Position numbers and translations under genes: made by a program
In this document: piece after piece, positions 1 through 50,569 of the stretch
Position numbering within the stretch: position 1 is the stretch's first letter
Layout: each line of letters begins with the position of its first letter
The notes under the pieces: generated by a model
Databases searched by the model: none
What the model was told of the DNA's origin: nothing
The model's input: only the letters and a program-made list of their open reading frames with translations
From: a virus
Strand: one strand, 5' to 3'
Virus record (IMG/VR): IMGVR_UViG_3300042338_000209
Coordinates: 1 to 50,569 of that record
Length of the DNA stretch: 50,569 nt

Positions 1-53
1 AACCCTAAAAGAATGATAGTAACAATCCACTTGTAGTCAATTTTACTTTCCAT
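1..53 (-). CDS. Partial small membrane protein at window edge
   Basis: An ATG at 53-51 on the minus strand opens a frame that reads MESKIDYKWIVTIILLG and then leaves the window. The start overlaps the stop of the upstream holin-like gene (43-45), as is common in phage lysis cassettes. A short charged N-terminus followed by a hydrophobic stretch suggests an N-terminal membrane anchor. An inner-membrane spanin or another small lysis protein would fit, but only 17 residues are visible, so function is unassigned. Confidence 0.45.
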   Translation of the reverse strand, partial: MESKIDYKWIVTIILLG

Positions 54-267
54 TTTTGTTGAAGATTTTTTCAATTACCGTTAGCGTAAGACCTCCCCCT
101 GCAATTAGACACAATGCGTCAAACATGAACTCCGGTGTTATCCAGTTCTTGTTGAAGGTTGCTAGGAAAGCCATGATGATTACAGATACTAAAGACAAAA
201 AGGCTGCAAGTCTTTTGGATGACTCAGGAGACTCTGCGCTTAGTATGTTCTTGATAAACTTAATCAT
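43..267 (-). CDS. Holin-like two-helix membrane protein (74 aa)
   Basis: The 74-aa protein has a charged N-terminus (MIKFIKNILSAESPESSKR), a hydrophobic helix at about residues 20-38 (AAFLSLVSVIIMAFLATF), a short loop, a second hydrophobic helix at about 50-65 (ALCLIAGGGLTLTVI) and a basic tail. Size, two transmembrane segments and basic end match small phage holins. It sits in the lysis cassette after the M15 peptidase and overlaps the next gene by its stop. The role (timed pore formation for endolysin release) is inferred from topology and neighbours; no specific holin family motif is recognisable. Confidence 0.6.
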   Translation of the reverse strand: MIKFIKNILSAESPESSKRLAAFLSLVSVIIMAFLATFNKNWITPEFMFDALCLIAGGGLTLTVIEKIFNKNGK

Positions 268-436
268 TTTGCTTTTGCTTTCTTACCTCGTCATTTAGCT
301 TTTCCAAACGCTTAATCACTCTCTCCTTTTCAGTCTCGCTCCTTTGCCACATCTTAAATATCATGTAAGCCATAGCAAGGCACAATGCACCTAAGACTCC
401 ATAATCTAAGAACTCATTTATTACGCTTTGCTCCAT
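260..436 (-). CDS. BhlA/UviB-like single-helix holin candidate (58 aa)
   Basis: I chose the ATG at 436-434 (MEQSVINEFLDYG) over an in-frame TTG at 451. The protein has one N-terminal hydrophobic helix (about residues 13-28, YGVLGALCLAMAYMIF) followed by a highly charged coiled-coil-like tail (SETEKERVIKRLEKLNDEV). This architecture is that of the BhlA/UviB family of small holin-like or bacteriocin-release proteins. Its 3' end overlaps the start of the 74-aa holin-like gene by 8 bp, indicating translational coupling. Holin, holin antagonist and spanin component remain alternatives. Confidence 0.5.
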   Translation of the reverse strand: MEQSVINEFLDYGVLGALCLAMAYMIFKMWQRSETEKERVIKRLEKLNDEVRKQKQND

Positions 437-515
437 CTGTTTTGTAGTCAACTATATAAACTGCAAATGTTATTATGGCAGCAACTATAGCTACCATTGG
501 CATTACTACTTCCAT
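414..515 (-). CDS. Nested 33-aa membrane miniprotein
   Basis: An ATG at 515-513 opens a 33-codon frame (MEVVMPMVAIVAAIITFAVY, then IVDYKTDGAKRNK) ending TGA at 416-414. It is one hydrophobic helix with a basic tail. It overlaps the end of the M15 peptidase gene (stop 506-508) and the start of the BhlA-like gene in different frames. Without it a 70-nt gap would separate two otherwise tightly packed genes, which supports it being real. It is most likely a small lysis protein. Expression is unproven. Confidence 0.45.
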   Translation of the reverse strand: MEVVMPMVAIVAAIITFAVYIVDYKTDGAKRNK

Positions 516-976
516 ATCTCGTATATTGTTTTTCCGTTTCTCTTGACAGCACGAAGTATCTGCTTCTTATTAGCTCCTTTCTTGTAGCTAACGTGAACCC
601 AATCTGGTTCTGCGCTATTCCCAAACTCCCAAATTAATTGTTTGAATTCTAAGTTGTCCTTGATGTAGTTGAATATCTCACTATTCTTCTTACCTTCAAA
701 TCTATCGCAATCAAGATCAAAAGCACATCCAACAGAATGATCAGATGTCTTTGATGCCCCAGGAGTAGCTTTATTCAAAGCCTCACTTCTGTAGCCTGAG
801 CTGATAAACAATGGCCCTCCAACAAACTCTCTCACCTTATCAAATACTTCAACAGAAAGAGTCTTTAAGTTCTCTAAATGCTCAGGTGTTGGATTATTAT
901 CAATCTTTAGACGCTTTGCGTTATCCGAATGAACTACCTCAGACAATGATACATATTTGCTTAGTTTCTCTGACAT
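506..976 (-). CDS. Peptidase M15-family endolysin (156 aa)
   Basis: This is a zinc peptidase that would cleave peptide cross-links of host peptidoglycan, i.e. the phage endolysin. The M15 signature is complete: ISSGYRSEALN at about 58-68, then SDHSVGCAFDLD with presumed zinc ligands H80 and D87, a likely catalytic Glu at WEFG (E117), and the third ligand in WVHVSY (H128). The length matches single-domain M15_3 phage enzymes and no cell-wall-binding domain or signal peptide is visible, so export would depend on the holin-like proteins encoded just downstream. It starts 1 nt after the stop of the receptor-binding protein gene, at the end of the structural array. Confidence 0.88.
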   Translation of the reverse strand: MSEKLSKYVSLSEVVHSDNAKRLKIDNNPTPEHLENLKTLSVEVFDKVREFVGGPLFISSGYRSEALNKATPGASKTSDHSVGCAFDLDCDRFEGKKNSEIFNYIKDNLEFKQLIWEFGNSAEPDWVHVSYKKGANKKQILRAVKRNGKTIYEIWK

Positions 977-977
977 A

Positions 978-3464
978 CTATCTAGGTTTATTAAAGTAAG
1001 CGTTATACAAAGATGTTGGTAATGTACTCAAATCTGATGGAATTTCATAAATATCGCCATCATTCAGTCCGTATTGGAACGATATTGTAACATTTGGTTC
1101 AATTTCAGAAAATATAAATGTATTGGTTGAAAAAGTAATATCTGTATATCCACTATTATCATACGTTATAGTTGATGTAGTTATATCTTTAGCTCCGTTA
1201 TTACTAGAAATAGTACTTCCTTGGATGTTTATATATGAAACATCATACATACTGTTAGTTAAATCAACACCCCAAATCCTTAAAGTTTGCTCATCTGGAA
1301 ATTCTACTAATTGACCGTAAGTGAAAGTAGATCCTGTATCAACAGCAGGGTCTGCGTAATATAGCAACGCATTAGTATCATTTCCTGTGGTGCTAAAAGT
1401 TCCTGACGGAAATGTCAATGTTAAAACATTATTTATATTATCCCAATTCCAACCATTGGTAGTGAAAATACCACTATTTAAACCTTCTATAGATATATTT
1501 TTATTATTCCACTGTATACCACTTAAATATTCTTCATAAGTAATAGAAACAGCAAGTTCAGTATCTGATATAAAATCTACACCTTGAACATAGGTTTGGT
1601 AATTAGGGTAAAATGGCGTTCCAGATACTGTAATTAGATATCCTTCAAAAGTAAAAATTGCGGAACTTATTGTGAACACTGACGTGATTCCTGAACTTGG
1701 AGACTCTAAATAAAATGGTTTTCCAGAAGATAATACTCCTGTTAAATTAACACCAAGTAATATTATCTGATTAGACGCAAGGTACATTACATCATTAATA
1801 GTATTTTTAGCCGATGTAAATGATGAATTTAGATTATCACTGTAATTAAAATATCTTATACCAGGATAGAACCCTTTAACACTAGTTATTTCATAAGCAG
1901 CCCAAGGAGCAGTTACAAATGTCTTTCCTAAAGAACTTCCTGTTAAAGCATGAGATCCCTGATTACATACTGGATCAATACTACTATAACAAGAATTATT
2001 AATAATTGACACATCTTTATCGCTTAATATTGACCTTCTTGTAGTAGGGCCAATCATTTTATTTTCATCAATTAATGTATCTGCTGATATTATTAATTGA
2101 CCAAATCTATTTTTAATTGTTTGATAAAATAGTTGATTTGAAATAGAAAATATATGACCATTAGCCATCCTAATACCAGGCTTGAGATTGAAAGGCTGTT
2201 CATCAGTAGCTATAGTAGTTACCTGATCTCCAACATTTTCAAATGTTTCTGTTACTGGATCAAAAACTACTGTCCTAGTATAAGCGTTCTGAAAATAACC
2301 AGTTGTTGGAAGTGAAGCGTCATTATCCCATGTTCCAGCATAATGAAGATATATTTTAGCTGTTGTTGGATTTTGTCCTGGTCTTAATTTCTCAATAGAA
2401 CCAGACATAAAAGAACCTTGGATACCTGCACCTGTATGTGTATTTGGGTTTATATTATTTGGAACTCTTAAATCATTTGTAGTGTAAAACAATGGTCTAC
2501 CCACTGTAGTAGTACTATTATTCCATGTAGTGTCATCTGTTTTAAGTTTAAGAATATAAGCATTTCTTGCTCCTCCAAAAACATAAACATTACCATTAGG
2601 GTGCGATATAGCATCACCAATCGGAGGCATTGGACCAATACCACCAAGTGTACTATCGTAATTAGGTGCATATGTATCAGGTGGTACAGTTATCTGAACA
2701 CCATCAATATCCCCTGGTTTTGGAAAATTATTTACTGAAAAAAAAGTAGCACTAGTTGGGAAATATTTATAAGGAGTATTAGTGGCGATTGTCGGTGTCC
2801 AATATGCTGATTTTTGTATTGTGTCTGTAGATTCATAACTATCTCTAGGCACAATCCTAGCCACTGGAGCTGATGTACCGAAAAAACCGTAACGCTGAGG
2901 TAGTAAATATATTTTACCGTCTGTATGTAAAAAACCACCACCATATCCAAAACTAGGCTGTGTAGTGTTGACTTTTAAACCAACACTATCGTAAGTAACA
3001 ACTTTCCATTCTGTAAATTGCGCTATATCTAAATTTGGATTATCTTGAGGTTTAATAACTACATACCCATCTGCAAAAAAACCAAAAAAGTATATCAATC
3101 CATTAGGTGCTAATATTCCTTTATTTGAAAATCTTCTTTGTAGAGCTGATGATGTACTAGTTTGATCAGGTAATAAAGGGGTTTTAGCACCTCCTGTCGC
3201 AGGTACATTAACTATTGTCGCAGACTCCCATTTACCTGTCTTAGAATTCGATTTACCAGGTTTAATGACTGTTACATATTGCGCTCCTATATATGTTGGT
3301 AAACAGTATATCAATCCATTTGGAGCTAAACAACCGCCAGTAAAATAACCAGCATTTGACACTAAAGGTGTTCCGTTATATGTGGGAGTATTTCCGTATA
3401 TAGAAGGATACACTTTAACATCCCATCCCCATTTAGATGATTTTACACTACCTGGAATAAACAT
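978..3464 (-). CDS. Repeat-containing tail/receptor-binding protein (828 aa)
   Basis: This is probably an adhesin on the tail. The N-terminal ~450 residues contain at least five spaced copies of a G-x-x-APNG-x-IY motif: GGCLAPNGLIYCLP at ~43, GILAPNGLIYFFG at ~116, GGFLHTDGKIYLLP at ~173, AISHPNGNVYVFGG at ~285, GIRMANGHIFSIS at ~431. They are separated by Gly/Thr/aromatic-rich beta segments, the pattern of a beta-propeller with one blade per copy. The C-terminal ~370 residues are Ser/Thr/Asn-rich beta sandwiches. Its place between fibre genes and the endolysin suits a receptor-binding protein. It has no enzymatic motif. It starts one codon from the upstream fibre stop. Confidence 0.62.
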   Translation of the reverse strand: MFIPGSVKSSKWGWDVKVYPSIYGNTPTYNGTPLVSNAGYFTGGCLAPNGLIYCLPTYIGAQYVTVIKPGKSNSKTGKWESATIVNVPATGGAKTPLLPDQTSTSSALQRRFSNKGILAPNGLIYFFGFFADGYVVIKPQDNPNLDIAQFTEWKVVTYDSVGLKVNTTQPSFGYGGGFLHTDGKIYLLPQRYGFFGTSAPVARIVPRDSYESTDTIQKSAYWTPTIATNTPYKYFPTSATFFSVNNFPKPGDIDGVQITVPPDTYAPNYDSTLGGIGPMPPIGDAISHPNGNVYVFGGARNAYILKLKTDDTTWNNSTTTVGRPLFYTTNDLRVPNNINPNTHTGAGIQGSFMSGSIEKLRPGQNPTTAKIYLHYAGTWDNDASLPTTGYFQNAYTRTVVFDPVTETFENVGDQVTTIATDEQPFNLKPGIRMANGHIFSISNQLFYQTIKNRFGQLIISADTLIDENKMIGPTTRRSILSDKDVSIINNSCYSSIDPVCNQGSHALTGSSLGKTFVTAPWAAYEITSVKGFYPGIRYFNYSDNLNSSFTSAKNTINDVMYLASNQIILLGVNLTGVLSSGKPFYLESPSSGITSVFTISSAIFTFEGYLITVSGTPFYPNYQTYVQGVDFISDTELAVSITYEEYLSGIQWNNKNISIEGLNSGIFTTNGWNWDNINNVLTLTFPSGTFSTTGNDTNALLYYADPAVDTGSTFTYGQLVEFPDEQTLRIWGVDLTNSMYDVSYINIQGSTISSNNGAKDITTSTITYDNSGYTDITFSTNTFIFSEIEPNVTISFQYGLNDGDIYEIPSDLSTLPTSLYNAYFNKPR

Positions 3465-3466
3465 GA

Positions 3467-4456
3467 TTAAGCGATATTAGTTAAGTCACCAAACAAATAA
3501 TAAGTATTATTAGCATTAGCAGCTCCTGCATAATTACCTCTAACTATAGAAGCGGAACTATATTGAGTTCTTAAATATTGAGAGCCGTCTGCGGAAATCA
3601 AATTAACATTATTAGAACCGGTAATTTTAACTAAAGCATTAGGTCTAGTAGCAACATCGGTAATATTAACAATGGTTATCTGAGAATTCAAAGGAAATCC
3701 AGTGTTTGCAAGAACACTCAAGGCAGCTGGTATGTTTACAGTTATTACAGTATTGTCATTAAGATTATTAACTAATAATATCTTACCAGTGTCGTTTGTG
3801 TCAGAACCATAAGGTCCACCTACCGCTATTGAATATATACCGGAAGTTGGTATAGCTAATTTAAATCCTGTAGAAGCTACTGAGTTTGCAGGACCTTGAG
3901 GGCCTTGTGATCCGGCAGTACCTAACTTAGCCCACCAAGTATTTTCAATAGAACCATCTGTGGGAGGTCCATCACCTGCACCTGCTCCAGCTACATTAAA
4001 TACCCACCAAGTTTCATAAGTGTTATCTAATGGATTTACCACATAAACAACATCATTGTAGTCGTATGCAGACCCACTATCGTAAAGACCTTGCCAATTT
4101 AAACCTGAAGGGACAGACTCCGCTGAAATTTCTATTGTATTAACCGCCTGATCTAAATCAACAGAAGCATCTAAACTACCGTTAAGTTTAATAACTCCAG
4201 TGGAAGTGACTGTAATGGATTCAATTACACCAGTTCCTCCACCACCTCCTGTTCCAATATCAGCAACAGAAACATATTTTTTAGGGGCTACTGTGTAATC
4301 ACCTCCAACCTCAGGAGAACCCGAAGCGTTTTGATATATTGCGATAAAGTCTTCAGGCTGTGGATCATAACTCTGATAAGGAATAATATCAGAAGTCTTG
4401 AGTAACCCTGCAATTTTATCGTAAATCCCTTTGAAATTAAAAGCGGTATTAGGCAT
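3467..4456 (-). CDS. Tail fibre with collagen-like stretch (329 aa)
   Basis: The N-terminus (FNFKGIYDKIAGLLKTSD) is a helix typical of fibre attachment regions. A poly-Gly hinge (GTGGGGGTGV, ~75) follows. Next is a segment with spaced Trp/Tyr (WQGLYDSGSAYDYNDVVYVV at ~120, ending WWAKLG) that resembles small carbohydrate-binding modules of the CBM5/12 type. A short collagen-like GSQGPQGPA stretch comes at ~183-191, then a beta-rich C-terminus. It is probably a trimeric fibre or adhesin that contacts surface glycans; this is inferred from architecture and from its position between two other fibre genes. It is preceded by a 72-bp gap. Confidence 0.6.
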   Translation of the reverse strand: MPNTAFNFKGIYDKIAGLLKTSDIIPYQSYDPQPEDFIAIYQNASGSPEVGGDYTVAPKKYVSVADIGTGGGGGTGVIESITVTSTGVIKLNGSLDASVDLDQAVNTIEISAESVPSGLNWQGLYDSGSAYDYNDVVYVVNPLDNTYETWWVFNVAGAGAGDGPPTDGSIENTWWAKLGTAGSQGPQGPANSVASTGFKLAIPTSGIYSIAVGGPYGSDTNDTGKILLVNNLNDNTVITVNIPAALSVLANTGFPLNSQITIVNITDVATRPNALVKITGSNNVNLISADGSQYLRTQYSSASIVRGNYAGAANANNTYYLFGDLTNIA

Positions 4457-4528
4457 AATTATTCAATTTATGTGCTAAAATACGAAAATAAAAGACCTAT
4501 CCCTCGTTAAAGGAATAAATATTAAAAC

Positions 4529-4723
4529 TTAGGGTTGGGTGAAAATAGTGAAGGCTGTATTGCTATCCTCAATAAGCAAATCTACAAAGGTTTCTACACC
4601 TTTAGTATCTAAAGCATTTCTGAAATCAATATAGTCATCAGACATATCCCACCCGAAAAAGATGTTATAGCCAATCACCTCAAGTATCTGCAACTCACCT
4701 TTATTTATTATCTCATATCTCAT
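4529..4723 (-). CDS. Small hypothetical protein among fibre genes (64 aa)
   Basis: The 64-aa acidic protein (MRYEIINKGELQILEVIGYN, ending FTIFTQP) has no signal, membrane segment or motif that I recognise. The start overlaps the end of the 672-aa fibre gene by 4 bp, so it is probably translationally coupled to it. It could be a fibre assembly chaperone or a minor tail component, but nothing in the sequence proves it. Confidence 0.5.
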   Translation of the reverse strand: MRYEIINKGELQILEVIGYNIFFGWDMSDDYIDFRNALDTKGVETFVDLLIEDSNTAFTIFTQP

Positions 4724-6738
4724 ATCTCTACTTGAATTGATACCGCTACAATGGCACCAGTTGAGGCAGCAGCATTATTTGTTATTTTATAATCAATTTG
4801 AGAACTTGCAGGAACATTCAATGTAGTTGTTGTATTTTGATATACACCACTTACACTGCCTGCCGCTATCGTTAATGTGTGTGCAGTATCAACAAGATCA
4901 ATTCTCATCGTAAAAACACAACTACCACTCGCAGGTTGATTGCCTATATTTACAGTCCAATTTTTAAAAACACAAGTTGAAGGCATCACAGTTCTCACGT
5001 TAAAAACTTGTGCAGCAGTTGTTAAAGCATTTTTTACAAAACCACCATAACTTGTCACACCCGCAGCGATTGTACTTGCTCCGTGGTTACCCACTAAAAA
5101 TGATTTTGATACACTAGATCCACCTGAATACTGAGGAATATTAAGCGTGCTACCCACTAAAGTAGCGGCTCCAGAAGTACCTGTTGTTGTTAAGGTTATT
5201 GGATCTTGCTTGTCATTAAACTTATTCCAATCTGTAGCACTGATATAACCACCCTTAGTAGCATCTGCCTGATCAATACCAATAGTTCCTGATGTGGTTA
5301 TAGTACCGCCAGTCAAAGGAGCTGATGTGGCAATAGATGTAACCGTTCCTTGACCGGGTGTATATCCTAATATTGTAGCTATTGACGCTGTCTTCCATTG
5401 CCCTGGAGTTACAGTATTATCGTAATAAAGAGTATCGTTTAGATTAGGACTTTGAGCTTGAACATTATGAAGCTCATCCATCTCGTATCCATTCTGAACA
5501 CGGACATACATCCTTCCTGCGCTTCCATTACTAGCTGTAGTTACAAAACCTAAATACACAAGGTGATTAGGAGCGTATGGTTTAATATTTGTTATTGATC
5601 CAGCAGTAGACCCAAGATAAACAGGATCTCCGTCTGCCCACCCTGCTGATGGTTTTAAACTCCCTAAGCCATCTAACTGACCATTAAGCATAATCAATCC
5701 CTTTTGATTTACACCTATTGAAGTAGACACTACCAATCCAACGGTTTGCGCTGATGTAGAATCTCCTGTATTATAAGCCCTTTTAACTGTTAATCTATCA
5801 CCTTGACCTCCAAATGCATAGACTGGCTGACCTTTAACTATAGCGACTGTATCAGCGTTTGTTACATAGGCTAGCAAAGTATTAGGTGCAGTACCGATAA
5901 CTTGGAATCTGTTAGTTGATGAGTTATACACGCATAGCATCTCTGCACCATCAATAATATCCCCTCCTATTAATTCTCCATCGTTATTTCTATACAATGG
6001 AATTGCCCCTAAACTATTAATATTAAGAGTAGCACTTGTGGTATTGCCTGTAGTAAACCTTATGAGATAAGCGTCAGCATCGTTGTATGCGGTAACTCCA
6101 GTAATAGTAGTAGTATAAGTATCCGTTCCTGAAGCCGTTCCGTGAGGAATACCGCCACTTACTGTACTTGCAATAGTAAAGTTGGGGTATGTACCTGTAA
6201 TGTCAATTCCAGTTCCTTCTGTTAAAACAACAACCTGATCAGGAGCTGAATTAGTAATAGTAACCGTACCCGATGTCGTAATAGGATTAGTCCCTGTGAT
6301 GTCGATACCTGTACCCTCTGTAAAGCCAACACTTGTAACAGTACCACTTCCCCCACCACCAGTAGCGGCAGTAGTCTGAGTAGTCCCATCTCTAAACTTT
6401 AGTGCGGAAATATCTCGTATAACAACATTTACAACATTCTCCTTTATGTAGTCGTACATAGCAGACAACCTCTCAAAGTATTGACTACCCTGCTGAAAAA
6501 ATCCTCCTGGAAGTGGGGTATATGCCTGAGAAAATGTAGGTCCCTCTATTAACTCAACTGTGTTAGCAAAGAACCTTATACTATCTCCATTACTACCACA
6601 AACTAAGTAAGCATCAACAACCTCTACATAAGTATCGGTCTCTAAGGTCTGAACCACATATCCGTACTGATCGTAAAATGAGACGTGATAATTCTCGTCC
6701 ATTATGATCCTCGTTATGATAGCCGTTACTTGTGCCAT
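4720..6738 (-). CDS. Tail fibre protein with GTVTSV/GTGI repeats (672 aa)
   Basis: The N-terminal ~130 residues end in IRDISALKFRDGTTQTTAAT, a motif common just before fibre shafts. A GGGGSG linker leads into repeats GTVTSVGFTEGTGIDITG and VVVLTEGTGIDITGTY. A further unit, GTVTSIATSAPLTGG, is followed by GGYISATDWNKFNDKQ. These repeats are widespread in fibres and adhesins of Bacteroidetes phages. The last ~130 residues form a Thr/Ala/Val-rich beta domain that may be the tip. It overlaps the preceding gene by 13 bp. The role, host-surface recognition, is inferred from family and position. Confidence 0.7.
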   Translation of the reverse strand: MAQVTAIITRIIMDENYHVSFYDQYGYVVQTLETDTYVEVVDAYLVCGSNGDSIRFFANTVELIEGPTFSQAYTPLPGGFFQQGSQYFERLSAMYDYIKENVVNVVIRDISALKFRDGTTQTTAATGGGGSGTVTSVGFTEGTGIDITGTNPITTSGTVTITNSAPDQVVVLTEGTGIDITGTYPNFTIASTVSGGIPHGTASGTDTYTTTITGVTAYNDADAYLIRFTTGNTTSATLNINSLGAIPLYRNNDGELIGGDIIDGAEMLCVYNSSTNRFQVIGTAPNTLLAYVTNADTVAIVKGQPVYAFGGQGDRLTVKRAYNTGDSTSAQTVGLVVSTSIGVNQKGLIMLNGQLDGLGSLKPSAGWADGDPVYLGSTAGSITNIKPYAPNHLVYLGFVTTASNGSAGRMYVRVQNGYEMDELHNVQAQSPNLNDTLYYDNTVTPGQWKTASIATILGYTPGQGTVTSIATSAPLTGGTITTSGTIGIDQADATKGGYISATDWNKFNDKQDPITLTTTGTSGAATLVGSTLNIPQYSGGSSVSKSFLVGNHGASTIAAGVTSYGGFVKNALTTAAQVFNVRTVMPSTCVFKNWTVNIGNQPASGSCVFTMRIDLVDTAHTLTIAAGSVSGVYQNTTTTLNVPASSQIDYKITNNAAASTGAIVAVSIQVEI

Positions 6739-7475
6739 TCTATTAAGTTATTCACCTCCTCCTCAGAGGCGTATAGTGAAAACAAAGTTAATGAATTATA
6801 CTCAGAAAAGTAAGGCGAAGTATTATATGTTTTTCCATCAATACCCACCTCTTTCAATTTTTGTAGTATATTATCAGCCTCTACTACATCCCTAACATTA
6901 GTGTAAGTCTTTGCCACAACAGGCTCTAACCTCTTTGCAGGGCGTTTCTTCTCTTCCTTCTCTACAGAGATAACTGTCTTGGAACGTGCAGGGAACATAA
7001 ACTCAGCTAACTTATTCTTAGTCAGCCTCTCCCCATTACTCATAAGATCGTCCCGATAGTTCTTAATATCAGTCGTGTCAAGCCCCATCTTCTCCAACTC
7101 CTTAATGGCATAATCCACATCAGGAGCAGAAGTGATAAAGTAGCGGTTGATAGTCTCAACCTTTCTATTGGGCTTAACTTCCTCATTTTTATTTGATGAT
7201 AGTAGAAAGTCTACATCGTAACCACTTGATTTTAAAAGATTTACAATAGCGCAAATCTGAGCCTTTAGGACAGTCTTTAGTTCAGAACCATCCCTTTCAG
7301 CGTACCCTACAAATTCCCTTGATCCTTCTTCTTCAAAGCTAGCTGTTGCTGAGTAGAAGCTACCCTGGCTCTTGTTTGATTTTAGAACAATGGTTTGCTC
7401 GATTTTAGAACAAATGTCGTTCAATACCTCCTGCTCCTCTGTTAAAGGATTAGGATACTTAATACTTATTTTCAT
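6726..7475 (-). CDS. Hypothetical protein, charged (249 aa)
   Basis: I do not recognise this 249-aa protein (MKISIKYPNPLTEEQEVLND...). It is soluble and charged, with no membrane segment. Residues ~165-180 hold a very basic patch (KEEKKRPAKRLEP). The two halves show a weak internal resemblance (YFITSAPDVDYAIKELEKMG versus YASEEEVNNLIEWH), which may only reflect a helical repeat. It lies between the small ejection-module genes and the fibre genes, so a tail assembly or fibre-attachment role is possible. Confidence 0.6.
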   Translation of the reverse strand: MKISIKYPNPLTEEQEVLNDICSKIEQTIVLKSNKSQGSFYSATASFEEEGSREFVGYAERDGSELKTVLKAQICAIVNLLKSSGYDVDFLLSSNKNEEVKPNRKVETINRYFITSAPDVDYAIKELEKMGLDTTDIKNYRDDLMSNGERLTKNKLAEFMFPARSKTVISVEKEEKKRPAKRLEPVVAKTYTNVRDVVEADNILQKLKEVGIDGKTYNTSPYFSEYNSLTLFSLYASEEEVNNLIEWHK

Positions 7476-7502
7476 TGCTTACTTTGTTTTTTTACTTCAC
7501 TT

Positions 7503-7997
7503 TTACCTACTCATCGGTGCTACTTTTTTATAATTCTCTGCAAAATACGCTGCTTTTTCCGGTGATTCAAATCTAATACCTTCAGGATCTGAATAATTTG
7601 CGTTCTCATTAAAATACAATCCATTTTGTCCCTGTTGAATAAATGGAACAGCATAATTACCCATGGATGTCATAAAGTGAGTACCAGACTCCCCTTGAGG
7701 AACACCTATTGGTTGATTAAAATAAGCATCCATTTCCTGACCTGTAAAGGTATATGTCGGAGGAGATACTTGAGACATTCTTTGAGCTGATTTATTACCT
7801 AACGCTGATGATAAAGCAATTTTAGCTTTCATTTCACTATCAGACATAGTAGGGTTATTAAAATTTAAAGGTTCAGCCACTGGACCAACAGGTTTTTTTT
7901 CAGGGATATTTCTCTTTGACATTTCAACCATATCCAAAGTTATACCCTGACTTGGTTGTCCCATCATAGATAATATAGCCATATTTTTTGGGTCCAT
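7503..7997 (-). CDS. Hypothetical Met/Asn/Pro-rich protein (164 aa)
   Basis: The 164-aa protein starts MDPKNMAILSMMGQPSQGI and is rich in Met, Gln, Pro and Asn, with low-complexity segments and no enzymatic motif. The composition resembles the nearby 299-aa ejection-type protein (also starting with Met-rich sequence). It lies directly after the 71-aa membrane protein with a 3-nt gap. A virion-associated role is plausible but not shown. Confidence 0.55.
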   Translation of the reverse strand: MDPKNMAILSMMGQPSQGITLDMVEMSKRNIPEKKPVGPVAEPLNFNNPTMSDSEMKAKIALSSALGNKSAQRMSQVSPPTYTFTGQEMDAYFNQPIGVPQGESGTHFMTSMGNYAVPFIQQGQNGLYFNENANYSDPEGIRFESPEKAAYFAENYKKVAPMSR

Positions 7998-8000
7998 TCC

Positions 8001-8216
8001 TTACTTTGCTTTTGTGAGCTTCTTGTACATCACAACGCAAGTAAAGATAGCAACTGCAATAGAACCTAACAAGGAAACAATTCTCAATGTAGCCTCAAGA
8101 CTCTCTAACCATGAAGGTACAGAAAGCATTACGGAAGCTATTAGTCCACCTGTTCCTTTTAAAGCCACGTCAGTAGTATTTATATGGTCTTGCATGAAAT
8201 GAACAATCTTGCTCAT
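8001..8216 (-). CDS. Holin-like membrane protein (71 aa)
   Basis: The 71-aa protein has a polar N-terminus (MSKIVHFMQDHINTTDVALK), an amphipathic/hydrophobic region (GGLIASVMLSVPSWLESLEA), a strong hydrophobic helix (RIVSLLGSIAVAIFTCVVMY) and a basic tail KKLTKAK. This is a two-segment phage holin-like topology. It is far from the M15 peptidase (about 7 kb) and directly follows the ejection module, so it may serve in genome delivery or membrane channel formation instead of lysis. The sequence TATATTTG sits 4 bp before its ATG. Confidence 0.55.
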   Translation of the reverse strand: MSKIVHFMQDHINTTDVALKGTGGLIASVMLSVPSWLESLEATLRIVSLLGSIAVAIFTCVVMYKKLTKAK

Positions 8217-8260
8217 ATTGCAAATATAAGTCAGTAAGAATTAATTAATCTTTGGACTTT

Positions 8261-11200
8261 TTATTTAATTTCCTCGTACTTGATTATCTTACCATCCTGC
8301 ATTACTGCTCTTAGTCCAAAGTCCTCTAGTTTAGGCTCTTCAAAAGAACGACCTAATAATTCACTTCCAGCCTTATCTTCTGCATACTGTTGAGCGTAGA
8401 CAGATCTAAATAAAGATTGAACTCTTGAGTCTGAATTATTTAAAGCGTCATTAACTTCCTCATCAGATAATAAACTACTCTTATTTGTCTCAATATCCTT
8501 TTTGAACAACTGGTCTAAAGCTGATGATTTTGGAATACCACCTTGCAATCCGTTCTCTAAATAAGTCATTATCTTAGCCTCATCCTGCATTAATTTCAAC
8601 TTCACTTTAGCGTCAGTAATTTTACCAGACTTAATTAAATCTTCAATCTCAGGCTTTCTTTGATTCATTAATTCAATCATCTTTGTAGTAGCCTGTTCAG
8701 ACAACTCTGCATTTCTTTCTTCAGTAAACTGAGAATCTGAAATAGAAACTTCTTTAACAGGAGTCATATTAACACTATCCCATATAGCTCTACCACCAAT
8801 ACTGGTAGCATCTTCCAACTGAACATCCATGTAATTTTTAAGCTCTTTAGTTCCAGGAATATAACCACCAAATTGAGTCATGGCTACAAGATTACCCATA
8901 TAAACCAAGCTTGATAATAATTGAGCCATCTCATACTCTTCTGGAGTTAAATCTCTACCATCGTTTAAATTCATTTGCTCTCCAAGCCTTGTTATCAAAG
9001 AGGTTACGCTAACATTCTGTTTTCCAGCCATAGCCTCTAATTCGTTAAAAACTAGGTTTGAAATCTCTTTGTATTGCGCCCCTACAAATGCTTCGGAAAT
9101 ATCCTTCTTAGATTTGATAGGTCTTATATACATTCTACCCATCATATCCTCCACATCCCTTTTAAGCTTAGGATCTTCAATAGCATTATATCCGTAACCA
9201 AGAGCGAAATTTAATAAAATCCGACCAACAGCATTTTGAGATGAGGACCAGAATGTTACAATTCCATCTACAACGCTTTTTATAACAAAATCCTTAACTC
9301 CCTCTGCTGAATTTAGTGCTTTTAATTGCTCTTTTGCTTTCTCTTTTTCATCATCATCACCAAGAAATGCTAATGTCATATTTTTAACAAGAGCAGCAAA
9401 TACTGAATAAGAAACTAAAGCTGCTGTAACACGCATTACTTTTCTAGTTCCTTTACCAAATTGACCATTAGCTATCTCCCTACTACCTATAATACCCTGT
9501 TGAAAGTCATTAAATAGATAACCATTAAAGAATCCTAAAAATATACCTGCTGCTGAGTCAGAATCAACAGGTTTCCCTAAAAATTTGTTAGCGTATGGAA
9601 TGTATATACCGGCTAAAACTTTTTGCCTTGATTGAGCTTTTAAAGCACCTCTTAGCACAGATTGAAGCTCTTTATCAGCCATAGCTCCAGCCTCTTTTAT
9701 AGCGTAAAAATACTTATCATCATTCAAGAATGAATCGTTCCATTTCTCACCTGTTAGTACTTCAAACTCATCCATAAATGAAGGAAACCAAATAGCACTG
9801 GAAAACAATCCATCTGTTAAACCATTTACAAATTCATTTAACTTTCTTAAATTATTCTCGGTCTTTAATATCTCACCTCCTTCTAAATGTACGTTTTGAG
9901 CTGATCTAAATCTAGTTTTTTCAAGTAGCGGACTACCAACTTTTTCCATTGCCTTTTGCGCTCTTGACTTATCCTTACCCATACCTGTTCTTATCAAGTT
10001 TATTGGGTTTTTAAAAGCGGCAATAGATAACTGAACTGTATTTGTTAATAATTCAGCTATAACCCTAGTTCCAATCAATAATTTAGATGATGTTGCTGAG
10101 CTGAACTTAGACATAGCTTTAGTTAAAGCATCCGAGTTCTTGTTAAGCTCAAAGTTCATTCTAGACTTCTCATTATTAATAATAACACCAAGAACTTTTG
10201 ATTCTCCTGTTGGGGTATCTTGATCTTCTCTGAATTGTCTAGCAATCTCATTAAGCTCTTTTAGTCTTTTAGTAAGAAAATAATCTTTAGAAACATCAGA
10301 AACATGATCCATCACAAGAGAATCCATGTTGAAATTAATAGCTTTAGAAGCTAATGGTACTTCTGAAATTCTTTCGTATGTAGAGCCAGCACGGGTACTT
10401 AATTTATTATTACCTGACGAAGGAACAGCATCACTCATTCCAGAACCTGCATCATATAAATAGCTATGAGGAATATACATATCATTCACCATCCCATTTA
10501 TATTTCTTAATGAATTAGCCGCAACTCCATAAGGAGCTGTTTCATTAAAAGTATCTCTAGCTGCTTGGTATGTTTTTAATACATTAGCGTCAAATATTGT
10601 AGAAGCATTTGGTGAATTAAAAGCCTCATATATCTTAGAGTAATCTAAATCTCCAAATGTAGCTTTAGCAGGATCAACACCATCTTTTAAGAAGCTTGGA
10701 TTAGATAAGAATGAATTGTATATCTCTTCAATAAGTTCAAGGTCTCCATTATCTTTATAAATCCTTCTTACATCTTCATTCTTTAACTGCTCTCCAATAT
10801 AATCTATTGCAGGCTTATTAGCTTTTGAACTATTAAAACCATGCTCTAAAAAATGAGCAAGCATACCTGCTGAATACCTATTTTTAAGAACGTCTTTCTT
10901 CTTAATCTTAGGCATCTTATCCATGTATGCGTTCATAAGTTTTGTTTGAAAACGCCTCATGGATGATATAGCTACGTCAGTTGGATTCAATATAAACTTA
11001 AATATTGAAGAATCTTTTGTTATACCTAAGATACCTTCGTAGTTTTGAACCTCGTTTAACTGAAGTATATTCTTTAAATTTTCAGCCCAATTACTAAATG
11101 AAAACTTCTCTTTTAACTTAGCTATAGAACCTTTCAACTTATTAACAATACCTTGACCTTTTACCTCAGCCTTTCTTAAAATAGCATTAGCTTGAGATTC

Positions 11201-12505
11201 CGCTAAGAATCCATCTAAAGCCACATCAGAAACTCTTTCAAGTGTTATCAAATCTTCTACTTGTAATTCTCTAAGGAATTCAGGGAAGTTATTAACAATC
11301 CTCTTTAGATTAGCTAAAACCTCCTTCTCAGTAGTAGTCATACCGGAATCATCTACATTATTTAGATTATCCTTAATTCTAGCTATTGATATATCCTTTA
11401 ACGCTTTTATCTCATTCTCATACTTCTGTTCATACTGCCTTTGATTTTTATTCATTTTGAACAAATCATCAGAGTATTTATTGTAATCCGCTTCACTAAT
11501 TAACTCATTAGAATAAAGGTCATTGAGTAGCTTTTGAGCCTGACTCATTTTATTCCTAAATTTTAGATACCCATCAAATGATTGTAATGCACTAACACTA
11601 AACAACGCATCTATATCCTTCAATATTTCAGCAAATTTAGAAGCTGCATCTCTATCAAGTTTAATTAGCTTAGCAAGTTCATTAGTAGCTTCAACAACTG
11701 CCTTAGCTTCTAAAACAGTATCAAATAGAGTCTTTCCGTTAGGCAATACCTTAAACATTGCCATAGGATTAGGTGTAGCCGTATTCAATTCTTGCAAAGC
11801 GTCTGAATAAGCCTCTAACTCCTCGTCAGTAAGCGTTTGGTTGCCATCAGCGTCAAATAAAGGTAAAGATGTAAATTCCCTAAGCTGATTAGTAAATCTA
11901 TTAACCTTGCGCTTCCTAGCCCCTTTCTTGTTCTTTTCAATATTCTCTAACGCAGCCTCAAATTTAGAATCTGAAACAACCTTGTTTATGAAAGCTTCAA
12001 AGTTATCTAAATGCTCTTGGGTTTTAATAGCTGTAATTTTATTCGATATAACCTTCAATACAGAAGGGGATACCTTTCTCTTTAAATCAGCATCTTGAAC
12101 GAACTTGTTAGCAACATCTCTTAATTGTAGTTTTATCTTACTAGAACTACTACCCTCCTTCTCTATCGTTTTCAATACGGATTTAAGGTTCTTATTGAGC
12201 ATCTTGATCTTATCTTCAAGATTCGCTATAACACCCTTAGCTGCTGTCTTTAATGTCTTTAATTGCTCTGTAAGAATAGCTTTTTGCAATAATGCTGATT
12301 GCGTCTTTTTAGTAGCAGATACCCTTGCTCTTTCTAAAGCTCTGCTAGATACTTTTTTAATAGGGAGTTCAACACCAATAGTCTTTGCTAATTCTTCAAT
12401 ACCACCAGCAGCTAAGTACGCCTTAGCTTCTTGTTCATTTTGGAACTCTAAAAACTTACCATCAGGTAAAGGTATTCTTATGGTGCAAACTCTCTTCTTA
12501 GCCAT
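8261..12505 (-). CDS. Giant ejection/internal virion protein (1414 aa)
   Basis: The protein starts MAKKRVCTIRIPLPDGKFLE. Long alpha-helical, Lys/Glu/Leu-rich coiled-coil-like stretches cover roughly residues 50-480. A middle region follows, and then a hydrophobic part at ~980-1060 (AAGIFLGFFNGYLF, AALVSYSVFAALVKNMTLAF) that could insert into a membrane. The C-terminus is again helical. Size, helix content and position after a gp14-like protein and two other large proteins resemble T7-type internal core/ejection proteins and the polyvalent (LPD-type) phage proteins that carry such conserved central segments. I see no lytic transglycosylase motif. The ATG shares its first base with the ferritin stop. 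Confidence 0.6.
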   Translation of the reverse strand: MAKKRVCTIRIPLPDGKFLEFQNEQEAKAYLAAGGIEELAKTIGVELPIKKVSSRALERARVSATKKTQSALLQKAILTEQLKTLKTAAKGVIANLEDKIKMLNKNLKSVLKTIEKEGSSSSKIKLQLRDVANKFVQDADLKRKVSPSVLKVISNKITAIKTQEHLDNFEAFINKVVSDSKFEAALENIEKNKKGARKRKVNRFTNQLREFTSLPLFDADGNQTLTDEELEAYSDALQELNTATPNPMAMFKVLPNGKTLFDTVLEAKAVVEATNELAKLIKLDRDAASKFAEILKDIDALFSVSALQSFDGYLKFRNKMSQAQKLLNDLYSNELISEADYNKYSDDLFKMNKNQRQYEQKYENEIKALKDISIARIKDNLNNVDDSGMTTTEKEVLANLKRIVNNFPEFLRELQVEDLITLERVSDVALDGFLAESQANAILRKAEVKGQGIVNKLKGSIAKLKEKFSFSNWAENLKNILQLNEVQNYEGILGITKDSSIFKFILNPTDVAISSMRRFQTKLMNAYMDKMPKIKKKDVLKNRYSAGMLAHFLEHGFNSSKANKPAIDYIGEQLKNEDVRRIYKDNGDLELIEEIYNSFLSNPSFLKDGVDPAKATFGDLDYSKIYEAFNSPNASTIFDANVLKTYQAARDTFNETAPYGVAANSLRNINGMVNDMYIPHSYLYDAGSGMSDAVPSSGNNKLSTRAGSTYERISEVPLASKAINFNMDSLVMDHVSDVSKDYFLTKRLKELNEIARQFREDQDTPTGESKVLGVIINNEKSRMNFELNKNSDALTKAMSKFSSATSSKLLIGTRVIAELLTNTVQLSIAAFKNPINLIRTGMGKDKSRAQKAMEKVGSPLLEKTRFRSAQNVHLEGGEILKTENNLRKLNEFVNGLTDGLFSSAIWFPSFMDEFEVLTGEKWNDSFLNDDKYFYAIKEAGAMADKELQSVLRGALKAQSRQKVLAGIYIPYANKFLGKPVDSDSAAGIFLGFFNGYLFNDFQQGIIGSREIANGQFGKGTRKVMRVTAALVSYSVFAALVKNMTLAFLGDDDEKEKAKEQLKALNSAEGVKDFVIKSVVDGIVTFWSSSQNAVGRILLNFALGYGYNAIEDPKLKRDVEDMMGRMYIRPIKSKKDISEAFVGAQYKEISNLVFNELEAMAGKQNVSVTSLITRLGEQMNLNDGRDLTPEEYEMAQLLSSLVYMGNLVAMTQFGGYIPGTKELKNYMDVQLEDATSIGGRAIWDSVNMTPVKEVSISDSQFTEERNAELSEQATTKMIELMNQRKPEIEDLIKSGKITDAKVKLKLMQDEAKIMTYLENGLQGGIPKSSALDQLFKKDIETNKSSLLSDEEVNDALNNSDSRVQSLFRSVYAQQYAEDKAGSELLGRSFEEPKLEDFGLRAVMQDGKIIKYEEIK

Positions 12506-12987
12506 TATTGTTTCATTTCTTGGTCAAAGATAATCAATCCGCAAGTATCGTCTTTTACTATTTCTAAACGAGCAATCAAATCTCCATATTCACCAACAGC
12601 CTTACGTTGAATTTCAATAAATTCTAAGATAGCTTGTTGAACAACAGGATCTCCCATTGAGTATATTCCAGTATAGAACATAAGAAGCTTCTTCTCTGTT
12701 TCAAAAGCCTGCTTTAACATCTCCATCAAAGACTCAGGAGCCTCGTTAATCTCAGGAGTAGATGGCATCATAGCCTCAACACCAACGTCATTAAGGAAGT
12801 CTACAAGCTTTTGGAAATGAGTAAGTTCATCATTGCTCTCATGTAAAAAGAAAGATTGAGTACCAAAGTAACCCAAGAATTGACATTTAGTAGCAAACTG
12901 TCTGTAAAGATGGCTTGCATACATCTCCTTTTCCAATGCTTGAAGCAACTGCCCAGCAGCATCCGCTGATATAATTTCTGCTTTCAT
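12505..12987 (-). CDS. Ferritin (bacterial non-haem type, 160 aa)
   Basis: This is a four-helix ferritin that would oxidise Fe(II) and store iron. It aligns along its whole length with E. coli FtnA as I recall it. Helix A has EKEMYASHLYRQF (E21 = FtnA E17). Helix B has HESNDELTHFQKL (E54 = E50, H57 = H53). Helix C has FETEKKLLMFY (E98 = E94). Helix D has FIEIQRKAVGEY (Q127 = Q127). The C-terminal GLIIFDQEM matches GLYFIDKEL. FtnA E130 is replaced by Ala, so site B of the diiron centre lacks one ligand. The gene sits between two giant ejection proteins, 5 bp after one and overlapping the next by 1 bp, so it is expressed with virion proteins. Confidence 0.85.
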   Translation of the reverse strand: MKAEIISADAAGQLLQALEKEMYASHLYRQFATKCQFLGYFGTQSFFLHESNDELTHFQKLVDFLNDVGVEAMMPSTPEINEAPESLMEMLKQAFETEKKLLMFYTGIYSMGDPVVQQAILEFIEIQRKAVGEYGDLIARLEIVKDDTCGLIIFDQEMKQ

Positions 12988-12992
12988 ATTTT

Positions 12993-15900
12993 TTATTTTC
13001 TAATAATTTCTATTGTACAAGTCTTGATTGCTCCTAGCTTATCTAGAATATTGTCAAAGTTACTATCTATATCGACAACTCTTTCACCTAAAGCACCATA
13101 TTTTTCAATAAATTCTCTTTTAGCATCTAACTTATCAATACCAGGTTTACTCATAATATCCTCGTATTCTTTGATAGCTGATTGAGTTTCTTCCTCTGTA
13201 AACTCTGATGTTTCTGCTACCTCCTGCTCAACCTCTTGAGCCTGTACTGTTTCAGTGGGAGTTTCCTTTACCTCTTCAACATTAGATTCTTTTTTCGTCT
13301 TTGCTTCATAATCTTGCAATACGGTTACTTCACCAAAATTAAAGCCACCGGAAGATGATGATAAGTTTTTAAATGAATCAATGGATTTTTCACCAACCTT
13401 TTTACCAACTTCCTTTATTTCAAGATTAACTTGTAATTCCTGTCTAACATAATCAGTACCGGTATCAAGGACTTCAACATCCATAGCGTAAAACTGACCG
13501 TATAATTTTCTCAAACCAGATAGGACTTTAAATACATATACAGCATCACCAATCCTCCTAGAATAAACATCTCCAACTTTTAAATCTTGACCACGCTTTT
13601 TAACCGTTTTAAAATCCTTAGCTTTTATATTCTGACCTCTATTTTCTTTAGCGTTTTTATTATACTCTCTTACTTTAGCTTCTTGTTTGGCTCTTTTCTC
13701 TTCATTTGATTCAACCTCAGTAGTTTTTTCTTCTTTAACCTCTTGAGCTTGAGGGGTAACTTGTTCTGTAACCTGTTCAGTAGGAGTTGCCTTTTGTTGC
13801 TCTACAAAAGCTTTAAACGCATCAATATTCTCTTTAGTAGCTAATGGAATAACCTGATCAGAATTTGTTGTTACGAACTCCCTATAGTTCATATCAGCCC
13901 CAATAGAAGGAGATAAGTCATCTGTGATTACAATGTCATTACCAGAGCCTTTTACTGCCTCTGTATCAACATCTTGAACCTCATCAAAAGTAGCCTTCTT
14001 AGGATTATTGCCAAATATTATAGCAGGGAATGTATTCTCTTGCTTGTAAGTATCCTCAGCGTTCTTACGAGTGTTAGTGTAGTATTGCTTTTCACGAGGA
14101 GTTAATTCAGGCTTACTTGTATTATGCCAAGCTATTCGACTGAATACACCTTCTGGAACTAACGTCTTTAAGAAAGCCTTAAATTGTTCTTTAGTTCCGA
14201 TACTCTTAATCTCATCGTTGAAGTCGTATATCTCCGTTACAGCCTCTTCCTCATCCTTCTTATTCTGTTCTTCAACTTTAGCTTTTTGCTCTGGAGTAAC
14301 ATCCTCTGCGAATGGTTCTTTGTTTAAGGTTACACCCTCTTGGCGTACTTCCTGCTTACCTTCTAAAGCGGCTAGTTCTGCATCATAATTAGCGTTAATT
14401 TTATCTGATTCTGGACTTGTAGTAATAACATCTCCAGAACTGATAATTCCACCATTTGGCAGTTTAGATAATTCTTCCTGTCTTCTTCTTTCTATATCAG
14501 CTTTCTTAGCTTCTATACTCTCTTGGCCGACTTCTTGTTTTTTTGGAGATTTTACTAATACAGGTAAATCTATTTTAACAGTTCCTGTAAGCCATCTTAT
14601 ATTACTTTCATCTAAACCAAATTTCTCTAAATATGGAAGTAAAACTTTTTTTACCTTCTCAAAATCTTCTTTATTAGTAACTCTAATATTATCAAAATCT
14701 CCTTTATTAACCGGTACTCCTAATTCATTTACAATAGCATCACCATTAATAGCAACTAAATTAGTCTTTAATTTTCCATTCTCATCATATTGTAATTCAT
14801 AACCTCTATCTAATTGTTGATTCCAAACTCTTAAACCATCTGTAGAAATGCTTGTTTTTTCCATATACTCATGACCTTCAGGAAGCATATCCTGAGCATT
14901 TGAAATCATTGTCTTAAAATTCTCTTTATTTCTAGATTGATTTTCAAATTTAGAACTCCACTTATTAGTGGGTTTGCCATTTTCATAAATTCTATAAAAC
15001 CCAACGAAATCATTATCACTAGTCCCTGTAACAATTACATCTAATGACCCGGTTTCAGGATGAGAATATTGCACAAACTCAATTCCATTAATTTTTTGTC
15101 TATTAGTAGGAACTGCTGCTTTATCACTACCTCCTAATTCACTAGAAAAATCACCAACGCCATCAAATAAATCTGTTCTTTCTATTTGAGATTGAGTCTC
15201 TATTCTTATCTGTTCAATTAATTCAGGGTTATTTTCTAATTTAGGTTTTACACTCTCTTGGCCGATTTTTTGACCTTCTTGGGTAGTGGCTTGCCCTTGG
15301 ACGATTTGTCCCATTCCTTGAGGTTTACCCCCTGTTTCTGTAGTTGCTCCTTGTTGGCGTGGAAGAACTTCCTCTGTGCTTGGCTCTTGTACGGCATCTG
15401 TTTCTTTTTTAGTTTCTAAATCTTTTGCGTGAATTGCATTTACAGGAGTTTGATCCACAACAGGCTTATTCTTGTTATGAATCTCCATCTCTATCTCATC
15501 CTTAATCTTAGCCTCCTGAGCTTTCTTAATCTCTTTATTAAGTAGTTCTAATTTTACAGCGTCTGTTTCTGATAATACTGATATATCTTCAGTCTTAGGA
15601 TCTGTGATATTATACGCTGAATATATCTCATTTCTCAACCCATCTAACTCATTAACTCTCTTAGTGTTATTGTCAATACCTTGCTTAATTTCAGCCTCTT
15701 TAGCAATCCATTCTTCCTCCTCCTTAGATTTAGGTCTTGAAGCCTCATCTAATTCAATCTCGTTTATAGCTTCAGCATCTGCATTGTTAATATCTTCTGT
15801 AGCTTGTCTTATAGCCTCCGTTGCAATAGCTTGTTGCTCTGGAGGTAGTTGGTCAAATGATTTTTTAGACTGTGCTGAGAATACCTCCCCAACATAGTTA

Positions 15901-18185
15901 CCTAAACCAAATCCAAGACCCATTACGTATGAAGCAACAACAAATTGAGTAGCTGCATCAGCATCAGGGAATCTTTTAGAGAACTCCTTCTGAAACGCTT
16001 CAAAACTATCGCTTTGCTTATATATGCTAGTCAACTCCTCACCCATTTCTTGAGCTGTTTCACCAGTTGGTCTAGCTATCAAAACAGCCCCAACCTTTTG
16101 TATTTGCTTAATAGCCTCTGGAGCCTTATTCCCAAAAGTACCTTGAAGCATATAAACGTAGTCGTCTACTCCATTCTCTTTTGTTACACCTGATAGGAAA
16201 TTTCTAACATCATCTGTTTGCGCTCCCAAAGCCTCTAATGCAGCAGCTTCTTCTCTCGTGTAAGCTTTCCCTGCTACAGCTTCAACAACCTCATCAGATT
16301 TACCAAATAATAACTTACCAGTCTTACTCAACAACTTATTAACAGGGGCAGCCATTACTGCACCACCTATACCTGTCAAAAATGTAAGCTCATCACTTTC
16401 TCCATCATAGATTAACTGATTAGCCATCTCAAAGTTGTAACCCTCATCTAATGAATTAAAAATTCCATTAGTTATCTTTTGACCAGTACTACTTAATTTA
16501 GAATATCTTTTTAATCCATATTCAGCAAGCTTCATTAATCTAGGAGTTGATTTAACAATACCTTCCCCCACTTTTAATACCCCTGATCCAATAGGTGCGG
16601 TAACAGCTATATTAGCACCAAAAGCTAAAGTATTACCAAACATATCACCCCACCACTCACCACTATAAGGATCAGCAGGAGCAGAAGTTATTTCGATATA
16701 TGATTTATCTTTATCACTAAATTCAATACCTGCGTTTTTAGCAATGGTTTGTAAATTCTCAGAATGTATTTGAGGAGAATCAGAAAAGTCTATACCCCCA
16801 TCTAAAAACTCTCTTGAAAATGCCTCTCCAGTAGCCTCAAAGAATCCTGGTCTATCTTCTGCATTTTGATATCTTCTTAATGATGTTAGATAATATAAGT
16901 CCTTCAACTCTGACTTTAACTTAGAGTAAGAATCTTTAATATTACCTCTCATTTCTCGAGGTAAAGAATCAGCCTCTTTATCAGCATTGTAAAACAAGTC
17001 GTATGCTGTAAGTCTTGAGTTTAAATAGTTAGTTAGCTTATCTTGAGCTGTAGCACCAGGAATATTATCATACTCCATCTTGCTAACACTATCCTTTAAT
17101 TTATTAGGATTTTTGGCTAACTCTATCAAATTCATCTTTCTAACCAACTCATTCTTTTCAGCAAGTAAAGAATCCTCACGAAGAGCAGCCTCTCCAGTTC
17201 TCAATAGATTATCAATCTCTGCAATCCTGTTCTTGAATCTTTGATTGTTTTGCTCCCTTGCAGAATCTAATTCCTTCTGCTTTTTGTTGATTATAGATAG
17301 ATACTCATTAGTTTTTGTTTGAAGAAGATTTGCAGCATTAGGATCAGTCTTAGCTTTTTCAGATAAAGAAGCTAACTCTGTTCTCATCTTTCTATCTATA
17401 TTATCTATCTCACTAGATAATCTATATTCATTCTCAAACTCCTCATCTATAAATTCACCAGCATAAGCATCTCTTAGATTCTTACCATACTCAACATCAC
17501 CTTTCTCTGACTTCTTAGCGTTCTCCAAGAACATTGCAAAGTAATCTTTAGTTGAGTTTTCAGGATCTGAATACAACTTACCAATGTCTTGATAATTAAT
17601 AAATTCAGCAGGCTTTTGACTTTCTTTCTCAATAACCTTTTGTAGCTCCATTTCTTCAATGGTCATTGGAGCTACTGGCTTAAAAGGTTGAGTAGATTCA
17701 GAAGCGTAGGATTGATTTATCTCCTTCTTTAAATCAGAAGCTAATTGTTGGTCAGCCTCTTCTCCTCTAACAATAGTTCTTTTAGGCTGTTGTTGTTGAG
17801 GCTTTTTCTCAGCCTTCTTTTGAGCAGGAACAACACCTTCAGTACCGGGTACTTTTAGCAAACCATAAACCTCACCAAACTTAGGAGCTTGGTCTAAATA
17901 ATCTATAGAACCAGCGAATGGTTTATTTGAAGATGGGGCAGGCTTTGAGCCACTTGTAGGTTGGGTTTTCTGAGAGCCAACTTGCGAAGAGTCTTTTTTT
18001 TTTACACCTACTAAATCAGTGAAATCGTTAATATTTCCACTATATCCATCTTTAGAAAATAATTGATGGGAGTATTTTAACGCTTCACTATCTGATGATA
18101 TTAATTGCTTGTATTGCTCGTAATCACCACTATATCCATCTTTTTTAAATAATTCAAAAGAATGTTTTAATGCTTCTTCGTTCAT
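12993..18185 (-). CDS. Giant modular ejection protein (1730 aa)
   Basis: This is the largest gene of the window. The N-terminus has two tandem copies of a ~30-residue motif, E-A-L-K-x-S-x-x-LF-x-KDGYSG (residues ~4-60). A Pro/Lys/Gln-rich linker follows, then helical coiled-coil-like sequence (~150-480) and glycine-rich hydrophobic segments at ~515-540 (LAFGANIAVTAPIGSGVL) and ~745-768 (FVVASYVMGLGFGLGNYVG). The C-terminal half consists of Glu/Gln-rich linkers alternating with small domains. One such domain is encoded by 14.53-15.25 kb and flanked by a 14-bp direct repeat. The likely role, by analogy with T7 gp15/gp16, is a virion-internal protein ejected with DNA. No catalytic motif was found. 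Confidence 0.62.
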   Translation of the reverse strand: MNEEALKHSFELFKKDGYSGDYEQYKQLISSDSEALKYSHQLFSKDGYSGNINDFTDLVGVKKKDSSQVGSQKTQPTSGSKPAPSSNKPFAGSIDYLDQAPKFGEVYGLLKVPGTEGVVPAQKKAEKKPQQQQPKRTIVRGEEADQQLASDLKKEINQSYASESTQPFKPVAPMTIEEMELQKVIEKESQKPAEFINYQDIGKLYSDPENSTKDYFAMFLENAKKSEKGDVEYGKNLRDAYAGEFIDEEFENEYRLSSEIDNIDRKMRTELASLSEKAKTDPNAANLLQTKTNEYLSIINKKQKELDSAREQNNQRFKNRIAEIDNLLRTGEAALREDSLLAEKNELVRKMNLIELAKNPNKLKDSVSKMEYDNIPGATAQDKLTNYLNSRLTAYDLFYNADKEADSLPREMRGNIKDSYSKLKSELKDLYYLTSLRRYQNAEDRPGFFEATGEAFSREFLDGGIDFSDSPQIHSENLQTIAKNAGIEFSDKDKSYIEITSAPADPYSGEWWGDMFGNTLAFGANIAVTAPIGSGVLKVGEGIVKSTPRLMKLAEYGLKRYSKLSSTGQKITNGIFNSLDEGYNFEMANQLIYDGESDELTFLTGIGGAVMAAPVNKLLSKTGKLLFGKSDEVVEAVAGKAYTREEAAALEALGAQTDDVRNFLSGVTKENGVDDYVYMLQGTFGNKAPEAIKQIQKVGAVLIARPTGETAQEMGEELTSIYKQSDSFEAFQKEFSKRFPDADAATQFVVASYVMGLGFGLGNYVGEVFSAQSKKSFDQLPPEQQAIATEAIRQATEDINNADAEAINEIELDEASRPKSKEEEEWIAKEAEIKQGIDNNTKRVNELDGLRNEIYSAYNITDPKTEDISVLSETDAVKLELLNKEIKKAQEAKIKDEIEMEIHNKNKPVVDQTPVNAIHAKDLETKKETDAVQEPSTEEVLPRQQGATTETGGKPQGMGQIVQGQATTQEGQKIGQESVKPKLENNPELIEQIRIETQSQIERTDLFDGVGDFSSELGGSDKAAVPTNRQKINGIEFVQYSHPETGSLDVIVTGTSDNDFVGFYRIYENGKPTNKWSSKFENQSRNKENFKTMISNAQDMLPEGHEYMEKTSISTDGLRVWNQQLDRGYELQYDENGKLKTNLVAINGDAIVNELGVPVNKGDFDNIRVTNKEDFEKVKKVLLPYLEKFGLDESNIRWLTGTVKIDLPVLVKSPKKQEVGQESIEAKKADIERRRQEELSKLPNGGIISSGDVITTSPESDKINANYDAELAALEGKQEVRQEGVTLNKEPFAEDVTPEQKAKVEEQNKKDEEEAVTEIYDFNDEIKSIGTKEQFKAFLKTLVPEGVFSRIAWHNTSKPELTPREKQYYTNTRKNAEDTYKQENTFPAIIFGNNPKKATFDEVQDVDTEAVKGSGNDIVITDDLSPSIGADMNYREFVTTNSDQVIPLATKENIDAFKAFVEQQKATPTEQVTEQVTPQAQEVKEEKTTEVESNEEKRAKQEAKVREYNKNAKENRGQNIKAKDFKTVKKRGQDLKVGDVYSRRIGDAVYVFKVLSGLRKLYGQFYAMDVEVLDTGTDYVRQELQVNLEIKEVGKKVGEKSIDSFKNLSSSSGGFNFGEVTVLQDYEAKTKKESNVEEVKETPTETVQAQEVEQEVAETSEFTEEETQSAIKEYEDIMSKPGIDKLDAKREFIEKYGALGERVVDIDSNFDNILDKLGAIKTCTIEIIRK
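14517..14530. repeat. 14-bp direct repeat, copy 1 (domain boundary)
   Basis: The sequence ACTCTCTTGGCCGA occurs here and again at 15252-15265, exactly 735 bp (245 codons) away, in the same reading frame of the 1730-aa gene. It encodes GQES in the linker on each side of an AT-rich domain. Confidence 0.8.
15252..15265. repeat. 14-bp direct repeat, copy 2 (domain boundary)
   Basis: Exact copy of the repeat at 14517-14530. It encodes the linker motif GQES (protein context QKIGQESVKPK, versus KQEVGQESIEAK at the other copy). Confidence 0.8.
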
Positions 18186-18188
18186 ATC

Positions 18189-19883
18189 TTATTTTTTCTT
18201 TGGAGGATTAAATCTTGACGCTCCTGAATTACTTGTAGTTCCTGTACCTTGAGCTTTTCCATAAAACTCTCTATCCATCCAAGTTCCAGATTTAGTACCT
18301 TCTGCTTTGTCAAGTTCTATAGCTAAGTTTTCATATTGGCTTTTTAAATCAACACCATATTCAACATCAAATCTATCTAAATTATCTGTTGCATATTTAC
18401 CCTTTCCAATAGGAATATATTCAGTGTCACCTGTGACAATAATGAATTTTTTAGTTTCAGGATCTTGTTCTACTTTACCTGTTTTTCCAGGATTTTGTTT
18501 TTTCCACTCATCAAAAGCGTTCTTAGCAGATTGTTCTGTTTCAAAATATCCTTTATCGCCACCTTGAACTAATCTCTTACCTTCCAATACAACTCCTTTA
18601 CCTGCTACTGGTAAAACCCTATTGGGCTTAACATAGATAAGCTCATCATTCTCGTTGTAAAATTCAGCAGATTTAGGAACGCTTATAGTGAAACCATCAT
18701 CCTTTTTACTCGTAGGATACATACCTTTTGATTTCAATACTGTTTTTTCGTATTGTTTTTGTGTATAACTTTTTTGACCAGCCCTACCTTGTCTTTGTAC
18801 TTTTCTATTGTAAAAATCCACTACTTGTCTAGTATATTTCTTAGCATCTTCTTTTGTTGCATTTTCAATCAACCCCTCTTCAAATAAGTTATTTATCAAT
18901 TTTTGCTCTTGATCCTTATCTAAATCAGCCCATCTCGCTTCATTATATTTATCTAGTTCAGACGTTATCTGATCAGATGTTAATACGTTTAATGATTCTG
19001 GTTGAGGATAGTTTTTACTAAACCAATCCGTCACACTCAATGGCTTAGTTTTATCTACACCAACTCTTTTTTGATTATATAAATCAACAACATTATTTCT
19101 TATGTAACTTATAGCAGCGTCAGGAGTCTTTTCCTTAATCTTATTACCATAATACAAATCATCAATCACTTGCTGTTGCCTATCTTGAGTCAAAGCCATC
19201 CACCTATTATTAGTATAGTCATCTAACTCTTCTTTCACCTGATCCGAAGTACGACCATCAGCAGAACTTTCAGGCTTAGGAAACTCAGCAGAGAAGTGTT
19301 CTGATATATCAAATTGCCTTAAAGGTCTTACATTCTTAACAGCTTTGTAACCTTCTTCAATACCACCTCTTTTATAAGCCTCTTCTATTTGTTTAGAATA
19401 GCTATCAATATCCTCCTGTGTATACTCACCTTTTGCTAAACCTGTTAGCATGGTTTGCATATTTTTATTATAATCTTTAAAAGCCTCTTCATTCATGCTA
19501 TTTTTAGCTGATAATTTAGCTTTCTTGTTATTAAGCTCCATTTGGAACTCAGAAGTTTCAGGTTTACCAGAAGCTCTGTATTCGGATATATAATTACCAA
19601 TACCCTCAACTTCCTGCTCAAGATCGCTCTGAGCTAATGTCCATTTAGGATCGTACTTTAAATCATTAATATATTTTTTAAAAGACTCTTGCCTATTTTT
19701 CTCATTTAGCAATTCTTTTTGAAGTTCAAGTTGTTTAGTTTGAACAGCCTTGTCGGCATATTGTTGAGCTACATCAAAAGGATTAGGCGCACCTAGATTA
19801 TACTGCTGTGCATATCCAGTACCTTGACCTGAGCTATATTGCTCTGGGGCTAAATCGGGAACTAAAAAATCTAATATCGCCAT
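18189..19883 (-). CDS. Ejection-module protein with internal duplication (564 aa)
   Basis: The N-terminal ~180 residues are helical and Gln/Lys/Glu-rich. Residues ~189-272 and ~279-361 are two copies of one domain. They align through HFSAEFPKPES / WFSKNYPQPES, RTSDQVKEELDDY / LTSDQITSELDKY, NNRWMALTQDRQQQ / EARWADLDKDQEQK, and NNVVDLYNQKR / RQVVDFYNRKV. The C-terminus is basic and Gly/Ser-rich (SGASRFNPPKKK). It lies 3 bp after the gp14-like gene and 3 bp before the 1730-aa gene, so it is probably part of the ejected internal core. I know of no assigned function for the repeated domain. Confidence 0.6.
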   Translation of the reverse strand: MAILDFLVPDLAPEQYSSGQGTGYAQQYNLGAPNPFDVAQQYADKAVQTKQLELQKELLNEKNRQESFKKYINDLKYDPKWTLAQSDLEQEVEGIGNYISEYRASGKPETSEFQMELNNKKAKLSAKNSMNEEAFKDYNKNMQTMLTGLAKGEYTQEDIDSYSKQIEEAYKRGGIEEGYKAVKNVRPLRQFDISEHFSAEFPKPESSADGRTSDQVKEELDDYTNNRWMALTQDRQQQVIDDLYYGNKIKEKTPDAAISYIRNNVVDLYNQKRVGVDKTKPLSVTDWFSKNYPQPESLNVLTSDQITSELDKYNEARWADLDKDQEQKLINNLFEEGLIENATKEDAKKYTRQVVDFYNRKVQRQGRAGQKSYTQKQYEKTVLKSKGMYPTSKKDDGFTISVPKSAEFYNENDELIYVKPNRVLPVAGKGVVLEGKRLVQGGDKGYFETEQSAKNAFDEWKKQNPGKTGKVEQDPETKKFIIVTGDTEYIPIGKGKYATDNLDRFDVEYGVDLKSQYENLAIELDKAEGTKSGTWMDREFYGKAQGTGTTSNSGASRFNPPKKK

Positions 19884-19886
19884 ATA

Positions 19887-20786
19887 TTATTCGTTGTAAA
19901 AATTGGCTTTATTTTGCATTATTTGCTGTAATATAGCCTGATAATCACCAAGCGGTTGTTGATTAATACCCAACATCATCTGACCAATACCAGGCTTAAA
20001 GTTACTCAAAGTAGCACCTTGTAGCATTGGAGCGTTTGCAGGGGCATTTACAGGGGTATTCATTGCTTGACCAATATTAACATCTTTAATAGATGATGGT
20101 GTATAAGGGAATGACTTTGGTTGAATTGTTGGAATTGCTGAAGCGGTGTTTTTATTTCCAAAATCACCATACATAGCCTTCAACTTAGCCATATCATTAG
20201 CCTGCATCTTATCCATCATTGCCATCTCCCCCTTATATCCTGCATACTGACCAACTGAACCTGCTAATCCTGTAAGACCTTGAGCCATGTTCTGCTGACC
20301 AGCACCAGCCATTCCTTGCAAACTAGCGACTTGCTGATTGTACTTATTAAGTTGATCTGCTTGAACAGCCCTTTGCTCTTGAGCCATTTGACCCAAAGCT
20401 TGTTGATAACCCTGAAGATTAACAATATTCTGCTGCTCTGCTTGATATCTACCTGCACGTTTCTGAGCATTAGCATCACTAGTCATCATAGCAATAGATG
20501 TAAGCCTGTCTGCCAAGCTACCACCTTGTCTATTTACGTTTGCAATTTGATTACCAATGTTCGCATCAATCTCAGCCTCAGCCTGTTCTAAACCCATGTT
20601 TCTATCAGAAGCAATAGTTTGAGAAATACCCAAAGCTCTTTTCGCTTCTTCTGGAATAGCGTAATCAGGACGAGAAAGTTTTTTAAGTTCCTCGTTAGCC
20701 TTCTTCTGTTGAGCGAATCCTTGCACACCCTGAGCTACACTAAGCCCAGCGTTTACAAGCATCATCATAGTCATTGGATCTACCAT
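19887..20786 (-). CDS. T7 gp14-like internal virion protein (299 aa)
   Basis: The protein begins with a short hydrophobic segment (MTMMMLVNAGLSVAQGVQGF). It continues as an Ala/Gln/Met-rich helical protein (EQAEAEIDANIGNQIANVNR at ~67, then QAEQQNIVNLQGYQQALGQM) and ends in a Pro/Gln-rich tail. This composition, with a QGxxxFAQQKKANEE motif near the N-terminus, is typical of T7 gp14-type internal core proteins, which enter the outer membrane during DNA ejection. Its place directly after the nozzle-like gene and before three larger helical proteins matches the T7 order tail, gp14, gp15, gp16. The assignment rests on composition and order. Confidence 0.65.
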   Translation of the reverse strand: MVDPMTMMMLVNAGLSVAQGVQGFAQQKKANEELKKLSRPDYAIPEEAKRALGISQTIASDRNMGLEQAEAEIDANIGNQIANVNRQGGSLADRLTSIAMMTSDANAQKRAGRYQAEQQNIVNLQGYQQALGQMAQEQRAVQADQLNKYNQQVASLQGMAGAGQQNMAQGLTGLAGSVGQYAGYKGEMAMMDKMQANDMAKLKAMYGDFGNKNTASAIPTIQPKSFPYTPSSIKDVNIGQAMNTPVNAPANAPMLQGATLSNFKPGIGQMMLGINQQPLGDYQAILQQIMQNKANFYNE

Positions 20787-20839
20787 ATCACTTGCAAATT
20801 AAATATTTTTTTATCAATTTTCCTAAAAAAGTTTTCACT

Positions 20840-23800
20840 TTATATCATCGCCTCACTTGGTACATAGCTGCACTTCACGTCAAACAATATCGCTTTCTCA
20901 TTACCTGCGTACTCAATGTTGTGAATAATAGCGTACCCTCTAAGCTCCCTTCCGTTTATCAAAGCCTTGTCAGCAGTGTTTTGACTTGGCTTAGAGGCTA
21001 TGATATTTGTCATATCTCTCAAGTATGCAGACCACCAGTACCCTTCCTTCAACTTGAAGTTGTTGGGGTATAGCTTAGACTCCATTACCGGATACGAAGC
21101 GTTACCTTTTGTTGAAACCTTTGTCAAGTCGAATAGCTTGTTAGAACGTAGCCCAATACTAAGAGGACGCTTGATTATAATTGCGTTCTGATTAAGAACA
21201 AACTCAACAGACATTGTTTTCTGCTCTCCGTAGAAGTTAAGCTCGTTTGCAGTACCATCCTCTAAGAAAGCTACGTTGTGTTCGTACAAATCATCTCTCT
21301 TGAAAGTAAACACATTAGCCCCTAATGTCTCTGCCCAATATAAGTCATAATCTACAAAAGTCTTCCACCTGTCTTCCATGTAATCAAATATTGGAGCCTC
21401 GTTACTATCATATTGGTAATATATCTTGTTACCTAGTACTTGAGCAGGCTTATCAACAGGGTAAAAATATTTCACAAAATTCAACGTGTATTCAGAATTA
21501 GTCTCATCTACGAAAGCTATAGGCTCGTATTTTGACTGGTAAAGTTCTCCAAAAACATCTTTTTGTTCAACAGTTCCAATTTGAGTTGTTTTATCAGTGA
21601 TCCAATAATTAAACTTATATTTTAAACCTGACAAGTCATACTGACCATTTGATGAGCTTCTAACAACCGTACCACTATAATAGTCATAGTAGTACATATT
21701 ATTTTCTATAATCAACACAGACCCTGGGTGAATACATCCGTACAATGTTTCTGAAGGATTAACCCCTCCAAATGTCTTTGATGCGTAAGCCAACTGACCA
21801 GTACCATCTCCAGAAGTAGCGTATGACCTTTGAATATATATACTAACTTCCTTACGATCTTGCAAACACTTCAATGTGTATCCAACTTGTTTAAGGCGAT
21901 TTATAGGTCCAAATGTGTCATCTAAGTACTCAGCGTTACCCAATGTATCAAATGAGGATAATCCGTTGATAAATGACCCCATAACGTATTGAGCAGAGTG
22001 GATGACTCCAGTCTTATAGTGAGTCCTGATAGTTTTATTATTCTCAATACCAATCCTTCCCCTTCCGTGTCCGTCTGATACATAGTAATCGCTATAGTTA
22101 AAATCTTCTATAAAATAGAATCGAGATATCATTGTTGGTAGGAATATATACCCAAGCTGAGATCCAGGTCCTATAGCGTTTAAATAACTTCTAAAAAAAG
22201 GATTATACCATGTTGTAAACGTGTTAACACCTCTTAAAGATACGTTAGTGTCATTATTCCAAGTTATCGTGTATCTTCTTTGTGTTAAAGTATCAGAAGT
22301 AACAGCACTATAATTTGCAAATGTTGCAAAATCAACACCTGTCGCTAATTCTCTCTTCCTGTAATAAACATCTCCGTAATCTGATTCAATTATTGCAGGT
22401 TGGTCAGCAGTTTGATTTTGACCACCAAAATTAGTAGATGTGTGATATTTAACTCCATTTATTTCATAAATATTACCTTTTTCAATCTCATACCAAACGT
22501 CTTCAGCAACATCTTTTTTTGGAGTATATATTTCACAAAGAGTTCCGTAACCAAGAATATTACCACCAAATATTGATAAATAATCAAATTCATTAACTGT
22601 TATTTGATTTGTAGATGCGTCATAATTTAAAACTTCAACTTCCTTGTAATTTGTAATGTAACTAGATGGGTTTATTTGATAAGCATTTTCACCTTCAGAA
22701 GATGGTCCTGGATTTTTAAAATACTCTCCAGAAATAAAACGAACCCTATCTCCTCTTGATGGAGTATGATAAAAGGTAGCTCCTTGATAAGCATTAGTAT
22801 AAAAATCAACAGTAGTTTGAACAGGAACTTTATCTAATTGAAAAACTAAAGTATTTATTGAAGATCCTTGACTGATTGAACTTATTGTAGTTTGCATAAA
22901 GCTACTAATCAATTCATCTTTTTTTACAAGAATAGAATAATGAGTAGCCCAATCTGGTGGTAAATGATTAATGGTTAATTTAGGATTTACAGTATATGCG
23001 GATTGACTTTTTCCAGATTCATCAATATTATATTGAAAAGAAGATAAATCCTCTTGACCAGGAAAAGGAACTTCCAATACCATTCCAGGGGTTGTTTGTA
23101 CAGTATTAGACCTATTACCTCTGTCATAATATTGAATACCAAAAACTTTTTTACTACCTTTTTTTAATGATTTTCTGCATTTATTTGACCGTATAACTTT
23201 TATTAAGCTATAGTAATCAACAGGTGCTGGAGGAGTATCTTCATAACCAATATGATTTGGAAAAACTAATTTTATATAATAAGATGTGCCATTATCTGTT
23301 ACATAAGCGTTTAATTGAGGATATTTAAAATCAAAATTTAATTTTATATTGTTTAATAAATTAGAATATTTTTCAAAAAATGTACCCTCAAATTCAGCAT
23401 CTTCACTCGTTACTTCGTAGTAATATTTAGTATATAAATTAGATTCATCACTTAATTGTATAAATTTTTTCAATTCAAAAACTATAACATCACCCTCTTC
23501 ATAATACCAAAAATTATAACTATCGTAAATCTCAAATTGAGAAAAACTTTCAGCAGGATCTGCTATGTTTTTTGTACAAAATAATCCCATTCTATGAGTA
23601 GTGTTATTACTAGCTTCATAAAACTCTGTTAAATTACGTTCAGTTGTTACATTAATATTCTCAACTAAATCATAGTCAGCGTAAAAATTTGCGTAAGCTA
23701 AGGACTGGTTTGAAAGTATTTCTTGACATTGAGCCGTTTGAGGAACATTATCGTAAAGAATATCTGTTAAACTAGCGCCAATCGGTGCTGTATTATCATC

Positions 23801-24766
23801 AAATATCAATTCTAGTACTTGATAAGGAGTTAAAATACCCTCTTGTCTCTTATCAAGTTGCTTAAATACCAACCAAGGTCCATTTTCTCCACGTCTATAA
23901 GCAAAATTAATCTGTCTTACATTTACACTACCAGTATTGTAGCCAAGAATAATTTCATTATCTGCTAATGCGTCAATAGTATTTCTACCTGAAACAAACT
24001 CAGAAACCTTTGGGAATGGTTGTTTAGAAATCATTGACCATTTAGACTCCTCGTTGTTTTCGTAAACATACTGGTATCTAAATTGGTATTGGTTTCCGTA
24101 AAGCTTGTTAAAGTTCTTATCAGTATTTGTTTTGTAAGATACAGGCATTACGAATGTAGGAGGTGCTTTTAACACATCCATAGTCTTTGAAGATTCCTCT
24201 ACTGAAATAAATGAAGCTGGATTATACCCTTCTTCACTTAACCCATTGCTTTCAATAAAAGTTATTGCACTATTGATATCAAGCTTTCTTGGAGGGTTGT
24301 AACCATCAGTCCAGTATAGAATATTATCAATCACATTAGCGTGATAAATCTTATTTTTAACCTGAAAATTTAAAGCCTCCCCTGCGTATGTTTCAATAGT
24401 AATTGGATCTAATGGTGGAGGTAGTGGTATTGTAATAGTTAAGTTAGAAATAACCTTCTTAATCTCTCTAGTATCTAACTTATAAGTCCAAATAGAGTGG
24501 TTATTTTGATCATTAAACACAAAGTAAATGATGCTATTGTTTTCAATCCACTTAGCTGAACCAATAACGGTATTAACACCATCTGGGTAGTCAGGGTTGT
24601 CAATCAAGATATTACCAGGCATACTCTCCAAGGCTCCCATATTCTGATCCTCAGCGGAACCTGTTCTAGCATACTTAGAGCTTCTATAATCACCGTCAGT
24701 AATAAATCTTACATCATCATCGGTGTTTATACCCCCTAAAAAAGTAATCTCTTGACCTTGCATCAT
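20840..24766 (-). CDS. Tail nozzle / crAss-like stabilization protein (1308 aa)
   Basis: The start MMQGQEITFLGGINTDDDVR, followed by ARTGSAEDQNMGALESMPGN, matches the first part of T7 gp12-like nozzle proteins and the large stabilization/muzzle proteins of crAss-like phages. These begin with a Gly-Gly turn, a list of positions and a reference value. The rest is beta-strand- and Tyr/Asn/Thr-rich, as expected for propeller and nozzle domains. It closes the ring-protein group of three shorter genes and precedes the ejection module. The middle (about 22.2-24.0 kb) is clearly more AT-rich than the two ends. Confidence 0.68.
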   Translation of the reverse strand: MMQGQEITFLGGINTDDDVRFITDGDYRSSKYARTGSAEDQNMGALESMPGNILIDNPDYPDGVNTVIGSAKWIENNSIIYFVFNDQNNHSIWTYKLDTREIKKVISNLTITIPLPPPLDPITIETYAGEALNFQVKNKIYHANVIDNILYWTDGYNPPRKLDINSAITFIESNGLSEEGYNPASFISVEESSKTMDVLKAPPTFVMPVSYKTNTDKNFNKLYGNQYQFRYQYVYENNEESKWSMISKQPFPKVSEFVSGRNTIDALADNEIILGYNTGSVNVRQINFAYRRGENGPWLVFKQLDKRQEGILTPYQVLELIFDDNTAPIGASLTDILYDNVPQTAQCQEILSNQSLAYANFYADYDLVENINVTTERNLTEFYEASNNTTHRMGLFCTKNIADPAESFSQFEIYDSYNFWYYEEGDVIVFELKKFIQLSDESNLYTKYYYEVTSEDAEFEGTFFEKYSNLLNNIKLNFDFKYPQLNAYVTDNGTSYYIKLVFPNHIGYEDTPPAPVDYYSLIKVIRSNKCRKSLKKGSKKVFGIQYYDRGNRSNTVQTTPGMVLEVPFPGQEDLSSFQYNIDESGKSQSAYTVNPKLTINHLPPDWATHYSILVKKDELISSFMQTTISSISQGSSINTLVFQLDKVPVQTTVDFYTNAYQGATFYHTPSRGDRVRFISGEYFKNPGPSSEGENAYQINPSSYITNYKEVEVLNYDASTNQITVNEFDYLSIFGGNILGYGTLCEIYTPKKDVAEDVWYEIEKGNIYEINGVKYHTSTNFGGQNQTADQPAIIESDYGDVYYRKRELATGVDFATFANYSAVTSDTLTQRRYTITWNNDTNVSLRGVNTFTTWYNPFFRSYLNAIGPGSQLGYIFLPTMISRFYFIEDFNYSDYYVSDGHGRGRIGIENNKTIRTHYKTGVIHSAQYVMGSFINGLSSFDTLGNAEYLDDTFGPINRLKQVGYTLKCLQDRKEVSIYIQRSYATSGDGTGQLAYASKTFGGVNPSETLYGCIHPGSVLIIENNMYYYDYYSGTVVRSSSNGQYDLSGLKYKFNYWITDKTTQIGTVEQKDVFGELYQSKYEPIAFVDETNSEYTLNFVKYFYPVDKPAQVLGNKIYYQYDSNEAPIFDYMEDRWKTFVDYDLYWAETLGANVFTFKRDDLYEHNVAFLEDGTANELNFYGEQKTMSVEFVLNQNAIIIKRPLSIGLRSNKLFDLTKVSTKGNASYPVMESKLYPNNFKLKEGYWWSAYLRDMTNIIASKPSQNTADKALINGRELRGYAIIHNIEYAGNEKAILFDVKCSYVPSEAMI

Positions 24767-24769
24767 ATA

Positions 24770-25525
24770 TTATCTAATATTAAATCCACTCGCTCCGTAA
24801 ATAGTATCCATAATCTCATCCACTGTTGGGGACTTAGCGAGTATGTTAGCATCCCAAATAGCGTCAGTATATTGACGTTCCTTATCTTTAGCTAAGTTAA
24901 TCAAATCAGGCTTCAATTCACACATCTGCCACAACAAATACTTTTGAAAGGCATCAACGTAAGCCAAAGGAATCAAAGTATTTCCACATACATTTCTTCC
25001 AGAACTCAAGTATTCAACTATAGCTTTTCCATTTGGAAGAGCGTCAACAAATTGAATATACCTCTCACGCTCATTTACACGGTAATAGTTGACATTAAAT
25101 CCACCACCTGCGGTGTAGATAGGTCCGTAGTAACTTCCATTGTAGAATCCCTCTGCAATCCAAAATCCTGATGAGTTACCGTAGTTAGGATTATTAGTTG
25201 CTTGTTCAATGTTGTCGCATACATCTGGGCTATCCAAAGAGATAGAGTTGTCTATACCCAATGTCCAAACTCTATTACCTGTCTTATATCCAATCTTTGT
25301 GTATCTGATAAAGTCAGCAGGCATGGGCCATATTTTTGTATTAGAATCAACATCAACGTGTACAGAAACAACTGATGGCATATTATATCCACTGAGTTTA
25401 TGTTGATAGAACTCTATCGCAATTTCTTCAACCCACTCATAGTCAGTAATAGAGTAACCGAAGTTCTTCATTCGGTTAATTGCTGTAAGAACTAAGTGAG
25501 TTATATTTTTAACCGGATCTTTCAT
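24770..25525 (-). CDS. Tail adaptor/ring protein candidate (251 aa)
   Basis: The helical N-terminus (MKDPVKNITHLVLTAINRMK) leads to beta-rich sequence with aromatic and Asn-rich loops (NGSYYGPIYTAGGGFNVNYY) and RYIQFVDALPNGKAIVEYLS. This last segment is a motif arrangement found in T7 gp11-like adaptors and crAss-like ring proteins. A final helical part (AYVDAFQKYLLWQMCELKP) resembles the conserved end of those proteins. It probably forms part of the dodecameric collar between portal and nozzle. The gene shares its final base with the start of the upstream gene and lies 3 bp before the nozzle gene. Confidence 0.58.
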   Translation of the reverse strand: MKDPVKNITHLVLTAINRMKNFGYSITDYEWVEEIAIEFYQHKLSGYNMPSVVSVHVDVDSNTKIWPMPADFIRYTKIGYKTGNRVWTLGIDNSISLDSPDVCDNIEQATNNPNYGNSSGFWIAEGFYNGSYYGPIYTAGGGFNVNYYRVNERERYIQFVDALPNGKAIVEYLSSGRNVCGNTLIPLAYVDAFQKYLLWQMCELKPDLINLAKDKERQYTDAIWDANILAKSPTVDEIMDTIYGASGFNIR

Positions 25526-26118
25526 TACTTAGCAGGGTTATTAGGTTTGTCTGTGTCTGGAACTGCGTTGTTGTAAACCTCCTCAGGCTTAGTATTGGTC
25601 TGCATAATCATCTGAATAACCATGTTGTAGATAGCAGACTCTTGTCCTGGGATTGAGATAATATCCTCGTCATCCATTTCAGCAACATTAGGAACTATGT
25701 CAAAGAATACAGTGTCAGTAGGCTTCTGATTAAAGTAAATCTTCTTACCTCTCAAGTAGCAAGTAATTAGATTAGTCTGAGGCTTAATCAAGTTCATCAT
25801 TCTGTTCTCGGTGCTTCCCATTCTAATAGGATACCAAGTACAGTCTGAACCTTCTACATAGGTAATTCCTTCACTACCTAACAAAGGGAGTACAGGAAGC
25901 TTAACTGAATATTGACCATGATTACAAGTAACCTCTGATGAATACCTTACAGATAAGTCCTTCTTAGCGTTTGGATTACCAAAAACAGCGTCAGTATAAG
26001 CCAAGTTTAGCACATAGGCAATAACTTGATATGGGTACTTACCTTTGATATCTTCTGTAACATCACCAGAAGCCAGTCTATTCTGTATAGTTTCTATTAA
26101 TTGTCTTTTCGTAATCAT
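25525..26118 (-). CDS. Tail ring/connector protein candidate (197 aa)
   Basis: The 197-aa protein has an N-terminal helix (MITKRQLIETIQNRLASGDV), a central beta-rich part (GQYSVKLPVLPLLGSEGITY, then WYPIRMGSTENRMMNL) and a helical end (AIYNMVIQMIMQTNTKPEEV). The layout parallels its two neighbours and suggests a connector ring protein of the crAss/T7-like neck. No direct homology is obvious by eye. It overlaps the next gene by 1 bp. Confidence 0.5.
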   Translation of the reverse strand: MITKRQLIETIQNRLASGDVTEDIKGKYPYQVIAYVLNLAYTDAVFGNPNAKKDLSVRYSSEVTCNHGQYSVKLPVLPLLGSEGITYVEGSDCTWYPIRMGSTENRMMNLIKPQTNLITCYLRGKKIYFNQKPTDTVFFDIVPNVAEMDDEDIISIPGQESAIYNMVIQMIMQTNTKPEEVYNNAVPDTDKPNNPAK

Positions 26119-26128
26119 CTAATTAATT

Positions 26129-26875
26129 TTATAAGTTACCATAGGTAGGTATTCCCTTACTAGCTGCACCAGTTTGACCTTTATTAATCTCCAAAGTCTG
26201 AAGATTAAACTGAGAACGAATGTTGATGCTAAAGTATTTCACGATTAATTGAACCAAGTTCAAGTGAACTGAGTCTGGATATTCAAACTCTACTGAAGTG
26301 CTTGGAGATCCGTCTGCATGAAATGTACCGGGAGGAAGGTAAATAATCTCCCCATTAATAATATCGTAGTCGTAGTTAGGGTCATTTGGCTTACGAAGGT
26401 ATGTAAATATAATACCCTGCGTAGTAACAGGCTGTACAAGCCATTTATTGTTTTGAATAGCTGCAATAGGATGCTTTACAGTAGGCTTTAGGATGTTAGT
26501 CCCAATCCTATACCCAAAGTCAGCTTGGTTCAAAAATTCAATAGGTCTTGGCTCAATAACAGCAGTGTCACAATCATCTGAGTCAAATGTCAAGAAATGC
26601 GCTCTAATGTAATACCAATAATCCTCAGGAAGGTTTACATAACCAAAGTTATCCTGTCTAAGAGGAGTAGAGTTATTATCCCCCTTAGTAATAACAAAAG
26701 GAATCAAGTCATCGGTAATCTCTCTCTTCTCCTCAAACACCTTCAGTAGGTCATTGATTTGCTCTTGATTAATATACCGAATAGCCTCGTTATAGGATTC
26801 GGGGGTTATGTAACCCCCATATTGATCCTTTCCTAAAGACGTATATACGTTATTTAATATCTCTTGTAGATTCAT
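26129..26875 (-). CDS. Tail ring/connector protein candidate (248 aa)
   Basis: The 248-aa protein starts MNLQEILNNVYTSLGKDQYGG, then ITPESYNEAIRYINQEQIND. Such N-termini (a helical pair preceding a beta domain with VNLPEDYWYYIRAHF) occur in neck or ring proteins of podoviruses, where the beta sandwich packs against the portal. It contains a helical C-terminus (HLNLVQLIVKYFSINIRSQF) shared in style with the next two genes. The gene begins 1 bp after the stop of the fibre-like gene. The function is inferred from this group of three. Confidence 0.52.
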   Translation of the reverse strand: MNLQEILNNVYTSLGKDQYGGYITPESYNEAIRYINQEQINDLLKVFEEKREITDDLIPFVITKGDNNSTPLRQDNFGYVNLPEDYWYYIRAHFLTFDSDDCDTAVIEPRPIEFLNQADFGYRIGTNILKPTVKHPIAAIQNNKWLVQPVTTQGIIFTYLRKPNDPNYDYDIINGEIIYLPPGTFHADGSPSTSVEFEYPDSVHLNLVQLIVKYFSINIRSQFNLQTLEINKGQTGAASKGIPTYGNL

Positions 26876-26876
26876 A

Positions 26877-29411
26877 TTATGCTACTGGCATTTTACCATA
26901 AGATTGTTCAATACTCAACAATGTGATGTTTATATTAGTTTCATTAAATAGGATACTCTCTAATTCATCACCACTAAAAAATGTTGGATTTCCAGTATAG
27001 TTAGGTCCTGAAGCTTGTCTACTAATGATTCTGTTAGTATTTTGAGATCCATTAGCAGAATTATAAACATCTTGAGTAGATGAAACACTTTCATTATTAG
27101 CAATAGCTAAATCTAATGTCCCGGCTGAAAATCTTAAATCTATTCCATAACCATATTTAGGATTAAATCCAGAATAACCTCCAAACAATAATTCAGAAGT
27201 TTCAGATAATGCTGAATTAGTAGTTGTATTGTATTTAACATCAATTACAATAACGCAATCATAATCTGTTCCATCATATTGTTTCTCAAAACTCAACTCT
27301 AAATCAACAAAAGAACCACAAGGTAAATCTCTAAGTGTAATTGATTTATTTGCTGTTACATTTTTAATTATAAATGGATCTATAAGACCTGTTGAATTTG
27401 CAGACGGTTCGTTAATTATAAAAGAAGCCTTTATTTTACTCCAATATTTATGAGTATCGTCTGCATATTTCCAATAATTATCGTTATCCAATGATAATGA
27501 TGTCGTTAGATTATAATTAGAGGTTGTTAAATTACCCTTATAAACAGGGAATGAAACAGATGAATCTTGCCAAGAGCATCCATTTGAATATGTTGAAGAT
27601 GAAAATTGAACAGTTAATGTTGTATTTGAACCTCCTGAATAACTAGCATTTGATACTACCCCATAAAACCAAGCTTGTGTAGTTGGATTATAAAAAGATA
27701 TTTGACTAGTATTTAAAAATGTAGTTACATCTCCTGATATTACAATACTATACTCTGTAGAACTATTAGCTGTCCCTAATGAAGCCTGCCAAACACATTT
27801 CTTAGAGCTATCATTAGTCATCAACTCATAAGTTGAAATCTCACTATCTGATGGGCTAAAGTCAGCAATCTGCTCTTGCAACGCTGTAACCTCAGCATCC
27901 AAAGCGTCTACTTGATCTTGTAATCCTGTGATATCACCGGTGTTAGTATTTACCTGAGTTTCAACACCACTCAAAGAGGATTCTAATGTAGATACAACAG
28001 AGTATAAACTTGGCTCTTCAGGGTCAAAGTTTTCAAAACCTGTCCATTCATTTAAAAGATTTACATTCTCTTCTAATCCATCAACTGTATTTTGAAGAGC
28101 ATCTACTTGAGCTGGAATACCAGTCAAATCCTCTAACAAGCTATTAATATTAACACCAATGTTGTTTACCCAAGTAGGACCAGTTTCTCCACATCCACAT
28201 CCATCATCACATCCACAATCGCAAGAACCTGAGCAAGAACCTGAACATCCGCATCCACAACTTGTATCGGTTTGCTTAACTACTGCAAAAATCTCAGCGA
28301 TATATCTTTCATAACCATTCTTATCTCCACAAGCCTGAGCCTCTTTAGCCATAGTGTATAACAACTGCACGTTGTCAACATATTGCTGCAATGGGCTAAC
28401 GGTAGATGACTTTAAATAAGAGATGTGGCGATCTTTAAGCTTAGTCAAACAACTTGACAAGCCACACATATTACTAGTGCAACTAACATTGAACTCTTTA
28501 ACAACAGAAGATGAATTAGTCAAAATCAATCCATCAGCCTGAGTCTGAGAGGTGTTCAAAGCTAATTTAGCACTCCAAGTACCTGTAGCCAATGTATCAA
28601 TATAAACATAAGATACGTTATTAGCAATTACAGGATTCTCATCGTTATATCCAGGATTAGGAGATTGAGTAAAGTCTAATCCGTTAGGGTAGAAAATGGT
28701 AAAAGTGCTGCTATCTACAACAGTGCCGGTTGGGTAGGTTGTAGTGTTCTCAAATGTGATATTTCCGTAAGGAGTCGATGTGCAGTCGTAGTTAGCGGAA
28801 ACACAAGGTGTAACAGTAGTAGCACAAGCAGTGTAAGTGTAAGTTTTATTTTCCAATATACTAACCTCAACACTAGAAGTAAACAATGCTGTATTATCTG
28901 AACCAGTTGTAAATGGAGTTCCTGTAACAGTAATTACTGTAGAAGAACCACTCATCGAAATAGTTTCGATTGTATAAGTACCATCATTTGCAGGAGTTGT
29001 ACAATCAGATAATGTAAAAGCGTTACCAACAGCCCAAAGATTAGTCAAATTAACATTTGGGATAACTATTTCGTTTTCCGCTGCAAAGTTAATAAACTGA
29101 TTATTTGCTATGTTGTTAGTAAACGTATAGTAGTTGCTATAATCAAAAACATAATTACCTTGAGCAATAGACGTACCTCCAATTAATGTTGGCAAGTTAA
29201 ACTGAGTAGAAACTCTTGGATTTGCATTAGCTGCAATCAAAGGAGTACCAATACTAAGGAAATTGAAAACAGAAGTATTTCCAGGGCCTAGTAAGCTCCC
29301 TAAACCGATAACAGTAACACCAGAAGGAACCTCAGTATTGTAGTTAGTTAAGTCCTTAACGTATGTCTTTTTTGAAGCACAATCAAAATAAAGACGAATA
29401 TCTATTGCCAT
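26877..29411 (-). CDS. Cys-rich fibre-like structural protein (844 aa)
   Basis: I chose the ATG at 29411 (MAIDIRLYFDCASKKTYVKD). A terminator-like hairpin at 29441-29472 would lie inside the longer frame that starts at 29453. Residues 1-~330 are Thr/Asn-rich beta domains. At ~383-408 lies a cluster of nine Cys in about 25 residues (CGCGC, two SGSC, then DCGC and DGCGC). Heptad-rich coiled coils follow (QVDALQNTVDGLEENVNLLN; then LQDQVDALDAEVTALQEQI), and then a C-terminal beta domain that is markedly more AT-rich. The order beta head, Cys knob, trimeric coiled coil, beta tip suggests a capsid decoration or head fibre. It lies among head/neck genes. Confidence 0.6.
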   Translation of the reverse strand: MAIDIRLYFDCASKKTYVKDLTNYNTEVPSGVTVIGLGSLLGPGNTSVFNFLSIGTPLIAANANPRVSTQFNLPTLIGGTSIAQGNYVFDYSNYYTFTNNIANNQFINFAAENEIVIPNVNLTNLWAVGNAFTLSDCTTPANDGTYTIETISMSGSSTVITVTGTPFTTGSDNTALFTSSVEVSILENKTYTYTACATTVTPCVSANYDCTSTPYGNITFENTTTYPTGTVVDSSTFTIFYPNGLDFTQSPNPGYNDENPVIANNVSYVYIDTLATGTWSAKLALNTSQTQADGLILTNSSSVVKEFNVSCTSNMCGLSSCLTKLKDRHISYLKSSTVSPLQQYVDNVQLLYTMAKEAQACGDKNGYERYIAEIFAVVKQTDTSCGCGCSGSCSGSCDCGCDDGCGCGETGPTWVNNIGVNINSLLEDLTGIPAQVDALQNTVDGLEENVNLLNEWTGFENFDPEEPSLYSVVSTLESSLSGVETQVNTNTGDITGLQDQVDALDAEVTALQEQIADFSPSDSEISTYELMTNDSSKKCVWQASLGTANSSTEYSIVISGDVTTFLNTSQISFYNPTTQAWFYGVVSNASYSGGSNTTLTVQFSSSTYSNGCSWQDSSVSFPVYKGNLTTSNYNLTTSLSLDNDNYWKYADDTHKYWSKIKASFIINEPSANSTGLIDPFIIKNVTANKSITLRDLPCGSFVDLELSFEKQYDGTDYDCVIVIDVKYNTTTNSALSETSELLFGGYSGFNPKYGYGIDLRFSAGTLDLAIANNESVSSTQDVYNSANGSQNTNRIISRQASGPNYTGNPTFFSGDELESILFNETNINITLLSIEQSYGKMPVA

Positions 29412-29440
29412 AAAAAATGAAGATTTAAAGACAAAAATAG

Positions 29441-29472
29441 AAAAAGGGAGCAAGATTTCCTACCCCCTTTTT
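29441..29472 (-). terminator. Hairpin terminator after the 314-aa gene
   Basis: On the minus strand AAAAAGGG pairs with CCCTTTTT across a 16-nt loop, and a T-rich run follows. It lies between the stop of the 314-aa gene (29492) and the start of the Cys-rich fibre-like gene (29411). It would reduce readthrough from the capsid segment. Confidence 0.55.
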
Positions 29473-29491
29473 ACACTTTTTTTAATTAGTT

Positions 29492-30436
29492 TTATTTCAA
29501 CAAACCTTGTACTGTTTTCAAGGCTTCTGAGTCATTTGAAACGAACTCAACAAGGTTGAACAACTTCTCCTCATTGGACTCACCTTCGATATCACATAGA
29601 TACTTTGGCTTTCCAGGAGCTTTGATTCTCCACTTGTTTACACTCTCGTCTTCAAACAACTTCAAGTTTTCAACAGCACTAGCTACCAAATTCTTGATTT
29701 GAGTCAATCCAACGACAGCTTCTACCGTAGTTCCTTTTTCAGGCTTAAATTGAGATTTCAATGATTCGTAAGTCTTTACGTTACTTGAAGATGAAGACAA
29801 ACTGTCAAATAATGCAATACGGTCAACCTTCTCTTCACCTCTTAGTGTAATGTTCATCTTAGAAGCAATTTCCTTAACAAGTTCGTAAGAGATACGAGTT
29901 TCTTCAATTAGGATCTCATCTTCTAATACACGTCTAGACTTAATATTATCATACTTAGACTCTACCTGAGCCGCAGGGATAATAAATTCAAATTTAGCTT
30001 TAGGATTCTTATTTGGACAGTCGTTATTAACAAAGTTACCAGAATAGAACCAAAAGAAGATTAGCTTTTCTAAATCCACCATTGGTTTTAGCATAGTATC
30101 AGAACCAATAATAATTATTGAAGATGCCCATTTAGGTTCACCATTTCTAATAACAGGAGCTTTATCTGAAAATTTTATTTCAGTTTTAAAACCGTTATTC
30201 ATTTCATAACCAGTTGCAGATATAGGTTTAGGTTGTGGAGATTTTAATCTTCTACCTACCGATACGTCTCCACCTGGTCGAAAAACATCAACATAAAATT
30301 TAGCTGATTGAATAAAATCAATTTTAATTGGGAGTGGATTCTCCTTACGGAAGAATGTTGGGAACTTTTCTTGCAAGATTTCAATGTGTTCTTGCAAATC
30401 TTCACGCTCTAAGCGTATGCCATCTCTGTAGATCAT
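29492..30436 (-). CDS. Post-capsid hypothetical structural protein (314 aa)
   Basis: The 314-aa protein (MIYRDGIRLEREDLQEHIEI...) is soluble, with a mixed alpha/beta N-terminal part and a charged helical middle (SRRVLEDEILIEETRISYEL). Its C-terminal part reads KWRIKAPGKPKYLCDIEGES. It sits directly after the major capsid gene and is bounded by terminator-like hairpins on both sides, so it may be made in large amounts. A head-associated or auxiliary capsid role is likely from context only; I recognise no domain. Confidence 0.55.
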   Translation of the reverse strand: MIYRDGIRLEREDLQEHIEILQEKFPTFFRKENPLPIKIDFIQSAKFYVDVFRPGGDVSVGRRLKSPQPKPISATGYEMNNGFKTEIKFSDKAPVIRNGEPKWASSIIIIGSDTMLKPMVDLEKLIFFWFYSGNFVNNDCPNKNPKAKFEFIIPAAQVESKYDNIKSRRVLEDEILIEETRISYELVKEIASKMNITLRGEEKVDRIALFDSLSSSSSNVKTYESLKSQFKPEKGTTVEAVVGLTQIKNLVASAVENLKLFEDESVNKWRIKAPGKPKYLCDIEGESNEEKLFNLVEFVSNDSEALKTVQGLLK

Positions 30437-30471
30437 ATTACTTTATTTTTGTTTTTGTTTTTTAAAAGATT

Positions 30472-30501
30472 AAAAGAGGGAGTTTTCAGGCTCCCCCTTT
30501 T
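30472..30501 (-). terminator. Hairpin terminator after the major capsid gene
   Basis: On the minus strand GGGAG and CTCCC form a stem across the 8-nt loop CCTGAAAA. It is extended by AAAAG/CTTTT beyond one mismatch and followed by TCTTTTA. It starts 16 bp past the capsid gene stop and precedes the next start at 30436. It probably protects or limits the abundant capsid mRNA. Confidence 0.65.
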
Positions 30502-30516
30502 TAATTATCAGAACTA

Positions 30517-31941
30517 TTATCCTTCGATAGGAGTCAAGAAACCACACTGCTCGATTTTGAACCAGTCGAAACCGAAGTGAGTCAACATATAGATAACATA
30601 GTTATCGTTTGGTCCAAGTCTGCGAGGAGAAGCAGCTCCGTCATCCCATACTTTCATGAAACGATCTTCACCGTCCATTGACTTGTAGATCAACTCAACT
30701 GTGTTACGCAACAAACCAGAAGCGTCAGCTTGCTTTTCAGCAGGCATAACAAATCCCATATCTTGGAAAGCACTTCCTGTAGTTCCGAACAAAGTAGGAT
30801 CGTAAGACAAGTCAAATGATTTTACGTTCAAGTTCTTACCGTTCAAAGTCAAGGTAGAGAAAGCGAAAGTAGACATCATGGTTTCAAAGTCTTGGTTGTC
30901 ACCGAAGATTACTTTAGCAGACTCTTGACGAGTAGAAGCAATGTTAGTGTTAGCCAAGAAGTTTGTGTTACCAGAGCTGATGTTTTGTTCAAAAGACTCA
31001 TACAAGTTTTTAGAGAACAAACCAATCAAATCGTTACCAGTCCAGTTAGCTTTCATACCAGCGATCATAGTATACAAAGTTTCAACATCAAAACCATTAG
31101 TATCCCATGAAGCAGGAACGGCACGTTGATCAAATGTATCAACCATACCTTGAGCGTAAGTACTGTTATCAACATTTCCGATTGAAGGAGCAGGAATAGC
31201 AGTAGGACTGTAAGATTTACCCAAAATCATAGCACCAACCAATCCCAACAAGTGACGGTATTCGTGTTGTGCAAACAAGTGTGAGTGGAAACCTTTCAAA
31301 GTCTTACCATCGTCCATCATTACAGGATAGATTTTGTCAGTCAAAGCATCACCAGTAATCTTAGCTGAAGTCTTGTGACGTTGCATTGGAGCATAGAAAC
31401 GAGTCCAGTAAGTAGCCTTAGCGTTTGGTTGAGCAGTATCCTCATCCCAAGCAGATGAATAGATAGCTAACACAGTGTTATTAGCAATAGTGATAGAACC
31501 TCCTGCGATTGGGGCAGCAGTAATAGTGTAAGTAGAAGTTGGATTAGCTCCTGGTGTTACATTAATTACTTTCAATCTTTGGTCCAAGTTAGCCATGTTA
31601 ATCAACAAGTCACCTGCAACAACGAATGGATTCAAAGCATCAGCAGAACTGTCACCTTGAACAACAAGATTAACACTAGTTCCAGTACCTCCAGTAAGAA
31701 CTGTTACAGATTGATTGTAACGATCTTCTTCAAAGTGGAAAGAACCGTTAGAGTTATTAACAACACGTTTAGCACCTTGAGCAATCAAAAGATTCAAGAT
31801 GTCCAAACCTTGTCCACCAAAACGCTTAAACAGTTTAGTAGAAACATCGGGTGGAAGAGCATCAATAGATGATAAAATCTGATGCTGTGGATATGAAGCA
31901 GGTCCTGTAGCATATCCTTGAGGCAATGAAGTAAAAGCCAT
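30517..31941 (-). CDS. Major capsid protein (474 aa)
   Basis: The 474-aa protein is placed as in most tailed phages: after terminase, portal and a scaffold-like gene, and before the neck genes. It has a polar N-arm (MAFTSLPQGYATGPASYPQH), a helix with LDILNLLIAQGAKRVVNN, alternating beta segments, and a C-terminal part ending NDNYVIYMLTHFGFDWFKIE. The length and order match crAss-like and related HK97-fold capsid proteins, although the fold cannot be proved by eye. Codon use is more uniform and GC-richer than in the fibre genes, as expected for a highly expressed gene. A hairpin terminator follows. Confidence 0.8.
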   Translation of the reverse strand: MAFTSLPQGYATGPASYPQHQILSSIDALPPDVSTKLFKRFGGQGLDILNLLIAQGAKRVVNNSNGSFHFEEDRYNQSVTVLTGGTGTSVNLVVQGDSSADALNPFVVAGDLLINMANLDQRLKVINVTPGANPTSTYTITAAPIAGGSITIANNTVLAIYSSAWDEDTAQPNAKATYWTRFYAPMQRHKTSAKITGDALTDKIYPVMMDDGKTLKGFHSHLFAQHEYRHLLGLVGAMILGKSYSPTAIPAPSIGNVDNSTYAQGMVDTFDQRAVPASWDTNGFDVETLYTMIAGMKANWTGNDLIGLFSKNLYESFEQNISSGNTNFLANTNIASTRQESAKVIFGDNQDFETMMSTFAFSTLTLNGKNLNVKSFDLSYDPTLFGTTGSAFQDMGFVMPAEKQADASGLLRNTVELIYKSMDGEDRFMKVWDDGAASPRRLGPNDNYVIYMLTHFGFDWFKIEQCGFLTPIEG

Positions 31942-31972
31942 TTTTTTAAATTTTTAAAGTTATTTTTTAGGT

Positions 31973-33151
31973 TTATTTTATACCTAAGAACGCCTTAGTA
32001 GCATCTAAGTGAGGACTGGTTTTAGGTCCTTGAGCAGGTGCATCTTGTCGGTTCACCACTTGGCCTCCATTGTGTACTCTCTGTACCTCTGCCTCTCGGA
32101 TTCTTCCCTCAGCAGACTTAATGGCTTCCTTTATGATATTAGTCCTATTGTCTAACCATACCCGGTTTTCTAGAACTTTCATAACCGTCTTAATACCATC
32201 CTCGTCAGGATTTAAACTGCCCACAATTCCTCGAACTTCGGGAAGTAACTTATTTAGATCATCTTTGCTAACCGCATAATCTAAAGTTACTTCACCAACG
32301 TTCTCAAGATCGACCTTCACCGGAATTGACTTTAACTTAGATCCCATGTCATTTAACACGTTATCCCAAGTAGCCATTCGTTGAGTCATCACTTGCTCCT
32401 GTTGGGTTCTTTGGTTTTGCAAATATCCAAAGTAATCTTGTTTTGTATCAAACTCTTGACGTTTTGTTTCAATAGTTTTTAACGTCTTCTGTAGTTCAAC
32501 ACGCATTTTCACTGGCATTTCATCCAATGAGTCGTATGTTGTGTCTACATCAATATTGTTTTTATCTGCAACGTATTGCATCAAATTGTTCAATCCTAAG
32601 TTAGCTAAGTCTGGATCGCTCAACACTTCCATAATTGCCAAAGCCTTTACAGGATTGGTTTTCAACTCATCGTTACTTGTGGCAAGAATGGTTGATGCAA
32701 TACTCAAGTCGCTGATACCTGTGTTCTTAACAAAGTTATTCAAACGATTAATAGTGTCGTTAGCAAAAGGATTCTGAACATCGTTCAAGTAAGGCATGAT
32801 TGGGTCATACTCCTTATACTTCTGAACTAGTGGCTCATATTCTCTAGCTTTGCTAATCAAAGACTTTAACTCGTCATAAGACTGAACACCGAACTCTTCT
32901 AAGTTCAAAGAAGAACCCTGAGTCTCTACTGGAGCAGGTGGAATAGTGTTACTATCATCTCCTGCTAGTTGTTGAATTTCTTGTGCTGAAACTTGTTGTG
33001 GAGGTAAACCATCGTCTCCAGTTGAGATAGCAGGAGGTTGGTTGTTAACCTCAAGCTTCATAGCCTCATCTCTTAGTTGATTGTCTGACCAACCATCAAC
33101 CATTGCTCTCGCCTGCAAATCCGCAGGGATAATTAAATCATTGTTTTCCAT
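31973..33151 (-). CDS. Capsid scaffolding protein candidate (392 aa)
   Basis: It sits between portal and capsid genes, the usual place for a scaffold. The protein is acidic and helical. The N-terminus is disordered and Pro/Gln-rich (NNQPPAISTGDDGLPPQQVS). The centre has charged helices (YDELKSLISKAREYEPLVQK; then LQKTLKTIETKRQEFDTKQD). The C-terminus is a disordered tail ending HLDATKAFLGIK. Such composition is typical of tailed-phage scaffolds. No protease motif is visible, so it is probably not a head-maturation protease fusion. Confidence 0.65.
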   Translation of the reverse strand: MENNDLIIPADLQARAMVDGWSDNQLRDEAMKLEVNNQPPAISTGDDGLPPQQVSAQEIQQLAGDDSNTIPPAPVETQGSSLNLEEFGVQSYDELKSLISKAREYEPLVQKYKEYDPIMPYLNDVQNPFANDTINRLNNFVKNTGISDLSIASTILATSNDELKTNPVKALAIMEVLSDPDLANLGLNNLMQYVADKNNIDVDTTYDSLDEMPVKMRVELQKTLKTIETKRQEFDTKQDYFGYLQNQRTQQEQVMTQRMATWDNVLNDMGSKLKSIPVKVDLENVGEVTLDYAVSKDDLNKLLPEVRGIVGSLNPDEDGIKTVMKVLENRVWLDNRTNIIKEAIKSAEGRIREAEVQRVHNGGQVVNRQDAPAQGPKTSPHLDATKAFLGIK

Positions 33152-33170
33152 AGCCTATTTATTTTTTGTT

Positions 33171-35477
33171 TTATAAATTCCCTGATATCTCCACGTTCTT
33201 CTGCTTCTCTAAAGTACCTTCTTGTGCAAGCTCTGCCATTCTGTGGTTGTGCTTAATCTCTTCCAACAACGCCTTTTGTTGGTACTCAGTCATAATAGAA
33301 GCCTGCTTCATTTGCTCTAACGCCTGTTGTGCAGCAGCCTTAGCCTCAGCAGCTTGTTGTGCCGCCTGTGCCTGAACTTGAGCGTTCATTTCTTGCTGTT
33401 GCATAGCCTCCTCCATCTTGATCTTACGCTGACGTTCTTCTGCGATAGTCATATACCAAGCAGCAAACTCATCGTTATCCTTCTCAAGTTCTTTCTCAAT
33501 GAACAAGTAGTCAGCTAATGTAATACCAATAACTCCGTTCTTACCAGCTTGCATTGATTGTAACGCAGCTTGAAGAATCTGGCTCTTACGAGTATTAGTT
33601 GGAGTAGATAGCAACTTAATTCCAATTTGCTCTAAAGTCAAATCTTCAAATGCATCTAAAGAACTAACCTTTTCTTCTCCTAATAACTGAGCATAATACT
33701 TATGAACCTCCTTGTCAAAACGCATATTAGTACGAGTCTTTAGGATAGCCTTCTTAGCAGCCTTTTCCTTCAATCGCATGATAGCCTTCTTCAAAGGATA
33801 TAGAGCGTGATTAGTAGCGTCAACCTCCATCTCACTGATACCTAAACCTTTCTCAGAAGGAGTTGTAGGCATAGCAGCCATAGTTGGTGTGATACCAGCT
33901 AAGTCCATGATACGATTCATGTCATCCTGCCAACAAGTTAACCACTCCTCTAATTGAGGACCGATACCACCTGGAAGCTCTTGGATAGGCATATTGCTAC
34001 CCTTATTGAGAACGTCTGTTTTAGAGTTGATGAACTGATTACCGGTCTGTCTACGGATACGAACAAGTTCTAACGGACTCATTGTACCCATACCCATATC
34101 CATGTTAGACAATAAGCCGATATCAACAACGATACCCTTTGGAGCAGCAGCCCACTTAGCAGCCTGCAATTTAATCCAAGTAAGCATCAAAGAATCCAAG
34201 TGTGGTTTCCATCTTTCAACGATAGACTTTCCTGTAACTCTTTCAAATACATAAGATAAAACTGCGTTACCACGAGAGTCTCTCATGATATTCTTTTGCA
34301 ATCCGTAGTCGTAAACAAACTTAGTTCCAAGGATATACTTACCCTCATATACGTTCTGAACACATGTAACGTCTGTCTTTCTCATCCTTCCGTCAGCGTA
34401 TGGCTTCTTAATATTACCAAACTCTTCCTCTTGGAATACAACCTTTCCGTCTTTAGTTTCACGCTTAGTGAAGTACTCATAGTCATTAGCACGATATTCA
34501 AAGTGCAATACTTCTACTGAGAAGTCTTCCCAAACGTATCTACCTGTCACAGGATCCTTTCTATTGAAATTAAAATCCTTGACAGTGTAACCTTGTGTTT
34601 CGTAGAAAATCCTTGCCAAGTTCTCAAGATCCTGAGGAGTAGCCCCAAGCTCCAATAACTTATCTTTAATATCTGTAATTCTAACACGTTGGATATGACC
34701 AGCAAATGATGGTTCACCTTCTTCATCTTCATCAATATAAGCTGTAACAAATCCAGCAGGGTTGATATACCTCATTCGTGTAACACCATCCTTATCTGCA
34801 TACACCTGACTAACAGCGAAGTTATTTTGAACTAAAGACTCGATAGTTCTCAATCTAATCTTGTCCCAGTCGCTAATATCAAATGTATGCTTTGCAATAT
34901 CCTCCATTGCGTTCTCAAGAGGTAACTTAAACCCTTGATACTTTTCGTACATTTCAAGCTCAGTCTCATCCTGAGGAGTCCAAGGAAGAACTACCTTCTT
35001 CAATCCCAATTCTTCTCTCAATGGATTTAGAAGCTTCTCTTCATAATACATTCTCCACTTTCTCTTCTGCTTTTCAAAATTAGAAGTTGGGGTAAGAGAC
35101 TCGCACTTTATCTTAAAGTCAGACGCACTCAATACAGATTTAATAACTGCAAGATACTTTGGAGCAGGGCTAACAATGTCATAATTAACATTAGTGTAAG
35201 CCTTACGAGCATACTGAGTCATTCTGTTTACAGGAGAGTTCTTGTCATTCTGAACACCCAAAAACCAGTCACGGTATGGAGCAGAACTTTGTCTACCCTC
35301 TCCGTAGTCTGTCATCATTTGGAACCAGCCTGTAGCTGTCTGACCGTACAACGTCCTTCCGTTATACCAACGTGAATATATAGCCTGAGCTACCTGGGTT
35401 ATGTAACTCAACGATTGTTTTTCTTCCTTTGGAATTCTATCTGAAGGAAAAGAAATTATTGGCGTAAACTTCAACAT
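33171..35477 (-). CDS. Portal protein (768 aa)
   Basis: This is the dodecameric ring at the capsid vertex through which DNA enters and leaves. The start ATG at 35477 (MLKFTPIISFPSDRI) is preferred over the in-frame TTG upstream. Residues ~30-130 have portal-like features (RKAYTNVNYDIVSPAPKYLA; SALSASDFKIK). The centre has SYVFERVTGKSIVERWKPHL and KLQAAKWAAAPKGIVVDIGL. The C-terminal ~100 residues are a Gln/Ala/Glu coiled coil (MEEAMQQQEMNAQVQAQAAQ). Length and order directly after the terminase match crAss-like portals (about 760-810 aa). The sequence TATATTTG sits just before the start. Confidence 0.78.
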   Translation of the reverse strand: MLKFTPIISFPSDRIPKEEKQSLSYITQVAQAIYSRWYNGRTLYGQTATGWFQMMTDYGEGRQSSAPYRDWFLGVQNDKNSPVNRMTQYARKAYTNVNYDIVSPAPKYLAVIKSVLSASDFKIKCESLTPTSNFEKQKRKWRMYYEEKLLNPLREELGLKKVVLPWTPQDETELEMYEKYQGFKLPLENAMEDIAKHTFDISDWDKIRLRTIESLVQNNFAVSQVYADKDGVTRMRYINPAGFVTAYIDEDEEGEPSFAGHIQRVRITDIKDKLLELGATPQDLENLARIFYETQGYTVKDFNFNRKDPVTGRYVWEDFSVEVLHFEYRANDYEYFTKRETKDGKVVFQEEEFGNIKKPYADGRMRKTDVTCVQNVYEGKYILGTKFVYDYGLQKNIMRDSRGNAVLSYVFERVTGKSIVERWKPHLDSLMLTWIKLQAAKWAAAPKGIVVDIGLLSNMDMGMGTMSPLELVRIRRQTGNQFINSKTDVLNKGSNMPIQELPGGIGPQLEEWLTCWQDDMNRIMDLAGITPTMAAMPTTPSEKGLGISEMEVDATNHALYPLKKAIMRLKEKAAKKAILKTRTNMRFDKEVHKYYAQLLGEEKVSSLDAFEDLTLEQIGIKLLSTPTNTRKSQILQAALQSMQAGKNGVIGITLADYLFIEKELEKDNDEFAAWYMTIAEERQRKIKMEEAMQQQEMNAQVQAQAAQQAAEAKAAAQQALEQMKQASIMTEYQQKALLEEIKHNHRMAELAQEGTLEKQKNVEISGNL

Positions 35478-35513
35478 CAAATGCAAATATAAAAAATGTG
35501 AGCTATTTAATTA

Positions 35514-37895
35514 TCAAGAATCAAAAAATTCTAATAAGTCATTCATCTTCTTGACTTCTGTCATCTCCTGTAAATACTTTGGTAGTGCGGACTTAGCCCC
35601 TAATAGAGCCATACCACCTGCGGCAAACAAGTCATAATTAGTCATCTCGGTTGGGTCATTAATCTCTAAACACTCCTCAAGCATCTCAATATGATTATCA
35701 CTTCTACCAAATACCTTAATGTAGTTCATGAACTCCGTGAAGATCTGTTCCTTGTCAGCCTCTCCTGTATAGCGGCCAGGAGCAGTAGCCAGCTTTCCAT
35801 TTGGATCAATATCGTATAACAGATAACCTTCATATCCCCACTCTCTGAATTTTTCAATTACAATAGGTACGTTACGCTCAGGGTAAACGTGCGCCCCAAA
35901 TAAGATTGCTAATTTAAGCATATCCTCGCAGTAAGTGTTACCGTCATCTACTCGAGTATTATAAGTTACTACAAACTTGTTAGATATCCACTGATCAATA
36001 GGCTTATCCTGAGAGTCTACTGCTGGATCGTGCTTATAGAACAACGCTCCACCTCCGTTAGACTTCCTTCTACCTTTCACGTCCCTGTTACCAAATTTAA
36101 ATGGGTCACATCCTAGTATATACCTATTGGATACTTGTGGGGAAGGGAACCAACCGTTCTTAGCAGAGTCAAACATCTTCTTGTTCCTTTGCTCATGCGG
36201 AGGAATGAAAGACACAGTGTACTTTCCTTCTGCATTATCTGTGACGATAACTTCGCTACCAAATCCATCCTTCCAGTCCAATGATATGTTCCTAGTCCTA
36301 AACACCCTGTCAAACTTTAACTGATTGATACGAGTGCGTAGAATAGATAGGTCGAAATTGCTATTCTTAGATGCCTTAGACGCAGCTTCTTGCAATGTCC
36401 AAGGGTTATCCCTAATCTCTCCATTTAAACGCAAATCCAAGCCTTTTTCTTCAAGGTCTTTTCTTGTGTTCATTAGGATAGTCTTAGCCCCTCTTGTGAC
36501 AATGTTACCTTCGAGGTTCTTAACTGGTTCGATTGGGTCTTCAATGATAGAGAGTCCGTACTCGTCCACACACTCATCGTACCCATCGTATGCTGGGATG
36601 AATAGTGTAAATAGCCCTGAAGTTGTAAATCCGTTTTCGTTTCGTTCATCGTAATATGAAGATTTAATTAAGTCAAAGAATTCCTTACCACCACCTGCCT
36701 CGAATTCACCAAGCGTTGATGTAAACATACCAAGTCCGTTGATACGCAAACCCTGAGATAGACACTTACGCACAACGTCCTGCCATCTTCTTGGGATTGA
36801 AACCCCACTATCTCCGTGCTTACCACCCTCGTCATCTAAGTATGCGTGTAGCTTCTGTCCGTCAAATGACCTCTCTGAAGATGCACGAGCCTCAATCCAT
36901 CCGTCATGTGATGCAACACGATTATGTGTAGCCCCTTGTGACCTTGAAGCTGAGTAGGAGAATGAAAGCTTTTCCTTTGGGAAGTCAGTACCGTCATGAG
37001 AAGGCTTCAAGAAGAATGGTATCTTTCTCCAAGGTTTTACAATCTTATCAATATAAACGTCATTACGAGCTTGAGTCTCAGTGATACTTTGGATACCGCC
37101 CTTCTGTTGTTTATGTTCTGTTACAATGCAATACAACATACAAGCCGCCTGTGATGTAGCACCGATACGTCTTCGCTTAGGGAAGATATATCCGTAGCAA
37201 GTTCTGTATCCCATGTCAACAACATAAGCACCCTCATCAATATATGCGGCAGGGAACTTAGCAGCAAACTCCTCAGCGTTCTTTACACGTTGGAAGTACT
37301 TTACTTTAACCTCACCCTGCGTCCTATATGTAACACGATACTTGTAAACAGCCTCAGTGGTAGTATAGCAATAGCGAGCATAAATAAAAATCCTGCGATC
37401 AAGGTCACGATACCAAGGTAAACTATCTTGTCTAGTCTCATTCTGAATGTCCCAAAAGTTCAAATATACATAATGCCATCCGTCAATATACGTTGGCTTT
37501 CCATTATTAAAAAACCAATATCCCTGATACCTTCTCTTAATCTGTAATTGAATCCAAGCTATCTCCTCCCTATATTCAAGACGATTACTTTCAAGCTCAT
37601 CATAAATATCATTCTGGCTCACAACCTCTCTTTTTTTGAGCTTCATCTTCTTACGGATCAAATCCTGGATGTTAGCCAACTTATCCGGAACCTTCTGATG
37701 GTTGAACCTTTGGTTCTTAGGGTGTAGTCCGTATCCGTCTATCAACTTCACAGCCTCATCCCATGGTTTACCAAAGAAGCTCTCTATGCTTGGCAGAGGA
37801 ACCTCGATAGTTTTAAGGATTGGGTCATCATTGTGATATACAGCCACAAGATCTTCCTTTTGATATATATCATGATATTTTGAGTTAGTTGCCAA
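35514..37895 (-). CDS. terL: Terminase large subunit (793 aa)
   Basis: This is the packaging motor with an ATPase and an RNase H-fold nuclease. The Walker A-like segment is PKRRRIGATSQ at ~237-247. The Walker B segment LHAYLDDEGG at ~347-356 ends in the acidic DE pair. The C-terminal nuclease carries YILGCDPFKFG (first Asp ~595), VPIVIEKFREWG (Glu ~672) and NYDLFAAGGMALLG (third acidic residue ~755). The long N-terminal ~200 residues (WFFNNGKPTYIDGWHYVYLN) match the large terminases of crAss-like and related Bacteroidetes phages. It overlaps the preceding gene by 11 bp and is followed by the portal gene. Confidence 0.9.
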   Translation of the reverse strand: MATNSKYHDIYQKEDLVAVYHNDDPILKTIEVPLPSIESFFGKPWDEAVKLIDGYGLHPKNQRFNHQKVPDKLANIQDLIRKKMKLKKREVVSQNDIYDELESNRLEYREEIAWIQLQIKRRYQGYWFFNNGKPTYIDGWHYVYLNFWDIQNETRQDSLPWYRDLDRRIFIYARYCYTTTEAVYKYRVTYRTQGEVKVKYFQRVKNAEEFAAKFPAAYIDEGAYVVDMGYRTCYGYIFPKRRRIGATSQAACMLYCIVTEHKQQKGGIQSITETQARNDVYIDKIVKPWRKIPFFLKPSHDGTDFPKEKLSFSYSASRSQGATHNRVASHDGWIEARASSERSFDGQKLHAYLDDEGGKHGDSGVSIPRRWQDVVRKCLSQGLRINGLGMFTSTLGEFEAGGGKEFFDLIKSSYYDERNENGFTTSGLFTLFIPAYDGYDECVDEYGLSIIEDPIEPVKNLEGNIVTRGAKTILMNTRKDLEEKGLDLRLNGEIRDNPWTLQEAASKASKNSNFDLSILRTRINQLKFDRVFRTRNISLDWKDGFGSEVIVTDNAEGKYTVSFIPPHEQRNKKMFDSAKNGWFPSPQVSNRYILGCDPFKFGNRDVKGRRKSNGGGALFYKHDPAVDSQDKPIDQWISNKFVVTYNTRVDDGNTYCEDMLKLAILFGAHVYPERNVPIVIEKFREWGYEGYLLYDIDPNGKLATAPGRYTGEADKEQIFTEFMNYIKVFGRSDNHIEMLEECLEINDPTEMTNYDLFAAGGMALLGAKSALPKYLQEMTEVKKMNDLLEFFDS

Positions 37896-38556
37896 CTTCA
37901 GGGAACATTTGATCAGCCTTAGCCTTACCTGGAGCAGTACCCTTTGGAGCGAACATCATGTACTCCTCTGGTCTGATACCCAAATTGTCTTGAGCTAAGA
38001 ACTTGGTTATTTCATTTTCTAACGCCTTTGATATCTCACCCTGCATGAATCTTTCCCTAGATTCAGACAACTGTTTTCTCAAGGACTCAATATTGGAGAT
38101 GTGGTTCTTCTGATCCGTAGGGTCTTCAGGGAACTCTAAGGATAACAAGTCGTACAGCATCTCCTCTGCTCGCATCATGATAGCCCAGTCCTCCGGTTGT
38201 TGTAACCGAAGGAACAGGACCACCTTAGCTCTGCAAGCTTGATTCTTATTTAATAGCAGCTCATTATATTCTGTAGGGAACGAACCATCAACTAATGGAT
38301 TTACACCCAACTCCTTCAACGCCCAAGTCTTTCTCTTAGCCAACATCGGGTAAATCTCAATACCAGGACTTCCAGGGCTGTACATCAACATAATGTATCG
38401 CATAACAAAGTCAGCGGTTACATTCTGAGGCATACCAATCTCACTAGCAAATATGTTTGCAAACTGCATAAGGTCAGGGAACTTGAATATCACCTGATCG
38501 GTCATAGGGATCTTGTCGATCCTATACTTCATCTTATGGTAAGCCTTACTATCCAT
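37885..38556 (-). CDS. Possible terminase small subunit (223 aa)
   Basis: The 223-aa protein is helical (FPDLMQFANIFASEIGMPQN; then CRAKVVLFLRLQQPEDWAIM; then NIESLRKQLSESRERFMQGE) and lies directly upstream of terL with overlapping ends. That is the usual place of a terminase small subunit. No clear DNA-binding HTH is seen, and the C-terminus (AQDNLGIRPEEYMMFAPKGT) is not typical. A head-assembly protein is an alternative. The start overlaps the end of the GroES-like gene by 8 bp. Confidence 0.45.
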   Translation of the reverse strand: MDSKAYHKMKYRIDKIPMTDQVIFKFPDLMQFANIFASEIGMPQNVTADFVMRYIMLMYSPGSPGIEIYPMLAKRKTWALKELGVNPLVDGSFPTEYNELLLNKNQACRAKVVLFLRLQQPEDWAIMMRAEEMLYDLLSLEFPEDPTDQKNHISNIESLRKQLSESRERFMQGEISKALENEITKFLAQDNLGIRPEEYMMFAPKGTAPGKAKADQMFPEVGN

Positions 38557-39256
38557 TTACTTGTGCAATAATAGCGTTACTTTGCAAATAATACAAATCC
38601 TCGGCCATAACTTGTTTATATTTGAACTCTAGCTTTACAGGAGACTTAGACTTAGACTTCACAATCATTCCACACTCAACCTTAGTCTTCTTCCAATTAC
38701 ATTTCAAATACCCTTCCCTCCAGTCGTAAACAATATCTCCTGTTGGGGCATACACCACCTCAAATATATCAGCCTCGTATTCGTCAGGCATATACAAGAA
38801 TGATGGCTTTGGCTTCATTACCTTCTTAATCACAACGTAGTCATTCAATGAGATAACCTCCTCTTCCCTAATGCACAAAATAATCTCCTTGTACGGAACG
38901 ACTAACAGACATCTAGTCTTACCTTCATCATTAAAGGTATAGTAGTAAGCCTCATCCCTCTGAACAGTAGCTGCTTTAGCAATGGCATCGTGCGAAAAGT
39001 AAACAAAGTCTCCCTTCTCAATTTCTACCGGACCATCCCAAGTATAACAGAGAGCAGGGATATCAGCGTAAGGTGAAACAGAGTGTACAGTGCCGGAGCG
39101 AGAACCCATGTCAACACGAGCCTCGTCACTAATTGCCCTAACACTGATAATTGCTTCACCAACCTTGACATCCTCAGAAATGATATTTGGGACCTCTATG
39201 ATTACCCTCCCTCGTGGTGGCCTTAAATTTTCTGCCTCTTGTTTTGTTATCTCCAT
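38549..39256 (-). CDS. Tandem GroES-like co-chaperonin candidate (235 aa)
   Basis: The first half follows the GroES pattern. LRPPRGRVIIEVPN parallels IRPLHDRVIVKR. SGTVHSVSP parallels the GxVxAVG turn. VEIEKGDFVYFSHDAIAKA parallels VKVGDIVIFND. RCLLVVPYKEIILCI parallels the final strand EEVLIMSESDILAIV. The second half (VISLNDYVVIKKVMKPKPSF; EVVYAPTGDIV; ...LYYLQSNAIIAQVNG) repeats the same order, so the protein looks like two GroES-type barrels in one chain. Phage co-chaperonins such as T4 gp31 assist capsid protein folding, and this gene leads the terminase/capsid operon. The assignment is by eye only. Confidence 0.5.
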   Translation of the reverse strand: MEITKQEAENLRPPRGRVIIEVPNIISEDVKVGEAIISVRAISDEARVDMGSRSGTVHSVSPYADIPALCYTWDGPVEIEKGDFVYFSHDAIAKAATVQRDEAYYYTFNDEGKTRCLLVVPYKEIILCIREEEVISLNDYVVIKKVMKPKPSFLYMPDEYEADIFEVVYAPTGDIVYDWREGYLKCNWKKTKVECGMIVKSKSKSPVKLEFKYKQVMAEDLYYLQSNAIIAQVNG

Positions 39257-39313
39257 AAATATTAATTAATAATCTCACTAAATACCCCAAAGAAAAGCCT
39301 ACTAAAAAAAACT

Positions 39314-39344
39314 CAAAATTATACATAATATCGGGTATTTTAAA
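39314..39344 (-). promoter_or_regulatory. Candidate promoter for the packaging/structural operon
   Basis: On the minus strand the -7 box TAATTTTG (39321-39314) lies 19 bp after a -33-like TTTA (39344-39341). It fits the Bacteroidetes TTTG-N19/21-TAnnTTTG pattern except for the last base of the -33 box. The leader to the GroES-like start at 39256 would be about 50 nt. Confidence 0.45.
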
Positions 39345-39388
39345 ACCTAACTTTGTATTGCCTACTTTGTTTTTTGTTTTTTGTTTGG

Positions 39389-39417
39389 AAGAGGGAGATA
39401 CAACGGTGTCCCCTCTT
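39389..39417. terminator. Hairpin between two operons (possibly bidirectional)
   Basis: AAGAGGG (39389-39395) pairs with CCCTCTT (39411-39417) across a 15-nt loop. On the plus strand a run of seven T follows; on the minus strand the T run is weaker (TCTTCC). It lies just after the phosphoesterase stop (39421) and before the structural promoter, so it may insulate the two minus-strand units. Confidence 0.45.
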
Positions 39418-39420
39418 TTT

Positions 39421-40317
39421 TTATTTATCCCTTATCTGTTCAAAGCTGGGAACCAAATTCCATTCCCTTTTACTTTCTGTGTAACTTCTGTCAATGTCGA
39501 ATGACAAAATGTACCCTCCGATTGGTTTGGGAGGTCTTCCCTTTTCAATGTGATAACCTGCATACCCATCCTCATATTCCTCTTTATAGCAAGCTGTACG
39601 GATATGATGAAGGTACTTATGCTGAACAGAGTACCCTGTGTGTGAATTGAATTGAATATACTCCTTAGAGTCAATGACATGATATAGCTCATGAACGTGT
39701 CCCTGCCAAGTGCAGTCAGCCCCCTCAGTCCTTACAGACATACGGTTGTTCTGAATTACACCCTTAGTAACCTCTCCTCCACCTCCAGATCCGTGAAAGT
39801 ATTTAATTTTGAAATTAGACAAAATAGCAGAACCCTTCTTATTCATAGGTCTAATGATCCACCAACCTCCATAACCTCCAACTAGTACACTAGTCTTATT
39901 CTTGTAGTTTAATAGGTCAACAAATCTTCTAAGTGGATCTGTCTCAGTGTTCTTGATAATCGCAGTCTCATGGTTTCCATATCCAATGAATGTAATCATA
40001 TCCGCATAAGGACTCCACCAGTCTACAGCTTCCTCTATAACAAGGTCCAAGTAGTTGTAGCTATTATGCTCAGGCAAGATATCTTTCTTTGACCTGCGTG
40101 GATCATACTTACCCTGCATTAAACAGAAAAAGTCACCGTTAATGGCAACCTTCATTTCATTCTCTCTAGCGTAATCTAAATGCTTCTTTAAAACATTCCT
40201 CTTACACTTTGGGTTGTCAAAATGCACGTCAGATATCATGAGAAACTTCTGCTTAACGTCACAGTCGGTAATAATTATATTACGACCATGCCTTTCACTT
40301 TTTGTTTTTATCATCAA
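39421..40317 (-). CDS. Calcineurin-like metallophosphoesterase (298 aa)
   Basis: The complete metallophosphatase motif set is present: MISDVHFD (~27-34), INGDFFC (~59-65), FIGYGNHETAI (~110-120), YFHGSGGGG (~172-180) and WQGHVHELY (~205-213). The Asp, Asn and His residues of these motifs coordinate two metal ions. In phages such enzymes are usually DNA nucleases (Mre11/SbcD-like) or phosphatases; the sequence does not show which. It lies in the early part of the minus-strand array beside the SSB-like gene, which favours a nucleic-acid role. It overlaps the preceding gene by 4 bp. Confidence 0.83.
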   Translation of the reverse strand: MMIKTKSERHGRNIIITDCDVKQKFLMISDVHFDNPKCKRNVLKKHLDYARENEMKVAINGDFFCLMQGKYDPRRSKKDILPEHNSYNYLDLVIEEAVDWWSPYADMITFIGYGNHETAIIKNTETDPLRRFVDLLNYKNKTSVLVGGYGGWWIIRPMNKKGSAILSNFKIKYFHGSGGGGEVTKGVIQNNRMSVRTEGADCTWQGHVHELYHVIDSKEYIQFNSHTGYSVQHKYLHHIRTACYKEEYEDGYAGYHIEKGRPPKPIGGYILSFDIDRSYTESKREWNLVPSFEQIRDK

Positions 40318-40646
40318 TTAAATTTAAAGATCCTATCGTTCTTAATGTGGGTATTATAGAGTTCCGTTAAGTCATCCATTGTACCCCTGCATATGATATC
40401 CTTCCCATCATCAAGAGATATAATAATCTGATTTTTTACAGTCATTCCCTTGTCGTTAATATGTAAGCTGTAGTACGATATAAGACTCATCGGTATAGCG
40501 CACTCGCTCCACATAAAGTCAACACCTTCAAAAGTTTCATCTGAATCATATGAAACAAGAACTCGACATTTTAGGATGTTGCCATCTAAAACAAAATCCC
40601 CCTTCTTAACACCTTTCATATTAGCGTTTTTATCAAAGGTAATCAT
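40314..40646 (-). CDS. Hypothetical protein (110 aa)
   Basis: The 110-aa protein (MITFDKNANMKGVKKGDFVL...) has strands with Gly/Asp turns and ends in a basic tail (TELYNTHIKNDRIFKFN). It resembles a small beta barrel, but I do not recognise a family. It overlaps the phosphoesterase start by 4 bp (ATGA), which indicates co-translation, and follows the SSB-like gene after a 44-bp gap. Confidence 0.55.
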   Translation of the reverse strand: MITFDKNANMKGVKKGDFVLDGNILKCRVLVSYDSDETFEGVDFMWSECAIPMSLISYYSLHINDKGMTVKNQIIISLDDGKDIICRGTMDDLTELYNTHIKNDRIFKFN

Positions 40647-40690
40647 TAGGGGGATTAAGTTTTTAAAAAGTTATTTTAATGTTTTCACAA

Positions 40691-41044
40691 TTAGAATGGA
40701 AGATCATCATCAGATGTCTCTACACTTGGAGCTGGCTTAGAGTAGTTCCCTGGGGTTCCCTCTTTTGGCGTGTACTCCATCTTCCACATTGATAAGTTAG
40801 TGTAATACTTTCCGTTGTACTCACGGCTACGGATATTAAAAGCAATCTCCGCTTCACAACCAACGCAAGACTCGCTAAGCGTATCAAGAGATTGACCAGA
40901 CACTTGGAACTCATACACGTCCGTGTACTCCTTACCCTTGATCTCTCTCGTAGTGGTTAACAATAAATTTCTCCAAGAGAAGTTACCTCTTGACTGAATC
41001 TCCGACAACGAAGATACTACTCCTTTCATAGAATAATTACTCAT
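40691..41044 (-). CDS. DUF3127-type OB-fold protein with SSB-like tail (117 aa)
   Basis: The core pattern is that of the Bacteroidetes DUF3127 family. It starts KGVVSSLSEIQSRGNFSWRN, continues YTDVYEFQVSGQSLDTLSES, and has the diagnostic NIRSREYNGKYYTNLSMWKM at ~70-90. A disordered linker follows and the end is an acidic DDDLPF tip, just as in bacterial SSB C-termini, which recruit repair and replication proteins. The likely role is single-stranded DNA binding during phage replication. It is encoded upstream of the phosphoesterase and after the basic proteins. An A-rich leader (AAAAACAAAAAACAAAATG) precedes its ATG. Confidence 0.75.
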   Translation of the reverse strand: MSNYSMKGVVSSLSEIQSRGNFSWRNLLLTTTREIKGKEYTDVYEFQVSGQSLDTLSESCVGCEAEIAFNIRSREYNGKYYTNLSMWKMEYTPKEGTPGNYSKPAPSVETSDDDLPF

Positions 41045-41070
41045 TTTGTTTTTTGTTTTTATATAATTAA

Positions 41071-41544
41071 TTAACTAACCCTATTCTTCATTGAGCGTTT
41101 TGCCTGCTGTTTTACAGCTCTGCCCTTTGAAGATCCTTTTTTAGGAGCAGGAGGTCCTTTTTTAAGAAGATCCCTTAACCCCTCAAATGCAAATTTTCCT
41201 TTTATATTACCTGATTCTGAAGTCTTAACTCTATTATTCTTACCACGCTCATCAGCAGCCTTCATAGCCTTTCTAGCTTGACTTGATTCCTGCATTTTAT
41301 CAACCTTGGATTCAACAGCTTTCTTAACTGAGGAGGCAGCTTTTTTAACATCTTTCTTCGCTCTATCAAGCTTCATCTGAGCAGCATCAGCTACACTACC
41401 CTTAATGTTACGGCTTTTGTTTTCACCAACATCGTGAACAACATTTCTGTTATATTGATAACCCTGCTCAGAAGCACGCTGCTTTTCTTCTTTACGAGCC
41501 TTTGCATTTGCAATAGCTTGCTTGATTGGACCTGTACCGTTCAT
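41071..41544 (-). CDS. Lys/Arg-rich basic protein (157 aa)
   Basis: The 157-aa protein is strongly basic and Ala/Lys/Ser-rich (DRAKKDVKKAASSVKKAVES; ESSQARKAMKAADERGK), with a C-terminus KGRAVKQQAKRSMKNRVS. This H1-like composition suits DNA condensation. It is the last of four adjacent basic genes. No globular domain is recognised. The start shares one base with the stop of the next gene upstream. Confidence 0.55.
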   Translation of the reverse strand: MNGTGPIKQAIANAKARKEEKQRASEQGYQYNRNVVHDVGENKSRNIKGSVADAAQMKLDRAKKDVKKAASSVKKAVESKVDKMQESSQARKAMKAADERGKNNRVKTSESGNIKGKFAFEGLRDLLKKGPPAPKKGSSKGRAVKQQAKRSMKNRVS

Positions 41545-41834
41545 TATTTCCCTTTTGATTTAAGTTTTTCAGCTTTAGCTCTTAATTTAAAAGCTTTCTC
41601 ACTAACACCAATACTTTTAAGAGTAGCATTAGAAGTATTCTTTTTCATCTTGCTAATCAATTTATCAGCAGACTTTTTTTCAGCAGGAATCATACCAGAC
41701 TTCTTTTTCTCAAGCTCAGAAACCTGACGCTGCATATTAACATTAGACTGCCTGTAGAAATCAGTTTTTTTATCTTTAGCAGCCGCTCTCTCTTCAAGCT
41801 TTTGACTTCTTGGTTTTTTTGGAAGTATTGGCAT
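41544..41834 (-). CDS. Lysine-rich basic protein (96 aa)
   Basis: The 96-aa protein begins MPILPKKPRSQKLEERAAAK and ends FKLRAKAEKLKSKGK. The middle (NMQRQVSELEKKKSGMIPAE) may form a short coiled coil. About one residue in four is Lys or Arg. It is the third of the basic cluster and is separated from its neighbours by 1 bp or less. Function unknown; nucleic-acid binding is likely. Confidence 0.5.
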   Translation of the reverse strand: MPILPKKPRSQKLEERAAAKDKKTDFYRQSNVNMQRQVSELEKKKSGMIPAEKKSADKLISKMKKNTSNATLKSIGVSEKAFKLRAKAEKLKSKGK

Positions 41835-41835
41835 A

Positions 41836-42090
41836 TTATTTTTTCTTTTTGACAGGAACTCTAGTGGTTACCTTTGTTAATTGAGAACTGGTTACAGCTT
41901 TTTTACCATTATCAAGAGTTACTGGATTTTCTCTTTTAGGATATTTGGTAGTTGTAACATTACCTTTAGTATTGATACTAGTTACTTCTTTTTTAAAACC
42001 AATTTTCGGATTTGGTGATTTAAGGGACTTCATAGCCTCACTGGCAGCAGTTCTTACAGGAGCTTTTGGTTTTGGTTTTGGTTGTGGCAT
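41836..42090 (-). CDS. Lysine-rich basic protein ending PVKKKK (84 aa)
   Basis: The 84-aa protein starts MPQPKPKPKAPVRTAASEAM and ends VTTRVPVKKKK. Its middle is Thr/Lys-rich (INTKGNVTTTKYPKRENP). The end closely resembles that of the 99-aa neighbour (SSIPVKAKKK), so the two may be distant paralogues. No structure is predicted by eye; it is probably disordered and binds nucleic acid. Confidence 0.5.
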   Translation of the reverse strand: MPQPKPKPKAPVRTAASEAMKSLKSPNPKIGFKKEVTSINTKGNVTTTKYPKRENPVTLDNGKKAVTSSQLTKVTTRVPVKKKK

Positions 42091-42091
42091 A

Positions 42092-42391
42092 TTATTTCTT
42101 TTTAGCTTTTACAGGAATAGAACTTGATCTTGTATTTGTTGACTTTAGTTTACCATCTGAATATTTCTTTTTTGTAACAGTAGTTCCAGACTCTTTAAAA
42201 CCTTGCAATTTACCTGTTAGTTCTCCTACTGGTTTATATTTAGTTGTTTTAGATTTCGTTTTTAAAATATCACCCTCTTTATTGAGAACTACTTTAGACT
42301 TAGATCTTGAATAACCATCAGTATTGTATGTTTTATCATTTGATTTAACAACCGTTCTACCTAAAAGGTTTTTTTTCTCTGAACTTGGCAT
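42092..42391 (-). CDS. Lysine-rich basic protein ending PVKAKKK (99 aa)
   Basis: The 99-aa Lys/Ser/Thr-rich protein begins MPSSEKKNLLGRTVVKSNDK and ends SIPVKAKKK. It is the first gene of the minus-strand array and lies directly behind the divergent promoter region, so it should be made early. It shares low-complexity style and its C-terminal motif with the next gene. It may be a histone-like DNA-binding protein or a host-takeover factor. Neither is demonstrated. Confidence 0.5.
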   Translation of the reverse strand: MPSSEKKNLLGRTVVKSNDKTYNTDGYSRSKSKVVLNKEGDILKTKSKTTKYKPVGELTGKLQGFKESGTTVTKKKYSDGKLKSTNTRSSSIPVKAKKK

Positions 42392-42417
42392 TTTTTTAAT
42401 TTTAATAGTTACGCCGA

Positions 42418-42448
42418 CAAATATATATCAATAATTTCATTAAACAAC
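42418..42448 (-). promoter_or_regulatory. Promoter for the minus-strand early genes
   Basis: On the minus strand TATATTTG (42425-42418) is a perfect Bacteroidetes -7 box. A -33-like GTTG at 42448-42445 lies 19 bp upstream (a perfect TTTG lies at 22 bp). The leader to the 42391 ATG would be about 20 nt. It is divergent from the plus-strand replication promoter. Confidence 0.6.
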
Positions 42449-42486
42449 AAAAAACTTTTCAACACTTTTAATGTTAATAAAAAAAT

Positions 42487-42518
42487 TTTGCCACAAGCAT
42501 ACAAGTGTATTACATTTG
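42487..42518 (+). promoter_or_regulatory. Promoter for the replication operon
   Basis: TTTG at 42487-42490, a 20-bp spacer and TACATTTG at 42511-42518 match the Bacteroidetes consensus TTTG-N19/21-TAnnTTTG without mismatch. The initiator ATG follows 25 bp after the -7 box. Confidence 0.75.
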
Positions 42519-42543
42519 TATCCAACATTAAAAAATAACAAGT

Positions 42544-43326
42544 ATGGCACAAAAAGATCCAGCCTTCCTGTTCTACACACAGGATTTCTATGTAGGGACA
42601 GCGTTCCTTACACACGCACAAGTAGGAAAGTACATCAGACTTATCTGCGCACAACATCAACATGGGAGATTAACTGAGGAAAAAATCATGCATATTTGCG
42701 GTGATTTAGACCGCAACGTCCTCGACAAATTCCAAAAAGATGACGAAGGAAACTACTACAATGTAAGGCTAGAAGCTGAAATTGAGAAGAGAAAGAAGTT
42801 TTCAGACTCCAGAAGAGGTAACATCAAAAAAAGATGGGAAAAGAATACTAGTGAAATACAAGTGAATAACACTAGTAATACACTTGAATATACTAGTGGA
42901 GATACTAGTGTAATACATATGGAAAATGAAAATATATATATAGAATCTAGTAATATATCTAGTAGTTTAGAAAAAGAAAATATAAAAAGAAAAAGAAAAG
43001 AATTTGTCGCCCCATCGAAAGAGGAGATGATGAGTTACGCAGCTGAAAAAGGTTTTGATCCGAGCGTTGGCTCTCAGGCTTACGAATACTATTCCGTTGC
43101 CGACTGGAAAGACGCAAAAGGGGACCAAGTGTTAAATTGGAAACAGAAAATGATCGCATCATGGTTCAAAAACGCACAGAAAGGGGTCAAATTTCAAATA
43201 ACTAATGAAAATGATATCAACATACCAGGCTATGTAAAAGAGTTCCATAATAACCCTCTAATGAAGCGAGAGGTTGTTAACGGATCTTGGGTTTATAAAT
43301 CTACCCCAATCGGGTTCAAGTCGTAA
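42544..43326 (+). CDS. DUF1376-like replication initiator / helicase-loader protein (260 aa)
   Basis: The N-terminal ~75 residues match the DUF1376 pattern (FLFYTQDFYVGTAFLTHAQV, then GKYIRLICAQHQHGRLTEEK), found in many phage and plasmid initiators. Residues ~95-155 are a variable Asn/Thr/Ser/Lys linker. The C-terminal part (KEEMMSYAAEKGFDPSVGSQ; YYSVADWKDAKGDQVLNWKQ; IASWFKNAQK) is the conserved helicase-loading or DNA-binding end seen in such proteins. It lies upstream of the primase-helicase and behind its own promoter. The linker is encoded by a repeat-rich, AT-rich stretch that may be the origin. It plays a DnaD/lambda O-like role by inference. Confidence 0.65.
   Translation: MAQKDPAFLFYTQDFYVGTAFLTHAQVGKYIRLICAQHQHGRLTEEKIMHICGDLDRNVLDKFQKDDEGNYYNVRLEAEIEKRKKFSDSRRGNIKKRWEKNTSEIQVNNTSNTLEYTSGDTSVIHMENENIYIESSNISSSLEKENIKRKRKEFVAPSKEEMMSYAAEKGFDPSVGSQAYEYYSVADWKDAKGDQVLNWKQKMIASWFKNAQKGVKFQITNENDINIPGYVKEFHNNPLMKREVVNGSWVYKSTPIGFKS
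42847..42963. repeat. ACTAGT iteron-like repeats within the initiator gene
   Basis: ACTAGT occurs four times (42847, 42871, 42892, 42904). TCTAGT occurs twice (42946, 42958). Copies are mostly followed by (G)AATACA-like sequence. Next comes a run of A/T and purine-rich DNA to about 43010. Within the protein these encode T-S or S-S in the linker, always with the codon AGT. Confidence 0.55.
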
Positions 43327-43376
43327 ATTTATAATTTGACGAATAATGTCAAAAGTAAAATCATAATACAGCAACA

Positions 43377-45119
43377 ATGATCGAAAGAATAATCAACCTA
43401 CAAACAAAACGTGAGTTCATCATAGACCTCAAGAACGCAACAGGGGAAAATGCTATGCCATGCCCAGAGTGTTCCGGGGATAGGAAGAAGAAGACAGCTA
43501 AGTCTTTTAGTTGGGATGGACAGAAGGGAATCGGAAACTGCCTACACTGCGGAGCTAAGTTTGGGAAGAAGCTAGAGGGGACATACAAGCCCAATGAGTT
43601 ACAGAAACCCATATACTCTCGCCCTGAGTGGAGAAACATCACAGACCTAGAAGATGACGTACTCAAGTTCTTTACCGACAGAGGTTTGTCGCAGCGAGTG
43701 GTCAACCAAGTCAAGATCACACAAGGACGAACTTTCTTCCCACAACTTGAGAAGGAGGCAAAGTGTATCGAGTTCAACTACTTCCGTGACACGGAACTAA
43801 TCAACGTAAAGTACCGTGGACCAAAGAAGTCTTTCAAGCTGTACAAGGATGCTGAGCTGATATTCTACAACTTGGACTCAATGAAGGACATGGACTATGT
43901 GATCATTACGGAAGGGGAAGTTGATGCACTGTCTTACATCGAGGCTGGATACGACTCAGTTATCTCTGTACCAAACGGAGCAACAAAGTCCGCACAACAG
44001 AAGCTAGTCTACCTCGACAACTGCATAGACCTGTTTGATGAAGTTAAAACAATCTTCATAGCCACCGATGACGATGAGCCAGGACGTGTGTTACAGGAGG
44101 AGCTTGCTAGACGTTTAGGTAAATACAGATGTCGCAAGGTTAGCTTCTTGGGATGCAAGGATGCAAACGAGCTGTTAATGAAGGAGCCTCTAGCCCTACA
44201 AGACACAATAACCCAATCAGAGCCATACCCGATTGATGGAGTACTGACCGTAGACAACCTATCGGATGATATCTGGAGATTAAAGCGTGAGGGACTTAAA
44301 CCAGGATGCGATATATCAATCCCCTGCTTTAACGAGCTACTTACCTTTGACCCAGGGTATCTAACCGTTGTCACCGGTATCCCAAACCATGGAAAGTCAG
44401 AGTTCCTTGACCAAATCATGGTGGACCTATCAATCAAGCACGGATGGAGGTTTGGTATATTCTCCCCTGAGAACTACCCACTACAACTCCACTTCTCTAA
44501 GATAGCTTCCAAACTCGTAGGGGAAAGATTCAATGACATGGCAGACCATAAGGTAATACAAGCCATGGACTACTACCGTGATAACTTCTTCTACATCGTC
44601 CCCAAGGAAGATAACAGCGTTGAGAGTATCATCGAACACGCTACCCAACTTGTTAAACGATACGGAATAAACGGACTGATCATAGATGCTTGGAATAAGT
44701 TAGACCACGACTTCGCATCCAACGAGACCACATACATCGGTAAGCAACTCGACTTAATAATAAATTTTGCTCATAAGTTTGGAGTACATATCTTTGTGGT
44801 CGCTCACCCGACAAAAATGCAAAGAGATAAAGGCAACGGACCATACCTAGTCCCCACGCTATATGACATGGCTGGCTCTGCTCACTTCTTTAACAAGTCA
44901 CACAACGGTATATCAGTGTACAGACATTTCTTTGAGGACGGATCATCCTCCCCTGAAGTGTTTGTCCAAAAGGTTAAGTTTAAGCACTGGGGTAGGCAAG
45001 GTAGTGTAGCCCTCCAGTACGATATAGACTCTGGAAGGTTCTACCAACCCTCTAATAAACAATCCGGTAACTACCTAGAGCAAAAAGCAAGTCAAGAAGA
45101 AATGCCATTTGAAATATGA
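43377..45119 (+). CDS. TOPRIM primase / RecA-fold helicase fusion (T7 gp4-like, 580 aa)
   Basis: This is a single-chain replicative primase-helicase. The N-terminal zinc-binding domain has C29-x2-C32 and C55-x2-C58. The TOPRIM part shows VIITEGEVDAL (catalytic Glu ~180) and FIATDDDEPGR (Asp cluster ~231-234). The helicase part has a Walker A GIPNHGKSE (K340), a Walker B GLIIDAWN (D437) and IFVVAHPTKM (sensor-type His). The order equals T7 gp4 and mitochondrial Twinkle. It would unwind the fork and make primers together with the upstream initiator and the downstream DnaA-like protein, whose start overlaps its stop by 4 bp. GC content is visibly higher than in the structural genes. Confidence 0.92.
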   Translation: MIERIINLQTKREFIIDLKNATGENAMPCPECSGDRKKKTAKSFSWDGQKGIGNCLHCGAKFGKKLEGTYKPNELQKPIYSRPEWRNITDLEDDVLKFFTDRGLSQRVVNQVKITQGRTFFPQLEKEAKCIEFNYFRDTELINVKYRGPKKSFKLYKDAELIFYNLDSMKDMDYVIITEGEVDALSYIEAGYDSVISVPNGATKSAQQKLVYLDNCIDLFDEVKTIFIATDDDEPGRVLQEELARRLGKYRCRKVSFLGCKDANELLMKEPLALQDTITQSEPYPIDGVLTVDNLSDDIWRLKREGLKPGCDISIPCFNELLTFDPGYLTVVTGIPNHGKSEFLDQIMVDLSIKHGWRFGIFSPENYPLQLHFSKIASKLVGERFNDMADHKVIQAMDYYRDNFFYIVPKEDNSVESIIEHATQLVKRYGINGLIIDAWNKLDHDFASNETTYIGKQLDLIINFAHKFGVHIFVVAHPTKMQRDKGNGPYLVPTLYDMAGSAHFFNKSHNGISVYRHFFEDGSSSPEVFVQKVKFKHWGRQGSVALQYDIDSGRFYQPSNKQSGNYLEQKASQEEMPFEI

Positions 45120-45643
45120 AACACGCTAATATAGAAGCACTAGTAGAATACGTTAAGCCATACCAAAAGGCTGCCTTCGTATCTCAACTCATAGAAACTC
45201 TAGGGATGGATCATCCTCTGTCCCTAGAAGCTTTTGACTACATGAGCAAGTACCCCATTGTCAAGAAGTGGAGGGATAATCCCAATGCCTTCATGATCAA
45301 GATCCTACAAGCCTGCTGTGAAGAGTTTGCCGTACAAGTAGATGACGTAACCTCCGGTAATAGATCCGGAAACCACGTTGAAGCTAAACGTATGTGGATG
45401 TTCCTCGTTGAAGGGGTTATGTCCAACAACTTCGATAGTATAGCACACTTCATTCAAATGGATAAGTCCTCTATCAAGTACCACATTAGCAAGACCAAGA
45501 GCTTCATTGAAACCAATCGCAAGTACTCAGACAAAGCCAAAGCTATCGTAGATAAACTCCAGGCTGAAGGTATGTCCGAAGTGGTAGACTTCTTTATCAA
45601 AGAAATAAACCACCTACAAAGGGATCTTAATAAAAGGAAGTAA
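45116..45643 (+). CDS. DnaA domain IV-like DNA-binding protein (175 aa)
   Basis: Residues ~62-145 follow the DnaA C-terminal pattern. ILQACCEEFAVQVDDVTSGN parallels IxxxVAxxFxVxxxDLLSxxR. VEAKRMWMFLVEGVMSNNFD parallels the ARQIAMYLxRELT helix. SIAHFIQMDKSSIKYHISKT parallels IGxxFGxRDHTTVxHAxRK, the recognition helix plus signature. There is no AAA+ ATPase domain. The N-terminal ~60 residues are helical. A stand-alone domain IV could bind DnaA boxes at the phage origin or compete with the host initiator. It is coupled to the primase-helicase by a 4-bp overlap and ends the replication operon. Confidence 0.72.
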   Translation: MKHANIEALVEYVKPYQKAAFVSQLIETLGMDHPLSLEAFDYMSKYPIVKKWRDNPNAFMIKILQACCEEFAVQVDDVTSGNRSGNHVEAKRMWMFLVEGVMSNNFDSIAHFIQMDKSSIKYHISKTKSFIETNRKYSDKAKAIVDKLQAEGMSEVVDFFIKEINHLQRDLNKRK

Positions 45644-45689
45644 TGTGTCATTAAAGGGATAAAACGACAGCATTTTGTTCTTTTTATGA

Positions 45690-46250
45690 CTAGTTATTTC
45701 TAACCCTCCTGTTTAACACCTTTGTTTTTATGTCAAAGCCTTTTAAGCTTAATATGTAACTCTTAACCACAGAGATGGTTACATTTTCACCCTTCTCAAG
45801 TAAGCTCAATGTAGACCTTGACACACCCATTTTATCCGACAATTCCTGCTGAGTCACCCTTCTGCATATCCTCTCGTTCTTTAACACCTCATGTAAGTTC
45901 ACAATAGAATGACATAGTAAATTAAACTTCTGCTCATCCTCATCATCCCTTAAATCTACCAAGTTACTATTACCTACTTGAATGTTTAGTAGGTTTGGAT
46001 TTATAGAGTGGTAGTAGTCTATCCAGTAAAGCTCCCTACCAGACAAGTCATTCAAATCCTCTACCTCCTCTATGATCTCAATCTTAGGGTATAAAAACCC
46101 ACCCTCTAGTTCACTAACCCATTCCTGAACCTTTTTAGAATGAGACTTAGTTAAATGAGATAAAGCTCTCGACTCTCCAACAGTACTCTTACCAATGTAA
46201 CAATAAACATCGTTTCTAGGGTCTTTTAAACCATATACTATATTCTTCAT
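45690..46250 (-). CDS. GIY-YIG nuclease / XRE HTH fusion protein (186 aa)
   Basis: The N-terminal ~95 residues are a GIY-YIG domain: VYGL (~5-8), CYIGKS (~17-22), R28, then RELYWIDYY (E73) and LLNIQVG (N89). All the active-site residues known in UvrC/I-TevI-type enzymes appear to be present. Residues ~115-175 carry an XRE-type helix-turn-helix (RRVTQQELSDKMGVSRSTLS, then LLEKGENVTIS). The protein could be a regulator with nuclease activity, such as a self-limiting repressor, or a site-specific nuclease with an HTH target reader. It lies opposite the replication operon. Confidence 0.75.
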   Translation of the reverse strand: MKNIVYGLKDPRNDVYCYIGKSTVGESRALSHLTKSHSKKVQEWVSELEGGFLYPKIEIIEEVEDLNDLSGRELYWIDYYHSINPNLLNIQVGNSNLVDLRDDEDEQKFNLLCHSIVNLHEVLKNERICRRVTQQELSDKMGVSRSTLSLLEKGENVTISVVKSYILSLKGFDIKTKVLNRRVRNN

Positions 46251-46268
46251 AGTGTTTTATATTTAATA

Positions 46269-46276
46269 CAAATATA
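46269..46276 (-). promoter_or_regulatory. -7 box for the GIY-YIG gene
   Basis: TATATTTG on the minus strand lies 19 bp before the ATG at 46250. No good -33 box was seen 19-21 bp upstream, so the promoter is weak or needs an activator. Confidence 0.4.
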
Positions 46277-46314
46277 GTGAATTGTTTGATATATCAGACC
46301 TAACAATCTCGAAG

Positions 46315-46340
46315 CCCCTCCACATCGGTAGGGGTTTTTT
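46315..46340 (+). terminator. Rho-independent terminator (plus strand)
   Basis: CCCCT (46315-46319) pairs with AGGGG (46330-46334) around the loop CCACATCGGT and is followed by six T. It would end transcripts coming from the replication operon after they cross the antisense strand of the GIY-YIG gene. Confidence 0.7.
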
Positions 46341-46493
46341 GATAAAAAGCTGAACATAGTGTAGAGGGGGTTTCCTACACACCTTAGTACTATGTGACCT
46401 TACCGATTCGATATTTTGCGGATGGGGTGGTCTACATGTTGTTTATTTGTATGGTATCGGATAAAGTAGGTTATATATTGAATAAAGCTAATT

Positions 46494-46509
46494 TGTTTCA
46501 CGTGAAACA
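46494..46509. other. parS centromere site, perfect consensus
   Basis: TGTTTCACGTGAAACA is identical to the 16-bp chromosomal parS consensus known from Bacillus subtilis and conserved widely in bacteria. ParB loads here and spreads. It is a perfect palindrome in a non-coding region. Confidence 0.85.
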
Positions 46510-46567
46510 TTTGTTTAGTTACTATATATAGTTATTGTATGTTAGTGGTATGCCATGTACCAAAACC

Positions 46568-46590
46568 TTATTTAGAATCGTTCTAAATAA
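46568..46590. promoter_or_regulatory. Operator-like dyad 1
   Basis: Perfect 10-bp arms TTATTTAGAA and TTCTAAATAA are separated by TCG. The pattern TTTAGAA-N3-TTCTAAA resembles iron-responsive Irr/Fur-type boxes as I recall them. A related copy lies at 46788-46810. Confidence 0.55.
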
Positions 46591-46615
46591 TCATAGATGG
46601 TATGCCCTAGGTTAG

Positions 46616-46637
46616 TTGTTGATAACTTGTTAATAAC
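46616..46637. repeat. Tandem DnaA-box-like repeats
   Basis: TTGTTGATAAC and TTGTTAATAAC stand in direct tandem (10 of 11 bases identical). Read in reverse they contain TTATCAACA and TTATTAACA, one and two changes from the DnaA box TTATCCACA. Confidence 0.55.
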
Positions 46638-46652
46638 TTTCCCCTATTTTAT

Positions 46653-46672
46653 TTGCATATTCCAAAAAGTTG
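46653..46672 (+). repeat. Direct repeat TTGCATAT-N4-AAAAGTTG, copy 1
   Basis: The 20-bp unit recurs at 46698-46717 with 16 of 20 positions identical: TTGCATAT, four variable bases, then (A/G)AAAGTTG. Copies are 45 bp apart start to start, close to four helical turns. Confidence 0.55.
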
Positions 46673-46697
46673 AATTCAAAATTAAATGTTAAAATAC

Positions 46698-46717
46698 TTG
46701 CATATCTTAGAAAGTTG
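46698..46717 (+). repeat. Direct repeat TTGCATAT-N4-GAAAGTTG, copy 2
   Basis: Second copy of the element at 46653-46672. Both lie between the DnaA-box-like repeats and the promoter. Confidence 0.55.
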
Positions 46718-46787
46718 TATACATCACAGCTTAAAAACAAGTTGTAATATAAGACAACAGAGGTAAGCCCCTTTGAGCTCCCCTTCC

Positions 46788-46810
46788 TTATTTAGACTCA
46801 TTCTAAATTT
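46788..46810. promoter_or_regulatory. Operator-like dyad 2
   Basis: ATTTAGACTCATTCTAAAT at 46790-46808 agrees with dyad 1 in 17 of 19 positions. It lies about 33 bp upstream of the -33 box of the next promoter, so a bound regulator could control it. Confidence 0.5.
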
Positions 46811-46840
46811 CAAAAAAAGCTCAAATATTTGTAATAAAAA

Positions 46841-46871
46841 TTTGCTATTCTAAAATATAGTTGTATATTTG
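46841..46871 (+). promoter_or_regulatory. Canonical Bacteroidetes promoter
   Basis: TTTG at 46841-46844, a 19-bp spacer and TATATTTG at 46864-46871 match the consensus exactly. Transcription would start near 46876 and run rightwards into a long leader ahead of the 131-aa gene. Confidence 0.75.
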
Positions 46872-46875
46872 TTAT

Positions 46876-47130
46876 GTCAATGATGATAGAGCAAACGGGC
46901 TAAGGAGTTGATAAGGTAGATAGACAATAAAACAACAACTAGGGAAATTTACAGGTTTCCAGTGTGGGAGAGGTGTGCGCTGTTGTATAATTCCAAAATC
47001 TTTGACGTATGCGAAGGAATGAGACGACCTAGACAAACAAAGGATAGGCGTGATGGGCGAACTATGCCCGTTCCATTAAGTGCCGTATAATTAGCGGGGC
47101 GATGTTAAAAACGTGACATTTTTAATATTT
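46876..47130 (+). ncRNA. Possible structured leader or small RNA
   Basis: The stretch begins at the predicted transcript start and contains no gene. It has small complementary segments such as GGGC/GCCC around GAACTAT (~47056-47071) and TTAAAAA/TTTTTAA around CGTGACA (~47105-47125), the latter near a possible 3' end. No known RNA family was recognised, so this is a weak call. Confidence 0.25.
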
Positions 47131-47197
47131 GGTTTATTGGTAGGAATTTAGCATGTATACCGTTTATACATGTACAATGTGTACTTAATCTTATTCA

Positions 47198-47213
47198 CGT
47201 TTCACGTGGAACA
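47198..47213. other. Second parS-like site (15/16 on the reverse strand)
   Basis: CGTTTCACGTGGAACA, read on the minus strand as TGTTCCACGTGAAACG, matches the B. subtilis spo0J parS sequence TGTTCCACGTGAAACA at 15 of 16 bases. It lies 704 bp from the first parS. Confidence 0.75.
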
Positions 47214-47223
47214 TTTCTATATC

Positions 47224-47284
47224 AGATAGGCTTGGAGACGCAAACACAAACAACATGCGAGGCGGTTCGATTCTGCCCCTATCT
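47224..47284 (+). other. tRNA-like acceptor/T-arm element
   Basis: AGATAGG (47224-47230) pairs fully with CCTATCT (47278-47284). Directly inside lies a T-arm, GGCGG-TTCGATT-CTGCC (47261-47277), with a 5-bp stem and a 7-nt loop of tRNA consensus. The remaining 30 nt are too short and too A-rich for D and anticodon arms; only CGCA/TGCG (47239, 47256) could pair. So it is a tRNA top half and not a full tRNA. Confidence 0.45.
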
Positions 47285-47326
47285 CAATGTGCAATCATGC
47301 GCAGAAACAAACAAACAAACAAAACA

Positions 47327-47722
47327 ATGGGTAAATTTCAATTAGAAGCTACGTTCACAGATAAGAACGGCTTAACCACACATGCGTACAGCTTAGAGTT
47401 CGATACGCTTGGCAAACTCTCGCTTGGCAAGGTCATAGGTACGTCATGCCATGAACTGTTTAGATGGGTGGACGTTATCAAAGATACAGGAGGCACGTTC
47501 AAAACCACAGGTGGACACTTTGACCTTGTTATGCGGTGCAATAGTGTAACCATAGACACAGCTAAGGCAAAACGTGAACTACGCCAAAAGTTCTTTTTCA
47601 ATAAGACTGGCGACTCTAGGGCTAGGTTTGCAAGACGTGTACTCGCATTGGCTAGGTTTATGGCTACTAATCCAACTGTTGTAAGTATGGAAGAATTAGA
47701 AACGTTAATGGCTACAAAGTAA
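47327..47722 (+). CDS. Hypothetical protein (131 aa)
   Basis: I chose the ATG at 47327 (MGKFQLEATFTDKNGLTTHA) because a long A/C-rich leader (AAACAAACAAACAAAACA) precedes it. An in-frame ATG at 47255 has a similar leader but would overlap the tRNA-like element and add a non-descript tail. The protein has a beta-rich N-terminal half (FDTLGKLSLGKVIGTSCHEL) and a basic helical C-terminal half (AKAKRELRQKFFFNKTGDSR, then ARFARRVLALARFMATNPTV). It is the first gene downstream of the strong promoter and is followed by a terminator. No family was recognised. Confidence 0.6.
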   Translation: MGKFQLEATFTDKNGLTTHAYSLEFDTLGKLSLGKVIGTSCHELFRWVDVIKDTGGTFKTTGGHFDLVMRCNSVTIDTAKAKRELRQKFFFNKTGDSRARFARRVLALARFMATNPTVVSMEELETLMATK

Positions 47723-47745
47723 TCAGTAAAATAAAGTTTAATCTT

Positions 47746-47779
47746 AGGGCGGCTTGCAATTTAGTAGGTCGCCCTTTTT
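47746..47779 (+). terminator. Rho-independent terminator after the 131-aa gene
   Basis: AGGGCGGC pairs with GTCGCCCT (one G-T pair) across a 14-nt loop, followed by TTTTTAATTT. It starts 23 bp after the stop and lies just before the next ATG at 47792. Confidence 0.75.
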
Positions 47780-47791
47780 AATTTAATCAAC

Positions 47792-47956
47792 ATGGACACA
47801 ATCAATCGAGTATTTTATGTCATGACTATTTTCATGGCAGTCTTAATGTATGCAATGGCTTTTGTATGCTTCTTTAGTAAGCACTCATCAGGTTTATGCA
47901 TAAGCGTGGCGTTTGCCATCTTATTGACTGGCATAGTAAAGTATTGGGAATCTTAA
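47792..47956 (+). CDS. Two-helix membrane miniprotein (54 aa)
   Basis: The ATG follows a TTAATCAAC leader. The 54-aa product has two hydrophobic helices (RVFYVMTIFMAVLMYAMAFV, CFFSKHSSG, CISVAFAILLTGIV) and a short tail KYWES. It lies between a terminator and the lipoprotein gene, whose ATG is 14 bp downstream. The topology would fit a small inner-membrane protein, for instance an exclusion or anti-host protein; no family was recognised. Confidence 0.5.
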   Translation: MDTINRVFYVMTIFMAVLMYAMAFVCFFSKHSSGLCISVAFAILLTGIVKYWES

Positions 47957-47970
47957 ACAACAAACAACAT

Positions 47971-48162
47971 ATGAAAAAACAAATCATCGCATCACTCTCA
48001 GTATTATTGGGAGTGTTAATCGTAGCTATGCTAAGTTCATGCGCTACATCGGGCTACAACTATTCAGCCCATTCACGCAAAAACAAGTCAGTCATGAGCA
48101 AGGCACACAAGCGTAATGCAGGGCGTGACATGGTTAATTACAGATGTACTAACAAACACTAA
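47971..48162 (+). CDS. Small lipoprotein (63 aa)
   Basis: The ATG at 47971 follows a classic AACAACAAACAACAT leader. The protein starts MKKQIIASLSVLLGVLIVAM and then LSSCATSG, a lipobox with the modified Cys at residue 24, so the mature lipoprotein is about 40 residues, basic and polar (YNYSAHSRKNKSVMSKAHKR). It should be exported and anchored in a membrane. Phage lipoproteins of this type (T5 Llp, lambda-like Cor proteins) often block superinfection by binding the phage receptor. That role is suggested here by type and place only. Confidence 0.65.
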   Translation: MKKQIIASLSVLLGVLIVAMLSSCATSGYNYSAHSRKNKSVMSKAHKRNAGRDMVNYRCTNKH

Positions 48163-48172
48163 AACAAACAAT

Positions 48173-49666
48173 ATGAAAACAGGTATCCATTGGTTACAAG
48201 ACTATCTTTCTCGGGATGAGTTTGATAGCGTTAAGAATCTACTTCACAACAAGTACAGACTTTACAACAATGCAGCAGAGGCATTGGACTATTGTCTTAC
48301 ATGGGCTGAAACTAGTCAAGGTCACTCGTATTGGTCAGACATCAGAAATGAGATACGAGTAGGATCACGCTCCCCATTACAAGATAGCACACGCTATGTA
48401 TGCCGCAGAGAGGTTGTTCAAAACGAACACGGCAAGTGGATGTTGAAGGACAATGCTCATGCTGTTGTCGGGGTTCACAGATACTACCACCACAAGAATG
48501 TGTGTAGTTATATTGACATTGGTGAATACGCTGGCGAATACGCTCACGAAAACAATGTAGTAACCTCTGACTACTCAGATAAGACTATGTATACTGACGA
48601 GGCTAAGTATACAACAGATAACAGATGCTTCCACGAAGATGAAGCAAGTGACTATAACATTGTATGGGCAGAAAACGTAGATGACTGGGCTGACGAAGAT
48701 GATTGTCGATGGGGTGTATGGGATAGTCGGGGTAGAGAGGCATGGCTGTATGACGATGGTGACTTAGTGTATTGCGATGAAAATAATACATACTATGCAA
48801 GTGAGTCTGTTGCAAATAACAACGACATATACTTCCACAATGGTGAGTACAGACACTCAGATAACATACATGATGAAGACGACGATGGCTATTGTGTGCG
48901 TGACTACCACCACTTCAGTAGGGTGTCCAAGTATGGTCGTGAAACCCCTAACTTTACTGTCGGCTTCGAGATAGAGAAAGAGGATAGGGATGCTAAGTGT
49001 GGCAATGATGCACAAGATATCTACGATGCTACTAAATGGTGTCATGAGAAAGATGGTAGCCTTGACTCATACTCTGGCTTCGAGTTAGTGTCACCCATAC
49101 TTGACCTGTATGATACTGACGCTCTGCTCAAAGAGTTCAATCACCCAATGATCAAACCCCTTATCAATGCTTCTTGGAATAGTGACTCATGCGGTGGGCA
49201 TATCAATATCGGGTCGTCCAAGTACAATAGTGAGCAACTAGCCAATGGTATTGTCGGGTTCTTCCCTCTGCTGTATGCTATGTACCCCAATCGTCTTGAT
49301 AAGAACTATTCACAAGCTAAGTCCAAGCATAGGTACTTTGAAAATAAAGACAAGTATAGTAGTGTACTCATCAAGCCTAATGTTGTTGAGCTTCGTATCT
49401 TCCCTGCTGTTCGTGGTGTAGATAACCTTATGTGGCGTGTCGGTTTAGTTAGGCTTATGGTAGAGAATCTATACAAGTCTGAGCTTGATGTACTCAAGAT
49501 GATGCTTAACACTCGCTCTCGATTGTACAAACATTTGTCTAAGGTATATACTCCTGAGAAGATGATTGACAAGGTTAGTATGTTCATCAAGTACTCTAAC
49601 ATCTACAATGGTACTATGCTAGAGTTTCCAACTAAAAAAGAAAACAAAACAAAAACAAATAACTAA
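48173..49666 (+). CDS. Amidoligase_2-family COOH-NH2 ligase (497 aa)
   Basis: This is a predicted ATP-dependent ligase of the glutamine-synthetase fold that forms amide bonds between a carboxylate and an amine. Key motifs: GFEIEKE at 264-270, the segment DGSLDSYSGFELVSPIL (~296-312), CGGHINIG at 340-347, and VELRIFPA with the Glu at ~406. These are the acidic/His/Arg residues that bind metal and nucleotide in the family. The N-terminal ~260 residues are Asp/Tyr/His-rich, of unknown fold (DENNTYYAS; SDNIHDEDDDG). I chose the ATG at 48173, which has an AAACAAACAAT leader; an upstream in-frame ATG overlaps the lipoprotein gene. A class II glutamine amidotransferase follows after 6 bp, so the two probably act together. 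Confidence 0.75.
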   Translation: MKTGIHWLQDYLSRDEFDSVKNLLHNKYRLYNNAAEALDYCLTWAETSQGHSYWSDIRNEIRVGSRSPLQDSTRYVCRREVVQNEHGKWMLKDNAHAVVGVHRYYHHKNVCSYIDIGEYAGEYAHENNVVTSDYSDKTMYTDEAKYTTDNRCFHEDEASDYNIVWAENVDDWADEDDCRWGVWDSRGREAWLYDDGDLVYCDENNTYYASESVANNNDIYFHNGEYRHSDNIHDEDDDGYCVRDYHHFSRVSKYGRETPNFTVGFEIEKEDRDAKCGNDAQDIYDATKWCHEKDGSLDSYSGFELVSPILDLYDTDALLKEFNHPMIKPLINASWNSDSCGGHINIGSSKYNSEQLANGIVGFFPLLYAMYPNRLDKNYSQAKSKHRYFENKDKYSSVLIKPNVVELRIFPAVRGVDNLMWRVGLVRLMVENLYKSELDVLKMMLNTRSRLYKHLSKVYTPEKMIDKVSMFIKYSNIYNGTMLEFPTKKENKTKTNN

Positions 49667-49672
49667 TAGATT

Positions 49673-50569
49673 ATGTGTATCGCAATTATGAATCCGTCCA
49701 CTGTGACGTTAAAGAAGAAAACTATCCGCACTTGTTGGGATAACAATTACAATGGTGCTGGTATGTTGTATATCAATAGCACTACTAACAAGCTAGAGAC
49801 ATTCAAGGAGATGACTAGCTTCGATAGGTATTACAAGGCTTATCAAGATATTCGCAAGGCTCATCCTAAGTCTAAGGTTATCTTACACTTTCGTATTGCT
49901 ACTCATGGTATCATCAACGAGGATAACTGTCACCCATTCATGGTCAATGAAGACCTTGGGTTTGTTCACAATGGTATCATACAACAAGCCCCTCACTCTC
50001 AGCTGTATAGTGACACGTATATGTTCAACGAGTCGTATCTCAAAAAGCTACCCGATGACTTCATATCCAACCCAATCATTAACGAATTGATTGCAGAGTT
50101 CATTGGGTATAGCAAGTTAGTGTTCTTAGATGCTGACAACAATCACACTATTATCAATGAGCAGGATGGTGTATGGGATGCAGGGTGTTGGTTTAGCAAT
50201 CGCAGCTATATGCCTACTAACTATATTGACTATGGTGGTAAGAAGATTCGCAAGACTGATACTGCTAGTACAGCCAAGCCTGTAAACTACGGGACTTACT
50301 ATCATCGCAATAGTTGGTATAACGAGGCTGATTGGGATGTTGATAACTACAACAAATCGTTTGGGGTTGAGACTGATAAGGAAGAGGATGAGCCTAAGTA
50401 TCGTTGTGAGTGTTGTGAGAAGCTATCCCATGAAACGTATAGTGGGTTAGCGTATCACAGAGGCTATGACTCTTTCTTGTGTGCAGATTGTGAGTGGGAT
50501 TTAGAGAATGAGTTTGACGATACTGAAAAGCTAATAAGCATAGATACGGTAACAACTAAAACCCCATTC
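49673..50569 (+). CDS. Class II glutamine amidotransferase, partial (GATase, Ntn-type)
   Basis: The frame is open to the window edge (299 codons). It begins MCIAIMNP, so after Met removal Cys2 would be the N-terminal nucleophile. Further class II motifs: HFRIATHG (R74, T77, H78), FVHNGII (N100, G101) and SDTYMF (D114), each equal to residues of PurF/GlmS/asparagine-synthetase-type glutaminase domains. The domain releases ammonia from glutamine. The C-terminal region has a zinc-ribbon-like pattern, CECCEKL and CADCEW (about 25 residues apart), which is unusual. It is 6 bp after the amidoligase gene. The ammonia acceptor domain, if any, would be beyond the edge or be the amidoligase. Confidence 0.8.
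   Translation, partial: MCIAIMNPSTVTLKKKTIRTCWDNNYNGAGMLYINSTTNKLETFKEMTSFDRYYKAYQDIRKAHPKSKVILHFRIATHGIINEDNCHPFMVNEDLGFVHNGIIQQAPHSQLYSDTYMFNESYLKKLPDDFISNPIINELIAEFIGYSKLVFLDADNNHTIINEQDGVWDAGCWFSNRSYMPTNYIDYGGKKIRKTDTASTAKPVNYGTYYHRNSWYNEADWDVDNYNKSFGVETDKEEDEPKYRCECCEKLSHETYSGLAYHRGYDSFLCADCEWDLENEFDDTEKLISIDTVTTKTPF

Follow-up and report, generated by a model that had tools for sequence, protein, structure and literature searches.

The window, i.e. the whole stretch of 50,569 bases analyzed here, encodes near its right end an Amidoligase_2-type COOH-NH2 ligase followed by a class II glutamine amidotransferase (GATase). This pair is a reduced two-gene form of an amidoligase/GATase cassette already known from phiEco32, LUZ24-like, RIO-1-like, Marvin and OM43 phages, and the minimal form is what differs. 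We give slightly better than an even chance to the reading that both genes work as one unit, a minimal glutamine-dependent amidation module, acting most likely on a precursor of the host cell envelope. The folds, the family, the intact catalytic residues, the strict pairing and the purifying selection reported below are computed. The features are listed in Table 1.

Table 1. Positions of the ligase/GATase pair, its predicted domains and motifs, and associated features
Feature	Position	Strand	Basis or remark
Primosomal protein	42544-43326	+	Replication block
Primase/helicase	43377-45119	+	Replication block, upstream of the pair
DnaA-C-like protein	45116-45643	+	PF08299, E 2.5e-8; DnaA C-terminal DNA-binding domain; adjoins primase/helicase
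Amidoligase_2-type (glutamine-synthetase-fold) COOH-NH2 ligase, 497 aa	48173..49666	+	ORF, profile-profile, AF2 fold, BFVD
About 8 hairpin repeats, consensus GEYyHeDDavyynD, ligase residues 87-237	48431..48883	+	Repeat HMM, AF2
Glutamine-synthetase-fold catalytic domain (predicted), ligase residues 255-470	48935..49582	+	AF2 model, fold comparison
E266-x-E268, motif GFEIEKED, predicted Mg/ATP ligands	48968..48976	+	Invariant in 50 relatives
C340-G-G-H343, predicted active-site His	49190..49201	+	No variation at C340, G341 or H343 among 50 relatives
E406-x-R408, predicted metal-ligand Glu and catalytic Arg	49388..49396	+	Invariant in 50 relatives
Class II (Ntn) GATase, 299 aa, open at contig end	49673..50569	+	Pfam, PHROG 25883, profile-profile, fold
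Predicted nucleophile Cys2 (N-terminal once Met is removed)	49676..49678	+	MC start, 44 relatives
Zinc-ribbon-like CxxC...CxxC, C-terminal, GATase residues 245-273	50405..50491	+	Two or more CxxC in 34 of 44 family GATases
parS-like palindromes in relatives	L001 2961, 2992; L002 3413/3467/4310; L003 3512/3613/4312; L008 3132		Records of relatives

The ligase

The ligase ORF extends from the ATG at 48173 to a stop codon ending at 49666. An alternative in-frame ATG at 48116 would run into the small ORF that ends at 48162. By itself the window ligase has no Pfam match, including none above the curated cut-off of PF12224. This model is matched by 9 of 50 ligase relatives (best E 1.6e-5), and the known members from phages tf, RIO-1 and phiEco32 score only 25-34 bits with it. 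Profile-profile comparison with hhalign aligned the ligase family motif for motif with the phage Amidoligase_2 proteins of tf, RIO-1, phiEco32, Marvin and MEP402 (97.9 %, E 6e-13). The AF2 model (mean pLDDT 84.7) resembles glutamine synthetase (GS, Z 10.2) and the YbdK-like structure 1tt4 (Z 9.6) in the PDB; the YbdK-like 1r8g also matches, and PafA and Dop are among the Foldseek matches. Similar viral models in BFVD, where named, are mostly called 'Amidoligase enzyme', that of phage tf included. Because of the PF12224 matches of relatives, the profile-profile comparison and the predicted fold, the C-terminal half of the ligase is assigned to Amidoligase_2 (PF12224) with a predicted GS fold. 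An assignment to the phiEco32-like COOH-NH2 ligase type 2 (PF14395) was ruled out (hhalign 5.3 % versus tf_19, phi32_86 and RIO-1_10).

A close-homologue search of viral contigs with the ligase alone returned no relatives, and 79 viral loci were retrieved once an alignment of its first relatives served as the profile query. In the PDB, neither the ligase sequence nor its profile matched anything beyond chance. A scan of GTDB genomes found no ligase relative, a result that cannot show absence in bacteria since one single peptide pattern was used.

Across the 50 relatives, 14 ligase residues are invariant, including those of the GS-type motifs (among them E266, E268, D294, E304, C340, G341, H343, R374, E406, R408 and R422). 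Their order is that in which glutamine synthetase carries its metal and ATP ligands. The GFEIEKED motif aligns with LGFEVELEG of the phage tf amidoligase. A previous sequence-only reading of this DNA had proposed a GS-fold COOH-NH2 ligase and an Ntn-type glutaminase, both with intact active sites. The amidoligase fold was indeed recovered by profile and model comparison, and the catalytic residues are retained throughout the 50 ligase and, as described below, 44 GATase relatives.

The same reading could not place the large Asp/Tyr/His-rich N-terminal part of the ligase. This part is a hairpin-repeat array, elements of which recur in many relatives. The AF2 model presents it as successive short strand/turn/strand units, with pLDDT mostly >90 from residue 111. 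A repeat HMM gave 33 matches in the N-termini of 50 relatives versus 2 in shuffled versions; at least one match occurs in 23 of 51 representatives and two or more in 5 of 51. Several loci with a ligase-GATase-ligase order have hairpin units in the first ligase and none in the second, and for this reason the array probably sets substrate choice. An intact LIM domain or zinc finger was also considered for the N-terminal domain and dropped, CxxC being mostly absent there; one viral structure match of the ligase carries a LIM label. Ahead of the array lies a small helical stretch with similarity to free-standing small proteins of phages (PHROG 16354). Stand-alone small proteins (FDWDESPEGFEFW) similar to this helical N-terminus are encoded at 8721-9143 of locus L007 and in its relatives, and the stretch can be read as a mobile module.

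The amidotransferase

The GATase ORF begins with the ATG at 49673 and its frame is still open at 50569, the last base of the window. Its relatives have lengths of about 290-320 aa and several of those proteins end in ...PF, so that the window GATase probably lacks no more than its stop codon. Its Pfam matches (GATase_4/GATase_6) are weak, just below cut-off. At the profile level the family matches the GATases of tf, RIO-1, phiEco32, Marvin and MEP402 at 99.8 %. The modeled fold is unambiguous and scores equally with GlmS and EgtC (Z 13.9 to both), and substrate-bound EgtC structures (4zfk, 4zfl) give Z 13.6-13.9. Residues C2, R74, T77, N100, G101 and D114 are invariant, as is the MC start in the 44 relatives. 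By Cys2, Arg, Asn-Gly, Asp and the modeled fold, the protein is classified as a class II, GlmS-type Ntn glutaminase, as the sequence-only reading had predicted. Its zinc-ribbon-like end, left unplaced in that reading, turns out to be a family feature: 34 of 44 family GATases have two or more CxxC beyond residue 180, and the GATases of phages tf, RIO-1 and phiEco32 likewise end in such a ribbon.

Pairing, selection and related loci

The two genes are separated by 6 bp, confirming the spacing noted earlier. When the neighborhood of Amidoligase_2 and GATase II genes was surveyed in phages, each of the 49 ligase clusters that had space for it downstream was followed by a GATase no more than 1 kb off, in most cases at a distance of 2-60 bp; the other two of the 51 clusters (70 % identity) run off their contigs. 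A few loci are biased to pairing because the GATase served as their query, while most were retrieved with the ligase; the pairing is far above chance. Pairwise distances of ligases and GATases are correlated (Mantel r 0.71, p 0.0002, 42 pairs), and shared phage history may be a partial cause. The pair is under purifying selection, with dN/dS of about 0.07-0.24 in eight of nine comparisons; the closest pair gave 0.65, with too few changes for judgement.

A ligase-GATase-ligase order is found in 13 loci, nine without near-duplicates, and the motifs are intact in most of them. Two ligases around one GATase are expected if a single nitrogen donor serves both. Locus L073 (2017-7100) contains a ligase-GATase-ligase-GATase tandem with two genes of each kind. 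No third obligate gene family was found, none being present in more than 11 of about 50 loci, antisense artefacts aside. The two largest extra clusters were rejected as partner genes, as their ORFs run antisense to the ligase and GATase genes. Because no third family is widespread and neither ATP-grasp nor COOH-NH2 ligase 2 was detected in relatives (see below), the pair can stand alone. In L014 (6926-8143, MW202828), directly 3′ of the ligase, a GATase II domain is fused to a gamma-glutamyl cyclotransferase-type domain (GGCT; GGACT, E 7.5e-18).

Gene setting and upstream region

The record spans exactly the window, is linear and has no sequence right of 50569; it is probably a fragment of the genome. 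Late genes occupy the minus strand (about 0.5-41.5 kb), followed on the plus strand by a replication block and then the pair, which sits in this early/replication gene block. At 22 % identity, the portal is similar to those of Flavobacterium and Cellulophaga podoviruses, whose genomes measure about 60 kb, and this likeness suggests that the host is a member of the Bacteroidota. On the minus strand, the gene at 45690-46250 joins a GIY-YIG nuclease-like N-terminus to an XRE-type HTH and may be read as a homing-endonuclease-like gene or as a repressor.

A roughly 1-kb non-coding stretch precedes the pair. It contains parS-like palindromes (TGTTTCACGTGAAACA) at 46494-46509 and 47198-47213, identical or nearly identical to chromosomal parS (chance expectation 0.01). 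The nearest relatives each have one to three exact copies at similar positions, and none was found in 22 more distant virus records. No ParB_N gene was found in the records with such palindromes, consistent with the phage employing ParB from its host. The DnaA-C-like gene lies close to these sites, and this is a possible candidate for the phage origin region. The same stretch has imperfect 7-1-7 inverted boxes (TTAGAATCGTTCTAA, TTAGACTCATTCTAA) at 46570-46590 and 46788-46808, which by sequence appear Fur/PerR-like or operator-like. Promoter and terminator scans gave no more matches than in shuffled sequence. Directly 5′ of the ligase, a small ORF (47971-48162) has the lipoprotein signal LIVAMLSSC. 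A small lipoprotein is encoded in the same place in L002 and nearby in L007, L009 and L038; that of the window could be a surface-exclusion protein.

Comparison with known systems

Amidoligase/GATase genes of phages have been annotated since 2009, the cassette reportedly being described by Iyer et al. in that year. The novelty implied by the sequence-only reading finds no support, as the Amidoligase_2 and GATase II pair had already been described in several phage groups. In phage tf, COOH-NH2 ligase 2, Amidoligase_2, GATase, ATP-grasp and GGCT occur together, and phiEco32 and RIO-1 likewise hold the pair beside ATP-grasp and GGCT-type genes. ATP-grasp was undetected in the window and 23 related virus records, using the RimK family and a profile from three cassette enzymes that recovered all three reference phages. 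PF14395 was also undetected in these records with a model that recovered tf and phiEco32 and missed RIO-1's. GGCT, for which the search control was positive, occurs in five of the 24 related records (window included), and adjoins the ligase in L033. In the window itself, a linear and probably incomplete contig, none of the three was found. As the pair is homologous to the cassette and the other tested cassette families were undetected, the window represents the known kind in reduced form.

Like the tf/LUZ24-like/phiEco32/RIO-1 cassette (Iyer et al. 2009; Hardies et al. 2013), the window combines Amidoligase_2 with a CxxC-ended class II GATase. Phage tf shares the ligase-GATase order (28 bp apart in tf) and has a primase/helicase nearby. 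In contrast to tf, phiEco32 and RIO-1, the window ligase has a hairpin-repeat N-terminal domain, the GATase is shorter (299 versus 420-676 aa), and GGCT is present in only some relatives. In gp105-gp106 of mycobacteriophage Marvin and gp06-gp07 of the OM43 phage MEP402, the ligase adjoins the GATase and cassette-type ATP-grasp is undetected. Their ligases have low identity to that of the window (about 20 % for MEP402) and N-terminal CxxC clusters in place of the hairpin repeats. Among cellular enzymes, the GlmS glutaminase domain and EgtC share the Ntn fold, the Cys nucleophile and the gamma-glutamyl-binding residues with the window GATase, which lacks the fused synthase domain of GlmS and has the C-terminal zinc ribbon. 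Glutamine synthetase, YbdK and PafA/Dop share the GS catalytic fold, the paired Glu, the His and the Glu-x-Arg with the window ligase, whose catalytic domain is shorter (about 215 aa spanned) and whose N-terminal domain is different.

Proposed function

We propose that the N-terminal Cys of the GATase would free ammonia from glutamine, and that the GS-fold ligase would activate a carboxylate with ATP as an acyl phosphate and join it to this ammonia to form an amide. The general chemistry suggested earlier, from glutamine-derived nitrogen to an amide, is supported. The hairpin array, and possibly the zinc ribbon, would select or dock the substrate or partner. The likeliest target would be a precursor that the host makes in its cytosol for the cell envelope, e.g. 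a carboxylate of the peptidoglycan stem peptide, and the resulting change could protect the infected cell against competing phages. Ammonia passing between the two proteins is inferred, as are product, substrate and benefit. In naming the envelope as target we follow earlier published suggestions (PMC5498523; PMC10580990): PSA-HP1 and others are said to carry a peptidoglycan modification cassette against superinfection (PMC5498523), and OM43 phages encode an amidoligase and a GATase (PMC10580990). No envelope or peptidoglycan enzyme was found linked to the pair in related phages. Our literature search found no biochemical test of any amidoligase/GATase member and no tested substrate. Nothing observed here favors capsid or DNA modification or anti-defense, purposes raised in the sequence-only reading. 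A role as a defense system was also considered and dropped, PADLOC giving no match for the ligase or the GATase.

EgtC has a class II fold, yet it cleaves gamma-glutamyl amides. As it ties with GlmS in the fold comparison, a class II fold is no proof of ammonia transfer. The ligase could instead put gamma-Glu on an amine to protect, activate or tag it, and the protein with the GATase fold, at times helped by GGCT, would hydrolyze the gamma-glutamyl amide. Precedents are EgtA/EgtC and the gamma-glutamyl protection step of butirosin biosynthesis. We regard such a cycle as unlikely, yet no other alternative is stronger: EgtC, also in its substrate-bound forms, matches the GATase model as well as GlmS does, and GGCT, whose substrates are gamma-glutamyl amines, is sometimes linked, by fusion to the GATase or next to the ligase. 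The resemblance of the ligase model to GS and to the YbdK-like structures is also compatible with it. However, most records of relatives are without GGCT, one GATase for two ligases suits an ammonia donor better, and the conserved residues binding Gln or gamma-Glu fit either reading.

The large N-terminal array looks like a substrate reader, and PafA and Dop are GS-fold enzymes that act on proteins. The array could thus recognize a protein of host or phage, whose acidic side chains or C-terminus the ligase could amidate, or to which it could attach an amine, reprogramming host machinery. This is quite improbable in our view: no linked peptide tag or target gene was found at the loci, and the likeness to PafA and Dop is limited to the common fold. 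In a narrower version, for which we see only a slim chance, the minimal pair would be a phage protein-amidation system, the array reading one particular host protein and glutamine-fed amidation of that protein's carboxylates switching host machinery or a defense protein. If true, this would add a new pathway of post-translational modification, with a mechanism that parallels pupylation. Finally, it is very doubtful that the pair recycles glutamine and ammonia and so aids amino-acid synthesis in host or phage. This has been claimed for Phage-ZRK32 (PMC10945688), where a phage with amidoligase, GATase, glutathione synthase and GGCT correlates with growth on nitrate or ammonium. That study seems to contain no assay of the genes themselves, and bulk nitrogen assimilation needs no Amidoligase_2 with a dedicated recognition domain.

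Always paired and under purifying selection, this two-enzyme lineage is the simplest system for asking what is amidated and why. If the amidation of an envelope precursor is true, the pair would represent a common, uncharacterized phage route for remodeling the infected cell. If a protein is the target, it would represent a new protein modification.
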